Assembly: GCF_026210795.1 (NCBI RefSeq)
Contig: NC_089456.1
Span: 746,501-810,500, forward strand
Direction of reading: 5' to 3'
From: Rhizophagus irregularis
Taxonomy: Eukaryota > Glomeromycota > Glomeromycetes > Glomerales > Glomeraceae
Length of the DNA stretch: 64,000 nucleotides
The notes below the pieces were generated by a model that ran no database searches, was not told the DNA's origin, and saw only the letters and a list, made by a program, of their open reading frames with translations. This document shows positions 1 to 64,000 of the stretch, in pieces (the first letter of the stretch is position 1; each line of letters begins with the position of its first letter). The position numbers and the translations under genes are program-made.

Positions 1-566
1 ACTGAATTATCCGATGAATTCAAGAAGATTGCAAAAGATTTATCGGAGGATATATTTTTATCCGTAATGGGAGAAGCAAATGAGCAAGGAAATAAAGAAA
101 TGGCCAGACGCAAGGAACTAAGGTTCCATGTCGGGTTTTTTAAGTCATACATACAATTACAGGCTTTTTGTGAGATAAACTTAAACAGAAAACAATCAGA
201 GACGACAAAATCTCAAGCAAAAATATTAATTGCTCAATTTTACCCCTTAATTTCTTTACCGAATTTGGAATTGATGCTTCAGAGAGCACCACGTATATAC
301 AGGTTACTAGAAGTAGCCAATTTTGATTGGCGACTTTTAGATTCTTTCGAAGAATTAAGCGCATGTTTTTTAAGAGTGGAGTAAAGACGGCAATTAACTT
401 TGAAATATGGATCAATTTGGTCCGTACAGGCAAGCTGATTAGTTATGACGAAGAATTAAAAACTCAAGAAAGAAATAGGGAAAACAAGAGGATTAAAATT
501 GAAATTATTAAGGAATATTTTGATATTTCAGGGGTTAATTTTGACGAGATGGTTGGTAATGAGTAG
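1..566 (+). pseudogene. 3' part of an unrecognised gene family, copy A, one frameshift
   Basis: The reading frame is open from base 1, so the gene starts upstream of the window. It ends in a stop at 384 after a shift, while the adjacent frame continues the same protein to 566. The product aligns along its length with the protein encoded at 5348-5992 on the other strand; shared blocks include RRKELRFHV, LMLQRAPRIYRLL, DSFEELSACF and NFEIW.NLVRTG. The break lies in a T run at 366-371: this copy has six T where copy B has seven, so one base is missing. I recognise no domain. The protein is charged and helical-looking with an acidic C-terminus. It may be a pseudogene, or a functional gene with a homopolymer error. 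The family relationship is certain; the function is unknown. Confidence 0.7.
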
Positions 567-836
567 GTATTTATAAATTAACATTATAAGTAATTTAGTA
601 ATTTTACATGAATAAAAGGCTAAATAATATGCAATCTTTTATTGTTTGCGCATTCTAACATTTGCTAAATAAACTTGCTATAATTGCTATCGTTTACTAT
701 CATAAATAAATAAATAAATAAATCAATTTGTGGCTTAGCCTATTTTTACATGAAAAAAACTCCGATATGTTATTTATGTATACGTTTTTATGTATTTATT
801 TAAAAACGTTTTTTTTTAATACATTTATTATTTACA
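567..836. other. intergenic, AT-rich
   Basis: No gene is seen. The stretch holds a short (AAAT)n run near 703-722 and T-rich tracts, and separates copy A from a Plavaka-like relic. Confidence 0.6.
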
Positions 837-1330
837 TCAATTTGTTGTTAATGGTTTGGAACATTGTTCCAGTTGGTTCGATATTTTGTTAAACGCTTCA
901 TCAGATATAGAATGGAGTACTTTTACATGTAAAAGACGTAGTCCTTGAATTAATTTATCTAAAAAATTAAATGTTAATTAATGATCTAGTTTAAAATTTT
1001 AAATTTATAATATTAAACATACCGTCCCATATTTTATTCTCTTTTTCTGCTGTTATTTCAAATTCCTCAAAACCATCATACTCTTCAGAAGTACCACTTT
1101 CTGTCTCTGAATTATCATTATCATAATTATCAATGATCTTAAAAGGTCCATAATCATAATCATCAAGAATTTGATCATCGCTAAAATAATTGTAATTATT
1201 AGGAAAATGTAAGTTATATTTTTTATTATAAATAATCGATCAATTACCTTTTAGATGTATCTTCTAACACTGAAGGAAATGGAACATCAAAGCTTTGATT
1301 ATTACTGTCACTAAAGTCATATTATAACAA
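837..1330 (-). pseudogene. truncated Plavaka-like transposase N-terminal relic (copy 2)
   Basis: Three exon-like blocks read on the minus strand: an acidic SDSN/DVPFPSV block near 1320-1250 with a GTAATT donor; an acidic block rich in D, N, S and E (SETESGTSEEYDGFEEFE) near 1190-1025; and a block beginning after a TTTTAG acceptor with KLIQGLRLLHVKVLHSISDE, ending at a TGA (839-837). The last block matches the relic at 1709-2535 almost residue for residue (GLRLLH.KVLHSISD.AFNKI). The order of cysteine block, acidic linker and short helical ELI.GLRLL block resembles the N-terminus of fungal Plavaka (CACTA-type) transposases as I remember them. The cysteine block and the whole catalytic region are missing here. 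Assignment is by resemblance only. Confidence 0.45.
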
Positions 1331-1708
1331 CAATTAGTAAATTAGTAAAAGTAATTTTTACTTTTAGCAATGACAGTACGATATATTAGCTAATATTTTA
1401 GGAGGTATAATGATAATTTTAATTATTCGTAGATAAAGTAAAAAAATTGACTATGCTGATTTTAAATAAGGGCAATTTTAACAAATAAGGGAAGGTTTTC
1501 ACTTTGACAATCTCAATTTAGTGTAGCGAGAGGTCCCTGACAATAGGAGAAATAATGGTAAGACAACAGTAAAACAAAAATTTTAAAAAACTTTCGTCCA
1601 TTGATGAAACTTACCGAAAGTTCATCATTCCAAAAATATGCTTTTCTTTCATATTTAACGCTATACAACTGTTTTTGCAAGTATCATATTTTTGCGGTTT
1701 AAAAGGAA
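1331..1708. other. intergenic between two related relics
   Basis: No coding signal is seen on either strand; AT-rich spacer between the two Plavaka-like fragments. Confidence 0.5.
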
Positions 1709-2535
1709 TTATGTTATTGATTTTTTTTTCAACTTATAAATTGTTAAATTAGAATTAATATTATCGAGTATTTTGTTAAATGCAATATCGGATATCGAAT
1801 GAAGTACTTTTGTATGTAAAAGGCGTAAGCCTTTGATCAATTCGTCTAAAATAAATAAAAAAAGTAATTAAAAATTGTAATCACAATTATCGATGTAATA
1901 TTAAATATATACCATCGTTTATGTCTTCTATGTCATTAAATTAATTGTCCATTTCTGTAAATTCATCATTCTCTTCAGAAACATCACTTTCAGTTTCCAT
2001 ATCTTCTACTTTATCATTTTCATCATTATCAAGACTTGGATTATCATCACAATCATAATCTTGATTTGGATTGTTATTATTACCATTATCTTCATCAAGA
2101 CTTGAATTATCATTATCACCATTATAATTTTCGTTATAATTGTTATAATCTTGACTTGGATTGTCATTGTCACCATTATAATCTTCTTGACTTGGATTAT
2201 TATTATCGTCTTCATTATCAAGACTACTTTGATGAATAATATAATTAGCAAAAAGTAAAATTTACTTTTTGTTATAATTTCATTAATTACCTCTCATTAT
2301 CTGAAAGACTATTCACCGAATTTATATCCGATTTATCTAATTCATCAAACTTTCTTTTTTCAGCTACATTATAACTTGAAATTGATTCACTACTGCTTTC
2401 TGTTTCTGATTCATTAATTTTTTCAATACATGCTTTTTCTTTTTCTTGATGTTTTTTAAAAGTTTTTTTGGTAGACAACCACTTTCCACCACCAGGATTT
2501 ATTTTACAGGTACGGCAAGAGCAAAAATATTGCAT
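1709..2535 (-). pseudogene. truncated Plavaka-like transposase N-terminal part (copy 1)
   Basis: The first exon (2535-2287) starts MQYFCSCRTCKINPGGGKWL, followed by a basic KKTFKKHQEKE stretch. This Cys-rich, PGGG-containing head is typical of the N-terminus of fungal Plavaka-family (CMC/CACTA-type) transposases. A GTAATT donor follows. The second exon (about 2230-1925) is a low-complexity acidic run built from repeats such as NPSQDYN and SSLDEDNG; it holds an in-frame TAA after TEMDN near 1942-1944. The third block, after a TTTTAG acceptor near 1856, encodes ELIKGLRLLHTKVLHSISD and stops at 1709-1711. No DDE domain follows on either side, so this is a 5' fragment only. Two neighbouring fragments in the same orientation suggest a tandem or duplicated insertion. 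The family call is moderate. Confidence 0.5.
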
Positions 2536-3144
2536 TATTATAAGAGCTGTAAATTAGAAGTTTTTTTTTCACATCACATTATGTAACGATATCTTAAATC
2601 TATATAATTAAAAAAAAGATTGTGAGACATGTAAACGTTTAGATTACCTCGTATTTGTACTAATCCTAATAAGTAAAATAGATCACTAATGTATTTATTA
2701 TTTTGAGACAAATTTTTTTGTGACGAATCGCTAAACAATTGTAACATTCACACGATTCATTAATATTTGCATAAATTATATATAACATTACTCTATTTAT
2801 CTTTTATATGATAATGACAATAAAAACCTAGACCTATTCACATGACAAATAAGGCATAATTACTTTCTTAGTTTATGATAATAACAGTAAAAAACTAGAC
2901 CTATTCACATTGCAAATAAGGCATATCATTACTTTCTTAATTTGATGGCCAGCTTCCATTCCCGGACAGGGCTGCGCTAGTATCATCTGAAAAAAAAATT
3001 TTTTATTTTGGGGTACACATGCTAATGATCTTATGCACCCTGTTTTCATCACAAATAAATACACAATTGTTTTAACTTTTTAACTAGCGTGTAAATATTT
3101 TTATTATTTTTGAAAAAAGAGTAAAATGAGTGGTGAGTTTTTTT
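2536..3144. other. intergenic with a short tandem duplication
   Basis: No gene is seen. The only structure is the imperfect duplication listed at 2808-2943. Confidence 0.5.
2808..2943 (+). repeat. two-copy imperfect tandem repeat, about 67 bp
   Basis: Two adjacent copies share AACTAGACCTATTCACAT-like and CAAATAAGGCATA-like blocks, each followed by TTACTTTCTTA. The second copy carries a few substitutions and a small insertion. Confidence 0.75.
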
Positions 3145-3965
3145 GTATAAAGGGTTTTAACCTTCTTTGATAAGGTTTTTTATATTGCTCTTTTTCATTT
3201 ATGTCGCTGTTGCCTTTTTAATAAAGGTTTTTAACCTTCGTTGATAAGGTTTTTTATGTTGCCTTTTTTGATAAAGGTTTTTTATGCCGCCTTTTTTGAT
3301 AAAGGTTTTTATGTCGCGTTTTCTTTTTATGTTGCCTTTTTTTGATAAAGGTTTTTTATGCCACCTTTTTTGATAAAGGTTTTTTATGTTGCCTTTTTTG
3401 ATAAAGGTTTTTTATGCCGCCTTTTTTGATAAAGGTTTTTATGTCGCGTTTTCTTTTTATGTTGCCTTTTTTTGATAAAGGTTTTTTATGCCACCTTTTT
3501 TGATAAAGGTTTTTTATGTTGCCTTTTTTGATAAAGGTTTTTTATGCCACCTTTTTTGATAAAGGTTTTTTATGTCGCCTTTTTCTGATAAAGGTTTTTT
3601 ATGTCGCCTTTTTTGATAAAGGTTTTTGATGTCGCCTTTTTTGATAAAGGTTTTTTATGTCGCCTTTTTCTGATAAAGGTTTTTATGTCGCGTTTTCTTT
3701 TTATGTTGCCTTTTTTTGATAAAGGTTTTTTATGCCACCTTTTTTGATAAAGGTTTTTTATGTTGCCTTTTTTGATAAAGGTTTTTTATGCCACCTTTTT
3801 TGATAAAGGTTTTTTATGTTGCCTTTTTTGATAAAGGTTTTTTATGCCACCTTTTTTGATAAAGGTTTTTTATGTCGCCTTTTTCTGATAAAGGTTTTTA
3901 TGTCGCCTTTTTCTGATAAAGGTTTTTATGTCGCCTTTTTCTGATAAAGGCTTTTTATGATGCCT
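3145..3965 (+). repeat. minisatellite of about 28-bp units with a 130-bp higher-order period
   Basis: About 28 units of the form TTTTTTGATAAAGGTTTTTT plus ATG(T/C)(T/C)GCC run head to tail. Unit variants alternate (TTGCC, CACC, CGCC, TCGCC). A distinctive short variant, GTCGCGTTTTCTTTTTATG, recurs at about 3313, 3443 and 3686. The blocks beginning at 3301 and 3431 are near-identical for 130 bp, so whole multi-unit blocks were duplicated. The array sits upstream of a small hypothetical gene. Confidence 0.92.
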
Positions 3966-4184
3966 TTCTTTTCTCATTTACACTTAAGAATCTTGCCACC
4001 CCGACACTTGCGCGCTGTTTCTTGGCGGAAGTAATCTTGAGGATCTTAAATCCTCAGCATTAGAAGATTTGATTAAAAAAAATGATGAGATTCCACAAAA
4101 TTTTGTTCATGTGGTAAAAAAAAAAAGATGAGTATGTATAAACTTATTAATAATGGTTTAAAATTTTAAATTTTTAATGAACTA

Positions 4185-4936
4185 ATGGAGAATTTTAAAC
4201 TTTTTAGTTATGGGTTTATACATTTTAATAATGTACAAGAAAAAGACAATTTCTTTTACAGTGTAAGAGGAGCTAAATTTAAAATTGAAGAGGAGAAAAA
4301 TATTACTGTTAAATTTCAACCTATCAAGAGAAAGAGTAACGAATCTCTTCATAGCGAATACCGTAATAAACCTGTAATTTGATAATTTTTTAAGAAATAT
4401 CAAAGCATAAGTTATTAAGTTATTATTATTAAAGTATTTATTAACTTATAGGGTTCTACTTGGCAACCATATTATAACCTTTATGATGATAGGTAACGTT
4501 CTCATTTTAATTTTAATATATAAATTAAAAAATTTACTGATAGTTTACTTTTAATATTCATTATATAGTTCCCATTTCATCATTGTTCTTTGCCTTCCTT
4601 CTATTACAAATAAGGACGAAATCAAATTATTCACGGAAGGCGAAGAAAATATAATAATTTCCGGAGAATATAAAGAACTCGATTTTGCAGGAAGCATTTT
4701 AAAAAAATCGATACCGGTCGGCGATTTCGAATATGTTATAACATTACCATCAAAGTAAGTTGTTAAATTAATAAATTATATATTTATTATTATGCATATC
4801 CACTAACTTTTATTGATATGATAGAATTGAATTAACTAGTAAAGTAAAAATAGAAAAAATAGAAAATTCAAATATGTTTAAATTTGTAATAAAAAAATCA
4901 CAAGAAAATAAACGAATAAAGCTTGATGTTGAATAA
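4185..4936 (+). CDS. possible small multi-exon hypothetical gene
   Basis: I do not recognise the product. A first block from ATG 4185 reads MENFKLFSYGFIHFNNV and can leave through a GTAATT donor near 4374. A short block, GSTWQPYYNLYDD, lies between a TATAG acceptor at about 4450 and a GTAACG donor at 4492. A third block (about 4615-4754) reads KDEIKLFTEGEENIIISGEY. A clean intron follows at 4755-4824 (GTAAGT...TAG), and a last exon ends at TAA 4934-4936. The 4755-4824 junction keeps frame; the junction into the third block does not, so the upstream model is uncertain or the gene is damaged. A further coding-like stretch (ALFLGGSNLEDLKSSALEDL) lies upstream at about 4011-4110 and may be an earlier exon. 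Confidence 0.35.
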
Positions 4937-5347
4937 TCGTTATTTGGTTGCACAATGATATCCTGAATTGCCATAATTTCGAAAAATTTCATAATACCGA
5001 TACTTCATAAGCCTGAAAGGCAAAATCCCGAAATGAATAATCCCAAAAAGACTTATTATTAGTTAAAAGAAAAAAAACTATAATTTATTATTGATAGCGA
5101 ACAAGTACCATAATATATGAAGATTATTGTAATACGTGTATATTATTTTCAATCAAAAAAATTATACAAAAAGTAAAATTTTCTTTTTGATAAATGTAAT
5201 AAAGCGAATTTAGCAAATTTAACAAATTTTTTATTTAAACATATTGCATTATTAGCATTATAATGAATACTACAAATTGTTTCTTTTACATCTAAAATAC
5301 AAATTTCTACATTATTATTATACAAATTTCTACATTATTATTATTTA
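4937..5347. other. intergenic between convergent genes
   Basis: No gene is seen; AT-rich 3' flank shared by the hypothetical gene on the left and copy B on the right. Confidence 0.5.
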
Positions 5348-6875
5348 TTATTCATCGTCATCATCAGTAATAAAATCCTTTAGATTTTTTTCATCGACTT
5401 CATCAAAATATTCTTTAATAATATTAAGCTTTACTTCTTTCATGAACTTCTTTCCTTCTTCGCACATACTTGTACCATTTTTGTAATCAGCTATCTGTCC
5501 CGTCCTTACCAAATTAAGCCAAATTTCAAAATTGGCGGCAGAATTCATTGAACTCTTAAAAAAACACGCGCTTAATTCTTCAAAAGAATCAATTAAACGC
5601 CAGTCTTCATTTGAAAGTAAGAGTAATCGGTATATTCTCGGTGCCCGCTGTAACATTAAACTCATATTTTGCAAAGAAATTTGTGGAAAATATTTGACAA
5701 CAATTGATTTTGCTTGTGATCTTGCCGTCTCGCTTTTACTTCGACTTAGATTTAACGCACAAAATGCTTGAAGTCGTGTATACGCCTTAAACACCTCAAC
5801 ATGGAATCTTAATTCCTTCCTTCTGGACATTTCTTTGTTAATTTGTTCCTTTACTTCACCATTAACAGATTGATAAATATTTTCGGCTAATTTTTTTGCA
5901 ATATATTTGAAATTAACCGAAAAATTATCTCCTTGTTGAACCTTAATTGGTACTTTAGTAACCAATTCCAAACTACCTCCAACTTGATTCAAATTTACAC
6001 TCTAAGTCCCTTTAAAGAATTTGAATTCTTGGTTATTTTGAGAAATGATCTTTAAATGGTCTAGTAAGGCTTTACGATAAATCTCTTTTTTTGGAAATAT
6101 GATCTTATCACGCATAGGAGGTTCTTGAGGAAGTCTCAAGAATAAACCTAATAAGATATGTAAATCTTTGCCAACATTAATAGCGCTGGGACAAATTTCT
6201 TTAATTTTTTCTTCTGAAAATAATCAGCGTACTGATTTGAACGTAATATTAATGTACTCTCAGAATCAACGACTGATATGGTGCCTTCAGAGATGTTAAA
6301 TGTAACACTTAAGACTCCATGTTGTTTCATATTATCTAAATAATGAAACAATACATCGATAAAGTTGGTTCCAAATTTATTGATCTCTCGTTCCATCTCT
6401 CTTGAATCTTCTGCGAAAATATCAAATATTTATTACGCGGGCAGGAATAATAAAATTTAATAAAACGTCAATAATAATTTTAATTGCAAACCTGTTTCTT
6501 GAGGTGATGACTTAGTCTTGACTCTTTTGTCTGAATTATTAAATTATTTTCATTATTATCATTTGCTTAAAAAAAGTAACATAAATTAAAGTGGTATTGT
6601 ATTGACTTACATTTTTTATTATTTACTTGCGAATTTTCCTCCTGTTCAGTAGTTACTCGAGATGATGATTCATGATCATATTGTTGAGACGATGTTTCTA
6701 TTAAAGTAAAAAAAAAATCGTAAATAGAAATCATAGAATATCTAATTAGTTAACTTTGCAAACCTGTTTCAGGATGTTCTTCAGACTGAGCAGAAGTATT
6801 ATTAAATTGAAAAGGTAAAATAGCTGTTTTTAGTAGGTGAATATTTCGTATTTTTACTGGTTTTGAGAAGTCCAT
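5348..6875 (-). pseudogene. unrecognised gene family, copy B (multi-exon, several lesions)
   Basis: Exon 1 runs from ATG 6875 to about 6766 (MDFSKPVKIRNIHLL), ending CAG|GTTTGC. A Ser/Gln-rich exon (SSQQYDHESSSRVTTEQ) ends at a GTAAGT donor near 6610. A third exon lies near 6571-6493, also ending CAG|GTTTGC. A long last exon begins after TTTCGCAG near 6412. In the last exon the frame EREINKFGTNFIDVLFHYLD runs to about 6212. A one-base shift is then needed to continue (EEKIKEICPSAINVGKDL, LLGLFLRLPQEPPMRDKI). An in-frame TAG at 6004-6002 precedes the final intact 214-codon stretch (5992-5348), which matches copy A. A frame conflict also exists across the third exon. The C-terminal part starts at a TTG, so it is not an independent ATG gene. 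The function is unknown, and the lesions suggest a pseudogene. Confidence 0.6.
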
Positions 6876-7390
6876 ATTTTTTTTCAAATTGCAATAAAAT
6901 TGGTAAAAGAAATTCGGTAATTTGAAAAAAAAAGAGAAACCAAAAAAACGAAATTTTAAATATTTTTCATAAAATTTTTTTAATCGTAATACGTAATTCG
7001 ACTTTTTTAAAAAAAAAATCTGAAATAAAAAATCGAACTACATCAGATAAAAAAAAAAAATTATCTAATTACGTTGGCATTTTTATTTTTATTTTAAGAA
7101 TATATTTAGTATATTTTTTGCCGATCGATTTTAATATCGAAATATTTCATACTTAAATTATTGGTAAATTAATTTTAAGGATATTTTGCATATCCAATAA
7201 GAATATTTTAAATATCCATTAATATTACAATTCAAAAGTTCAGTATATTTTTTGTATAATTTAAAATAATTTATTATTATAAAATTCTATTTAAATAAAC
7301 CGTCTGTTCAATTTTTAGTATATTTTAAGAATATTATCACTGTATAAGGATATTTTAACCATAAAACTAGAACATTTTAAGGATGTGGAC
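6876..7390. other. AT-rich intergenic
   Basis: Upstream region of copy B. Several ATATTT(A/T)-type words recur (AGTATATTTT, AAGGATATTTT, AGAATATTTT) between about 7090 and 7380. No gene is seen. Confidence 0.5.
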
Positions 7391-8800
7391 TTTTTATAGG
7401 GATGCCTGAAATGAGAAGTAAGTGGAGGTTTAGTTTTTTTATTAATTTCATTTAAGAATGTTTATTAATGTTCTTTTTTTCTTTTTTTTTTCTTAGAGAC
7501 AGCTCCTAGGTTTAAAGAACTAAGATTTGTAGTTATTACGAATTTAGTTTTTTTGTTTTATTTTTTTTTACTAACCGTTTTTATTTATTTATTTTTTTAT
7601 AAGTTTCGGTAGGCTTTTGAGAATAGCACAGGTCGAAAAGTGAAAAATCAGGCATCAATCAGTCACCAATCGGTCACCAATCAGGTACCTGATTGGTGAC
7701 CAATTGGTGACTGATTGGCATTTTCGCCAAATACCGTCACCAATCAGACAGTTTGCTAATTTTTGATTCAGTGATCAGAAAAAGATGAAATATAGCTCAT
7801 TGGAATCGTCTCAACAAGACGAATCTAATGGTAGTAAAATCGCATCTCTAGAATTGATAATTAATAAAAAATTAAATAAAATATAATTGATACATTTTTA
7901 TTTTTATATTTTACTTAATTTCTCATCAAGTATTAATTCTAGAAATGTGATTTTACTACCATTAGATTCGTCTTGTTGAGACGATTCCAATAAGCTATAT
8001 TTCATCTTTTTCTGATCACTGGATCAAAGTTAGCAAACTGCCTGATTGGTGACAGTATTTGGCGAAAATGCTAATCAGTCATCAATCAGTCACCAATCAG
8101 TCACCAATCAGTCACCAATCAGCTACCTGATTGGTGACCGATTGATGACTGATTGATGACTGATTTTTCACTTTTTGACCTGTGTAGAAAAAAACTATTC
8201 ATAGGTATTATGAACTTAATTTTTTTGTTATTTTTTTTTAATAAAGTAGGACAGTTTACTAACCGTTATTTTTATTTATTTTATTTTTTATAGGTTTAGA
8301 ATAGATTTTGATTGAAAAAGAGCTAAAATTCGTAAGTATTATGAACTTAGCTTTTTGTTTTTTTTTTTATTAGTGATTAATGGTTCATTATTTGATCTTA
8401 TTTTTTTTTTTTAGGTTTCAGATGGATTTCGATGGAAAAAGTGCTAAGAATCGTAAGTATAAATCAAATTTTTTTTAGTTTTTTTTTTACTTTTTTTTAA
8501 TAAAATGGACCATTTTTATTTATTTTTTCTTATAGGTTTTGAGCGGACTTCGACAGAAAAGAATTAACTAAGATTCATAAGTACTAGTACGATTGAATCT
8601 TAATCTTTTTTTATTTTTTTAATAAAGTAGAACAGTTTACTAACCGTCTTTTTTTTATTTTATAGACTTCGATTTGAGTGGATTTTCAAAGATGGAAAGA
8701 AGATTCGTAAGTGCAAGTATGAATCTTAGTCATTTTTTTAGTTTTTTTATAAATTTACTAACTGTTTTTATATTTTTTTTAGAAGTTTCAGTGGGTAGGT
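7391..8800 (+). repeat. tandem array of exon-like units bounded by splice-site-like sequences
   Basis: Units of about 117-129 bp repeat head to tail. Each has a long T-rich tract ending in TAG or TTAG, then a 38-41 nt block of the type TTTCAGATGGATTTCGATGG...CTAAGATTC, then GTAAGT. Clear blocks are 8294-8331, 8415-8452, 8536-8576 (donor mutated to ATAAGT) and 8666-8706, with a short one at 8783-8798. Earlier, more diverged members lie at 7400-7417 and 7497-7530. One more at about 7603 is split by the palindromic element at 7627-8184. Block lengths of 38 and 41 are 2 mod 3, so serial splicing would rotate frame. No long protein was found. The arrangement is seen; any splicing is inference. Confidence 0.7.
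7627..8184. mobile_element. 558-bp palindromic non-autonomous element
   Basis: The two halves are inverted copies meeting near 7905. The ends read CACAGGTCGAAAAGTG on the left and, reversed, CACAGGTCAAAAAGTG on the right. Subterminal arrays of CACCAATCAGT-type words follow on both sides. The inner arms carry the core motif discussed in the findings (GGAATCGTCTCAACAAGACG). TAG flanks both ends (7624-7626 and 8185-8187). Removing the element restores the neighbouring repeat unit, so a 3-bp target duplication is likely. It has no coding capacity. The superfamily is undecided; a 3-bp duplication would fit PIF/Harbinger. Confidence 0.85.
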
Positions 8801-9340
8801 AATATCATAAGAAACTTGCAACTAAACGAAACAGATTTATTCGCTTAGTATGTATTTAAAGGGATGTGGTGACATGTATGTATGGGTGGTTTCTTTTAAA
8901 CGTTTATTAACACTTAAATTTTTATAGAAATAAACAATAAATTAACAAAATAAAGATGCGAATTTATGGTTGTATTTTAATCAAAATTATTGTAAAAATT
9001 ATTATTAATTAAAGAGAATACTATGTAATAATAATATAATTAATAAATAAATTATATACAAATAAATAAATATTTTAAATAAATAAATATAATAAATAAA
9101 TAAAATTAATAAAAAATTCTTTGTTTTACTGAAAAAAAAATTTGTTATAAAAAAATCCATTATATCAAGTGGCATTTTATATATGCAATTCACTCACTTT
9201 ACTTCATACTATATTATACAGTAAATAAATAGTAACTTCATTATATCAAGAGTTTTTTTCATAGTTAAATCAGTATCACACTGAAAATCCGTTATATCAT
9301 GTTATTCGTTATATCGAGGTTCATTGTAGAGAGAAGTGAC
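8801..9340. other. AT-rich intergenic
   Basis: No gene is seen. TTATATCA words recur at about 9160, 9240, 9290 and 9310, probably a remnant of another small repeat. Confidence 0.5.
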
Positions 9341-9517
9341 TATATATGCTGCCCAAATTATTTTGGGATGCCATAATTATAATTTGAGATGCCATAATTC
9401 ATTCAGTTTATATATAATTTACTATGTAAAGTGCCAAAATAATTTGGGATGCCATAATTGAATTTGGGATTTTACTTATAATTACAGCAGTCCAAAATAA
9501 TTTGGGTGGCATGTATA
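9341..9517. mobile_element. 177-bp hAT-like MITE, copy 1
   Basis: The ends are inverted: TATATATGCTGCCCAAATTA on the left and, reversed, TATACATGCCACCCAAATTA on the right. The interior has GGGATGCCATAATT repeats. The flanks GAAGTGAC (9333-9340) and GAGATGAC (9518-9525) match at 6 of 8 bases, consistent with a decayed 8-bp target duplication. It is the same length and sequence family as the element at 19493-19669. Confidence 0.85.
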
Positions 9518-11062
9518 GAGATGACTGTATATAAAAGTAACCAAAAATGAGACTGAAATATCTATAAAAGTATTGTTTAAAGAGAAATCACTATAGATTA
9601 TTTTTACAAATTCAAATAAATGTAAGCTCATATATTAAGTTGTATTTATTAGTAAAATTTATATTCAGTTATTCTGTTTTGTTTGTTAATCCAAAATAAA
9701 AGTTATCTTTCACATTCATTAGTTGATATTTTATTACCAGTAAATTTCAGAATATTATAAAAAATACATCTAATTTTAAATGTAGTTTAATTTAAAAGTC
9801 ATTAGAGGGCTTTTTGATTGGTAGTCTTTATTATTGTTTAATCAAAATTGGTAGTGGTAATGGTAAACTGTAGTCAAAGAAGATGAAGGTGAAGGTTTAC
9901 ATTCAAAAAGTTCTAGTAAACTAGTGAAAATCTTCCAAAGGTATTTCTTAAAAAAAGGTTTTTTATATTGTGAAGCTTTGTATATTTCTTGATAACGTCT
10001 TCCAAAATTTTGAAGAATATAGGCCTGTTGGAATAAAAGTAGTTGTTATGTAAAAAGTTGACAAAATCTTCATTAATAAGTTCATATCTTTAACTTTTTC
10101 TATATTATAAGACCAGTTATTTGCTTAAAGTTTCTATTGTTTCTTAATATTCTTCATGTTACTGCTTAATAAAAATCATCATCTTTCTATATTTTATTTT
10201 TTTATCCTTAATCTGATGCACTTTCAGTTTAATTATTTGTTGTCTGCTTACATACCTAGGATTAATACTCCTAAAAATTCAGATCAGATCAGGATTTTAG
10301 TAATCTAATCTGAATCTAATTTGAAAAATATTATTTTGTAATGGATTTTAATGATTTTTTTTTTGTTTTATAGATCATATTAAGCTAATCAATATAAAAA
10401 AAAGTTTGTTAAAATTGAACTGCTAAATCACAAAATGTCAAAATATTTACAAAAAATGGTTTTTTTTACAATTAATTTAGGTTGTATTATATTACCAATC
10501 TGATCAGGCCAAGAATACTACCTAGGATTTTTGCCCAGAATAAAAGTGAAAAATTTACTAATAAAAAGTAATAAGTGTATTAAACAAATGGGTTTTAATA
10601 AAAATATAAAGAAGCTTAACAGTTAAATAAAAATAATATATAAAAAAAAACAAAAAAACAAAAAAATATTCTTCAGAAAAAATGGTTATGAATATAACCA
10701 GAAAGAATTTGTTCAATATAAATAAATTAAGTAAATTAAGCCTAATTAAATCATTTATATTATTATTATTATTTTAATTATTGCTATTATTAGCAAAAAT
10801 TGGTAATAATTTATAATATACATATTTTTATAAATTTCTATATTGTATATTTACACATATTAACTAATATTAAATAATGAATTTTTTATTTTTAAATTAT
10901 TTAGTTAATATATATATAATAACAAAAATAAAAAATTTTATTTAGATCATTATTACTAAATAATATAAGACTGGATATCAAATAAGTTGCAAGTTACTCA
11001 TCTCCAACTTCTCCAACTCTTTCAACCCCTTCAACTTCTTATTCAACTTCTTCAACTTCTTT
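9518..11062. other. gene-free AT-rich DNA
   Basis: I see no gene, terminal repeats or tandem array. It ends at the 3' end of the dioxygenase gene. Confidence 0.5.
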
Positions 11063-11230
11063 TCAACCTTCTCCTTCTTCAATCTCTTCAATTTTTTCAA
11101 CTTCTTCTTCAATGTCTTCAATCCCTTCAATGTCTTCAACTCCTTCAATGTCTTCAACTCCTCCTTCAATGTCTTCAACTCCTCCTTCAATGTCTTCAAC
11201 TCCTCCTTCAATGTCTTCAACTTCTTCATC
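11063..11230 (-). repeat. in-frame coding repeat (VEDIEGG)n at the Ofd1 C-terminus
   Basis: A 21-bp unit encoding GGVEDIE is repeated about three times nearly perfectly. It is preceded by EEVEDIE and followed by decayed forms (GVEDIE, GIEDIE, EVEKIE). Acidic tails are usual in this family; the direct-repeat origin is visible here. Confidence 0.85.
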
Positions 11231-12935
11231 TCCTTCCTCTTCCCCTTTATCATCATCATCATCCCAGTAAATAAAAGACATTTCCGTTTTTGGAAAAGCT
11301 GCATGAGAATTAACATATTTAACGAACCTTAAAGTACCAGCATCTCTAATTACAATACTTAACATATTTTTCTCTGGATAAATAGCCAATAATTCATGCT
11401 CATCAGCAACATAATGAGTTCCACCTCCCCATTTTTCATCCCATTCACCTTCAATACAAAATAATGTGACATCTGCTCCAATTCTATCTTGACCTTGATC
11501 ATGAATTAAAGTATAGTTACCAGGTTGAAATTGTCGAAATTCTCGAGCTACAGCTGTAATTTGCCAATTTGAAATTTCATTGATAAAAATTGCAAATGAT
11601 TTTGATTTAAAGAAATCATAAACATATTTACAAAAAGATGATGATGATGAATCCTTATAATCTTTAATATTATTATTATTATTATTATTATCCTTAAAAT
11701 TATCAATTTCTGAATCTTTAAGAAGATGATATTTTCTTATAAAAGGAGGTCCTGTAGGTTTTTCTTCCCATCCAGTTTCTCTTATACTCGTTATTAATTT
11801 ATCAAAAACATCATCTCGTAAAAATTTCGATAATAAAATATAAGAATCCTTTTGTAATTTTTTTAATATTCTTTGTTTATTTTTTTCATTTAAATAAACA
11901 GGACTTATAAAGTCTTTAAGATCAAATACTTCTGGGACGGGAGCTATGAATTCTGCACGTGATAATCTAGTATTTAAAGGACCATGAAACCATCCAGAAA
12001 TTGAATAACGAATTTTTGTTGAAGAAATAACTTCAGATACTTGATGATATGATGTAGGACTGAGTGCAAAAAAAGCAATCGTATTCCATTTTGGAGTAAT
12101 TGAAAGTGATATTTCATCCGGATGACTTTGAGAATTTCTAAAAAAAATAATAAAATTTGCTAAATTAATAAATATGTAAATTATATATTAAAACAAACAA
12201 AATTTTGTTATACATGTTAAATAATTCCAAAGCGCCACCATCATCTTTTGACCAATCTTCATCTACCAAATAAATTATAAAAGCAATTATCCTTCCGTGC
12301 ATGAAAGCATCATCTTTAATATCATCGTCGTGACACAAAAGATAATTTCCTTTTTCATATTTATGAACGGACAAATCAGGAGTATAATCTAAATCAAATC
12401 CCACTAAATTAGACATAGTACTGACGAAAACGTCAGAATAAATGGTATCACGTAATTTAGAAAGATGAGGCTTTTCACAAATCTTTAAATCAGAACTTTG
12501 ATGAAATTCATAGAGATCATTAGATTTATTATCAAAATCTAATTCTTTGACTTCATCTTTAACATTAGAAAGAAATTCATTATCAAATATATTTGGTAAA
12601 AGTGCTATAGGAAATGGTAAATTATAAATTATAGCTTGTGAAATTTCATCGGTAAAAGTTTGGTTTTTTTTAAAAGCAGAATAAAATCTTGTAACAAAAT
12701 CTGGATCTATATAATTTTTATTTAAAATATCAGGTATTATTTCTTTTATTTCTTGTTCAACATTTTCATCAGGAATTTTCGATTCTTCTAACTTTGAAGA
12801 GATTGTATTAGACGGTAATGAATCATTATTATTATCTACAAGAGTTGTATCAAGTTTTTGTTTCTTGTTTGGTAAAAGGGTAGAATCGTTTTCTTCTAAT
12901 AAATCCTGTGAAGTATGTTTTTTTGAAGTTGACAT
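11063..12935 (-). CDS. Ofd1/Tpa1-family 2-oxoglutarate/Fe(II) prolyl hydroxylase
   Basis: Two exons, 12935-12214 and 12137-11063, with a 76-nt intron (GTATAA...TTTTTTAG), give 598 residues. An acidic, Ser/Thr-rich leader precedes the 2OG-Fe(II) oxygenase domain. The metal triad is visible as H202-x-D204 (CHDDD) and H272 (SYHQVSEV), and the 2-oxoglutarate arginine as R284 (KIRYSISGWFHG). A degenerate second double-stranded beta-helix follows (NYTLIHDQGQ, CIEGEWDEKWGGGTHY), as in the two-domain Ofd1/Tpa1/OGFOD1 family. Family members hydroxylate a proline of ribosomal protein uS12, and in yeasts act in translation termination and oxygen response. The C-terminus carries short acidic GGVEDIE repeats. 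The codon total closes exactly in frame. The activity is inferred from the family. Confidence 0.9.
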
Positions 12936-14460
12936 GGTAGATTATAGATTAATAGATGAACAAAAAAAAAAAAAAAAAAAAATTTTGATTATCAGTAATT
13001 TTTCACGTGACATTAATATAATTCAGATATTTGCCACATTTTTTGTTTAACAATTAACAGTAATTGTGTAATTTCAAAAAACACGTTTCTTTTTAAAAGA
13101 AATATTTACCTTTTTTAATTATTTCATTACATGATTTAAACCAAGTATTCAATTTATGATCCGCGGGAGGTTTTGCCCAAAATCGCCCAATATTTAATAT
13201 GGGCGGAATTTTGTGGACAAACTTTTGAAAACCGTCAGGCAAAGTATTACCAGTACTGGAAAGGCACTTTCAAATTAATAATTAAAAATCGGAAAAATTC
13301 GGGATGTCCCTTGTTTACGTAAAAACTAAACGCGAGATCATTATCAAATCTATCAAAAAATGAAAAATTTCTCAAGCTAGGAAAAAAAAAAAAGGTAATT
13401 ATGAAGAAATAATTTCATAAAAAGAAAGAGTATAATATCAGATATAAAGGACATTGCATATCAACCAACCGAACTTGCAACATAGAAGATTTTCATTCAA
13501 CATCCTAAATTGGATTCCGAATAAGTTGGACATAAAATAATATATTGTTGGTATATATAATTCTATTTTTATTTATGAACGGGATTATTTAAATCTTGTT
13601 TACCATATTTGTAAACTATTAAAATTTGATTATTTGGATTACAATCAAACGTATCTATAATATCATTGATTTGTATCTAGAAGAGAAAGAAACTTTTTTC
13701 TTTTTTCCTGTGTTTTCCGAAAGTTTATTTTTCAATATATTAATTACCATTTTGAAACTTGAGGGATAATTTGTTTATCCGTCTATCAATGATAAAATTG
13801 GAATAATTAAAAAACGATTATTACTGATAACGGACCTCCAAAATATTGACAATAAAAATAAGTAGGTAAATATTTATTGAAATAGCCTAAATACAATAAA
13901 CTATAAAAATAAATAAATAACTTTATTAATATATTTCCGAAATCGGTTTATCGGTACCTATTATCCGAAAAATCCCGGCACTAAAAAAAAAAAAGTCATT
14001 ATCTTGTATATCAAAATTAATAGTATTCGTTTTTTTCAAAACTCTCACAATGATCTCTTACCAGAGTATGAAAGTTCTGTCGTGTGACATCATTGCACTT
14101 ACAAATAAAAACAAACAATTAATGTGAAATACATCATTATGGTTTATTTTAATGTTGATATTTTTTTTAAGGAGAAAGCACGTTATCTCCGCATTTTATT
14201 AGCGCAGATCTTTCTTTCTGATTTCTTTGTATAATCATTAAATCACTTTTTAATTGGAAATATGATAATATTGTTATGGTAATAATATTATTAAGTATCA
14301 ACTAACGTGTAACTTATAATTACATATTGCTGTACAAATTCTATTGACTGTAGTGTTCTTTTTATAAAGAAATGATATGTATAATATGTATGATAATTAA
14401 CGTATGATAATTTAACGTATGATAATTAATATTATGTAAAATTTTACAAATTTTTTTTAT
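12936..14460. other. intergenic between the dioxygenase 5' end and the transporter 3' end
   Basis: A poly-A run lies at 12961-12981, just upstream of the dioxygenase ATG. Otherwise the stretch is AT-rich with no gene seen. A GATAATT(A)ACGTAT word repeats near 14390-14430. Confidence 0.5.
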
Positions 14461-15951
14461 CTATTTATTTTCGGCTATAACACGTAACATAGCCATAACA
14501 AGTATAGCCATTAAAGGTCCAACAGCAGCATATGTGTAAAATAATAAAGTAGCCATTTCCCCTTGGAAATTTCCTGTTATTTGTGCCAAATTCATACAAT
14601 TAACAGCAGGAGGTCCACTCGACATTGACATTAATATAAACCAAAACATTGGATCAACTAAGAAATAATCTTTTGTGTATACTACTATGATAGTTCCAAT
14701 TATAGGCATTATAACAAAGCGACTCAACGTTACATATAATATTTGAGGAACCAATTCTTTTCCATTTTCACTTGGAAGTGTCTTTACTTGAGCTCCAAGT
14801 GTTAACAAGGTTAATGGTACCGATATTGTTCCTAATTGTTCCGCAGTACGCGTAAGAAAATACAACGGAGCATCCACTCCGAAGAAAGTTCCTTTTAAAA
14901 ATGGAATTGTTCCGATTATTAATGCGAAAAGTGCCGCGTATAATGGAGGATTCATGATTTCCCCAATTGGTTTGAGTATTCTCCTTAAAAAGTTCATAAT
15001 CCGAACTCCTATATTGACACCCTTTTTTTCAATAGATTTAATAGATTTGAAAATCAAGGGGGTGCGTTCGGATACCAATGAGTGAGTTTGTCTTTGTTGT
15101 TCATTATCATCGTTGAAAACTGGTAATTGTTGACGTTCTGTTATAACAATTTCATCCTGACTACTTTCTTTCTTTAATAAGTATGTTCCTACGCTCCATC
15201 TATGTATGTAAATAAAATAAAAATATATCAATAAAGAGAAAGAGAGAGAAAGAGAGGGAGAAAGATTTATTAAAACACGAACCTAGACAAATTACCAAAG
15301 AGGGTGGCCAATAATATATAGGACATTCCACGTTTTACAGCTTCTTTTGGACTATCAAGTTTATCACGAAGTAAAATATTAATAGCATCTGTACTTTCAA
15401 TACCTTCCAATAGACCTAATGTAAGACTTGTTACATTATTGAACATTATACCAGTCATCATAAATTTTGTTGATGAGACATCAAGTTTTAATAATTTTCC
15501 GCCGATTAATCCAAGAGCTCCACTCAATATAAAAAATAAAATGTATAAAGTAGGCATTGGCCATAATCGTATTAAAGTATCCAAGTCAATATCTGCTGCA
15601 ATATTTGAAAGTAATAGACATGGCATGAAAATCTTTATTATCAATTGAGAAAGACTCTATATAAATTTAAAACAAATAAGATAGAAATTAGTAAAAGATT
15701 TTAAATTCGAAAAAAAAAAAAAATTCTTTTATACCTTCTGTATCGAATTATTTATTACTCCAAGTGATGCTGCTACATATCCGGTAAGACACAGTAGAAC
15801 AACTTGTGAAGTTGACTTTTAACAATAAAGAAAAAAAATAAATCATTTTAATCGTGAATTTATTTTAGATGATTTGAGAATATATATATAAAAAAAAAAA
15901 TTATACCTGAATAGAAGAAAGAAAAAGTGAATAAATATTCATATCAGCCAT
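14461..15951 (-). CDS. auxin efflux carrier (AEC/PIN-like, ECM3-type) family membrane transporter
   Basis: Four exons, 15951-15907, 15815-15735, 15656-15283 and 15199-14461, join in frame to 412 residues. N-terminal hydrophobic helices (QVVLLCLTGYVAASLGV, LILFFILSGALG-like segments) are followed by a hydrophilic loop of about 75 residues. C-terminal helices then begin at the family-typical NPP (MNPPLYAALF, residues 250-252), with PLTLLTLGAQ and PAVNCMNLAQITG downstream. The two-half topology with a central loop is that of the membrane transport family that includes plant PIN/PILS and yeast Ecm3/YNL095C. The substrate cannot be told from sequence; fungal members are poorly characterised. The start is the first ATG, in a 45-nt exon. 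A (GA)n run lies in the third intron near 15235-15262. Confidence 0.9.
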
Positions 15952-18900
15952 TATGTGCGGAATTTTTTTTGTCGTGTAGAAAAAATATAGATAAAAAATA
16001 GGCAAATACTTTGCTGGGTATTTATAATTTTTTGATATAGTGATAAGTTAAAGACGTAATAGTTTATAAATATATACGTAATTTAATTAATATACTTGTG
16101 TATTCTTAATATAATAATTACATGCAACTAATTTAGTCAATGAAAAATTATTGTTCTATATGACTTTTCCCAACCGGAGAATTGAAGATTCACACGTGCG
16201 ATATACAGCCAATACGTTTGACATTTGATATACATTTGTAACATTTTCATTCATCCGGCCGAACAATTGAACAAAATACCATGTGGCGTCGTTTTTTTTA
16301 AAGTTAAATGCATTTTTTATAAGCTGAATTACGACTGCGGATAAGAGTAAAGTTATGTACTACATACATTATTTATGATCACGTGATAATCTTGCGTTAT
16401 TAATTTTAATTATGACAATTTTCCTTTTATTTCTATAGGACAAAATTTCATCTCAGCCACTAGAACGTTGATGAATATTTGTTTCGATTATCTTGAAAAT
16501 TTTTTTTTTTTTAAAACTGTTGCTATTATAATCGCAAACTACAATATTAGTATTGTATTGCCAAGAAATTCTTTCAGAGTCTAAGATGAGACATGCATTT
16601 ACATACTCAAAACAATTACAAGTAAAACAAACAATAATTTTTTTTTTTCGATCTTTTGAGAAAAGAATTTTTTTTTTTGCAGATAAATTTAAAAACATTG
16701 AAATTAAATGACAGAATTATTCACGAAAAGCACGCAACAAATCATTTTGGCCCAATTGAATCTAATAATTTAAACTTTCAATCATTGCAAGATGAATCAT
16801 TGGTCGCAAGTATATCTCATATATCCATATGCTTTAAACTGAAAAACCATAATTGCTAATATATTTTAGTATTAGTCTCATTCCTATAATGTTAGGTAAA
16901 GCCAGTGCCGGGATATTGCGAATTTTGTACTCGTTGTACAACTATTCATCTCGTACAACATTAAGTATATTATCATTATATCTTCAATATTTAAGGCTTT
17001 TTTTTATAAGTACTTTTTTGGAAAAAAAAAGCTTATGTAGATAAAGATCATCAAAGCGATCTTTGCGGAAAAAAAATTGACTAGAAAGTTGAACCCCGCG
17101 TAAAAAGAATCTTTTTTTTTTAAAAAAAAAAGAAGAAAAGAATTTCCTCTTTATCCCCAAAGGCTGGCTGACTTCCTATTCTCAGTTTCCTACAACTTCT
17201 ATATTGTTGTTCCTTTATCGAAAATAATTTTCATTATTCTATTCTAAATTTGTTCTATAAGCCCATTATTATAAAGTCCATTAAATGATACCTTTTGTTG
17301 TTTTAGCGCTTGCTAAACCTGATCAATTTATATTTAACTGGGATACAGATTCAAAGAATTCATTTTCACATGAATCATCATTATTAAATTTTTTCCATGT
17401 TCTATATTTTTTTTCCAATTATAAAATTTCATTGTAATTCATAACGCCAAAAATTTTAATGTTATAAATGACGCATATTTCATTTAAAGAATTACCATTT
17501 CAAGATTCCTTATTGAAAAAAATTTTAATAACTTTTATGGTTTAGATTACTATCTATTTTTATTGTTCACGTGATCTTTAATGTAACTTTAATTTGATAT
17601 TCGGGCTATTTATCGCCGTTAAAATGGCGTTCGAGTACCTGTTAAGACTTAAGAGTCTTATCGTTCTTTCTTATCGTTCTTATCAAAAGCCGTTATTATT
17701 AAAAGGGGGTTTCTTTAATTCATTGATGTTGTAATAATGCATTCATTAATAAAATACTGCATATCTGATATGTTACCAGATGAATTTGAAGCTCGACAGA
17801 GTAGAACAGTCATACCTCCTATTTTTCGCATTTTTGGCCATCCGCGGTAGATCAGTTTAATCTTTATTAGTTTATAAAGCTATTTAAAATTAAGTTTGAA
17901 ATCATAAACTAAGCTTTAAAAATTATGAAATTAGAAGCTAAACTTTAATAATTATCTAATAAGCTAAAGCTATTGAAAAATGATGATTATACTAAATATG
18001 TAATTTCATAAAGAAATTATGAAACTACTTGAAATAACCTAAAGGATGAGATGTTTTAATTAGATTTAAAATTTTAAAAAACATCTTGGACTATCATTTT
18101 TTAATATACAAAATTTATATTCTACTAATATTAGTATAATTATATGATTTTTTAATTTATATTCTATACTTATAGAATTCAATATTAGTAATTATATGAT
18201 TTATTTATTACCTTAGTAATTTAAATTAGTTAATTTATTAAGTATTATAGCTATATACTTTATATATATATATAATTTTTTAGCAATTTGTAATAAATTT
18301 TACTACTGTATTATATTTAAATTTTTTTTTTTTAACTATTTATAAATGCTAAACAATTTAATTAGTATAATAGGATTTCAGACATCTCTAAAAATAAGTC
18401 ACAAGTCACACTTTTAGGTTTAATAATCCATTTTTAACAATTTTTTTTTAAATATTTTTGCACCTAATAGTTTAATTTTAATGGATATTTTTTTTATTTT
18501 GTAGTTCTTATTGGACTCTATAATTTAAAAAAAAAGTTCATCAAAATGAATTTTTGAATTTAGTAAAAAATGATAATTTTAGCTAATAATAATACATATA
18601 TTAGATAAGGATTTCATATAAAGGTTTTTAGAAAAAATTTCCAATTTACTAGTAGTAATTTTACTAGTAATCCTATTGGTTAATTGATCTAAAAAAAAAA
18701 AAATTATAATAATTTAGTATAACATTTTCTTTTTTTAAATATAATTTATCTATATAATAGAATCTTTAAAAATTCTTAATTATAAATTTTAATCCTAAAT
18801 TTTTGGTAATCTATTTTATCAGGTCTTATATTTATAAAAATTCATAGACTATTTATTTTTAATTTTTTTTTCAATTTGTTTTATACTATTTAACTTAATT

Positions 18901-19492
18901 ATTACTTTATATTATAAATTTTTTACATTAAATTTAAGATTTTTAATTAATTCTAAATTTTTCAGATATTATTCTTAATATTTATTTATTTATATTTAAT
19001 AGAATATTCCAAATATTTAATCTCATAATTATTCTGATTATCTTAATATTGATTATAAATAATTTTCATTTTAATAAATTTCATTTGTTATTATCTGCAA
19101 TTTTCCTTTTGCTGATTTTTTCTGTTTATATTTCTAAGTTATACATTACTTAGATTACTTTAATACTTTTAATAGTAATTAATACTATAAAATTAGTCCA
19201 CTTACATCTGAAAATTTCTATAGTGGTCGTCACCTATAAATAACAATATTAATAATAGTCTAAAATTTAAAATTTTATTTATTTATATTGTGTAACTTAT
19301 TTTTAAAGTACTTTGCTAAAATATAATAATTGTCACGTGAGTAGCAAAAATTTTTTTTGCTATATTACATGGAATTCTTGTGGATTTTCATGGAATTTTT
19401 GTAAAATCCATAAAAATTACATAAAAACTAGTCTAAAATTTTATGTTTTTATTATGGCTACTTATTAAAATTATCTAACTTTAACCCATAAT
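15952..19492. other. long gene-free AT-rich region
   Basis: No ORF with coding character, tRNA or array is recognised. Short frames near 16453-17044 look like chance. The region upstream of the transporter holds CACGTGAT words (16200-16390) that could be regulatory, but nothing supports a specific call. Confidence 0.5.
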
Positions 19493-19669
19493 TATACATG
19501 CTGCCCAAATTATTTTGGGATGTCATAATTATAATTTGGGATGCCATAATTCATTCAGTTTATATATAATTTACTATGTAAAATGCCAAAATAATTTGAG
19601 ATGCCATAATTGAATTTGAGATTTTACTTATAATTATGGCAGTCCAAAATAATTTGGGTGGCATGTATA
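19493..19669. mobile_element. 177-bp hAT-like MITE, copy 2, intact target duplication
   Basis: The ends are inverted: TATACATGCTGCCCAAATTA on the left and, reversed, TATACATGCCACCCAAATTA on the right. It is flanked by perfect 8-bp direct repeats CCCATAAT (19485-19492 and 19670-19677), the signature of hAT-type transposition. It matches copy 1 over its full length with few substitutions and cannot encode a transposase. Confidence 0.92.
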
Positions 19670-19677
19670 CCCATAAT

Positions 19678-20444
19678 ATTAATTAAAATTCTTATTAAAT
19701 TCTATAAAATAACCTAATAGAAATGTTTAGTACATGTTATTCTATCATTTTATCAGTTTAGTTTTTTCTTTTTACTATTCAATTTACAATTTATAAAAAT
19801 TTGAAGTCATATAATATTAGTGTGGTTTATAGATGACGGCCACCATATATATAAAATTTTTTTGCAATAATAGTTTTTTACATGAAAGATTATTTTGAAA
19901 AATAAAGATATTATAATATTAGAGTTTCTTAATAAATATTTATTTGTCATCTTTTTTTTTATCTTTCAAAGTTGTTTACTATTCAGATTTAATAACGTTA
20001 GTTTGTATATGTATAGAAGTTTTAAGCCTTATATTTATATTATTAAGTATTCCTAAGGTTGTTAAACTATCATTAAATTTAATAAAACAGTTAAAGTATT
20101 ATTTTTAAATGGTTAAGTAAATTCTATCCCCTTTCATTTAACTATTTTTTAATTTTATAATATGAAAATAATATTTTTTATAAATAAAAAAATAAAAAAC
20201 ATAAAAATTTCTTTAAATTACTAATGTAAAAATTGTGTTTAAATAATCAATAAAAAAAGTTTTTGATGTAATTTATTTATATACAGCCAACTCTCTTTAT
20301 AGTCACATATTTAGAACAGTTTATATTTGGTGATTATAAAGAAACGTGACTATATAAAAAATTTTTTATATTTGTATATCATAATTCCAGCTAAAAATTA
20401 ACATAATTTTAGTCAGAATTATATTTAAAACTTTATTGTATCAT
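19678..20444. other. AT-rich intergenic with a mariner-like end
   Basis: No gene. TACAGCCAACTCTCTTTATA at 20282 resembles the terminal sequence of other TA-flanked elements in the window (GTTGACTGTA at about 37694, CAGTTGACC at 45478). Confidence 0.4.
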
Positions 20445-20840
20445 AACTCTGCCAATATTAATCATAGAGAGATAATCTTACTGCCATTCAATTTGTCTTA
20501 ATAGGACAATTCTAATAGTATAAAATACATCGAAATCTAATCACTAGATTAATTTTTAAAATTAAAAAATATTAATGGTTTTTATGTAATAACTCTGCCA
20601 ATATTAATCCTAGAAAGACAATCTTACTACCATTTGATTCATCTTGATAAGACGAATCTAATGGTATAAGATATATCGAAATCCAATCACTAGATCAATT
20701 TTCAAAATTAAAAAATATTAAATGGTTTTTAAGTAGTAACTCTGTCAATATTGATCATAGAGAAATGAGTTTACCACCATTCGATTTGTCTTGATGAGGC
20801 AATTTCAATGAGCTATTAATCATTATTTTATAATTACTAA
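20445..20840. repeat. three tandem units of about 146 bp containing the palindrome core motif
   Basis: Units start at 20445, 20591 and 20738, each with AACTCTG(C/T)CAATATT. Each then has a reversed copy of the core motif (TTACTACCATT...GTCTTGATAAGACGAATC type) and ATC(A/C)AATCACTAGATCAATT. A further diverged core lies at about 20955-21010. The same core is found inside the palindromes at 7627-8184, 37813-39291 and 40674-41872. Confidence 0.8.
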
Positions 20841-21267
20841 GTACTGAGAAATTTAGCAAAATGTTAAATGACGCAGTAAACGTAAATCAAGAAATATTAT
20901 AATGCTGATATTTAGCATTTTGTTGAATAACTTATCAGCCAGTAATTGTGAAAGGATAAAACTATCACCATTCAATTCATTTCAGTAAGATGATTCTAAT
21001 AAGCTATGTTACACCTTTGTACAATTATTAGATGTCAAATTATTTAATATATTTTTTATATGGTGTTAAAGTAAAAATGTGGCACAGTAATTTTATGTAG
21101 ATCATTTTGTAGATCATTTTGTAGATCCCTTGATTTTTTTTTGATTTTTTTTGATTTTTTTGATTTATTTGATAAATTTAATAAATTTGATTTATTTATT
21201 TTATTAATTTTATTTATTTTAATTGTTATATTTCATTTATTTAATATATTTATTTTATTTTATTTAA

Positions 21268-21477
21268 GGGATGGCCAGAAATGACGTAATTTAAATTTTA
21301 GGATTTTTGCCCTTGCACTCATACTATGTCATCATTCATTTTAGGAAATGTAAAATTAAAACACAATTCTGGTTAGAATTATATTAACTATAAGTGTCCC
21401 CAAAAATGGAAGGTGTGTAAATCGTCATGGTCTTAACTATACCCCTAAAAGAAATAACGTCATTTCTGGCCATCCCC
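21268..21477. mobile_element. 210-bp MITE
   Basis: Terminal inverted repeats are GGGATGGCCAGAAATGACGT on the left and, reversed, GGGGATGGCCAGAAATGACG on the right. The interior is non-coding. It sits in low-complexity TTTATTTTA sequence, so the target duplication cannot be read. Confidence 0.8.
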
Positions 21478-21705
21478 TTATTTATTTTATTTATTTTATT
21501 TATTTTATCAAATATTTTTAATTTTTATTTTATTATAAATAGTGTTAGGATTTGCCAAGCTAAAGGGGTAGTAAGTCAATTAGTTTACGAATAGTTAAGA
21601 ATTGTATTATAGTTTTCGAATTATATGAAAAGAGTATTATTTCCAGTAGTATAATTCAAGATAGTTAATTTTGCAACTAAGAGATTATCTATACTTTTTT
21701 GTCTA

Positions 21706-22814
21706 TGAGATCCCCCAATTCCCTCTGTCATCAATTTACAGAGTTGCCACATCGAACGGGCATTCTCATGGTCGAACGAACGAATAAACGAACGAACGAA
21801 CAATCAAACGAACAAACAAATAATCAACAGCATAATTAACAATCAACATAATCAGCGAACAACATACAACAACATATAACGGCAATATTCTTGATTCACA
21901 ACATAAATAGCGTTAGTAATATAAAACATCAAACAACATAAAATAAAAATTAACTTCTCGAAATTTCCCCAAATTATATCCACTTTTACCTTTAATTTCA
22001 AACTTCGATAGCTCTCGCTACGAATTATTACTTTTCAAAAACGTATATTTAATTCATCTTAAATTTCCATTTTATTCAATTAAAATTAATTCCGCGAACA
22101 TTAATTAAAGTTTAGGCGAACCTATTACCTTTAATTAATATTATACTTCATTAACCACTAATTAAATTTAACTTATATTTTTATTGAGTTCGTGGATTTG
22201 TTTAACTGTGAATTACTCAATTCCGCTCTCTATATATACAATTTTTATGCTACTTTCTATTCTATCTATATACTATCTTTTATGTTCTTTTTACATATTA
22301 TCTTTGAACTATCTTTCTAATATACTATCTATATTTTAAATACGCTATCTTTTAATATGCTATCTTTTAATATGCTATCTTTTTATATATGTTCTTTTTA
22401 ATATATTATCTTTTACGTTCCATCTTTATACTATCTTTTTATATTATCTTTTACATTATTTTGTGTTCTTTAATCTTTCTGACATTATTTTATATGTTCT
22501 TTTAATTCGCTTTATGTGTTTTGCTTATAATCTATCTTTTGTGGCTTATAATTATTCTTTCTTATCGTTCTTATTGTTAAAGATTGCTAAGCCGCAATTG
22601 ATCGATTCTATTTATCCTATTGGTTCCTTAGTCAATCATTCAATAAATATTACATCATGTAGATCATTACTCTTCCTAAATGTTTATCCTTTTCGGCTAA
22701 TTATTTATCCATCCACGCCAATTCATAATCAATTTGTTCGTTCTTAATATTTGGCAATTACATTTGGTGATTGAATTTTATCATCTTTTCATGCTTGATA
22801 TTCGACCGTTTACA
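21706..22814 (-). repeat. 3' LTR of the gypsy element
   Basis: On the plus strand it starts TGAGATC and ends GTTTACA, so in element orientation it is TGTAAAC...GATCTCA, with the usual TG/CA ends. It includes a (GAAC)n-like run near 21774-21812 and repeated CTATCTTTTA words near 22260-22450. The partner LTR is at 31512-32621. Confidence 0.95.
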
Positions 22815-22829
22815 TTATCCCCCTCTTCG
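22815..22829 (-). other. polypurine tract
   Basis: Read on the minus strand, GAAGAGGGGGATAA lies directly before the TGTAAAC start of the 3' LTR. This is the expected plus-strand priming site. Confidence 0.8.
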
Positions 22830-22889
22830 CTATTTGTGACCTCACAAATAACTTTGATAGAATCGAATTCGTGTCTTATCCATAATATT

Positions 22890-23220
22890 TTACTCGAATC
22901 GAACTCGGGTCTTATCGAATACCTCTTTTCCTTTAATTACTATTTTTGGTGTAAATCTCCCTCGATCATAAAATTTCTTTAACCATTCTCCATTTTGTGG
23001 AGTCTTTAGTATTCTTCCATCCAATTCTTTGAGTTTATATGCCCCATTTCCAAATTCTTCGTGAATTAAATATGGTCCTTTCCATTTGTTCTGTAATTTT
23101 CCAGACCATTGTTTTTCTCTCCACGCTTCGTATAATAATACTTTTTCTCCTATTTCAAATTTAGGTTTCCTAATTCCTCTTTTGTCATGTTGTTGTTTTT
23201 GTTTTTCTTGAGCCTTCTTC
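22890..23220 (-). pseudogene. integrase C-terminal part with GPY/F module
   Basis: A shifted frame after the integrase core reads KFEIGEKVLLYEAWREKQWS and LQNKWKGPYLIHEEFGNGAY. The KWKGPY motif marks the GPY/F module of Ty3/gypsy integrases. The frame ends VRFE then TAA at 22890-22892. No chromodomain is seen after it. One base must be skipped near 23215 to join it to the core. Confidence 0.85.
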
Positions 23221-24116
23221 CACGTTCTCTTTCATTTTTCTTCTTATTACTGGTAGCTCCTCAATTAGTATTTTTACTCTATCAGCTAATGTTATCTTGT
23301 TTTCATCTTTGTCTAACGGTAATTTCGCTCTCCTTCCGTACGTTGCATAAAAAGGTTTAATTCTTGTTGACGATTGCTTCTTTGTTCTGTATGCAAATAA
23401 TACGGATGGTATATGTTTATCCCAGTTTTCTTCCCCTAATTTGGCTAATCCTTCGCATAAAGTTTTATTGAATCTTTCGACCAAACCATTTGTTTGTGGC
23501 CTATATGGTGTACTTAATCTATGATTTATCCCACATCTTTCTACTAATTCTTCCATCATTTTATTGTTAAAGTGAGTCCCTCTATCGCTAATTATTTTCT
23601 TTGGACATCCATGTCTACAAATTATGTCTCTCCAAATAAATTCTACCACTTCTTTTCATTGTATTTTTAACTCTATGCGGCCTCGGGCCATTTTGTAAAA
23701 TAATCCATTGCTACTACAATATACTTATTTCTTTTTTCTGTCTCTTTTAATGGTCCAACTATATCTATTCCAATCATCTCGAATGGTTCATTTATCTTTA
23801 TCGGCATTAATTCGTTCTTTCCTCTTGGTTTTCCTCTCATTTGACAATTCCAACACGTTTTTACATATTCTTCTACGTCTTCTTTCATATTTTTCCACCA
23901 ATAATTTTCTTTTATTCTATCTAATGTCGCTTCTACTCCAAAATGCCCTGATAATTCATTATCATGCATCATGTACATCAATCCCTCGTATTCATAATCC
24001 CTGATTACTCTAAATTTGTTTTGTCCTTTCACTCTATATAAAATTCCCTCTTTCAATTCATACTTATTTTCTTTTTCGATATTGTCTATTATACTCTTGT
24101 AATTATTTTCTTCCAT
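23185..24116 (-). pseudogene. integrase (zinc-binding and DDE core), broken
   Basis: Two frames, 24116-23673 and 23649-23185, cover the zinc-binding HHCC region (H-DNELSGH-F, CWNCQ) and the catalytic core. The DDE residues can be placed as D in MIGIDIVGP, D in IISDRGTHFN and E in NGLVERFNKT. Two small indels near 23672 and 23656 separate the frames after YFTKWPEA. The enzyme would insert the cDNA copy into host DNA; this copy cannot be made as one protein. Confidence 0.92.
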
Positions 24117-24146
24117 GATATTTCCTAGCTGTTTTTGTTATTTGTT

Positions 24147-24780
24147 CTATGTTTTTCTCCATTTCTCCACCTCTTTAAATACTTTTCTCCAACTACTATT
24201 GTCATTTTTAACTTTTACTCGACTGTATCTTTTGGTATCTTTGTACACACTCTGATTTTCTTCAAACATTTTAACCATGTCCAAATATTCATCCTTCTTT
24301 AATGTTGGATATGATGATTTTTCCGTTTTCTTTGTTTCTCTTCCAATGTAATTTTTCCAACATACGTCGCCATCTTTTTCTAAAAATATCACTATTGATT
24401 TATCTATTGTTTCTTTCAATCTGAATATTTCTTTTTCCATCTCATGATTTCCATGTGGAGTAATTAATCCTCTGTCAAAGCTTTTCGTCTTTTGATAATA
24501 ATATTCACAATATGGTGATTTGTCTAAAATTATTATATCTGTATCTTCGTCATATTCTAACATTCTCTGTTTATTTGTTCTACTACTTCTTTTCTAAATT
24601 TCCATTCCGTCTCCATCTTTGATTCATAAAATTCATCTTTGTCTTTTCTTCTTCTTTTATAAGTATTGAATCTTACTTTTAATCCTTGTTTTTCCCATTC
24701 TTTAATTAAATTTTCGTACTATACTTGTTTTTCCTAATCCGTCTACTCCGTCGATTATTACTATTTCTGGTTGATCCTCT
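24147..24780 (-). pseudogene. thymidylate-kinase-like (dNMP kinase) domain within pol
   Basis: The frame that encodes RNase H continues, seven residues after ADALSRLL, into PEIVIIDGVDGLGKTS (P-loop at 24749-24723). This matches the dTMP kinase Walker A form (EGxDGxGKT/S). After a one-base shift near 24717, LIKEWEKQGLKVRFNTYKRR and FRKEVVEQINRE follow. After another shift near 24566 come DTDIIILDKSPYCEYYYQK (the DRxxxSxxAYQ region), IDKSIVIFLEKDGDVCWKNY (the strand before the LID), an Arg/Lys-rich LID-like segment (IGRETKKTEKS) and a C-terminal helix ending 24147. About 190 residues fit a complete small kinase. The usual DR is DK here. The fusion is seen directly in one open frame; the substrate is inferred. 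Confidence 0.8.
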
Positions 24781-25847
24781 ACTATCTTTAATAACCTACT
24801 TAATGCGTCGGCGTTCGTATTTTCTTTTCCCGACCTATGTATTACTTCAAAATTATATTGCTGTAATTCCATTACCCATCTTGCTCTCTTTCCTTTCGGT
24901 ATCTTTGCATTCATTAATCCTTTTAATGCACTGTGATCTGTTATTACTTTAAATTTTCTATCGATTAAATATTTATGAAAATGTTGAATTCCCCAAACTA
25001 TTCCTAAACATTCCAATTCTGTTATCGGATAATTCTCTTCTGCTGGTAATAAACTTCTACTTGCATATGCTATTACTACTTCTTTTCCTTTTTCATCTTT
25101 TTGGCTTAATACTGCACCTAATCCTTTTCCTGATGCATCTGTTACTAATAAAAATTCTTTCTTCCAATCTGGATGTCGCAATATTGGATATTGTATTAAC
25201 TTTTCTTTCAATTTTTCAAACGCTTCTTGTTGTTCTCTTCCCCAAATGAAAGGTATTCCCTTCTTTCTCAAATCACTTATTGGTCTTGCTATCTTTGAAA
25301 AATTCTTCACAAATTTTCTGTAATATGAACAAAGTCCTAGAAATGATCTTACTTCTTTCACTGTTGTTGGTGCCTTCATTTCTTTTATCTTTTCTATCTT
25401 TTTATCGTCTGGCCTTAATCCATCATTTCCTACTATATGTCCTAAAAATTCTATATTTCTTTCCAAAAATCTACATTTCTTTAATTTTATTATCAAATTA
25501 TTCTCCCGTAACTTCTTTAATACTTTTTCCACATGTTCCATATGATCTTTTAAATTTTCCGAATATATCATAATATCATCGATATATACTACCACAAAAT
25601 CGTTTATGTATTCTTCCAGTATTTCATCCATTAATCTTTGAAATGTTGCTGGTGCATTCGTTAAACCGAACGGCATTACATTATACTCAAATAATCCTTT
25701 CGAACATACAAATGCTGTCTTTTCTTTGTCTTCTTCTTTCATTTCTACTTGATTAAATCCTGCCGCTAGATCTATACTTGAAAACCATTTTGCTTTTCTA
25801 TATTTGTCTAATAATTCATCCATTCTTGGTAAAGGAAAACTATCCAT
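24702..25847 (-). pseudogene. reverse transcriptase and RNase H
   Basis: A 381-codon frame starts within the RT palm and finger region (DSFPLPRMDELLDKY, KWFSSIDLAAGFNQVEM). It contains NVMPFGLTNAPATFQRLM and the catalytic VVVYIDDIMIYS (YxDD). RNase H follows with TDASGKGLGAVLSQ, ELECLGIVWGIQHF, VITDHSALKGL and the terminal NTNADALSRLL. Then the kinase P-loop begins in the same frame. The N-terminal RT residues lie in the preceding frame (25888-26223) and need one shift near 25970-25850. These domains copy the RNA into DNA and remove the template. Confidence 0.95.
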
Positions 25848-25887
25848 TATAGTTATCTTATTTAACTTTCTGTAATCAATGCAAAAT

Positions 25888-26223
25888 CTATATTTTCCTG
25901 TTTTCTTTCCTGCTAATGTAACAGGTGAACTCCATGGACTTTTTGATTTCCTTATCCTTCCCCTGTCTTAACAATTTATCTACTTCTTCGCTTATAAATT
26001 TTGCCTTTTCATCTGTTTCTTTATATCTTCTTTGCTTTATTGGTTCTACCCCATCTTTTATTTTTATCTCATGCTGCGCTGCTTTTGTTCTTCCTTCTAT
26101 TTCCTCATCGTATTCCAAAATATCTTGGTATTCTAATAGTAATTTTACCATATTTTCCCAAATTGGTTCTTCTACCTCCCCTATACTTAGTTTTTGCATA
26201 AATTTTTCACTTGGTTCGAGCAT
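25888..26223 (-). pseudogene. RT N-terminal segment
   Basis: This frame reads VEPIKQRRYKETDEKAKFIS and EEVDKLLRQGK, the region just upstream of the RT fingers in Ty3/gypsy elements. It loses frame near 25970; the SPW-type motif and the CIDYRKLN segment continue in the next frame up to 25850. Confidence 0.85.
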
Positions 26224-26258
26224 CTTTTCCGTCTCTCTCTCTTCAGAGCCAAGACTCT

Positions 26259-26762
26259 CTATTTAAAATTCTGGTGCATTTTGAATACCTCTCCTTCATC
26301 GTTACTTTCATATTCTTCATCGTCCTCACTCTCCTCACTTTCATATGCTACTTCCCTTTCGTATCCTACTGGAATCGTTATTATTTCTCCCTGTTCTTCT
26401 ATTCTTAAGGTATGATCTTCAAAATTTATTTTTGCATTATACAACTTCCATATGTCATTTCCCAGAATTAGATCCTCTTCTTCTGAATCGATTACTTCAA
26501 CTTCTTTCAGTATCTCTAATTCATCTTTGTATCTTAAAGTTATATTTGCCTTTCCTAACGCTGCTATCTTTTGCCCATTTGCTATTGTACATCTAAATTT
26601 ACTTTTTCCAAATATAGGTATATTCAATCTTCTTCTTAATTTATCTGTTATCACACTTACTGCTGCTCCAGTATCTATTATTACATTCACTAATTGATCT
26701 TCAACTTCTAATTCTGTTCTCATTGCTGTAGTTCTCTTTTCTTCATTTTTCATAGTTCCCAC
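26259..26762 (-). pseudogene. retropepsin-like aspartic protease
   Basis: The active-site motif VNVIIDTGAAVSVIT (DTGA) and the second-half ILGNDIWKLYNAKI identify a retroviral-type protease. An in-frame TGA at 26774-26772 separates it from the upstream segment 27041-26772, where TGG would be expected. A Glu/Asp/Ser-rich linker follows before RT. Confidence 0.9.
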
Positions 26763-26771
26763 CGAGTGTAG

Positions 26772-27532
26772 TCAATTTTTCTCATTTACACTTCTTGGCT
26801 TATATGTTCCTTCCCTCAATTGTTTATGATACTTAGTATTCTCATTTGTTAATTGTCCAAATGTTATATTCGCTCTACAATTTTTCACGTCTCCCACAAT
26901 GTCATAAGGTGGTATTCCATCAGTTAATCTCGGTCCATATTCTCTGGGCTTTCCTGTCCCTGATGGCTTTGTTCTAACCCAATTTCCAAATTCGTCTTGC
27001 CGCATTCCAGGGTAAAATGCTTTGCCTTCTTTTGTGAACATTGGTTTATAAAATCTTCCATCTTTTGTGTCAGTCGCCGACCATAATTATAATCTTCTGG
27101 TCCTATTGGATTATCCCAATTTTGACTATCTTTGTATACATTATTTTGTTCTGTCCTTTCGGGCGTATATCTTGGTGTTGTTGTTCCACTTGGTATTTCT
27201 CTATCATCCATTCTATTTCCCGCTTCTCTTAATTCTTCTTGTAAATTTCCTTCTTCATTATTATTTTTATATCCCACTACTGGATTCGTCCTTCTTGTTT
27301 GTCTTCTTGTCTTTACTGCGTTATCTTTTGCGTATAATTCATTATGATAATTTAATTCCCTATCTTCATAATCATCGTAATAACCTTGTGTATAATACAT
27401 TTCGTTATAGTGTGGTTCCTCGTATCCATATTCATCATATTCTTCTTGGTCATCATATTCGTCCATCATATTCACTCCTACATTCCTTCTTTTCTCTGGA
27501 CACTCTCCCTGAATAATGACCAGCTCTACCAC
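26772..27532 (-). pseudogene. linker between gag zinc knuckle and protease
   Basis: Frames 27532-26924 and 27041-26772 encode an Asp/Tyr/Glu-rich linker (DDQEEYDEYGYEEPHYN) and a conserved-looking block (GKAFYPGMRQDEFGNWVRT, PRLTDGIPPYDIVGDVKN). A one-base shift near 27060-27080 is needed to join them. Confidence 0.75.
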
Positions 27533-29900
27533 ACGTATAGCATGTCGGTACTCTTTTTTGGAATGACTGATTTCTTTGAATTGGTTGATTTCTTTGCATT
27601 AGTTGGTTTCTTTGCATTGGTTGGTTTCTTTGTGGCAATCGCCTATAGCTCTGACTCGCTAAATTTCTTAATCTTTCATTCTCATCTTCTAACATCTTAA
27701 TTTGTAACTTCGCAAAACTGTCCGCTAATTCATCTACACTTACCCCTTTATTATTCCTTACATTCCCTTGAACAATAGGTTCTTGTCTTCTTTGTTCATT
27801 ATTAATTTCTTTTGGTTGTACTTTATCTGTTAATGCTTCTAAACCTCTTTCTACGTTTTTTGCTATCTGAAATGTTGCATTTAGATCTGCTGGATTTCCC
27901 ATTACTACGTCTTTAGTAAAGTCCGGTTTTAATCCTCTAATAAAAATTCTCTTTTGCTGATTTGCTGCTACTGCTGCATCACCTCCCGCTCTCTTTAACA
28001 TATACTTAAATCTCGTAAGGTATTGAGTTACATTCTCGTCTCCCTGTCTAATCTTTTCTAATTGTTCTAGCCATCTATCTTTAATTTCATCACTTGCATA
28101 CTTTCCAATTATTCTTACTCTTAATCTTAAATTATGATCTCCATTAACATTCCAATCGACAATATTTACTCCTTCAGTCTTTAACCAATCTGCTGCTCCT
28201 CCCATTAATTTCGCTTTTGCTAATCTAAATCTCTGTGCATCATCATTCCCTAAACCATTTGCTGTAAATGTCTCCTCAAATTTATCTGCCCATTCTTCTG
28301 GATCTTCTCCACTGGTACCATAAAATGCTGGTATTTCTACAATAGCTCCTCTATTTGCGTTTAAATTTCCTATCGCATTAGTATTCGCTTGAACTTCTCC
28401 TTGTAATCCTGTCAATGTTACTGGTGGTAATACTAAATTGTTCCAATCTGCCCCAATATCATGATTATACATAGTATTCATTAATGCTCTTAGATCTGCT
28501 CTGAGTTCATCTTTTGATGCTGCCATTGTTATCTTTGGTTTTATTGGTGGTACTGGTGTTATTGGTATTATAGGTACTTCCTTTGATTTTTTATTTTTCT
28601 CTTTACTTTTTGGTTTTTTACTTGAGCCAATTTCGGGTCCTTTTATATCCTCTTCCATTTCATCTTCATCATCTGTTGAATTTTCCTTTTCAATATCTTT
28701 TTCACATTCTATGCAGGTTTCTTTTCCAATTTCAAATTTTTTCTTTAATCTTTCAATTTCACATCTTCCGCATTCTTTTGTGTTTTCAACTCTCCATTGT
28801 AATATTTGTTCATCTAATTTTTCATCTTCAAGATTCCATATTGTTAAATATTTCTTCATAAATTCATATGTTGTTATTATCTTTGCGGTTACTCCAAATT
28901 TTCTTATTCTTTCAATTTCCGTTATTTCTACATCATATCCCATTCTTTTCAAATCCATTCTAATTATTTCTTCGAATATCTTTGTTGTTTCTGTTTCTTC
29001 AACATTATTAGATTCAATAGATTCATCAGATTCCTCATCTGACATTTCTTCATTTTTACTAATTGGTAAATTTCCTTCTTTCTCATCGTCTGTTTCTGTT
29101 ATAGTATAGCTTCTTGGTGTATCATCACTATCTGTTTCATCTATATTTAATTGTTCAAACCCTCTAATCTTATCATGAACTTTTTCAACTATCTCTTTTC
29201 TAATTCCCCAACCATGTTCACGAACTCTTATGTGCATTGTGTGCAACATTAATCTAATTTTTTGTTTGAACGCTTCTATCTTTTCTGTTGACTCATCTTC
29301 TTTTAATTCAGCTTCTTCATATAATATATTTTTGTATCTTCTAATAGTGCTATCCTTACATTCTATAAAATTTGTTATAGCTTCTTTATACCATTCATAA
29401 AATTCCCCAAATCTTATATTCACATCCCAATCTTCCAAAATATAACCATATCTTATTAATTCTTTGTTCCCTATCAATCTGTCCATTGTTTCATCTTCTT
29501 TATCATTTTCTATACAATCTCTCACGATTACTATTATTATTATCTTTAATCCTTTTTCTCTTAATACTGGTTGTTTCAAGTATCTTATCGATTCGACCAT
29601 TACATCTAATGCATCTCTAGTCCTTCCTTTTGTATAATTATTTCTTTCTTCACTATCTATACTTAATAAATTTAATAACGCTCTTACAGTTTCTGCATTA
29701 TAATCTCTTATCGTATATTCAAATTTTTGCAATATTTTCCAAAATTTCTTGAAAACTTCTGGTGTATCTCTTATTGGATAACATGTTTCACATGTTATAT
29801 TTTCTCCTCTTAATTCGTCTATATCTACATTTCCGATATTTTCGTCATGTCTTAATTTGTGGTTCTCGTAATTAACCCTCCAAGTTTCATACCATTCCAT
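27453..29900 (-). CDS. Gag with a long N-terminal extension
   Basis: An open frame of 815 codons. The C-terminal half is canonical Gag: FYGTSGEDPEEWADKFEETF and GAADWLKTEG of the retrotransposon gag (capsid) domain, then Gln/Arg/Pro-rich repeats (MQRNQ)n, then a CCHC zinc knuckle (CYTCGRAGHYSG). The last knuckle cysteine is reached only after a one-base shift near 27515. A Met at residue 459 (ATG 28526; MAASKDEL) is where ordinary Gag would be expected to start. The 458 residues before it are unusual: highly charged, with C37xxC40 and a C377xxC380-x15-C396xxC399 zinc-ribbon-like motif, and long acidic stretches. I do not recognise the extension. Gag forms the particle that packages element RNA. 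Confidence 0.88.
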   Translation of the reverse strand: MEWYETWRVNYENHKLRHDENIGNVDIDELRGENITCETCYPIRDTPEVFKKFWKILQKFEYTIRDYNAETVRALLNLLSIDSEERNNYTKGRTRDALDVMVESIRYLKQPVLREKGLKIIIIVIVRDCIENDKEDETMDRLIGNKELIRYGYILEDWDVNIRFGEFYEWYKEAITNFIECKDSTIRRYKNILYEEAELKEDESTEKIEAFKQKIRLMLHTMHIRVREHGWGIRKEIVEKVHDKIRGFEQLNIDETDSDDTPRSYTITETDDEKEGNLPISKNEEMSDEESDESIESNNVEETETTKIFEEIIRMDLKRMGYDVEITEIERIRKFGVTAKIITTYEFMKKYLTIWNLEDEKLDEQILQWRVENTKECGRCEIERLKKKFEIGKETCIECEKDIEKENSTDDEDEMEEDIKGPEIGSSKKPKSKEKNKKSKEVPIIPITPVPPIKPKITMAASKDELRADLRALMNTMYNHDIGADWNNLVLPPVTLTGLQGEVQANTNAIGNLNANRGAIVEIPAFYGTSGEDPEEWADKFEETFTANGLGNDDAQRFRLAKAKLMGGAADWLKTEGVNIVDWNVNGDHNLRLRVRIIGKYASDEIKDRWLEQLEKIRQGDENVTQYLTRFKYMLKRAGGDAAVAANQQKRIFIRGLKPDFTKDVVMGNPADLNATFQIAKNVERGLEALTDKVQPKEINNEQRRQEPIVQGNVRNNKGVSVDELADSFAKLQIKMLEDENERLRNLASQSYRRLPQRNQPMQRNQLMQRNQPIQRNQSFQKRVPTCYTCGRAGHYSGRVSREKKECRSEYDGRI

Positions 29901-31493
29901 CGTTGTAATCGTTCATCCAGAATCTTAACTAAAATCTCACCTCCTTTTATATTTATATTTCACTCTCATCGTTTCTATTTTCAATCTTCTATGTTTCTAT
30001 TTTCAATCTTCTAAACATTCTTTTATCTTTAAACAGATTGCTCCTTTCAATCTTTAAATTCCATCTTTCAGTTTTATATATTTACTACTCCATATTCTAT
30101 TATTAATTTTTACTGCGCCTTAAAATTTCAAAAATTTTTTCTAAGTTCACGATCTCCTCAGACTGCGGAGGTTTTTACCGCGCCATAAAATTTATCTTTT
30201 ATCACCGATATCCATAATTTCACATGTCACATTCTAAAATTTATCTCCTATCACCGTGATTCATAATTTCACTTATCACATCTTTTTGTCACCAAGATCC
30301 ATAATTTCACATATCACAAACTCCAAAATTTTCATAACTTTTAAAGTTCGCGAATTTCCAATCTTTCTTATCGTCCACATAAATCCTTCTTACTATATAT
30401 TCTATATTATATAAATTAATCTATGATACACAAAATGTCGTTCTTTTCAAATAAATATCCTTCTTTTCAAATAAATGTTCTTTTTCAAATAAATATTCCT
30501 TTTCAAATAAATGTTCTTCTTTTAAATAAATGTCCTTCTTTTCAGATTTTACTCTATTATTAAATACTGCACGTAATATTCATTATACGGCTCGTTAATG
30601 TGTAAATATCCTTCTATTTTATCTTCTTTTAACGGAACATTGTAATGAGAGCGTGAACTAGGACACTACACCAGGAACCCTCATCTGAAATGTAGCCTAG
30701 GACCTGTAACAATACAACGCATCCGTCTTTTTCTTCTTCCGTTGGCCGACTCGTCTCTTAACGGGTGAATCTAACCTTCCAAAATCCAGTTTCAAAAGTC
30801 ATCAGCTATCCATAAAACTCATCTAAACCAACTTATCTTTCCTCAAATTGGTGGACCTATACTGGGCTTATCTCTATCTTTTTCCCATTGGGTAAAAGCA
30901 TGATAGTTTACAGGTTTGTCCCATTTTATCCATTCAATGTTTCTTGATAGTAGGTGTCTTTACAATTTTCGTTCCCCGTCCCCAAAGCAATTTGCGCATT
31001 ATTGAGCTGGGTATCCAGATTTGACGTAACCCATACGTTATAATCCTTAATGTCGAAGAATAAAAATTTTCCAATTTCGAGCATTTATCCAAAATTCAAA
31101 CTCAGAGGTAACCCATACCACACAGATGAACCCCAGATAATACATTGGTGTTCTCCCATTATTAATCTTTATTCCAAAATTCATCTTTCACTTCCACATC
31201 TCCTTATGAAATTTCTCAGGTACTTTATTCCCGAAAGAAATATTCTTGTGCTTTCTATCAATTAAGTGATTACTTGCACAACAACAAACTCCAATCTTTC
31301 ACCTTTTCAAGTTTTTAACTCAATTAAATCCTTATTGATTTATTGGTTCCCTTTGAACTCGTCAAAACCTGAAATCTAAAAATAAATTCTAAAAATAAAA
31401 TATTGATTAATAATACCTATCAGTGACTTACTAACGAAATTAAATTTTCATATTCATTATAATAATAATCATGTGATGATGATCATTTCCTTT
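29901..31493 (-). other. 5' leader of the gypsy element
   Basis: About 1.6 kb between the 5' LTR and gag without a convincing gene. It holds roughly 60-bp imperfect repeats near 30170-30340 (ATCACCG-T/A-ATTCATAATTTCAC type) and five short repeats of TTCTTTTCAAATAAATGT type at about 30444-30545. A 71-codon plus-strand frame at 31050 looks incidental. Confidence 0.6.
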
Positions 31494-31509
31494 CTCGGAG
31501 CATGCACCA
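31494..31509 (-). other. tRNA primer-binding site
   Basis: Plus-strand CTCGGAGCATGCACCA ends in CCA, exactly as the 3' end of a mature tRNA. On the minus strand it reads TGGTGCATGCTCCGAG, two bases (TA) inside the 5' LTR. I could not assign the tRNA. Confidence 0.85.
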
Positions 31510-31511
31510 TA

Positions 31512-32621
31512 TGAGATCTCCCAATTCCCTCTGTCATCAATTTACAGAGTTGCCACATTGAACGGGCATTCTCATGGTCGAACGAACGAATAAACGAACG
31601 AACGAACAATCAAACGAACAAACAAATAATCAACAGCATAATTAACAATCAACATAATCAGCGAACAACATACAACAACATATAACGGCAACATTCTTGG
31701 TTCACAACATAAATAGCGTTAGTAATATAAAACATCAAACAACATAAAATAAAAATTAACTTCTCGAAATTTTCCCAAATTATATCCACTTTTACCTTTA
31801 ATTTCAAACTTCGATAGCTCTCGCTACGAATTATTACTTTTCAAAAACGTATATTTAATTCATCTTAAATTTCCATTTTATTCAATTAAAATTAATTCCG
31901 CGAACATTAATTAAAGTTTAGGGCGAACCTATTACCTTTAATTAATATTATACTTCATTAACCACTAATTAAATTTAACTTATATTTTTATTGAGTTCTG
32001 TGGATGAGAACTGTGGAATTACCTTGAATTCCGCTCTCTATATATACAATTTTTATGCTACTTTCTATTCTATCTATATACTATCTTTTATGTTCTTTTT
32101 ACATATTATCTTTGAACTATCTTTCTAATATACTATCTATATTTTAAATACGCTATCTTTTAATATGCTATCTTTTAATATGCTATCTTTTTATATATGT
32201 TCTTTTTAATATATTATCTTTTACGTTCCATCTTTATACTATCTTTTTATATTATCTTTTACATTATTTTGTGTTCTTTAATCTTTCTGACATTATTTTA
32301 TATGTTCTTTTAATTCGCTTTATGTGTTTTGCTTATAATCTATCTTTTGTGGCTTATAATTATTCTTTCTTATCGTTCTTATTGTTAAAGATTGCTAAGC
32401 CGCAATTGATCGACTCTATTTATCCTATTGGTTCCTTGTCAATCATTCAATAAATATTACATCATGTAGATCATTACTCTTCCTAAATGTTTATCCTTTT
32501 CGGCTAATTATTTATCCATCCACGCCAATTCATAATCAATTTGTTCGTTCTTAATATTTGGCAATTACATTTGGTGATTGAATTTTATCATCTTTTCATG
32601 CTTGATATTCGACCGTTTACA
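31512..32621 (-). repeat. 5' LTR of the gypsy element
   Basis: Almost identical to 21706-22814 with the same TG/CA termini. The main difference is a rewritten patch of about 35 bp after TTATTGAGTTC (near 31990-32030). Transcription would start here and run leftwards. Confidence 0.95.
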
Positions 32622-33100
32622 TCGTATCCAAAATTTTACATTATTTTAATAAAAACCTATTTTCTTTAACTGAATATTTAATGTTATTTCACGTGATTAT
32701 TTGTTATTAACTTAAGACTCTCCTATTAAGTTAAACTCCAGTTAAATTGTTAAAGCGTTAAAGTTTTTCAGTCAGCTTTAATCATTGACAGAATAACAAT
32801 GACTATGATTATAAATGGTTCTTTTTAATATAAGATTTTTAAGGATAGATGTGATAGTGACTATAAATAAATTGTGACTATATAGGATAGATTTTAATAA
32901 TAAAGTGTTTTGAACATTCAACTGGCATGACTACAGTGTATAACAAAAAAAATTGGAATTAAAAAATTATTTGTAACACCATGATGATCGCACCAAATTA
33001 TATGTAAAATAGCTTATTCAAAAGCTGAAAACCTGTAGATTTTATAAATATTAAATTAAAATGGTGTTTAATGCAGTAATTTTTTATAATTATAAATTAT
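32622..33100. other. flank between the LTR element and a MITE
   Basis: No gene. Repeated TAGTGACTATAAA and GTGACTATA words near 32850-32885 resemble ends of TA-flanked small elements elsewhere in the window. Confidence 0.4.
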
Positions 33101-33239
33101 AGTGCTTGTAGCGATTAATATTACAATTATTAACCAATGCTAGCAGATGATTGGTAAGGATTTGGCCACGTAGTGGCCAAATCTGTCCAATCAGAATGCA
33201 GCATTGGTTAATAATTGTATATTTATCAACGCAAGCACA
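33101..33239. mobile_element. 139-bp inverted-repeat element (MITE)
   Basis: Outer arms pair GTGCTTG..GCGATTAATATT with the reversed GTGCTTGCGTTGATAAATAT. Inner arms TACAATTATTAACCAATGCT are perfectly inverted, and the centre is GGCCACGTAGTGGCC. The whole could fold as one hairpin. No clear target duplication. Confidence 0.8.
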
Positions 33240-33405
33240 ATAATGATATTATCGTGTGACATTATGATGTTTTATTTAAACTTTTATTAAACTCGAATTA
33301 AACTCATAAATTAAGCTTTTATCATTTTTTTTCTTTATCCAATTTCATTTCTCTCCATTTCTGACTCTCTTTTTTACACAAAACCTTTCTATTAATATTT
33401 TAAAG

Positions 33406-34990
33406 ATGCAAGATAACAAAGATAAACGACCTTGTAAGAAATTAAAGGTGAACTTTACTTATAAAAAGCCTACTGATGATGAAGCTTCCGCAATCTTATT
33501 GATAGTAGCCGATGTAAAAATACTGATTATTCAACTTCAAATTGGATACGAGCTTTGGAAAAATTTAGAACAGATGTTAATTATCAAGGATTGATTGAGG
33601 AAGTTGATACAAAAGAAGAATTAGAGGATCAGCTTTGTAGATTTGTTCATGCAATGAGAAAAAAAGATGGTTCTGAATATCATGTTTCTTCAGTTAATAG
33701 TTGCATGTTTGCAATAAATAAACATTTGAATAATAAGTCTGTCCTTTCAAAACCTATCAACATTATGGATAAAGATCAATATTACAAATTATGGCAGATT
33801 TTGAATGGTAAAGTTAAGAGTCTTGTGAGTCAAGGTCGTGGGGAGCGTAACGGTGCTGATGGATTTACTGAAGATGATCTTCTTCAGATTCTTGATCATC
33901 CAGCAATGTCTGGCAACTGATCCTGCCAGTTTATTATATAGGATCTTTTTTTTTAATGCTATTTTTTTAGGGTTAAGGGGAGGAGAACATTTCAATTTGC
34001 AGCTTAAAATTTTATACGAAGAAAAGACAAATATGGTGGATTTGATGTTATCATTTACAAATCAAAAACTAATCAACGCGGTGCCAATAATATTGAATCT
34101 CAAGGTGATAAGTTATACATTCCCGAAATACCTAGTATCATTGAAATGTATGAAAATTATTTTACCAAACGTCCAACCCAAGCTGATCCACATTTTTATT
34201 TAAAGCCATGCAATATTAGTGAAGGTAAATATTAAAATTTTTTTTTTTTTTTGACAAATCTAATGTCAAAATTTTTATTATTTTTTATTTCATATTATAC
34301 AGTTGAATTTAATGGACAATGGTATCGCCATAAGCGACGTAATGCAAGAAAAATTAAATCCTTTATGAAAAAAATTGTTACCTTAACCGGAATTAACGTG
34401 GATGATCGCAAAATTAGTAACCATTCAGGTCGGAAAACGCTAGTACAAATATTAAAGCGACGAGGATTTTCAAATTCTTTGAATGATGGCAAGACACGAC
34501 ATAAGTCGAGTAGGCTGCTAAGACATGAAATAGTCCCAGAAACTGAAATTCAACGAAATAATGCTTTTAACCTTGTTGAAGCATTTGGTTTTAATAAAAA
34601 TAATATTCGATCAGGTAAAAATTTGAAATTTTTAATCATTAATAAATGACCTGCATTCTAATTTTCTTCTAGAAGAATCAATGGAACAATCAACTTTATC
34701 AACAGACAATTTCGTTGTTGCAAAATCATTGCTTAATGGTAATATTCTAAAATTTTATTCTATTTTTTGATAATCAATTTAACAAAATTGAACTTTTTCT
34801 AGATAATCGTGAAGTTATTAATTCGGCAAACAGTAATATTAAAGTTACAAGAAGGCCATTAAAAGATTTAAATGAAATTCAAGAAAATAAAAGTCAAAAT
34901 TTGGAAGAATTAGTTTCGAAATTAACAGCTGATAAAGTTTTTATCAATTCTGTTATTATTTTCAATAATAATCCTAATAGCCATAATTAA
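33406..34990 (+). pseudogene. Crypton-like (DUF3504-type) tyrosine recombinase relic
   Basis: The start (ATG 33406) leads into a core-binding region reached by a shift in an A run near 33519 (TDYSTSNWIRALEKF, HAMRKKDGSEYHVSSVNSC). Then come NAIFLGLRGGEHFNLQL, the Arg-I box, and after another shift DVIIYKSKTNQRG. Introns are plausible at 34225-34302, 34615-34672 and 34739-34802. The second exon block holds KISNHSGRKTLVQILKRRGF (HxxR box). The nucleophile region reads RHKSSRLLRHEIVP, where GHKSxxG...Y is expected, so the tyrosine appears lost. Cryptons and related DUF3504 genes move as DNA circles using such recombinases. Three or more frame breaks plus the missing tyrosine mark this as dead. 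Confidence 0.78.
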
Positions 34991-35383
34991 TAATTATAAC
35001 ACATGTATTGTTTATAGCTTAAATATAGTTTATTGTAATTATTAAACTTACGCATAAAAAATAATTAAATTACAAATCATCAACATCATACAGCGGAGCA
35101 CGATAATTAAACTTATAATAATAAATTTTTTAGATTAAAACTTTTTAGAATTAATGTGTATTTCTTTACATAAAGTGCAGTAGATAGTCAAAAAAAATTT
35201 TTTAATTTATACTTTTCTATTGATTTTGATAATATTTGAGAAATTTTCAATAACTTTGTATTCATTATAAATTCACAAATTTCAAATTATATTTTTTTTT
35301 TCAAAAATCAACACTTGTAGTTAATTTTCTCAAGAAGTAAAAAAGCATTATGATCATGAAAGATGTCAAAATGTAGCCCTGAT
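34991..35383. other. spacer before the hAT-like cluster
   Basis: AT-rich with no gene seen; ends in the target duplication GCCCTGAT (35376-35383). Confidence 0.6.
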
Positions 35384-36497
35384 TAGAATTCTGAACAGGT
35401 TGACCAAATTCAGGTAACCTGACAAGTTAACCTGAATTTATCAGGTCAGGTTTAGCAATTGCAATTCAGCATCAGTTCAGATTGTAACATCAATATAATT
35501 TGAATGATCTGTTGACCTGAAAATATGATTTTATATAAGAATTTTTCTAACTATCACCGGGGGTGATGATCACTGGTGACTGAAATTATGACGATCGACC
35601 AGCATTAAAAAAATATAGTGCCGGTAAAAATTGATAATTCCGGCCAATGGTGATAATCGCCCCTGGTGATTTGAAGTAAAAATCTTTATATAATATAAGT
35701 GATGGTATTATAATTCACTTTTTATATTGATTTTATATAATAAAAGTGAATTGCGATATTGGATTCACTTTTTTATATTGATTTTATATAATAAAAGTGA
35801 ATTGTGGTATCGGAATTCACTTTTTTATATCGATTTTATATAATAAAAGTGAGTTGCGATATTGGGATTCACTTTTTTATATTGATTTTATATAATAAAA
35901 GTGAGTTGCGATACTGGAATTCACTTTTTTATATTGATTATATATATAAAAAGTGAATTGTGGCATCAGAATTCACTTTTTTATATTCTTTTTTATATTG
36001 ATTATGTATATATAAAGTGAATTGCAGCATCAGAATTCACTTTTTTATATTGATTATATATAAAAAAAGTGAATTGCGGCATCAGAATTCACTTTTTTAT
36101 ATTGATTATATATAAAAAAAGTGAATTGCGGCATCAGAATTCACTTTTTTATATTGATTTTATATATAAAAAGTGAATTGCGGTATCAGAATTCACTTTT
36201 TTGTATTGATTTTATATATAAAAAGTGAATTGTGGTATCTAAAAAATTAGTTGCAGTATTGTGATTCATCTTTTTATACAATTTTAATATAAAAAGTGAA
36301 TCGAAATATTTTCAAAAAAATGATTTGCACCATTTTTTTTTTGATATTTTAATAAAAATCCTGAAAATTTTCAGGTTTCAGTTCAGGTCAGGTCAAACAG
36401 ATAACCTGATATAACCTGACCTGATTTGACCTGAAAAAAAATTTCAGGTCATGGTTTATCAATTAACCTAACCTGATCCGATCCATTTGGAACTCTA
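35384..36497. mobile_element. hAT-like non-autonomous element 1, 1114 bp
   Basis: It begins TAGAATTCTGAACAGG and ends, reversed, TAGAGTTCCAAATGG. Perfect 8-bp duplications GCCCTGAT flank it (35376-35383 and 36498-36505). The subterminal regions are packed with CAGGTCAGGT/ACCTGACCTG words on both strands, a likely transposase-binding array. The middle is an array of hairpin units. No coding capacity. Confidence 0.9.
35700..36240. repeat. array of hairpin units of about 58 bp
   Basis: About nine units alternate TTCACTTTTTTATATTGA with its inverse TATAT(A/T)AAAAAGTGAATTG, joined by short G/C-bearing linkers such as CGATATTGG or CGGCATCAG. Each unit is an imperfect palindrome. An inverted, shorter version lies at about 37030-37340 in element 2 and another at 42020-42190. 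Confidence 0.85.
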
Positions 36498-36865
36498 GCC
36501 CTGATATTCAAGTTTATTTTGCATTTTAAATGATAAAAATTGGATTTAATTTGAGCGAACTACATGCATTTTTGTAATTTGAATAATTTTTTAGCTTTTT
36601 TACTATATACCAAAATTGAGGAATTTTGAAGAGTAAATTTCTCATCATTTTACCATAAATGTTTCTATACTGTTGATTTTTTGGTATCAACTTTTTTATA
36701 TTATTCTTAATAATATTTGAATGTTTTTAATTTAAATTCAATATTTAAATGCTCTGTAATCTTAGTAATTTGTTTTTTTATTATATTTTTCTGTTCAAAG
36801 TAAATTTACAGTGAAATTTTTCAAAAAAATAATGAAGCAATTATAACTTTAAAAAATATCATAAT

Positions 36866-37517
36866 TAGAGGTCAGGTCAGGTAAATTGATAAACCTGACC
36901 TGAAATTTTTTTTCAGGTCAGGTCAGGTCAGGTCATATCAGGTTATCTGTTTGACCTGACCTGAACTGAAACCTGAAAATTTTCAGGATTTATATTAAAA
37001 ATATCAAAAAAAATGGTGCAAAACATTTTTTTTGAAATATTGCGATTCAGTTTTTTATATTAAAATCGTATAAAAAGGTGAATCGCAATACCGCAACTAA
37101 CTTTTTAAATATAAAATCGATATAAAAAAGTGAATTCCGATACCGCAATTCACTTTTTATATATAAAATCGATATAAAAAAGTGAATTCCGATACCGCAA
37201 TTCACTTTTTATATATAAAATCGATATAAAAAAGTGAATTCCGATACCGCAATTCACTTTTATTATATAAAATCAATATAAAAAAGTGAATCCCAATATC
37301 GCAATTCACTTTTATTATATAAAATCAATATAAAAAGTGAATTATAATACTATAACTCACTTATTATATAAAATCATAGTTTCAGGTCAACAGGTCATTC
37401 AGGTTATATTGATGTTACAACCTGAACTGATGCTGAATTGCAATTGCTAAACCTGACCTGAAAAATTCAGGTCAACCTGTCAGGTTACCGAATTTGGTCA
37501 ACCTGTTTGGAACTCTA
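36866..37517. mobile_element. hAT-like non-autonomous element 2, 652 bp, same family inverted
   Basis: It begins TAGAGGTCAGGTCAGG and ends, reversed, TAGAGTTCCAAACAGG, flanked by perfect 8-bp duplications ATCATAAT (36858-36865 and 37518-37525). Its CAGGTCA arrays and TTCACTTTT hairpin units are the reverse of element 1, so two independent insertions lie tail to tail. The left end has lost a few terminal bases. Confidence 0.9.
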
Positions 37518-37812
37518 ATCATAATATAGATCTTGGTTATAGGTTTATTATCTAATTTATAATTTACACAAAGAAAATCAGATTTATTTTGAGCATATAA
37601 TACATATTTTTATTATATAAATGATATTTCAGTTTTTTTTGTTACATACTATATATAGTATAATATAACTATAACGGAAGTAACTATAGAGAGGTTGACT
37701 GTATTAGTTTAATTAGCTAGTTTTTTAATTTTATTATATATTACTTTAATTATTTTAATAAATTTATAAATGTACTGCAATTAAAAAAAAAGATATAAGC
37801 AATACTAGAAAT

Positions 37813-39291
37813 TATACTTGTAGCCGAAACCTTTTCACGTGATTTTTAGCCACGTCTTTAAATTAAAATTAAGTTAAAAAATGATAAAAATTAATCTCTA
37901 CATCCAGCCGAAACTATAATATAAAGTCTTTGGAGTTTCAGATGGATTTCTGGATAGATTTTAATAATTTATTATAATTAATTCGTGATCCGTCTCAGAA
38001 CCAGTGAAAGGTACTAATACATATCGGAGAACTATTATAGTAAATCAATTATTTCTTAAATAATTTTTTCGTGTAAATTTATCAAAATTTTTTTAAATAA
38101 AAATGTTTGAAATGTTTAAAAAATATAATTAAATTTTAATATAGTCTTTGTAACTGTTGTATCTTTGGGCAAATTCAACATCTATGCATTTTTAAGGGTT
38201 AGGGGCTGGAATCTGACGTTCTTAAAGAAAAAAATTTTTTAATTAATGGTGCTATGACAAAAATATTATTATATTTAAATTTTTGTAATTTTAAGCCATC
38301 ATTTACATTACTTTTGGATTAAAAATCTTCAAATAATTTTAGTTCAATTCCAATTTCAAATTTAGTTATAATTTGTTATATTGTAAATATGTGATTTCTC
38401 ACCATCTAGTGATCCTATAAGGATGAATTATAGCTCTTTGGAATCCTCTCATCATGATGAATTGAATGGTGGTAATTCTATATCTCTATAATCAATATAT
38501 AACACAACAATTATGTGCAATTATTTAATATTAACATATTATTAACCAGTTATATATCGATGATAGAGATATGAAATTATTACCATTCAATTCTTAATGA
38601 TGAGAGTATACTTCTCTGCTAATTAATTACGTCGTATTTCGGCGAACGGATCAATTCACTATTTATTATAAAATTACTATGAATTAATTACGTCTGTCAA
38701 AATACATTACGTCTGTCAAAATAAATTTAATTAGTATTTTGTCATTTTGACGAAAAGTATAGATGAGAGGATTCCAAAGAGCTATCATTCATCCTTATAG
38801 GATCACTAGATGGTGAGAAATCACACATTTACAAATATAACAAATTATAACTAAATTTGAAATTGGAATTGAGCTAAAATTATTTGAAGATTTTTAATCC
38901 AAAAGTAATGTAAATGATGGCTTAAAATTACAAAAATTTAAATATAACAATATTTTTGTCATAGCACCATTAATTAAAAAATTTTTTCTTTAGCAACGTC
39001 ATTACCTTGCCCTAACCCTTAATAATGCATAGATGTTGAATTTTCCCAAAGATACAACAGTTACAAAGACTATATTAAAATTTAATTATATTTTTTAAAC
39101 ATTTCAAACATTTTTATTTAAAAAAATTTTGATAAATTTGCACGAAAAAATTATTTAAGAAATAATTAATCTCTATAATAGTTCCCCGATATATATTAGT
39201 ACCTTTCACTGGTTCTGAGGCGGATTACGAATTAAATTACTGAAAGTCTGAAACCCTGTCCAGCTTCATAGAGGTTTTGGCTACATGTATA
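37813..39291. mobile_element. 1.48-kb palindromic hAT-like element
   Basis: The ends are TATACTTGTAGCCGAAACCT and, reversed, TATACATGTAGCCAAAACCT, with perfect 8-bp duplications CTAGAAAT at 37805-37812 and 39292-39299. Nearly the whole element is one inverted repeat of about 690-bp arms centred near 38600. Both arms carry the core motif (GCTCTTTGGAATCCTCTCAT). No ORF of note. Confidence 0.9.
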
Positions 39292-39714
39292 CTAGAAATA
39301 AAGTAATATTATAACTTTAATGATGACTTGCTGGAAATTTTGTTAATACTTTTATAATATGTATTAATTAGATTTTCAGAAATCTATAAAAATAATAAAA
39401 AAATATTAGTTTTCAAACTTTGAAATTATTTTCTTGCAAATACTCTAAAAATATTTTAATAATTTGTTTTTATGTTTTAAGAAAAGAATATATTTATCAT
39501 ATATAATTATGCATATTTTGATTAATAATACTATGATTGATTAATTATCGTTAGTAAAATAATTGCTTAAAAAAAAACTATACTAATTACATAATATTAA
39601 TTTATTTATTTTTTAATAAAATGTTTTTTTAAAAATTTATTAGCATATTAGTAGAACTAAAATCTAATGAGTCATGATAAAATAATATTAATCATTTTTT
39701 TATATACTAATAAA

Positions 39715-39958
39715 TAAGGTTGCTTGCTGAAATCTAGGGGTTTAGGCAAGATGGCGTTTCGCCAAAAAGCGAAATTCTGCTGAAACTATATTAAAGTTAT
39801 ATTAAAAAACTGGCGAAACTTTGGAGAAAGGCGAAACTGCCAAAACTTATTATAAATGCTGAAACTGCTAAAACTCTGCCGAAACTATAATAAATCTATA
39901 GTAAAATTTTGACAAAACTAATCGTAGGATTTTGAAGAGGTTTAGACAAGCAACCTTA
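39715..39958. mobile_element. 244-bp hAT-like MITE
   Basis: Terminal repeats TAAGGTTGCTTG (both ends, inverted) and perfect 8-bp duplications CTAATAAA at 39707-39714 and 39959-39966. The interior repeats GCGAAACT / TGCTGAAACT words. Confidence 0.92.
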
Positions 39959-39966
39959 CTAATAAA

Positions 39967-40659
39967 TTACTATATTTATTAATTTTTATTAAAGTATCTA
40001 TATTATTTGCTATATTATGTCATTACAAATCACAAAAAATTTATGTAAAAGTCTATGTTGTAAATTGTAATGTATTTAAAAAATATATATAGTATATACT
40101 TTTAATTTAGTTTCTTAAAACTTTTTATATTAAAAATTAAAATATCTTTTTATCAATACAAAAATATGATTGAAATAGTTGAATCATACAATTGTTTACA
40201 TTTAGATAATAGTTACATTTTTCAGATTGAAGTTTACAAAAATGAAAAATAACAATAATAATAATAAGAAATTCTTTAAAATTGATGGTAAGAAAATTCC
40301 ACTTGAGGAATTTAAAGTTGAACAACTTGAGAGGCTTATCTTTTATAAAGGAATGTTTGAAGATTCTAATATAATAAATCTTTGGCAAGTTAATATTGAT
40401 AAAAGTATATTTAACTATTGAAGCAGATATTGAAAACCTTGGAGGTATAATTATGAAACGTTAATGTAAGTTTATAAAATATTTTCAAGATAGATATAAA
40501 CCTATGAAAGAAAAAAATATCAGCATTATTGCTGTTATTGCAATTACTTCTACTGGTAAGTGTCTTCTAAGGTTTACCTTTTAAACAAAAAATTTACAAT
40601 AATAAAATGTTGATTTTTTCTGATTTTTTTTTCATATTAAAGCAGATTCCTTTCAGAAA
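39967..40659. other. AT-rich spacer
   Basis: A 64-codon frame at 40227 (KKFFKIDGKKIPLEEFKVEQ) has amino-acid-like composition but no intron context or family match I recognise. Otherwise nothing is seen. Confidence 0.4.
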
Positions 40660-40667
40660 GACATTAC

Positions 40668-42604
40668 TAGAGCTAAAGCTCCGAATGGGTCGGTTTGGTC
40701 CAGATTATAGATGGTTCAGATTAGAGCCGAAATCCGTAAGAACTGAACCGAAAAACCGGCGGTTCAGTTCGGTTTTATCTGATTTTTATAAAAATGCGAA
40801 AAATCGAATAGCCGTCTATCTAGTGATCGTACAAAGTCGAGCCATATATTATTGGATTCGCCTCGACGAGACGCGTCGAATGGTGGTAAGATCATGTCTC
40901 TAGCATCGATAGATCACACGTTAACCCACGCTAAATGATTTATAAATAATTGGAATTAGCAAGCTATCTATCGGTGCTAAAGACATGATCTTAGCACCAT
41001 TCGACGCGTCTCGTCGAGACGAATCCAATGAATATAAATTCGTTCGTATACGACCACTGGATGACGAATAATATCAAGTTTCGCATTTTTTTGAAATTTT
41101 AGAGCGTTAAAAATTAGAAATTCCGATACATGAATTTATTCGTCATCCAATGGTCGTACACATATGAATTAGGACTCATTGGATTCGTATCGATGAGACG
41201 AGTCGAATGGTGCTAAGATCATGTCTCTAGCATCAATAGATCGTAAGTTAATTCACGCTAAATGATTTATAAAAAATTGGCATTAGCAAGCTATCTATCG
41301 GTGCTAGAGACATGATCTTAGCACCATTCGACGCGTCTCATCGAGACGAATCCAATGAATGCTAATTCATATTTGTATGACCATTGGACGACGAATAAAT
41401 TCATGTATCGGAATTTCTAATTTTTAACGCTCTAAAATTTCAAAAAAATGCGAAACTTGATATTATTCGTCATCCAGTGGTCGTACACGAACGAATTTAT
41501 ATTCATTGGATTCGTCTCGACGAGACGCGTCGAATGGTGCTAAGATCATGTCTCTAGCACCGATAGATAGCTTGCTAATTCCAATTATTTATAAATCATT
41601 TAGCGTGGGTTAACGTGTGATCTATCGATGCTAGAGACATGATCTTACCACCATTCGACGCGTCTCGTCGAGATGAATCCAATGATATATGGCTCGACTT
41701 TATACGATCACTAGATGGCCGGCTATTCGATTTTTCGCATTTTTATAAAAAATCGGATTAAACTGAACCGAACTGCCGGTTTTTCGGTTCTAATACCCGA
41801 ACCGAACCGAACCAAATTTTGAGCCGGTTTCGGATCGGTTCCCCGGTTTAGCCCGAACCGTTCAGAGCTTTAACTAGAGCTCTGAACAGGTCAGCCAAAT
41901 TCAGGTAACTTGACCTGACCTGACCTAAAATTCAGGTCAGGTATGAGATTTTTGAAAAAAATTCAGGTCAGGTATGAAGATTGACCTGACTTGATTGACC
42001 TGTTGATCTGAAACTATTGATTCTACTATATAATAAAAGTGAGTTGCAGTATTGCGATTCACTTTTTTATATTGATTTTATATAATAAAAGTAAGTTGCG
42101 ATATTGCGATTCACTTTTTTTATATTAATTCTATATAAAAAAAGTGAATTTCAGTATTGGGATTCACTTTTTTATATGATTTTAATATAAAAATGTTGAA
42201 TCGCAATATTTTGAGAAAAAATGTTGCGAAAACGTTTTTTTCATAATATTATATTAAAAAAATGTTTTGTAACGTTTTTTTTTTTGATATTTCAATAATA
42301 ATGTTGCGAAAACATTTTTTTCATAATGTTATATTAAAAAAAACGTTTTGCAATATTTTTTTTCAATATTTTAATAAAAAACATTGCAAAAACATTTTTT
42401 TTCATAATATTATATTAAAAAAAAAAGTTTTGTACCATTTTTTTTTCAATACTTTAATAAAAATAATCCTAAAATTTTTCAGATTTCAGGTCAGGTCAGG
42501 TCAAACAGACAATCTGATATAACCTGACCTGACCTGACCTGAAAAAAAATTTCAGGTCAGGTTTATCAATTAACCTTTCCTGACCTGATCCATTTGGAAC
42601 TCTA
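40668..42604. mobile_element. hAT-like non-autonomous element 3 (host of a nested insertion)
   Basis: Flanked by perfect 8-bp duplications GACATTAC (40660-40667 and 42605-42612). It starts TAGAGC, is interrupted after six bases by the element at 40674-41872, resumes at TCTGAACAGGTCAGCC, and ends, reversed, TAGAGTTCCAAATGG. It has the same CAGGTCA subterminal arrays and TTCACTTTT units as elements 1 and 2. Without the insert it is 730 bp. Confidence 0.92.
40674..41872. mobile_element. 1.2-kb palindromic element nested in element 3
   Basis: The ends are TAAAGCTCCGAATGG and, reversed, TAAAGCTCTGAACGG, with perfect 8-bp duplications ACTAGAGC (40666-40673 and 41873-41880) taken from the first bases of element 3. 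The element is a near-complete palindrome centred near 41260. Each arm itself contains inverted pairs of the core motif (CGACGAGACGCGTCGAATGG), about six cores in all. It is GC-richer than its surroundings. Small ORFs inside it (for example 40607-40903) are by-products of the repeat. Confidence 0.93.
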
Positions 42605-42612
42605 GACATTAC

Positions 42613-43509
42613 ATAAGGTATAGTATTACAGTTAAATGACTTTGAGTATTTATTAACTTGAAATAATGTCAAAAAAACAAATTTGTGGTTATTATTAGTT
42701 ATTACATTCTTTTATTTACTGATTTTTTCTATCATTACATGTTAAGTAACTGGAATAAGTTAATCAACATCATGGAATTTTTTGAGACACAAATCTGTGC
42801 AGATCTGCAGGTGACATTTACTACCATTTCTGCATATATTTGTGACTTTGCCAGAAAATTTTGAAGGAAAAAATCCAATAAAAACTGTGCAGATTTTCAA
42901 GAAAATAAATCAATAAATTTTACTACAATTCAGAAAATTTTATCACAAATTTACCATAATTCAAAATAAATTCACTGCAATTCAGTAAATTTATAAATAT
43001 ATTTTTTAAACAATTCAGATTAAAAATACTAAGCAATTCAGACTAAAATTCATACAATTCAGATATTCTGATTGGCATCAATCAGCCGCCAATTAGAACT
43101 TTACCTAAATTAATAAATTGGTTATCTTTATCATCAAATTCAGTTTAAAATTAGATGCATATTAAATGATAAAAGAATTAACAAAAAAAATAATAGTTGT
43201 TATTTTAATAGAGATTGTTTAGATCTAACTTGCATAAATAGAATCTCTAGTTGTCAAAATAACCTAATACCAAAATTATTAAAGATATAATAGAAATTAG
43301 AAATCACCAAAAGAAATAATATACCCCTAGAATGATACGGCTCTTATTCAGAATACGTTATCAAACAGAAAATCTGTATCATAACATATAGCATTATTGC
43401 ATCAATTAAGATTACTATTCTACCCATCTGATATGATTAATATATATACTGATACTAATAGTTCAATGACAACCCAGTTTAATGTGAATCTAAACATCTT
43501 TACAAAAAC
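42613..43509. other. spacer after the nested hAT-like element
   Basis: No gene is seen. CAATTCAG words recur near 42940-43070. The stretch may belong to the decayed LINE to its right. Confidence 0.4.
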
Positions 43510-44660
43510 ATGAGTACAAGTTGGATGATACTAAATGATAAAGAGGAGGTAATATCGAAATATAGCAGTTTAATTACAGAATGGCCTTCATCTATACATA
43601 TGGAATTAGGAGCCATTCTATCAGCTATACTTGTCTTATAAATAGGACAGAGAGTAAATATCCTTACTGACAATATATAGTATCAATTATACAAGAATAA
43701 AAGAGAAAGTTACTTAGGCATTATTTTAAAAAAATACAGGATTTAACTGTACAATATCATCAGTAAACAAATATTTGAAATTTACAAACAATTTATTACT
43801 AATTTTAAAGATTATAAAAGAAAGGAGATATGGGATCTTTGCAGTTGTCTTTGCAATAGAAAGATATGAAACTCAAAAAAAATTTCAATTTTACTTTATA
43901 TACTAATTATGATTTTTTTACTGAAATAAATGCAAATTTAATATTAATTCAATTTTTAATATTTTTTGAGTTTTGTACCATTCTATTGCAAAGATCCCAT
44001 ATGATCTATATGGAGATGTAAAGTGTAGAATATGTCTTGAAGAAAATGAAGATGGTGATCATTTAATTTATTGTCAGCAATTTAGAGATAAATGGTTAAT
44101 GGTAGCTAATAATAGTTATAATACTAGACATAAATATGACCAAATGCTTAAAGACTTACTCTTACAAAAGAAACATTTACAACTAAATCAAGAGGACACA
44201 CAGCAATTAATTTTATGGAACAGGGATTTTTTATCCATGATATAACAGGTTCTAATCAAGAATTACCCATTTCTTTCATACAAGGAATTTCTTTTCAAAA
44301 AAGAGATATAGAAAACCCAAATTTATTGTTAAGTCAGAAAAAGTTACATTAACAATTATTACTTTATTTTTAGAAATATTTATTAATAAATTTTATAGAA
44401 TCATTTGGCAATCACATTGTAAAATGGGAAGTTGAGAACATGCAAAAGGAATTAAGAAGCAAGACCTAAGAAAAAAAATACCAGCAAATCAACATATTGC
44501 ATATGAACAGATTCCAATTTAGCAAATAGAATGGAATACATATGATTTAAAGGGAAGAAAAATTCTTAAATACAATGAACAGTGGTCAATTACTCTTAAG
44601 AAAACAAAACAATATATAAATCAGTTTATTAGAGAAAGAAATAGGGTAATTTGGAAGGTA
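43510..44660 (+). pseudogene. decayed LINE (non-LTR retrotransposon) 3' end
   Basis: Short frames read TSWMILNDKEEVISKYSSLI then WPSSIHMELGAILSAIL (RNase H-like, with the ELGAI glutamate) and NILTDN. A zinc-finger-like C-RIC-(L)EENEDGDHLIYC follows in the frame at 43973-44245. A last stretch reads QWSITLKKTKQYINQFIRER. This order matches the 3' end of fungal LINEs with RNase H followed by a CCHC-type motif. Stops and shifts are frequent. Confidence 0.55.
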
Positions 44661-45820
44661 CAGTGCTCAGAAAAAAGTAACCGGTCAGCAGTAAATTATG
44701 ATAATCATTGTGAAAATATCCTTCTATATAAAGTTTTTTTTTTAATAATTAACATGTCTTTTGTGTAATAAGTAAAGTTGATCATCAAATTAAATTGCGC
44801 TTACTTTAAAAATTTTATGAACTTCTGAAAAAAATTGATTGCTATATTTTATAGGGTTTTAAATAAATCAGATTTTTAATGGAAGGTATTTAGGTATAAT
44901 ATAACATTAAAAAATTTTGTTTTACCATGCTTCATTTTTTAAATAAAATTATTTATCAAAACTTTTGGCATATTTTTAAGAAGTTTCATTAAAATCAATG
45001 AGAAAATTAACAAGTTATATTCATTTTACTGTAATTTGCCGATTATTTGTCAATTGTCAATCATCATCAAATTAATTATCAAAATTAAACATTACTGACA
45101 CATTAAATTTGGGCCAATTTTTTTTTATGAAAACTTGGGATTTTGATTATTATTTTTAGCTTTTTTTATTATAATGAGAATTCAAAAATCAATAATTTAA
45201 TCTTTAATTAAAATTTATTTTATAAATAACTAATAAGTACGATCATCATTGTTAAATATGTATAACTTACAAACTGTTTTGTTTATTTTGATGATACTTT
45301 GTAATAATATATTACAAACTTTGATAAATAATTTTATTTAAAAATAAAATATAATAAAACAAAATTTTTTAATGTTATATTATATCTAAATACTTTCTAT
45401 TAAAAATCTGATTTATTTAATAACCCATAAAATATAACAATCAATTTTTTTCAGAAGTTTATAAAATTTTTAGAGTACAGTTGACCTTCTATATAGTCAC
45501 CCCCGTATAATCACAACATATAAAATTCCCCTTTATAAGTACATCATATTTTGGCCCAATGTACTAATAAATATATTAAAAGCAAAAACCTCCTCTATAG
45601 TACAACATATGACTTTTTTTATAATCACACCCTTTTTTTTCAGTCCCAAGGGGTGTGACTATAAAGGGGGCTGACTGCAGATGCAATTCAATTCAATGAT
45701 CAACTTTACTTATTACACAAAAGACATATTAACTATTAAAAAAAAAACTTTACATAGAAGGATATTTTCATAATGATTATTGTAATTTATTGCTGACCAG
45801 TAACTTTTTTCCAAACACTG
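44661..45820. mobile_element. Tc1/mariner-like palindromic non-autonomous element, 1160 bp
   Basis: The ends read CAGTGCTCAGAAAAAAGTAA and, reversed, CAGTGTTTGGAAAAAAGTTA, flanked by TA on both sides (44659-44660 and 45821-45822), the Tc1/mariner target. The two halves are inverted copies of about 480 bp around 45230. The right arm is interrupted by a second small element at about 45478-45682. No transposase frame. Confidence 0.88.
45478..45682. mobile_element. small MITE nested in the mariner-like element
   Basis: This stretch is absent from the matching left arm. Its ends read CAGTTGACCTTCTATATAGT and, reversed, TGCAGTCAGCCCCCTTTATA, then GTCAC. Exact borders and target duplication are unclear. 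Confidence 0.7.
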
Positions 45821-45822
45821 TA

Positions 45823-48800
45823 TATAATAATATCAAGATATACAAATACAGATATAATTCTTCTTCTTTTTATTTAGAAAGCAGTGAAAGCACATATTGA
45901 AGCTATATAATAATAATGATTTTATATAATCGCTACTATAAAAGAATATAAATAAATTTCATATTGATGATAGTAGGACACAGGAGCAATCTATAGGATG
46001 GGAATTGGTTCAGAGTTTTAATAAATTAGTTATGTATATAACAGAAATTTCTGTACTTTTATATAACTAATAAACTCATAAATTGCACTATCTTACAAAA
46101 AAAAAAAAAATTAAAATTATCTGATTATAAATTATAAAATATAATAATTTTAATGTTTAATATTTTAAATATTACAATTGATTATCTTTCATATAATTAT
46201 TATAATCTATTAATAAATTATATATATTTTAAAAAATGTTTATTTTATTATATTTTACTATTATTTTTCAAGTTTTAGTAATTTTCAGTAAATTTAGCAT
46301 TTTTCTATTTAAATATATAAAAGTCTGTCAATTTTCAATAGATTTTAAATTTTAATAATTTTTTTTTTTTAATTAATTGTAGTTTTTAAAAATGCAATTA
46401 AAGATGTTATATAAGGATTCCACCTACTATTAAGATAGGATTCTACAGCTGCATGATGCAGGTAAGATTTACATATAAAATTCTTTAAAGATCCTACTAT
46501 AAAAGGAAATTTCATGTTATATTGTTATGATTTTTTTTCCTTTTTAGTTAATTAACCAATAGAATTTAAGCAATCCTAAGGTAAGGTTTCATATTTTTAC
46601 CAGTAACATATCTTAGCAGTAGATGGGTCCTGTTATATATTTGAAATTCTAAAAGTTATTTATATTATTTATATGTACAAAATAATTCTAAAAGTTGTCA
46701 TAATTAACAATTAGACAATTAAATATTTTTTTTATTTAAAATTTAAAATCTACAATGGATTAGCTTTCAAATAAAAAAAAAATTGAGTAATTTGTGATTT
46801 ATCAGAAATTTAATAAATTTTCATGTAATATGAAAATTATCAAGCATTTTAAAGGAATCTGGTAATTTATTGTAAGCTTGTATATATAAGTAATTGCTTA
46901 ACATATGAAGATGTTTATGTAAGAACAATTATTTGATAATACTTTTGCATGTCATTGCATGTGATGAAATTTATATGAGTAATTATACTTAGTAAAATGT
47001 TTTTACAATAGTTTGTTTAATATAACAAAAAATAACAAAAAAAAATAATAATTTAATAAATATAACCAAAAAAAATATATAGTAAATATATTTTTTACTT
47101 AAATTCAAAAATGGGTTTAAATAATCATTATTGACTTATTTAACAGATCCTTTTTTCCTTTTTTTATCGTTAAATTTAATTCCGGCCAACATTAATTGAT
47201 CGGCATAAAATTTACCTTTTATGGAGACCCATCTTTTGCTTTTTTTTCCAAATAAGGCCGCACCAATTTGATTCTTTGTTTTTGGATTTTTTATTACATG
47301 TAATTTAGGCCGGAATTAGACAAATCTTTAAGTTTTGGCCGGAATTATCATCCAAAATTTTTGCTCACTCTTTTGGTCAGAATTTTGCCAAAATTAATGG
47401 TAATTCTGGCCATGTATTTTATTTTATGTATTATTTTTTGTCCCCCTCCCCCCCCCCTAGATTGGAACCCCCTATGTTATGTTAAACAAAGAATTGGCTT
47501 GGAGCGGCCTAATTTGTTGGAAATAGAAATCCGTTAAATCATCTGACTGAAGTAGAATTTTTAGAAGTATTACTTATCTCCTGGCTGTTCCGATTCTAAG
47601 TAAAATTTTTTAATTACCTGATTTATCCCCTGCCATTTACACAATAGTAAGTGTTTTATAGTATATCATGAGTATAATATAGTATATTTTATTGTTGAAT
47701 CTTATTTTTCTTTCGCTTAGTTTTTTTTTTATTTTAAAAGATTTTAAAAAAATAATTAAATTTTAAAAAGCTTTCGGAACTATTACTATTACACTTGAAA
47801 AATAATATTGAGATTACAAATAAATTAAAAGAAAGTTTTCTCATTTGGACAATGCAAATCTTTCCGAATTACTCAAATTTTCAAATCAGTATAATCAATA
47901 GTTAATTTTTACCGCAAAATTTCCTAGAAACGTACATATAAATTTGCTACCAACTACATTTGTAAATGGTGCCGATCAGGGGATAATATTAACTAAAAAG
48001 GATTTTACATTTAAAGCTTTTAAATAAATGTGATATATTATAATAAGATCATGTTGAATACGAATACAAGGTATTTTATTTTTATCATAAATAATAAACC
48101 ATTTTTATTGATAACAATTAAGATAGTACTTATAATTGGCTATAATTAACAAGATAAGAAAAAGAGGCTAAAATGATAGAATACTTTGAGTTGTATTCCA
48201 TTCTCATTTTTTTTGCTACTATGTCTCCAATTACCTTCCAAATAAATTATCCAGTAAATCCTTTCAAATATATTGGGATAATCTGATGCGCTATTATGAT
48301 ATTGATGTGCAATTTTGCTGTCATATGCTATCTTATTCCTATTACTGCATTTATTTTTTCTAATTATCTCTTACTATCTTGGAATTCGTCTACACATAAT
48401 AAACCAATGATATTGAAACCTTTTGCCTTTGATTGTGCAATACCTGATATTCCTCGGAGTTCTTCGGAAACAGGGGATTCCTCCGCTTTATTATGTAACA
48501 CATGATAAGCAACGAATAGATAGTAAAAAATGAAACACAGATCCCATCAGAACTATAGTCATCCCCTCTTTCCTTTTGTTATTTGGTATGATAAATGGAT
48601 CAAGATTTGTATTTTGAAAAATGAAAATATATACTCTATCTTCATTGGAACCGATTATGTTTTACTACGATTTGTCCTCTGTAATGCAGACAAGGTACTT
48701 CGATTTTTAAAATATACTCTTGATTCTCGGTAAATACGTTTCTTTAATTTTGAACGGAATTAATATTTCATTTGTCAGTTCATTTTTAATCGAACTGATG

Positions 48801-49582
48801 GTAAATGAACATGTTAAATTAAAAATTTATGTTTGTAAAAAAAACGGAACGTTAAGATCCCTATATCACACGAAATCAGTGTTGATCCTAATTTTTCGAT
48901 TGGATAATTAATCCTGTGTGACAACTTTAAATAATAAACTAAACGTTTATAGAATTAGAAACTGAACATGTGATGACGTTATTTATGTACAACAGTAACA
49001 ACAATTCATATTTGAATTACTGTAAACCGAATCGAAAATGTATCAGTTGTCAATGCTACCTATATATTCATTACATTATTGTAGAGATGCCCGAAAATGT
49101 CCGATATGTTTTTGTTTATCAAATATTAAGAATATAAAGAGAATTCAAGAAATTATGAATTTAAGAATCGTCGATTTTTTTTTTCTAATTTTGATTTCCA
49201 TTTTTATTTATTTATTGTTATTTTAAATTGGATGACAATAAAAATTATTATATAAGTATAAAAATCATCCATCAAAAAAAAAAAGTTTCAATAATGCAAC
49301 TCGGAGTTTGTCAGATCAAGATCGATATGCTTTGCAGCGATTAAATTTTTTTCCGTGACAAAAAGGAAGGATGTCACGGAATTGTTTCTTTAATAAGTGT
49401 TAATCTGAGCGCCAAGGTTATACCAAAATTAGCAAAGATGAAAAAATTGTGACAACAATATTAAAAAAAACTATAAAGTAAAATCCCTATTTTGAAATAG
49501 TGTACTGCAAAAAATATCAATTGATTTTTCTATATAATGACACTATTGCGTATTTCACTAAAGCGCAGATTTCTTGGCGCAA
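45823..49582. other. long gene-free AT-rich region
   Basis: No supported gene. AATTCCGGCC/GGCCGGAATT words in both directions at about 47180-47410 suggest an eroded inverted-repeat element. A C12-type run lies at 47446-47457. A minus-strand stretch near 48500-48320 (EELRGISGIAQSKAKGFNI) reads like coding sequence but is too short and isolated to call. Confidence 0.5.
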
Positions 49583-52500
49583 ATGGAGAACACTGCGAGA
49601 ATACATTCGCAATCACCATTGTCTATAATTACCAACGTTGACGACGATATTATTTCCGAAGAACCTTACGATAACGAGTTAACTTTAACAGGCGACGAAC
49701 TTTTTAGAGCTGTTCAAAAAGTTACATCAGAAAATGAGGACTACAAAAACGTATATAATGAATCAATGTTTGGTAAACCAGGACTAGAAAAATCAGCGGA
49801 GATTCCGCTTAAACCCAAAAGACTAACATGGTCTAATATAAGTAAATGTTACGGCTACCTTATGAAAAAAGCAACATGGCCAATGGCAAAGAGAGTAATA
49901 AAAGCGGCCGTAGCTTATTGGCTTGCTTATGTGATTGATCTTATCGTGCCTGTTATGCAAGCAATAGGTTCTGGTACTTTCTTGGCCATTGTTATGGTTT
50001 GCTACTTTCAACCCTCAAGAACTTTTGGCTCGCTATTTGAGGTGAGAATTAAAAAAAAATATTTGTGAAATAAAAATGATTGAATAAAATTAAGAGTAAT
50101 TATTAATAAATAATAGAGTGCCGCTTGGGGAATTATAGCAGCATTTATTGCAACAGTATGGTCTTTAATTGCCATTACAATATCTAATGCATTACGTGAA
50201 CCGGGCCAAATGTTTGATATCTCTGCTACAATTGTACACGTTTCTTTCTTAGCAATCGGAACATTTGTTTTATCATATGATAAAATTAAATGGCCACCCA
50301 TGCGTTATGGTGCCATCAATGCTTGCATCATCATGACTTTCTCTTTGACACAATCTTACGTGCACCCTGATAATAAGTTCCAGATCATAGTATGTTTTCA
50401 TTGTTCGATCACATTACATAGAAATTCTTTTTATTAAATGTTCTTCTTATTCATTATTATATAGAAATCATTGTTGATTCCAATGTTGATCGGTCCAGCA
50501 TGTTCTCTTTTGGTTAACATTTTATTATGGCCAGAAAATGCTACCACAAATTATATTCCATACTTGCATGAAACATTACAAAGTTTTATGGATTTGCTTG
50601 ATCAAGAAGCTCATTTTTTCCTTCGAGATACTTATAATAGAAATACTATTGCAAAACTTCATAGGACAGTACAAGATAATCTTGCAAATCTTGATAACGC
50701 GAAACGAGAGGCTCAACACGAAGTTTCTTTTTCAAAAATTGGACCTGAAGATATATTGGAAATAACTAGACTTGTTAAATCTATGCATATGACATTAGGA
50801 GGTTTAGCTTTAAGTGGTGTAATCGAAGAAGAATTAATGAAGGATGGAGAAGAGGGAACAGTAGAAATTAGGATCAACGGTGATGATACAGATCAGACAT
50901 CTTTTAGTGTAGATGAACCTCTTTCACCTACAAGTACCATAGGAACTATTGGAAATGAAGAGGATTTCTCAAATCTTTTAAAAATTTTTAGACCAATTTG
51001 TACTGAACTTTCAGTAGCATGTCAATTGTGTTTAGCAGACTGTATCGCACGTGTTGATCATCTTCAACACAATTGTTGCGAACCGTGGTATTACCGATCA
51101 TGGCCATTTAAACATAAACCTAGAGCAGATCATAATAAAAATGTTCTTGATGATCCTTTCGGTTACTTACAGGAGGCCATTGCAAAATTCCATGATTCTC
51201 GTGAGGAAGCTTTGGATAGTTTGTTCGGTGAAACACAGACAATAAGTCCTTCTCCACAAAGATTATTCTTGTTATTGATTCTTTTTGAGAACAGTCTTAG
51301 AGAGGTTTCTGAAAGTCTTGGCTTTTTGGTGGGAATAATCAAAGTTCTTTCGACTACGAGACAATCCAAGAAATTTTGGTTTCCTGAGATACCAATTTTG
51401 AAACGAATTAGGAATTTCGGTGAAATTGATGAAGATGGTTGGAAAATTTACGAACATAAATCTAGAGAAGAGGAGGAAGAAGAACTTGGGAATGAAGTTT
51501 TTGACCCTGATGTAACTCCTCCATCGAATTCGATTCAAAAATTCTGGTATCACTTATGGCTTATTAGAAATTGGTTCGATAGTAAATATGCAGTATTTGC
51601 TTTCAAGAACACTTTGATCGTCACTTGTCTATGTTTACCAGCATTCTTGCCTGGATCTTATAAATGGTTTGATACTTATCGTGGTCAGGTAAAGATTTTA
51701 CAATAATTATTAATTATATATATATATATTTTTATTTTTACAATAAATTTAATCTTAAATATTGTTAAATATGTATTTTTCTATCGTAATAAAAAGTGGG
51801 CAGTTGTTAGCGCTGTACTTTCATTTGCACCTACAACTGGAGGTGCGGTCCTTCAATTCTTGGGTCGTCTTCTTGGTGTGGGCATGGGCGCAGTAATGGC
51901 AATAATAGCATGGGAAATGACTAAAGGAAACGTATATGGCTTAGCTTCTGTCTTGTTCATATTTTCCCTTCTCCTTTGGTTTGTTTATCTTAATTCAAAA
52001 GTATGGACTGTTGGAGGAATTATTATGTTAGTGAACTTTCCCTTGGTCCTTGCAAATGCGTATCAGGCCAGTTATGGTGTTGGTATGAATGATGACATTT
52101 ACACTATAGCCGCAAAGGTTGGTTAACTTGTTTTTTACAAGATTTGAATTTAAAAATAAAGCACTTTATTAATATTATATGTTATTTTAATTTATTTATA
52201 ACAGCGAACAACGGCTGTAAGTATTGGTATTACAGCAGCTTTTGTTATGAATATGATTCCCTGGCCACACACCGGGCGTGTTGAAGTTCGTCATCGACTC
52301 TCACGTACTATCACAGACATTGGGGTTCTTTACTCAATGACGGTATCTTCTCTTATTAAAGGAAATAAGAATTCCAATAACCTTATAACGACCAAAACAT
52401 TCCGAAAACTTGTTGCCAGAATCAATAGATCCATAGCTATCGAACGATTACTTTTATCTCGTACAGTATATGAACCTCCATTAAGAGGCAATTATCCTAT

Positions 52501-52954
52501 GGAAAAATATGCACGTATGATAGAGATTGTAGAGCATATGGTTAATCTTGTAAGCGGAATGGAATATACATTACATGGATTAAATGAAACTGAATGGAGG
52601 GCGGATTTAGAGGAAGCATTAGATCCATCAAAGTGTCATTATATTACACATATTTTGACTGCCTTTCATATATTATCAACAGCACTAGAAAATCGAATTC
52701 CTTTACCGCCGTATAATATTATTTCAACTGCAACAAAGAATGGACAATATGGTTTAGGCTACAGAGTTTCAAGAAGGATTAAAAAGACAGCTTCTGAATT
52801 AACAAGAGATGATTTGGAAACACCAGCTTATGCTTGTTATTGTGCTTATCTTATAAAAACAAGTCATCTTACAAATGAACTTTTTAAGTTGGTGTCAGTT
52901 GTGAAGTCTTTGGTTGGTGTTAATCGATATGTTAAAGAGTTGATTGACTTCTAA
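49583..52954 (+). CDS. FUSC/ArAE-family membrane protein, BRE4-like
   Basis: Five exons, 49583-50041, 50117-50389, 50465-51688, 51797-52117 and 52205-52954, all in phase 0, give 1008 residues. Two hydrophobic clusters each hold several helices. The N-terminal one (VIKAAVAYWLAYVIDLIVPV onward, exons 1-3) and the C-terminal one (VFAFKNTLIVTCLCLPAFLP to VGGIIMLVNFPLVLANAYQ) flank a large hydrophilic middle with acidic stretches. This duplicated arrangement matches the fusaric-acid-resistance/aromatic-acid-exporter-like proteins and yeast Bre4 (brefeldin A sensitivity). The cytosolic C-terminal part is helical. The likely role is export or membrane homeostasis; the substrate is unknown. The start is the first ATG in frame. 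Confidence 0.87.
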
Positions 52955-54297
52955 AAAAAAAAATTTTTTATATAGGTATCATATATTGTAATTGTAATTA
53001 TGATTAAAATCCTTTTAGAATTAATTTGTAACATAAAACATACACATTTTTACATCATATTTTACATATATAGACTTACAATTCACATTATTAATTTAAG
53101 GATTTAATTAGTTGTATACCATTTTTGATCATTATACAATTTATAATATTTTTTTTGTTCAAATGAATTTGGTTACAATGAATTAAAAATCTGTTATTTT
53201 AAAATTCAACTAAATTTAGAGTTTTCCTTTTTTGGAAATGACTTAACCCAATAGGAAAATTATAGCTTTATTATGATTTACATTATTTTGGTTAAATAAT
53301 TATTTCATCATCGGGATATATGTAATAATTGTACTATAATATGTACATAGATTACTTTATTTATGATTATAGCCTGGAAAAAAAGTCAAGGTACCATTAA
53401 ATATCGAAAAGTAGTCAGTCGAGAAACCCCCTGAAAGGTTATATAATATATACTAAAAAGATCTCTTTTTTAAGTTCAAGTTGAAGTTTTGTGGGTTGTT
53501 TTTGCTTATGCGAATTGTTTTCTTTGCGCGAATTTTCTATTTTCTAAACTTCGTAATTTTGTAGTAAATTTACATAAACCAGAAAATTCCGGATATCTAT
53601 AATTTTTTTTTTTCTATTTTGTTTATTTTGTTCTAAGAATGACGAAAGCTCGGGCTTATCGCTTCCAATAAAGATATTTCATTTAAAATTCAATCTTATT
53701 CTCTCCCAATTTTTTTTTTTGATAAACTTGATAAAGCACAATCTTGCGATCATAACCCAATTCATTTTTTTGAGAGATACAATGTGTTTATATTTATTTA
53801 TCACTTACTGTGAAATTAAGGACAATGGGTTTGATTCTAGGTGCGATAGAATTTTCTTAAAACTACCCTATATTTTATTCGATAATTTATTTAGCTAGAT
53901 GGTTCAGTTCATTAAAAACGGAAAATTGAAAAGAATAATTGACAAAATATCTGCCACGTTGATTGGTTGGTAAAAATAGAATAGGGCGTTATGCCAAGAG
54001 TTGAAAGTCCATCTCCGGGCCAAAAACAGTATATTTTGTGACAAGAATTTAAATTTATCATATTTTCGTCATCACCAAAACTACAAATGCTCGTGATCTC
54101 ACAGTATTTCAATTTTTGTATAAAAATACACGAAATTAAAAATTCTTTTGTCCCCAAAAAAAAAATTAAGTATCGATTCACGGTTCTCGCCGTTATTTTA
54201 GTTTAATAAGAAAGCGCGTTATTTATTGGAATATTTTTTCTAGACTCGATTTATCGTTGGTTATTAGTCTATTCTCCTGAAATATATTCGTGTAACT
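52955..54297. other. intergenic upstream of the kinase
   Basis: No gene on either strand. AT-rich 3' flank of the FUSC gene, then the kinase promoter region; no specific site can be supported. Confidence 0.5.
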
Positions 54298-56079
54298 ATG
54301 GAGAACACGAAACAACAAAAAGAACAAACTGGTAAATATAACTTTTATTTCTATTTGGATACACGTGTAAAATATATTTATTTTAGTATTACCCTTACTA
54401 TTTGTCAAAGCGGGCAAAAAGTTATTACTCGAAGTGGATCGTCAACAACCGGGATCAAAAGAAACAAAACACGAACATGATAATCATGTGAAAAGTTCTC
54501 ACCATACAAGTAGTAAAATATCGGCTACTTTACAAAAAATGTTCCATACGGACAAAGGTTCTGACACTGAAAGCGAAAAATCGGAAAATACTAACATACA
54601 GCCTGGTCAAACGACTTCCAATACACGTTTTCAAAAGACGGAGGCAGGAAAGCACATTCATAACTTGTCATATAGCAAAAGAACTCACCGTATGCAAAAT
54701 TTCTTTAAAGAGCTTGGTATTCATGGTCAGCCAGCAGCGGTGAATGATAAACATGTTCATTCACAATCTCTGTCTGAAAAGTATGGAAAGCCACAGGAAG
54801 TTATTGGAAAGGGTATGTAATTTATAAATTTCAACTTCTCTTCTAGATTAGGCACAAATCTTTCTTTTTCCCTTATTGTTTGTATAAATATACAGGTGCA
54901 TTTGGTATCGTCCGTATTGCACACAAAATAGAACCTAGAGTGCCAGGCGAAAAGCTTTTTGCCGTCAAGGTTATTATTGCTCATTATTAAGACAATATTA
55001 ACTAATAATTATTTTTATTATTAAAAAATATTTTCAGATTTTACGTGACTGGAACTAATCAATTGTTTTGAATTTTGATTAGGAGTTCAAGAGACATCAT
55101 AATGAACCTTCAAAGAAATACATAAAACGTTTAACTTCCGAGTTTTGTATTTCTTCTTCGCTCCATCATATCAACGTAATTGATACGCTGGATTTGCTTC
55201 AAGATACCCAAGGAAATTACTGTGAGGTAATGGAGTATTGTTCTGGTGGTGACCTTTATTCTTTGATCGTCACTTCGGGCGGTGGATTAGAAAAAGATGA
55301 AGGAAATTGTTTCTTTGGGCAATTAATAAATGGTGTAAAATATTTGCACGATAATGGCGTTGCTCATCGGTAACTATAGTCTAATACTAATATTCATTAA
55401 TATTTTTGTTACCTTAATTATTACTTATTCCAGTTGGCCCTTGTAGTGATTTGAAACCTGAGAATCTTATTCTCACTTTTAATGGATGTCTCAAGATTAC
55501 CGATTTTGGTAATGCGGAATGTTTCCGCATGGCTTGGGAAACACAACCTCACCTGACACGTGGTATCTGTGGTAGTGAACCCTATATTGCACCAGAAGAA
55601 TTTAAAGATGAATTGTTTGATTCAAGATCAGTTGACATTTGGGCTTGCGGAATTATTTATATGAGTATGATGACTAGCAGTCTTCTTTGGCGTGTCGCTA
55701 TAGAAAAGGAAGATGCGAACTTCAAAGCCTATCTAGAAGCAAAAAAAAAGGATACATTCACCGCTCCTTTCCAATGTTTGACTGAAGTAAGCATAAATTT
55801 CAGAAAGGATTAATCGGCTTGTTATGTATATTCGTACTAACCTTATCTCTTTTAAAGGGTCAGCGGGAATTAATTTCAAAAATAATAGAACCAGATCCAA
55901 AAAAACGTATTACTATAGAACAAATTATTACAGATTCATGGTTTTCTTCAATTTACATTTGTCATCGACAAACTACATCTACCAGTGATTCATCCATCTC
56001 GAGTACGAGTTGTTCTATTAATGCAGTAAACGAACAAGCTACAGCTATCAACAAGACATCAATTGCAAATATGGTATAG
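54298..56079 (+). CDS. HAL4/HAL5/NPR1-type serine/threonine protein kinase
   Basis: Six exons, 54298-54331, 54387-54812, 54896-54969, 55083-55369, 55447-55786 and 55858-56079, join in frame to 460 residues. After a low-complexity, probably disordered N-terminus comes the kinase domain. It has a glycine loop GKGAFGIV, VAIK-type lysine in FAVK, HRD loop HRDLKPENLIL, DFG in KITDFGNAEC, APEE in EPYIAPEEFKDE, and DIWACGIIY. DFGNAE and the ESGGDLYSLI-like hinge are typical of the fungal NPR/HAL group, which controls nutrient and potassium transporters at the plasma membrane. All catalytic residues are present. The Ser-rich tail after subdomain XI is short. The phase-1 junction inside the glycine loop confirms the model. 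Confidence 0.9.
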
Positions 56080-56729
56080 CAGTATAGCAAAGGATATAGT
56101 AATAACTGAGTAAGTGTGTAATTCTTGCTTATAATTTGTTGCTTAGTTTTGATATGATATTTACTTCTTCTCATTTGCTTATTTGTAGAAATAGAGGATA
56201 GATAGTAAATTTCTTTTATGATTCTTTTGATTAGTTGATAATAATAGTTCAATGCTAAAGAAATGGCATTAAAGAAACGAAAATAAAAAATAAAAAAATA
56301 GAGTATATTAAGTATTCAGTCAGTAAATGATTAGAGGAAACGAGGGGTTTAATTTTGATATTATCATAATTCTTTCTTAGATTGTAATTGAATACACTAT
56401 AATCGGATAAATTTTATTGTAAGCCATTGATAAGTTTAAAGTACATATTATATTATTAACCATATAAATTATATACTGTATATATACTTTTTCATTTTGA
56501 ATATTTAAAGGAGTTGAGGAAGTTTTGAATTATATATAATATCTAAGTGAATTGAAAGTTTTTATATATATATAATTTTTTTATCAGATTACTTTTAATT
56601 GGATTACATCATTATTCATTGACTAAGAATTATTATAGTCTTAAATAAGTGTATAACCAAACATTTTTTTTATAGGGAATGGCTCGTTCGAATAAAAATG
56701 TCTTTTTTAATATATGTATACTGTCTATA
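56080..56729. other. shared 3' region of convergent kinase and Tim17 genes
   Basis: Tail-to-tail spacer of 650 bp. AATAAA-like words occur on both strands; nothing else is seen. Confidence 0.5.
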
Positions 56730-57435
56730 TCATTGGGGATTTGGAGATTGTGGTCGTATATCAGGAACCTTTAAAATCGAGAAATAACAATTTGATGATT
56801 AATAATAAGATACTCCTTTAATAAAAGATTTAAATTATGTTTACCTGCATTACTGGCGGTGGAGACGTAAATCTACCGGTGGCAAATGTTACACCTTCGA
56901 TTATTGCCAAGACACAAGCACCAAAGCAAGCAGATCTCGTTGCTGCACCAATACCACCTCTAGCAGCTAAAAAACCACCGGTGAGAAAACCACTTGCGAT
57001 TAAATTCCATGGATCCTCCTTTTGTCTTATTCCTTTTAATGCACAATCAAATGTTGAAAATAATCCTCCCCATACGGCAAAATTACCACCTAAAACGGGT
57101 GAACGAGCTTTTACAGCTGTAATTGCACCGATTATTCGTTCTCCCTATAATATAAAAAAATTTAAATTGAATTATAACGTAGGAATAAATTATTAATCTA
57201 TAAATTAAAAGGAATATACCTTTGGTGAATTTTTCGCTCCTTTGACAAAATGCCATATACCACCACCAATAGCCCCCATTGCGAACGCGCCTCCAGTATC
57301 ATTTAGTATTACCCATGGACTATAAAAAAAAAGAAAACAAAAATGAGATTTTGTAAAAATAATTCAATATTTAATTCGAGTATTTAAAAGAAGGTTATAA
57401 TACCAAGGATCACGATTAAAATCATATCGTGACAT
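56730..57435 (-). CDS. TIM17: mitochondrial import inner membrane translocase subunit Tim17
   Basis: Four exons, 57435-57404, 57319-57220, 57144-56845 and 56768-56730, give 156 residues, close to yeast Tim17 (158). The first junction restores [20 protein letters not shown], the highly conserved start of the family. Then come [55 protein letters not shown] and the Gly-rich last helix. Four hydrophobic helices with GxxxG spacing are visible. The last exon is only 13 codons ([12 protein letters not shown] and stop); without it the frame would stop a few codons into the intron. Tim17 forms the inner-membrane presequence channel with Tim23. Confidence 0.95.
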
Positions 57436-58278
57436 TTTAATCGTTTAAAAGAAGTTAACTTTGTAAATTACACCAATTAGAGCGGAAATAATCGCAAGCG
57501 TTCCCTTTTCTTTTTCAAAAGAAGAGTTTACCTCATGTACATAGAAATGGCAAAACTTGATTTAATTTGAAGTGTGTTAAAGATAAGAAAAAAAAAGAGA
57601 TATCACGCCGATCAAGCCGATCAAGCGTCTAGAATATTCCAAACTTTCTAGATTTCTGCGGCATGCGGTTCGACCGTTCAAGTCATTTTCAATCGAATTT
57701 TTAACATGCATATCATTATTAGAATAAGGTTACTTATTTATTTTTTTGCTAAACATAGCACAGAATTTCTATGAATATAAACTTTTTAACCGAACGACCG
57801 ATTTCTTTATACAACTGTAGATAACATCCGATTGTAAATTTCTCGTGTTCTATGTGCTAAAAATAAAAAAAAAAAATTTTTTTGAATGAGACAAAATGGA
57901 AATTCAGTAGAATGACCCGGATATTTAATGATACATTGATGTCGTAATACGGATGTTATGTTTTTTAATAAATAAATAATGAAAAAGTATGATATCATCA
58001 TGATTTATTTTTCTTATAATACTATTCAAGCAAAAAAGGTATAACACAAAAAATTATAAAAAGTATTTTCATGATAAAAATATTAGTTTATTAGTTCTTA
58101 CTATCTATTTAAAAAACTCGATTCTCACGAGACTGAATACAAAATAGAAGAAAGTGAAAAATAAAATGAAGTTATTAGCCATCAACTTATTATAACGAAT
58201 AGTTTTTATTTTTCCTTAATATATTATAGTTAAAAACTTTTTCTATTTATCTATTGGGTTTATTCATTTTTGTTGACA
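57436..58278. promoter_or_regulatory. divergent intergenic promoter region (Tim17 / RING gene)
   Basis: The two genes are transcribed away from each other across 843 bp. At 57632-57639 GAATATTC, within TCTAGAATATTCCAAACTTT and a following TTTCTAGATTTC, resembles an inverted pair of heat-shock-element half sites (GAAnnTTC). It lies about 200 bp upstream of the Tim17 ATG. Function is inference. Confidence 0.35.
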
Positions 58279-59962
58279 ATGGGATCTTTCAAAATATTAA
58301 ACGACTCTTTTATTGGTGTTCTTATTATATTTTTAACTGCGTCACTAGTATCACTAATATGTGCTCAAAATATTAACAATGAGGCAGATTATGAGATGAA
58401 TGTGCTGAATAATCGAATTTCCTGTTCTGTCAAGAACTTGATAAATCCGCCTCCTCTCGAAGGAATTAAAGTATGTATTTAATTATTTAATTATTCGCTT
58501 GACTTATTTTCATTCAGAGAATATTAACAATTTCAATTATCGAATATCAGGGTACATTACAATGGTGGCCAACTCCAAGTGTAAATGCAGATACTGATTT
58601 GATAGCGTTTATTCGTTGTGATGATAATAAAAATGTTATTTCTGCTGCGGATTCTGCTTCTGCTATTCTCTTATATTCAGATGCAAACCCCTGTGGTTTC
58701 CGTAGCTCATTTAACTTTACAATTCCTATATTTATTACTGATCAAAAATGTTATGATGATGTTTCTAAGGTATTAGTATTAAATAATCAAGTTGCCGTTG
58801 AAATAAAGGGGGGTATAAATTTCGAAAATGTTCCTACAAAGGACAATTCTCCCGTTAGTACAAATGGCTCTTCAGGTGAAAATAAAGTGCTTGCAACTTA
58901 TCAAACTGCAATGATTGTTCTTTATGCTGTATCAGGTGTTGTTTTGGGATTATTCTTTATTGTGGTTGTCACAAATATTATAAAGAATCGACTTAATGCT
59001 CCCGCACCACAAACAAGTCAAGGACAGGATCCACGTCCACGTCGTGGAATAGCTAGATCTGTTTTGGAGAGTTTCCCTGTATTCTTCTTTACTATGGGAT
59101 TGAAAGACGAAGATGATGATAAAAAAGAAAAAGATGATTTGGAAAAAGGAAAGGCTAAAGAATTAGAATCGGATATTGAATTAGAATCCTTAAGTACGGA
59201 TGTTATGAAATCTGCTCCACAAGCTGAAGATGCTAAAGATTCATCAAATATTTCTACGGATAAAACCTCTAAAGCGAGTAATAACAACAATGATGATAAT
59301 TCTCAAGAAAGTGATCCTGATTTACCACAAAATCCTTCGATTGCACATATTAAGGATTCATCACGTAGTCGTTCTATATCTACAACTTCAAATCCTTCAG
59401 CAACATTAACAAATAATGAAGTTCAAGATGGACAATTGACTTGTCCCATTTGTATAGATGATTTTGAATCCGGTGAAGAATTAAGACTTCTACCTTGTCA
59501 ACATCGATATCATACGTATGTATATAATAAATTCTATTTTATGATAATTAAAGTATATTAATTCTCGTTTATTTGATTGATAGATTATGCATAGATCCAT
59601 GGCTTCTTGATATATCTCCTTTATGTCCAATGTGCAAAACGGATTACACATCATGGGAAAGTGAAATGAATGCAACGCAACACAATCAAGATTCGTCAGT
59701 ATCTTCATCTATCGAGACAACTGGAAATAATCATTACACGACACATAACGAAAATCAACGAAATGATGATGACTCATCAAGAGCTTCTTCTGTACATCAC
59801 AATTTCCCACATTTCCGATGGATAAAATATCTTACAGCGATTCGTAGACGACGACGACATAGGGACAGAAGATCTAGTAGACAATCAAGAAGTGCTGAAA
59901 ATAATAATAACAATAGAAATTCACAGAATAGTAATGTAGTCGGAACTGTTATAACAAGCTAA
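58279..59962 (+). CDS. signal peptide / PA-like / transmembrane RING-H2 ubiquitin ligase
   Basis: Three exons, 58279-58470, 58551-59515 and 59584-59962, give 511 residues. An N-terminal signal (FIGVLIIFLTASLVSLICAQ) leads into a lumenal domain with paired cysteines, resembling a protease-associated domain. A single membrane helix follows (TAMIVLYAVSGVVLGLFFIV), then an acidic Ser-rich cytosolic stretch. The RING-H2 finger reads CPICIDDFESGEELRLLPC, then QHRYHTLCIDPWLL and CPMCK, with C3H2C3 ligands complete across the second intron. An Arg-rich tail (RRRRRHRDRRSSRQSR) ends the protein. The layout matches GRAIL/RNF13-type E3 ligases of endosome or vacuole membranes. Targets are unknown. Confidence 0.9.
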
Positions 59963-60323
59963 TTAATTTGAAACAATTTACTCAACGATTATTTGTGTAA
60001 TTGCTCTTTGTATATAATACATAACTCTATTTATTCATTTTGTGTAAAAGTAATAATACATTTTACGATAATTTATTATTACTGAGGTAGAGGAACGGGA
60101 ACAGATCAGTCTATATAAATCGATAAATTGCGCTAATAATATCTCATAAGAAATTTGTAATTAGTAAAAAAAAATCGTAAAACAAAAAAAAAATTATTAA
60201 ACGTGAAAAAATTAATATATATATATTTTTTATCAAGTTTTATTGTACAAAGATAGAAAGTTCTTTTGTTTTATTTGCGTATTAAATAATTTAATGAATA
60301 AAAAAGATTTCTCCGAATAAATT
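59963..60323. other. 3' intergenic of convergent RING and SDR genes
   Basis: Tail-to-tail spacer, AT-rich, with no gene seen. Confidence 0.5.
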
Positions 60324-61917
60324 CTACCTTCTAATAACAATAGGAATACTAGAAGATAAACCACCATCTACTGTTAATGCATGACCATTTATATATGAAC
60401 TTTCATCACTCGCTAAAAACAATGCAACATTTGCAACCTATTAAAATAAAAGGATTAGAATAATTAGTTTATAAAAAATTTAGCTAAATTTATCATAGTT
60501 CACTTTACCTCTTCAGGGACGGCATATCTTTGTAAAGGATTTAATTGTCCAACTTTATTGATAGTACCTCGCGAGCGAGCATATTCAAAAGTAGGTTGTG
60601 TCATATTAGTTTCAATTATTCCCTAAAGAAAATAATAAATAAAAGTTATGTATTTTTTTATATAAAATAAATTAAACCAATAAAACAATACTTACGGGGT
60701 TAATACAATTTACACGAATATTTGTGTTGGCTAGTCGCCAAGCACCCGCTTGAACCATGTTTATAATGCTGTTTTTATATAAAAAATAATTATTTTTAAG
60801 ATAATGTGTAGGAAGAAAAAGCTATGTGACGTGTCTAGTACGCTTACGCGGCTTTTGAAGCGGAATAATCTAGAGGTCCGGCACCTGATCTTAATCCAGC
60901 AACTACATAAATAATATTTGAATTAAATTAATAAGATAACAAATTGTTTTTGTTATTGAAGAATAATAATAACCTGAAGCTGTCGCGACAATTGATCCAC
61001 CAGATTCCTTTTTATCGTTTCCAGTAATTTTCATTGCTGTTGATGCATGTTTTATAGCTAGAAATACACTATTAATAAATTTAATTACTATAAAATCATT
61101 TATTAATAAATTAAATAAATGATTTAATTATAATCAAATAGGATATTTACCTAAGTACGTTTATCTAAATAAAGAATTTATTAATTATATAAGTCATTTA
61201 ATATAATAAAATAGAAAATTATTATAACTTACTCTCATAACTTCCATAAATTTGGAAGTTTCTAAATTCAAACTGTCAACTGGGTAAACGATCCCTTTTG
61301 AAAACAAATTTTAAAATTAATTACTTTAAACCACTTGATAGTATTCTTTTAAATTTACTAACCTGCGTTAGCAAAAAATACATCTAGTCTACCAAATTTT
61401 TTTATGGCATCATCAATAACAGATTTAACATCATCTTCGGATGCAGCATCAACTTTACGTGGAATTACTGCAACATTTGGATATTTATTTTGTATTTCTT
61501 TAGCAAGTTGCGGAAGTAAATCTTCACGGTAATCTGTTACATATATAGCTTTAGCTCCTTATATAATTAACGACGAGAGAAAATTATCGTTATCAACAAA
61601 ATTCACAATTAAATTCGCGTTAAAAAATTTATAATAACTCCCATACCATTCTTAGCAAATATCCATGCAGACGCACGTCTATATTATAAAGTTAGTGCTT
61701 AACAAACTATTAAATTTTAACAACTGAACATAATTAACTAAAATATTCTTTTTATTTACCCAATTCCTTTTTCTGAACCGGCTCCAGTAATAATGCAAAC
61801 CTTACAACATAACCTAGGTTTATTTTCTTCAATTTTAGTATTATTATTCTTTTCTACTTTTCCTTCACTACTTATATGACTTGATAAAAGTAAAAGTCTA
61901 TCTTTAGGAGATGACAT
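60324..61917 (-). CDS. short-chain dehydrogenase/reductase (classical SDR), ten exons
   Basis: Exons are 61917-61760, 61678-61647, 61557-61363, 61294-61233, 61164-61151, 61068-60974, 60902-60848, 60768-60696, 60622-60509 and 60437-60324. They close exactly in frame at 303 residues. The Rossmann glycine motif is [10 protein letters not shown], one or two residues longer than usual. NAG (VFFANAGI), [18 protein letters not shown] with the catalytic serine, YSASK (YxxxK) and NCINPGIIETNM follow, then the C-terminal DGG. The fifth exon is a 14-nt micro-exon encoding INVL plus part of the next codon; without it the conserved NV..VF helix is lost. An NAD(P)-dependent oxidoreductase of unknown substrate. 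It shares a 252-bp divergent promoter with RidA. Confidence 0.92.
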
Positions 61918-62169
61918 GACTATATTTTTTTAAATTATATTTCCCTACATGGTCAACACAATGAATTAATTATATATGTTATTTGTGTGTGTCGATGAAA
62001 TACCAAATAAGTATAAAATTCCCACAATCAGTCATTTAAATCACAAAACATTTATTGCTATTATAAACAGTAAAACGGTAAAACTATAATGCTGGCCAAC
62101 CTTATACCGATAATAATGTAGGCCGTATAAGAAAAATTTTTCTACACGTTTTTTTAATAAAAAAGATCG
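61918..62169. promoter_or_regulatory. bidirectional promoter between SDR and RidA
   Basis: Only 252 bp separate the two divergent start codons, so regulatory sequence must be shared or adjacent. TATATATG near 61972, a GTGTGTGT run near 61984 and a TATAAA-like word near 62012 are visible; which gene they serve is unknown. Confidence 0.45.
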
Positions 62170-62841
62170 ATGTGGCTTTGTAATAATCTTCGGTCTTCTC
62201 TAATTAGACATTATACAAGAAATATGAGCAGCCAATTTCAAACCGTCAATACTACTAAAGCACCTAGTGCTATTGGGCCTTACTGTAAGCTAGTTCAATA
62301 GTTCAAATAATGGATAGATATAAAACGTCGAGTACTTAATTATCATAAATTTTATAAAATATTAGCTCAAGCTATTATTGCAAATGGGTTTGTTTATGCT
62401 TCAGGACAAATACCCGTTGTTCCTGAGACAGGAAACATTATAAGCGATGATGTTAAAGAACAAACGGTACTCATTTTAATAATAAGACTGTTTTATATAA
62501 ATTTTGCTTTTAACATTTTTATATATTTATAGAAACAAGTTATAAAAAATTTGACGAATGTACTTGAGGCAGCAAATTCTTCATTGTCGCAGGTTGTGAA
62601 AACTACTGTATTCATTAAAGATATGAACGATTTTTCTTCAGTAAATGAAATTTACGGCGAGGTACAATTTGTTTACTGATTTTATTATTAAAAAAAAAAA
62701 ATCTAATTATTTTATTTATTTATTTAGTGCTTTGGAAGTAGTCGACCAGCTAGAGCTTGTGTTGAAGTATCTCGTTTACCAAAAGATGTTAAGGTTGAAA
62801 TTGATGCTGTTGCTCTTGTGAATAGTGTAAGTAGTGTATAG
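62170..62841 (+). CDS. RidA/YER057c/UK114 enamine-imine deaminase, mitochondrial Mmf1-like
   Basis: Four exons, 62170-62284, 62366-62466, 62533-62661 and 62728-62841, give 152 residues. From the second in-frame ATG (62224) the protein has the usual RidA length: [49 protein letters not shown], the catalytic arginine in [17 protein letters not shown], and the family signature ending KVEIDAVA. The first ATG adds 18 residues ([18 protein letters not shown]), basic and free of acids, like a mitochondrial presequence. RidA hydrolyses reactive 2-aminoacrylate-type intermediates, and yeast Mmf1 acts in mitochondria. The two starts could give mitochondrial and cytosolic forms. Confidence 0.93.
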
Positions 62842-63302
62842 TAAACAAAAATATAGTATATGAATAAACAAATAATTTCCGAGTGATCTCTTTATCCATT
62901 AGTTTTTTGTAACCTCAAGCTTCTCGAAAATTTAATCTACCAATTCGATTTGGTCTTTTAGTCTGACTTTCTTTTTGATAAAATGTTCTATTTCTTTAAA
63001 AGTCTTACTTGAATGGGCCAAAAATAGTAGATCTTTCCTTTTATGGATAATTTTTGATAATTCTAGTCAGGAAATTATTTCCTTTTTAGATACTGGCTGG
63101 CATTATTATAATTCCGACCGTATTGTAAAATTTTCGAAAAATTCACAATTACATGACTTCTGACTGGAAATGCTTATTCACGTGTGCCCCGCACGTTAAA
63201 GATTTCTCACAATCTTACTATGCACCCAATCCTAAGATTATCCGGACAATTGATAGATAAAATAAAAATCACTGATCAACTTAGCCACGATCTCATTCTT
63301 TG
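62842..63302. other. intergenic between RidA and the biotin ligase-like gene
   Basis: RidA 3' flank and promoter region of the next gene, 461 bp. No convincing gene; a 62-codon frame at 62975 lacks family features. Confidence 0.5.
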
Positions 63303-64000
63303 ATGAAATCTTCCAAATTTTTTAAAAATTTACAAAGCAGGCATATAAAAAATATGAGAACAAAAATTTTAGTATATTCTTCCAATATTACCTTAAATCA
63401 TCATTTTTCAATTTTAAATTCAATGTTTAATACATTTTACGATGTAATTCAAATTGATTTAAATAATTTATTAAATGATCCTTGGTTTGATACTACTTCA
63501 TGTTTAATTTTTTTGTCTTCAAATAATAATTTAAATTGTTTAAATAATTTAAATTATAATCAAAAAAGTGTTCAATTTGAAAAGAATTTTAAAGATTATT
63601 TAAAATTTGGTGGCAATTATTTTGGTATCGGTTTTGATGCTTGTCAATTTTTACAAAAAAATTTATCCACTCAATTTCAAAATGATATTTTTAATTATAA
63701 AAATTTGATTTTAAATGATCAAAACGATAAAATTGAATTACCTTTAAAATTAAATAGAAAATTTTTATTAAATTATTTTCCTTCCGTTCCAAATCAAATT
63801 AAAATTCCTTGTGATAATAATGCGATTGGTTATTTTGATAATTTAATTAATAATAATATTATTAATTCTGTTTCAACTTATAATAATTGTTCTACTATAA
63901 TTCAATATAATATTGATAAAGGTAAAATACTTTTATGTGGGTTTGATCCTTTTTTAAACAATATTCACATTGAACAAAATCATTTTATAAGATCTTTATT
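63303..64000 (+). CDS. biotin-protein ligase N-terminal (BPL_N-like) part, runs off the window
   Basis: An open frame of 232 codons runs from ATG 63303 to the window end. A second in-frame ATG at 63354 starts MRTKILVYSSNITLNHHFSI, closely shaped like the start of yeast Bpl1 (NVLVYNGPGT type). Downstream LNNLLNDPWFDTTSCLIFLS and FKDYLKFGGNYFGIGFDACQ follow the glutamine-amidotransferase-like N-terminal domain of eukaryotic biotin ligases. The nucleophile-elbow cysteine seen in many members (GFCAGGY type) is not at the same place here (GFDACQF). The catalytic BirA-like domain would lie beyond base 64000, so the call rests on the N-terminus. The leader between the two ATGs is basic (KSSKFFKNLQSRHIK) and might target mitochondria. 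Confidence 0.6.
   Translation, partial: MKSSKFFKNLQSRHIKNMRTKILVYSSNITLNHHFSILNSMFNTFYDVIQIDLNNLLNDPWFDTTSCLIFLSSNNNLNCLNNLNYNQKSVQFEKNFKDYLKFGGNYFGIGFDACQFLQKNLSTQFQNDIFNYKNLILNDQNDKIELPLKLNRKFLLNYFPSVPNQIKIPCDNNAIGYFDNLINNNIINSVSTYNNCSTIIQYNIDKGKILLCGFDPFLNNIHIEQNHFIRSL

Follow-up and report, generated by a model that had tools for sequence, protein, structure and literature searches.

The window, i.e. the whole stretch of 64,000 nucleotides of Rhizophagus irregularis DNA that was analysed (within G000:C28), contains a whole LTR retrotransposon of the Ty3/gypsy type, the parts of which are given here in the order of the element.

21704..32629, minus strand: whole Ty3/gypsy-type LTR retrotransposon, about 10.9 kb (paired LTRs; gag, protease, reverse transcriptase, RNase H and integrase profiles)
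31510..32629, minus strand: 5' LTR relative to the element (pairwise LTR alignment)
27453..29912, minus strand: gag frame, 819 aa (Retrotrans_gag, E 7e-6; weak zinc knuckle, E 0.0075)
26259..26771, minus strand: aspartic protease frame (PF13975, E 3.5e-9)
25431..25907, minus strand: reverse transcriptase (RT) domain (PF00078, E 1.8e-45; residues 21-179 of frame 25967-24702)
24855..25244, minus strand: RNase H domain (PF17919/PF17917; residues 242-371 of frame 25967-24702)
24705..24770, minus strand: kinase piece 1, beta strand and P-loop, in frame with RNase H (GVDGLGKTS at 24723-24749)
24557..24718, minus strand: kinase piece 2, shifted frame, KRRR motif
24147..24593, minus strand: kinase piece 3 (148 aa), third frame (DKSPYC at 24507-24524)
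23673..24137, minus strand: integrase frame with zinc-binding domain (PF17921, E 4.7e-22)
23185..23655, minus strand: remainder of the integrase core (PF00665, E 1.4e-6; PF13683, E 9e-7)
22890..23231, minus strand: C-terminal region of the integrase (weak Tf2-1-like SH3 match, E 0.001, below its cut-off)
21704..22820, minus strand: 3' LTR (pairwise LTR alignment)

Membership in Ty3/gypsy (Metaviridae type) is indicated by the paired LTRs and by the order protease, RT, RNase H and integrase, the latter being seen in the frames of the window and also in other copies. The two LTRs are 98.2% identical over 1124 alignment columns (9 mismatches, 7 gap openings), no clean target-site duplication was seen in the flanks of the element, and an Rfam scan of positions 20000-34000 gave no match. 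At 20391-20829 of the window, a 146-base unit occurs in three adjacent copies, the second of which matches the first at 73% identity and the third at 60%.

In agreement with the initial annotation, which gave the frame as 25847-24702, the open frame 25967-24702 comprises RT, RNase H, the terminal ADALSRLL and a P-loop, IIDGVDGLGKTS; the distance from ADALSRLL to IIDG is ten residues and not the seven that had been given. The kinase indeed continues with LDKSPYCEYYYQK and IGRETKKTEK in two shifted frames, 24718-24557 and 24593-24147, IGRETKKTEK belonging to a LID-like stretch (CWKNYIGRETKKTEK, 24318-24362) within piece 3, and the integrase frames come next. In the window copy, the kinase domain (approximately 24147-24770) is hence split by frame changes.

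When the genome (146.7 Mb, 32 contigs) was searched with kinase piece 3, at least 151 matches were obtained, and an intact family C kinase as query gave at least 129 near-full-length matches (at least 200 of 213 positions, counted by hand), both figures being lower bounds as they comprise the best-scoring candidates only. The 129 listed matches include 122 that are free of in-frame stops; the window copy is one of the other seven. The proposed location between RNase H and integrase of a Ty3/gypsy pol holds for many other copies, and intact ones were found, for instance L003 and L011, in which the kinase is unbroken and in frame with RT and RNase H. Since the entire domain recurs in this manner, a chance P-loop could be ruled out, and the idea of a kinase pseudogene confined to the window copy is contradicted by the many unbroken copies elsewhere.

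The domain occurs in four Ty3/gypsy families, A to D. Family A, to which the window element belongs, has a frame of about 706 aa with RT, RNase H and kinase, followed by a stop and the integrase in its own ORF, which in L003 opens 51 bases beyond the kinase frame. In families B (779 aa) and C (777 aa), about 75 extra residues stand between RNase H and kinase, and the integrase is again a separate ORF. In family D, the RT-RNase H frame ends and a single 600-residue frame then contains kinase and integrase. The kinase frame is unbroken in 63 of the 72 loci scanned, several places having been fetched twice among the 63; the remaining nine are L001 (the window copy), L068, L070 and six other or partial matches (L035-L038, L040, L042). 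Within these 63 loci, the end of RNase H lies in the kinase frame in all A and B rows and in the C rows except L066 and L069, while the integrase does so in 16 of 16 family D rows. From these frame contents it follows that the position of the kinase between RNase H and integrase is constant and that its fusion partner varies by family. Annotated proteins show similar combinations, namely kinase plus integrase in P0076 of R. irregularis, and an RNase H sequence, kinase and integrase within one gene model in P0079 and P0086 of R. clarus.

Some details of the reading frames may be added. L003, L031, L032 and L073 (families A, B, C and E, the last described below) carry the integrase as a separate ORF and not in a single pol frame. 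In L032, a small frame at about 3080-3235 lies between the kinase stop and the integrase start and overlaps the integrase ATG, an arrangement as if translation re-started; in L031, the stop codon of the protease seemingly overlaps the first ATG of the RT frame (about 599-608); and in L033 (family D), RNase H stop and kinase frame are separated by a stretch of about 250 bases (2046-2292) that contains an ATG-led short frame. For the extension of about 75 residues in families B and C, a Pfam search gave no match; an alignment with NUDIX looks suggestive, but profile comparison gave just E 0.1 and probability 0.6%, so that we do not claim it as a NUDIX remnant.

A passenger domain is expected to drift towards a dN/dS of 1. 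Within families, the median dN/dS of the kinase was 0.061 in A (29 copies, 393 informative pairs), 0.085 in C (11 copies, 54 pairs) and 0.130 in D (15 copies; 15 of 105 pairs informative, 14 of them involving L041), compared with 0.039, 0.061 and 0.031 for RT-RNase H and 0.052, 0.105 and 0.060 for the integrase; for pairs across families, silent sites are near saturation. In each of the three families, the kinase thus has a higher value than RT-RNase H, its constraint being similar to that of the integrase in A and C and looser than that of both in D. Because the medians amount to 0.06-0.13, whereas a passenger would approach 1, the substitution pattern argues that the kinase is retained by purifying selection. 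For RT-RNase H in family A, the pooled pN/pS amounts to 0.44, with single pairs reaching 0.95, which does not accord with the median of 0.039; 92 of the 342 pairs lie above 0.3, and the rows met most often among these are L002, L005, L006 and L007 (23 pairs each), which were kept in the family A set from which the quoted medians derive. These four are near-identical copies with an open kinase and a frame without the YIDD part of RT, and two of them are situated about 6 kb apart on C11.

The broken window copy could by itself suggest a relic, i.e. a host kinase gene that was acquired by a single copy and is now decaying. Given the many unbroken copies, the spread over four families, the low dN/dS, the occurrence of relatives in R. 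clarus, R. diaphanus and Glomus cerebriforme and the lack of near similarity to the host thymidylate kinase (TMPK), we regard such an origin as highly improbable, and the low dN/dS together with the conserved motifs likewise disfavours the structural relic that the initial annotation had considered.

With regard to the identity of the domain, profile searches and Foldseek do give P-loop kinase matches. The family A kinases score 19.2-19.3 bits against the thymidylate kinase profile PF02223, the curated cut-off being 27; in a six-frame search of the genome, two places with this kinase type exceed it (C6:4454486, 27.7 bits; C16:4182955, 28.4 bits with its neighbours), and the other passers are host genes on C24 and C13. 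PF02223 matches 25 of 34 kinase members at E ≤ 1e-3, a level that other P-loop families reach as well (AAA_14 in 16, KTI12 and NPHP3_N in 15 each of the 34), and the thymidylate kinase family phrog_761 matches 33 of 34. Some of these proteins are named 'thymidylate kinase' or 'thymidylate kinase-like' in databases. A search of solved structures by sequence returned P-loop or chance matches, with thymidylate kinases just at E 0.09-0.16.

The usual TMPK substrate motifs are R-E/F-P and a segment resembling DR-x(3)-S-x(3)-YQ. The first is replaced by NTFKRRR, the basic run KRRR of which is nearly invariant, and the second has its counterpart in DKSPY[CS]EY[FY]YQ, with the same spacing and K in place of R. 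The predicted fold, a confident model, is that of a P-loop kinase of the TMPK/deoxynucleoside kinase type and fits both enzymes; adenylate and UMP-CMP kinases are retrieved by Foldseek at like E-values with lower TM-scores, and identity to the listed solved TMPKs amounts to about 11-17%. Sequence profiles hence favour a thymidylate kinase, and the structure model ties between thymidylate and deoxynucleoside kinases.

One can imagine, then, a deoxynucleoside kinase that salvages deoxynucleosides to monophosphates and would have a similar role in raising local dNTPs. The deoxynucleoside kinase profile PF01712 matches 2 of 34 members (best E 1.6e-4). The frequency of PF02223 and phrog_761 matches speaks against this reading, as does the P-loop, which is of the TMPK-like form GVDGxGK and not GNIGAGK as in deoxynucleoside kinases; we consider this alternative unlikely, if the most serious one. 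A TMPK also has to be reconciled with the PF02223 score below cut-off, the matches to other P-loop families, the tie in fold and the NTFKRRR substitution.

A pseudokinase with a structural or nucleic-acid-binding role, for example in holding RT or integrase in the particle, would agree with the tether-like change of fusion partner between families and with the nearly invariant KRRR. There is precedent in bovine immunodeficiency virus, where, according to PMC4261571, a dUTPase-related gene is critical and its protein has no dUTPase activity. However, P-loop, DKSPY and LID are among the most conserved residues, which a structural role does not require, so that we think this distinctly less probable than an active enzyme of the deoxynucleoside kinase type.

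Relatives were collected in two protein searches (66 listed in one, the best 120 of 123 in the other); the named organisms among them are R. irregularis, R. clarus, R. diaphanus and Glomus cerebriforme, the rest being metagenome or unnamed proteins, many on short contigs. Two proteins from metagenome contigs, P0088 and P0121, combine an N-terminal NUDIX domain with a TMPK-like kinase and show, over about 200 residues, 46% and 37% identity to the family A kinase. Both match phrog_761 (E 2.4e-10 and 4.8e-9, respectively) and, weakly, the polynucleotide kinase family phrog_505 (E 1.6e-3 and 2.6e-4). The latter matches and the divergent substrate motif could hint at a substrate that is no DNA precursor, for example the 5' end of a nucleic acid or an RNA, yet phrog_761 is matched better by both proteins and we judge this quite improbable.

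The canonical TMPK gene of the host, on C13 (L038), has the usual signature and was rejected as the source, the two retroelement kinases tested giving E 0.3 or above against its exons; P0121 has one match to them (E 0.003, 22% identity), mostly outside its kinase. A tblastn search of phage records with the family A kinase gave no match, and scans of viral contigs (with the kinase alignment and P0121 as queries) and of genome contigs for a prokaryote source, both run with short exact peptide patterns that distant sources could escape, found no relative. A donor gene in which NUDIX and TMPK were already joined may accordingly be taken as a lead, not a result.

Using the family D RNase H as query, two further groups were found at places outside the listed kinase matches, namely family E (497-aa frames, 62-64% identity to the query) and family F (1453-aa frames, 59-60%). 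A kinase between RNase H and integrase is absent in the copies read, L073 for E and L075 and L076 for F, the integrase frames of F being judged by eye and L074 entering the trees only. Absence from other copies, which the initial annotation had named as an argument against the fusion, thus applies to these two related families in the copies read and not to the window's own family with its many carriers. As two related families do without it, the kinase can be seen as an accessory domain. In the midpoint-rooted RT-RNase H tree, the branch that sets F apart is supported and there is no clear separation among A, C, D and E, so that one gain with a loss in E and a gain after the split of E are indistinguishable.

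Exchange between families was analysed with one B copy, L031. Compared with family A, it shows 88% identity in the kinase, 68% in RT-RNase H and 61% in the integrase; the corresponding values are 63%, 78% and 84% against L060 (C) and 65%, 88% and 83% against L072. In the trees, B groups with L072 for RT-RNase H (support 100/100), with C rows and L072 for the integrase (100/99) and with A for the kinase (99/99). Other rows with the 779-aa frame have like identities to the window kinase piece, mostly 85-86%. By these discordant phylogenies, the kinase has been exchanged as a module from one family to another, and B combines an A-type kinase with an RT and an integrase of its own.

At the level of sequence, it is established that the kinase is present, where it is positioned, that it is under purifying selection, that its motifs are conserved and that families have exchanged it. 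Beyond that, the explanation that we hold to be reasonably probable is that a Ty3/gypsy lineage of the Glomeraceae captured a TMPK-type kinase, which it retains between RNase H and integrase for dTTP supply. The kinase would be translated in one piece with RT-RNase H (families A-C) or with the integrase (family D), be packed into the particle along with it and there, or nearby, phosphorylate dTMP to dTDP, and reverse transcription would become less limited by the dTTP pool of the host. The putative source, a two-enzyme NUDIX-TMPK gene, is the weakest step. An enzyme that rides in the particle and supplies dTDP would follow the logic of the lentiviral dUTPase joined in pol, and the most likely role of the kinase would be to help supply dTTP for reverse transcription.

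For the lentiviruses with a dUTPase, PMC4531489 describes how the enzyme is excised from its place between RNase H and integrase in pol; most studies find it critical in non-dividing cells. The non-primate lentiviral enzyme resembles the present case as an acquired dNTP-pool enzyme at the same place in pol (PMC4531489). However, it removes dUTP and makes dUMP, whereas the retrotransposon domain is a P-loop kinase of unrelated fold, hosted by a fungal LTR retrotransposon with a pol split into several ORFs. LTR retrotransposons of fungi, rotifers and planarians have dUTPase-like domains between protease and RT, according to PMC6431247; here, too, a DNA-precursor enzyme resides in pol, but both enzyme and place are different. 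In orchids, a Ty3/gypsy lineage fixed an extra catalytic domain, in that case an AlkB-type RNA demethylase in an additional ORF (PMC9289625), and the extra plant domains named in section 12 of that article include no kinase. Phage and cellular TMPKs (phrog_761, PF02223) share profile matches over most of the domain, fold, P-loop and LID with the retroelement kinase, which differs from them by low identity to solved TMPKs, by NTFKRRR and by being part of pol. P0088 and P0121, although alike in the kinase, differ by their NUDIX domain and are known from metagenome contigs. In R. irregularis, gypsy elements are expressed and count among the recent expansions (PMC8647823); at the 12 places covered, of 21 in that paper, the kinases are host gene families. 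In line with the initial annotation, which knew of no such element, we found no description of a thymidylate or dTMP kinase domain in an LTR retrotransposon pol in searches of the open-licence literature, Rhizophagus and Glomeromycotina included, the papers being judged for the most part by title. Judged by its sequence record, the kinase is an accessory domain of the retrotransposon pol that behaves as a module and is maintained by selection; its novelty lies in the kind of enzyme and not in the principle.

We see about an even chance that, more generally, LTR elements of arbuscular mycorrhizal fungi own a deoxynucleotide kinase, joined to RT/RNase H or integrase, derived from a NUDIX-TMPK gene and traded as a module, as a second dNTP-supply enzyme after dUTPase. 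The latter, already known in reverse-transcribing elements, keeps the dUTP/dTTP ratio low; a dTTP-precursor kinase at the same place in pol would, if true, solve the same problem in an independent way and suggest nucleotide supply as a limit on retrotransposition in these fungi. The question lends itself to direct testing, given the abundance of unbroken copies, the sister families without a kinase and the swap of kinases that has occurred in nature. Against a need for the kinase stand the canonical TMPK of the host and the E and F copies read, which lack the domain. The host has, in addition, a second TMPK-like gene (L035, G000:C24:3288271-3288729) near an HMG-box frame, which, judging from its degenerate P-loop, GCEDTNTT, is possibly a pseudokinase.
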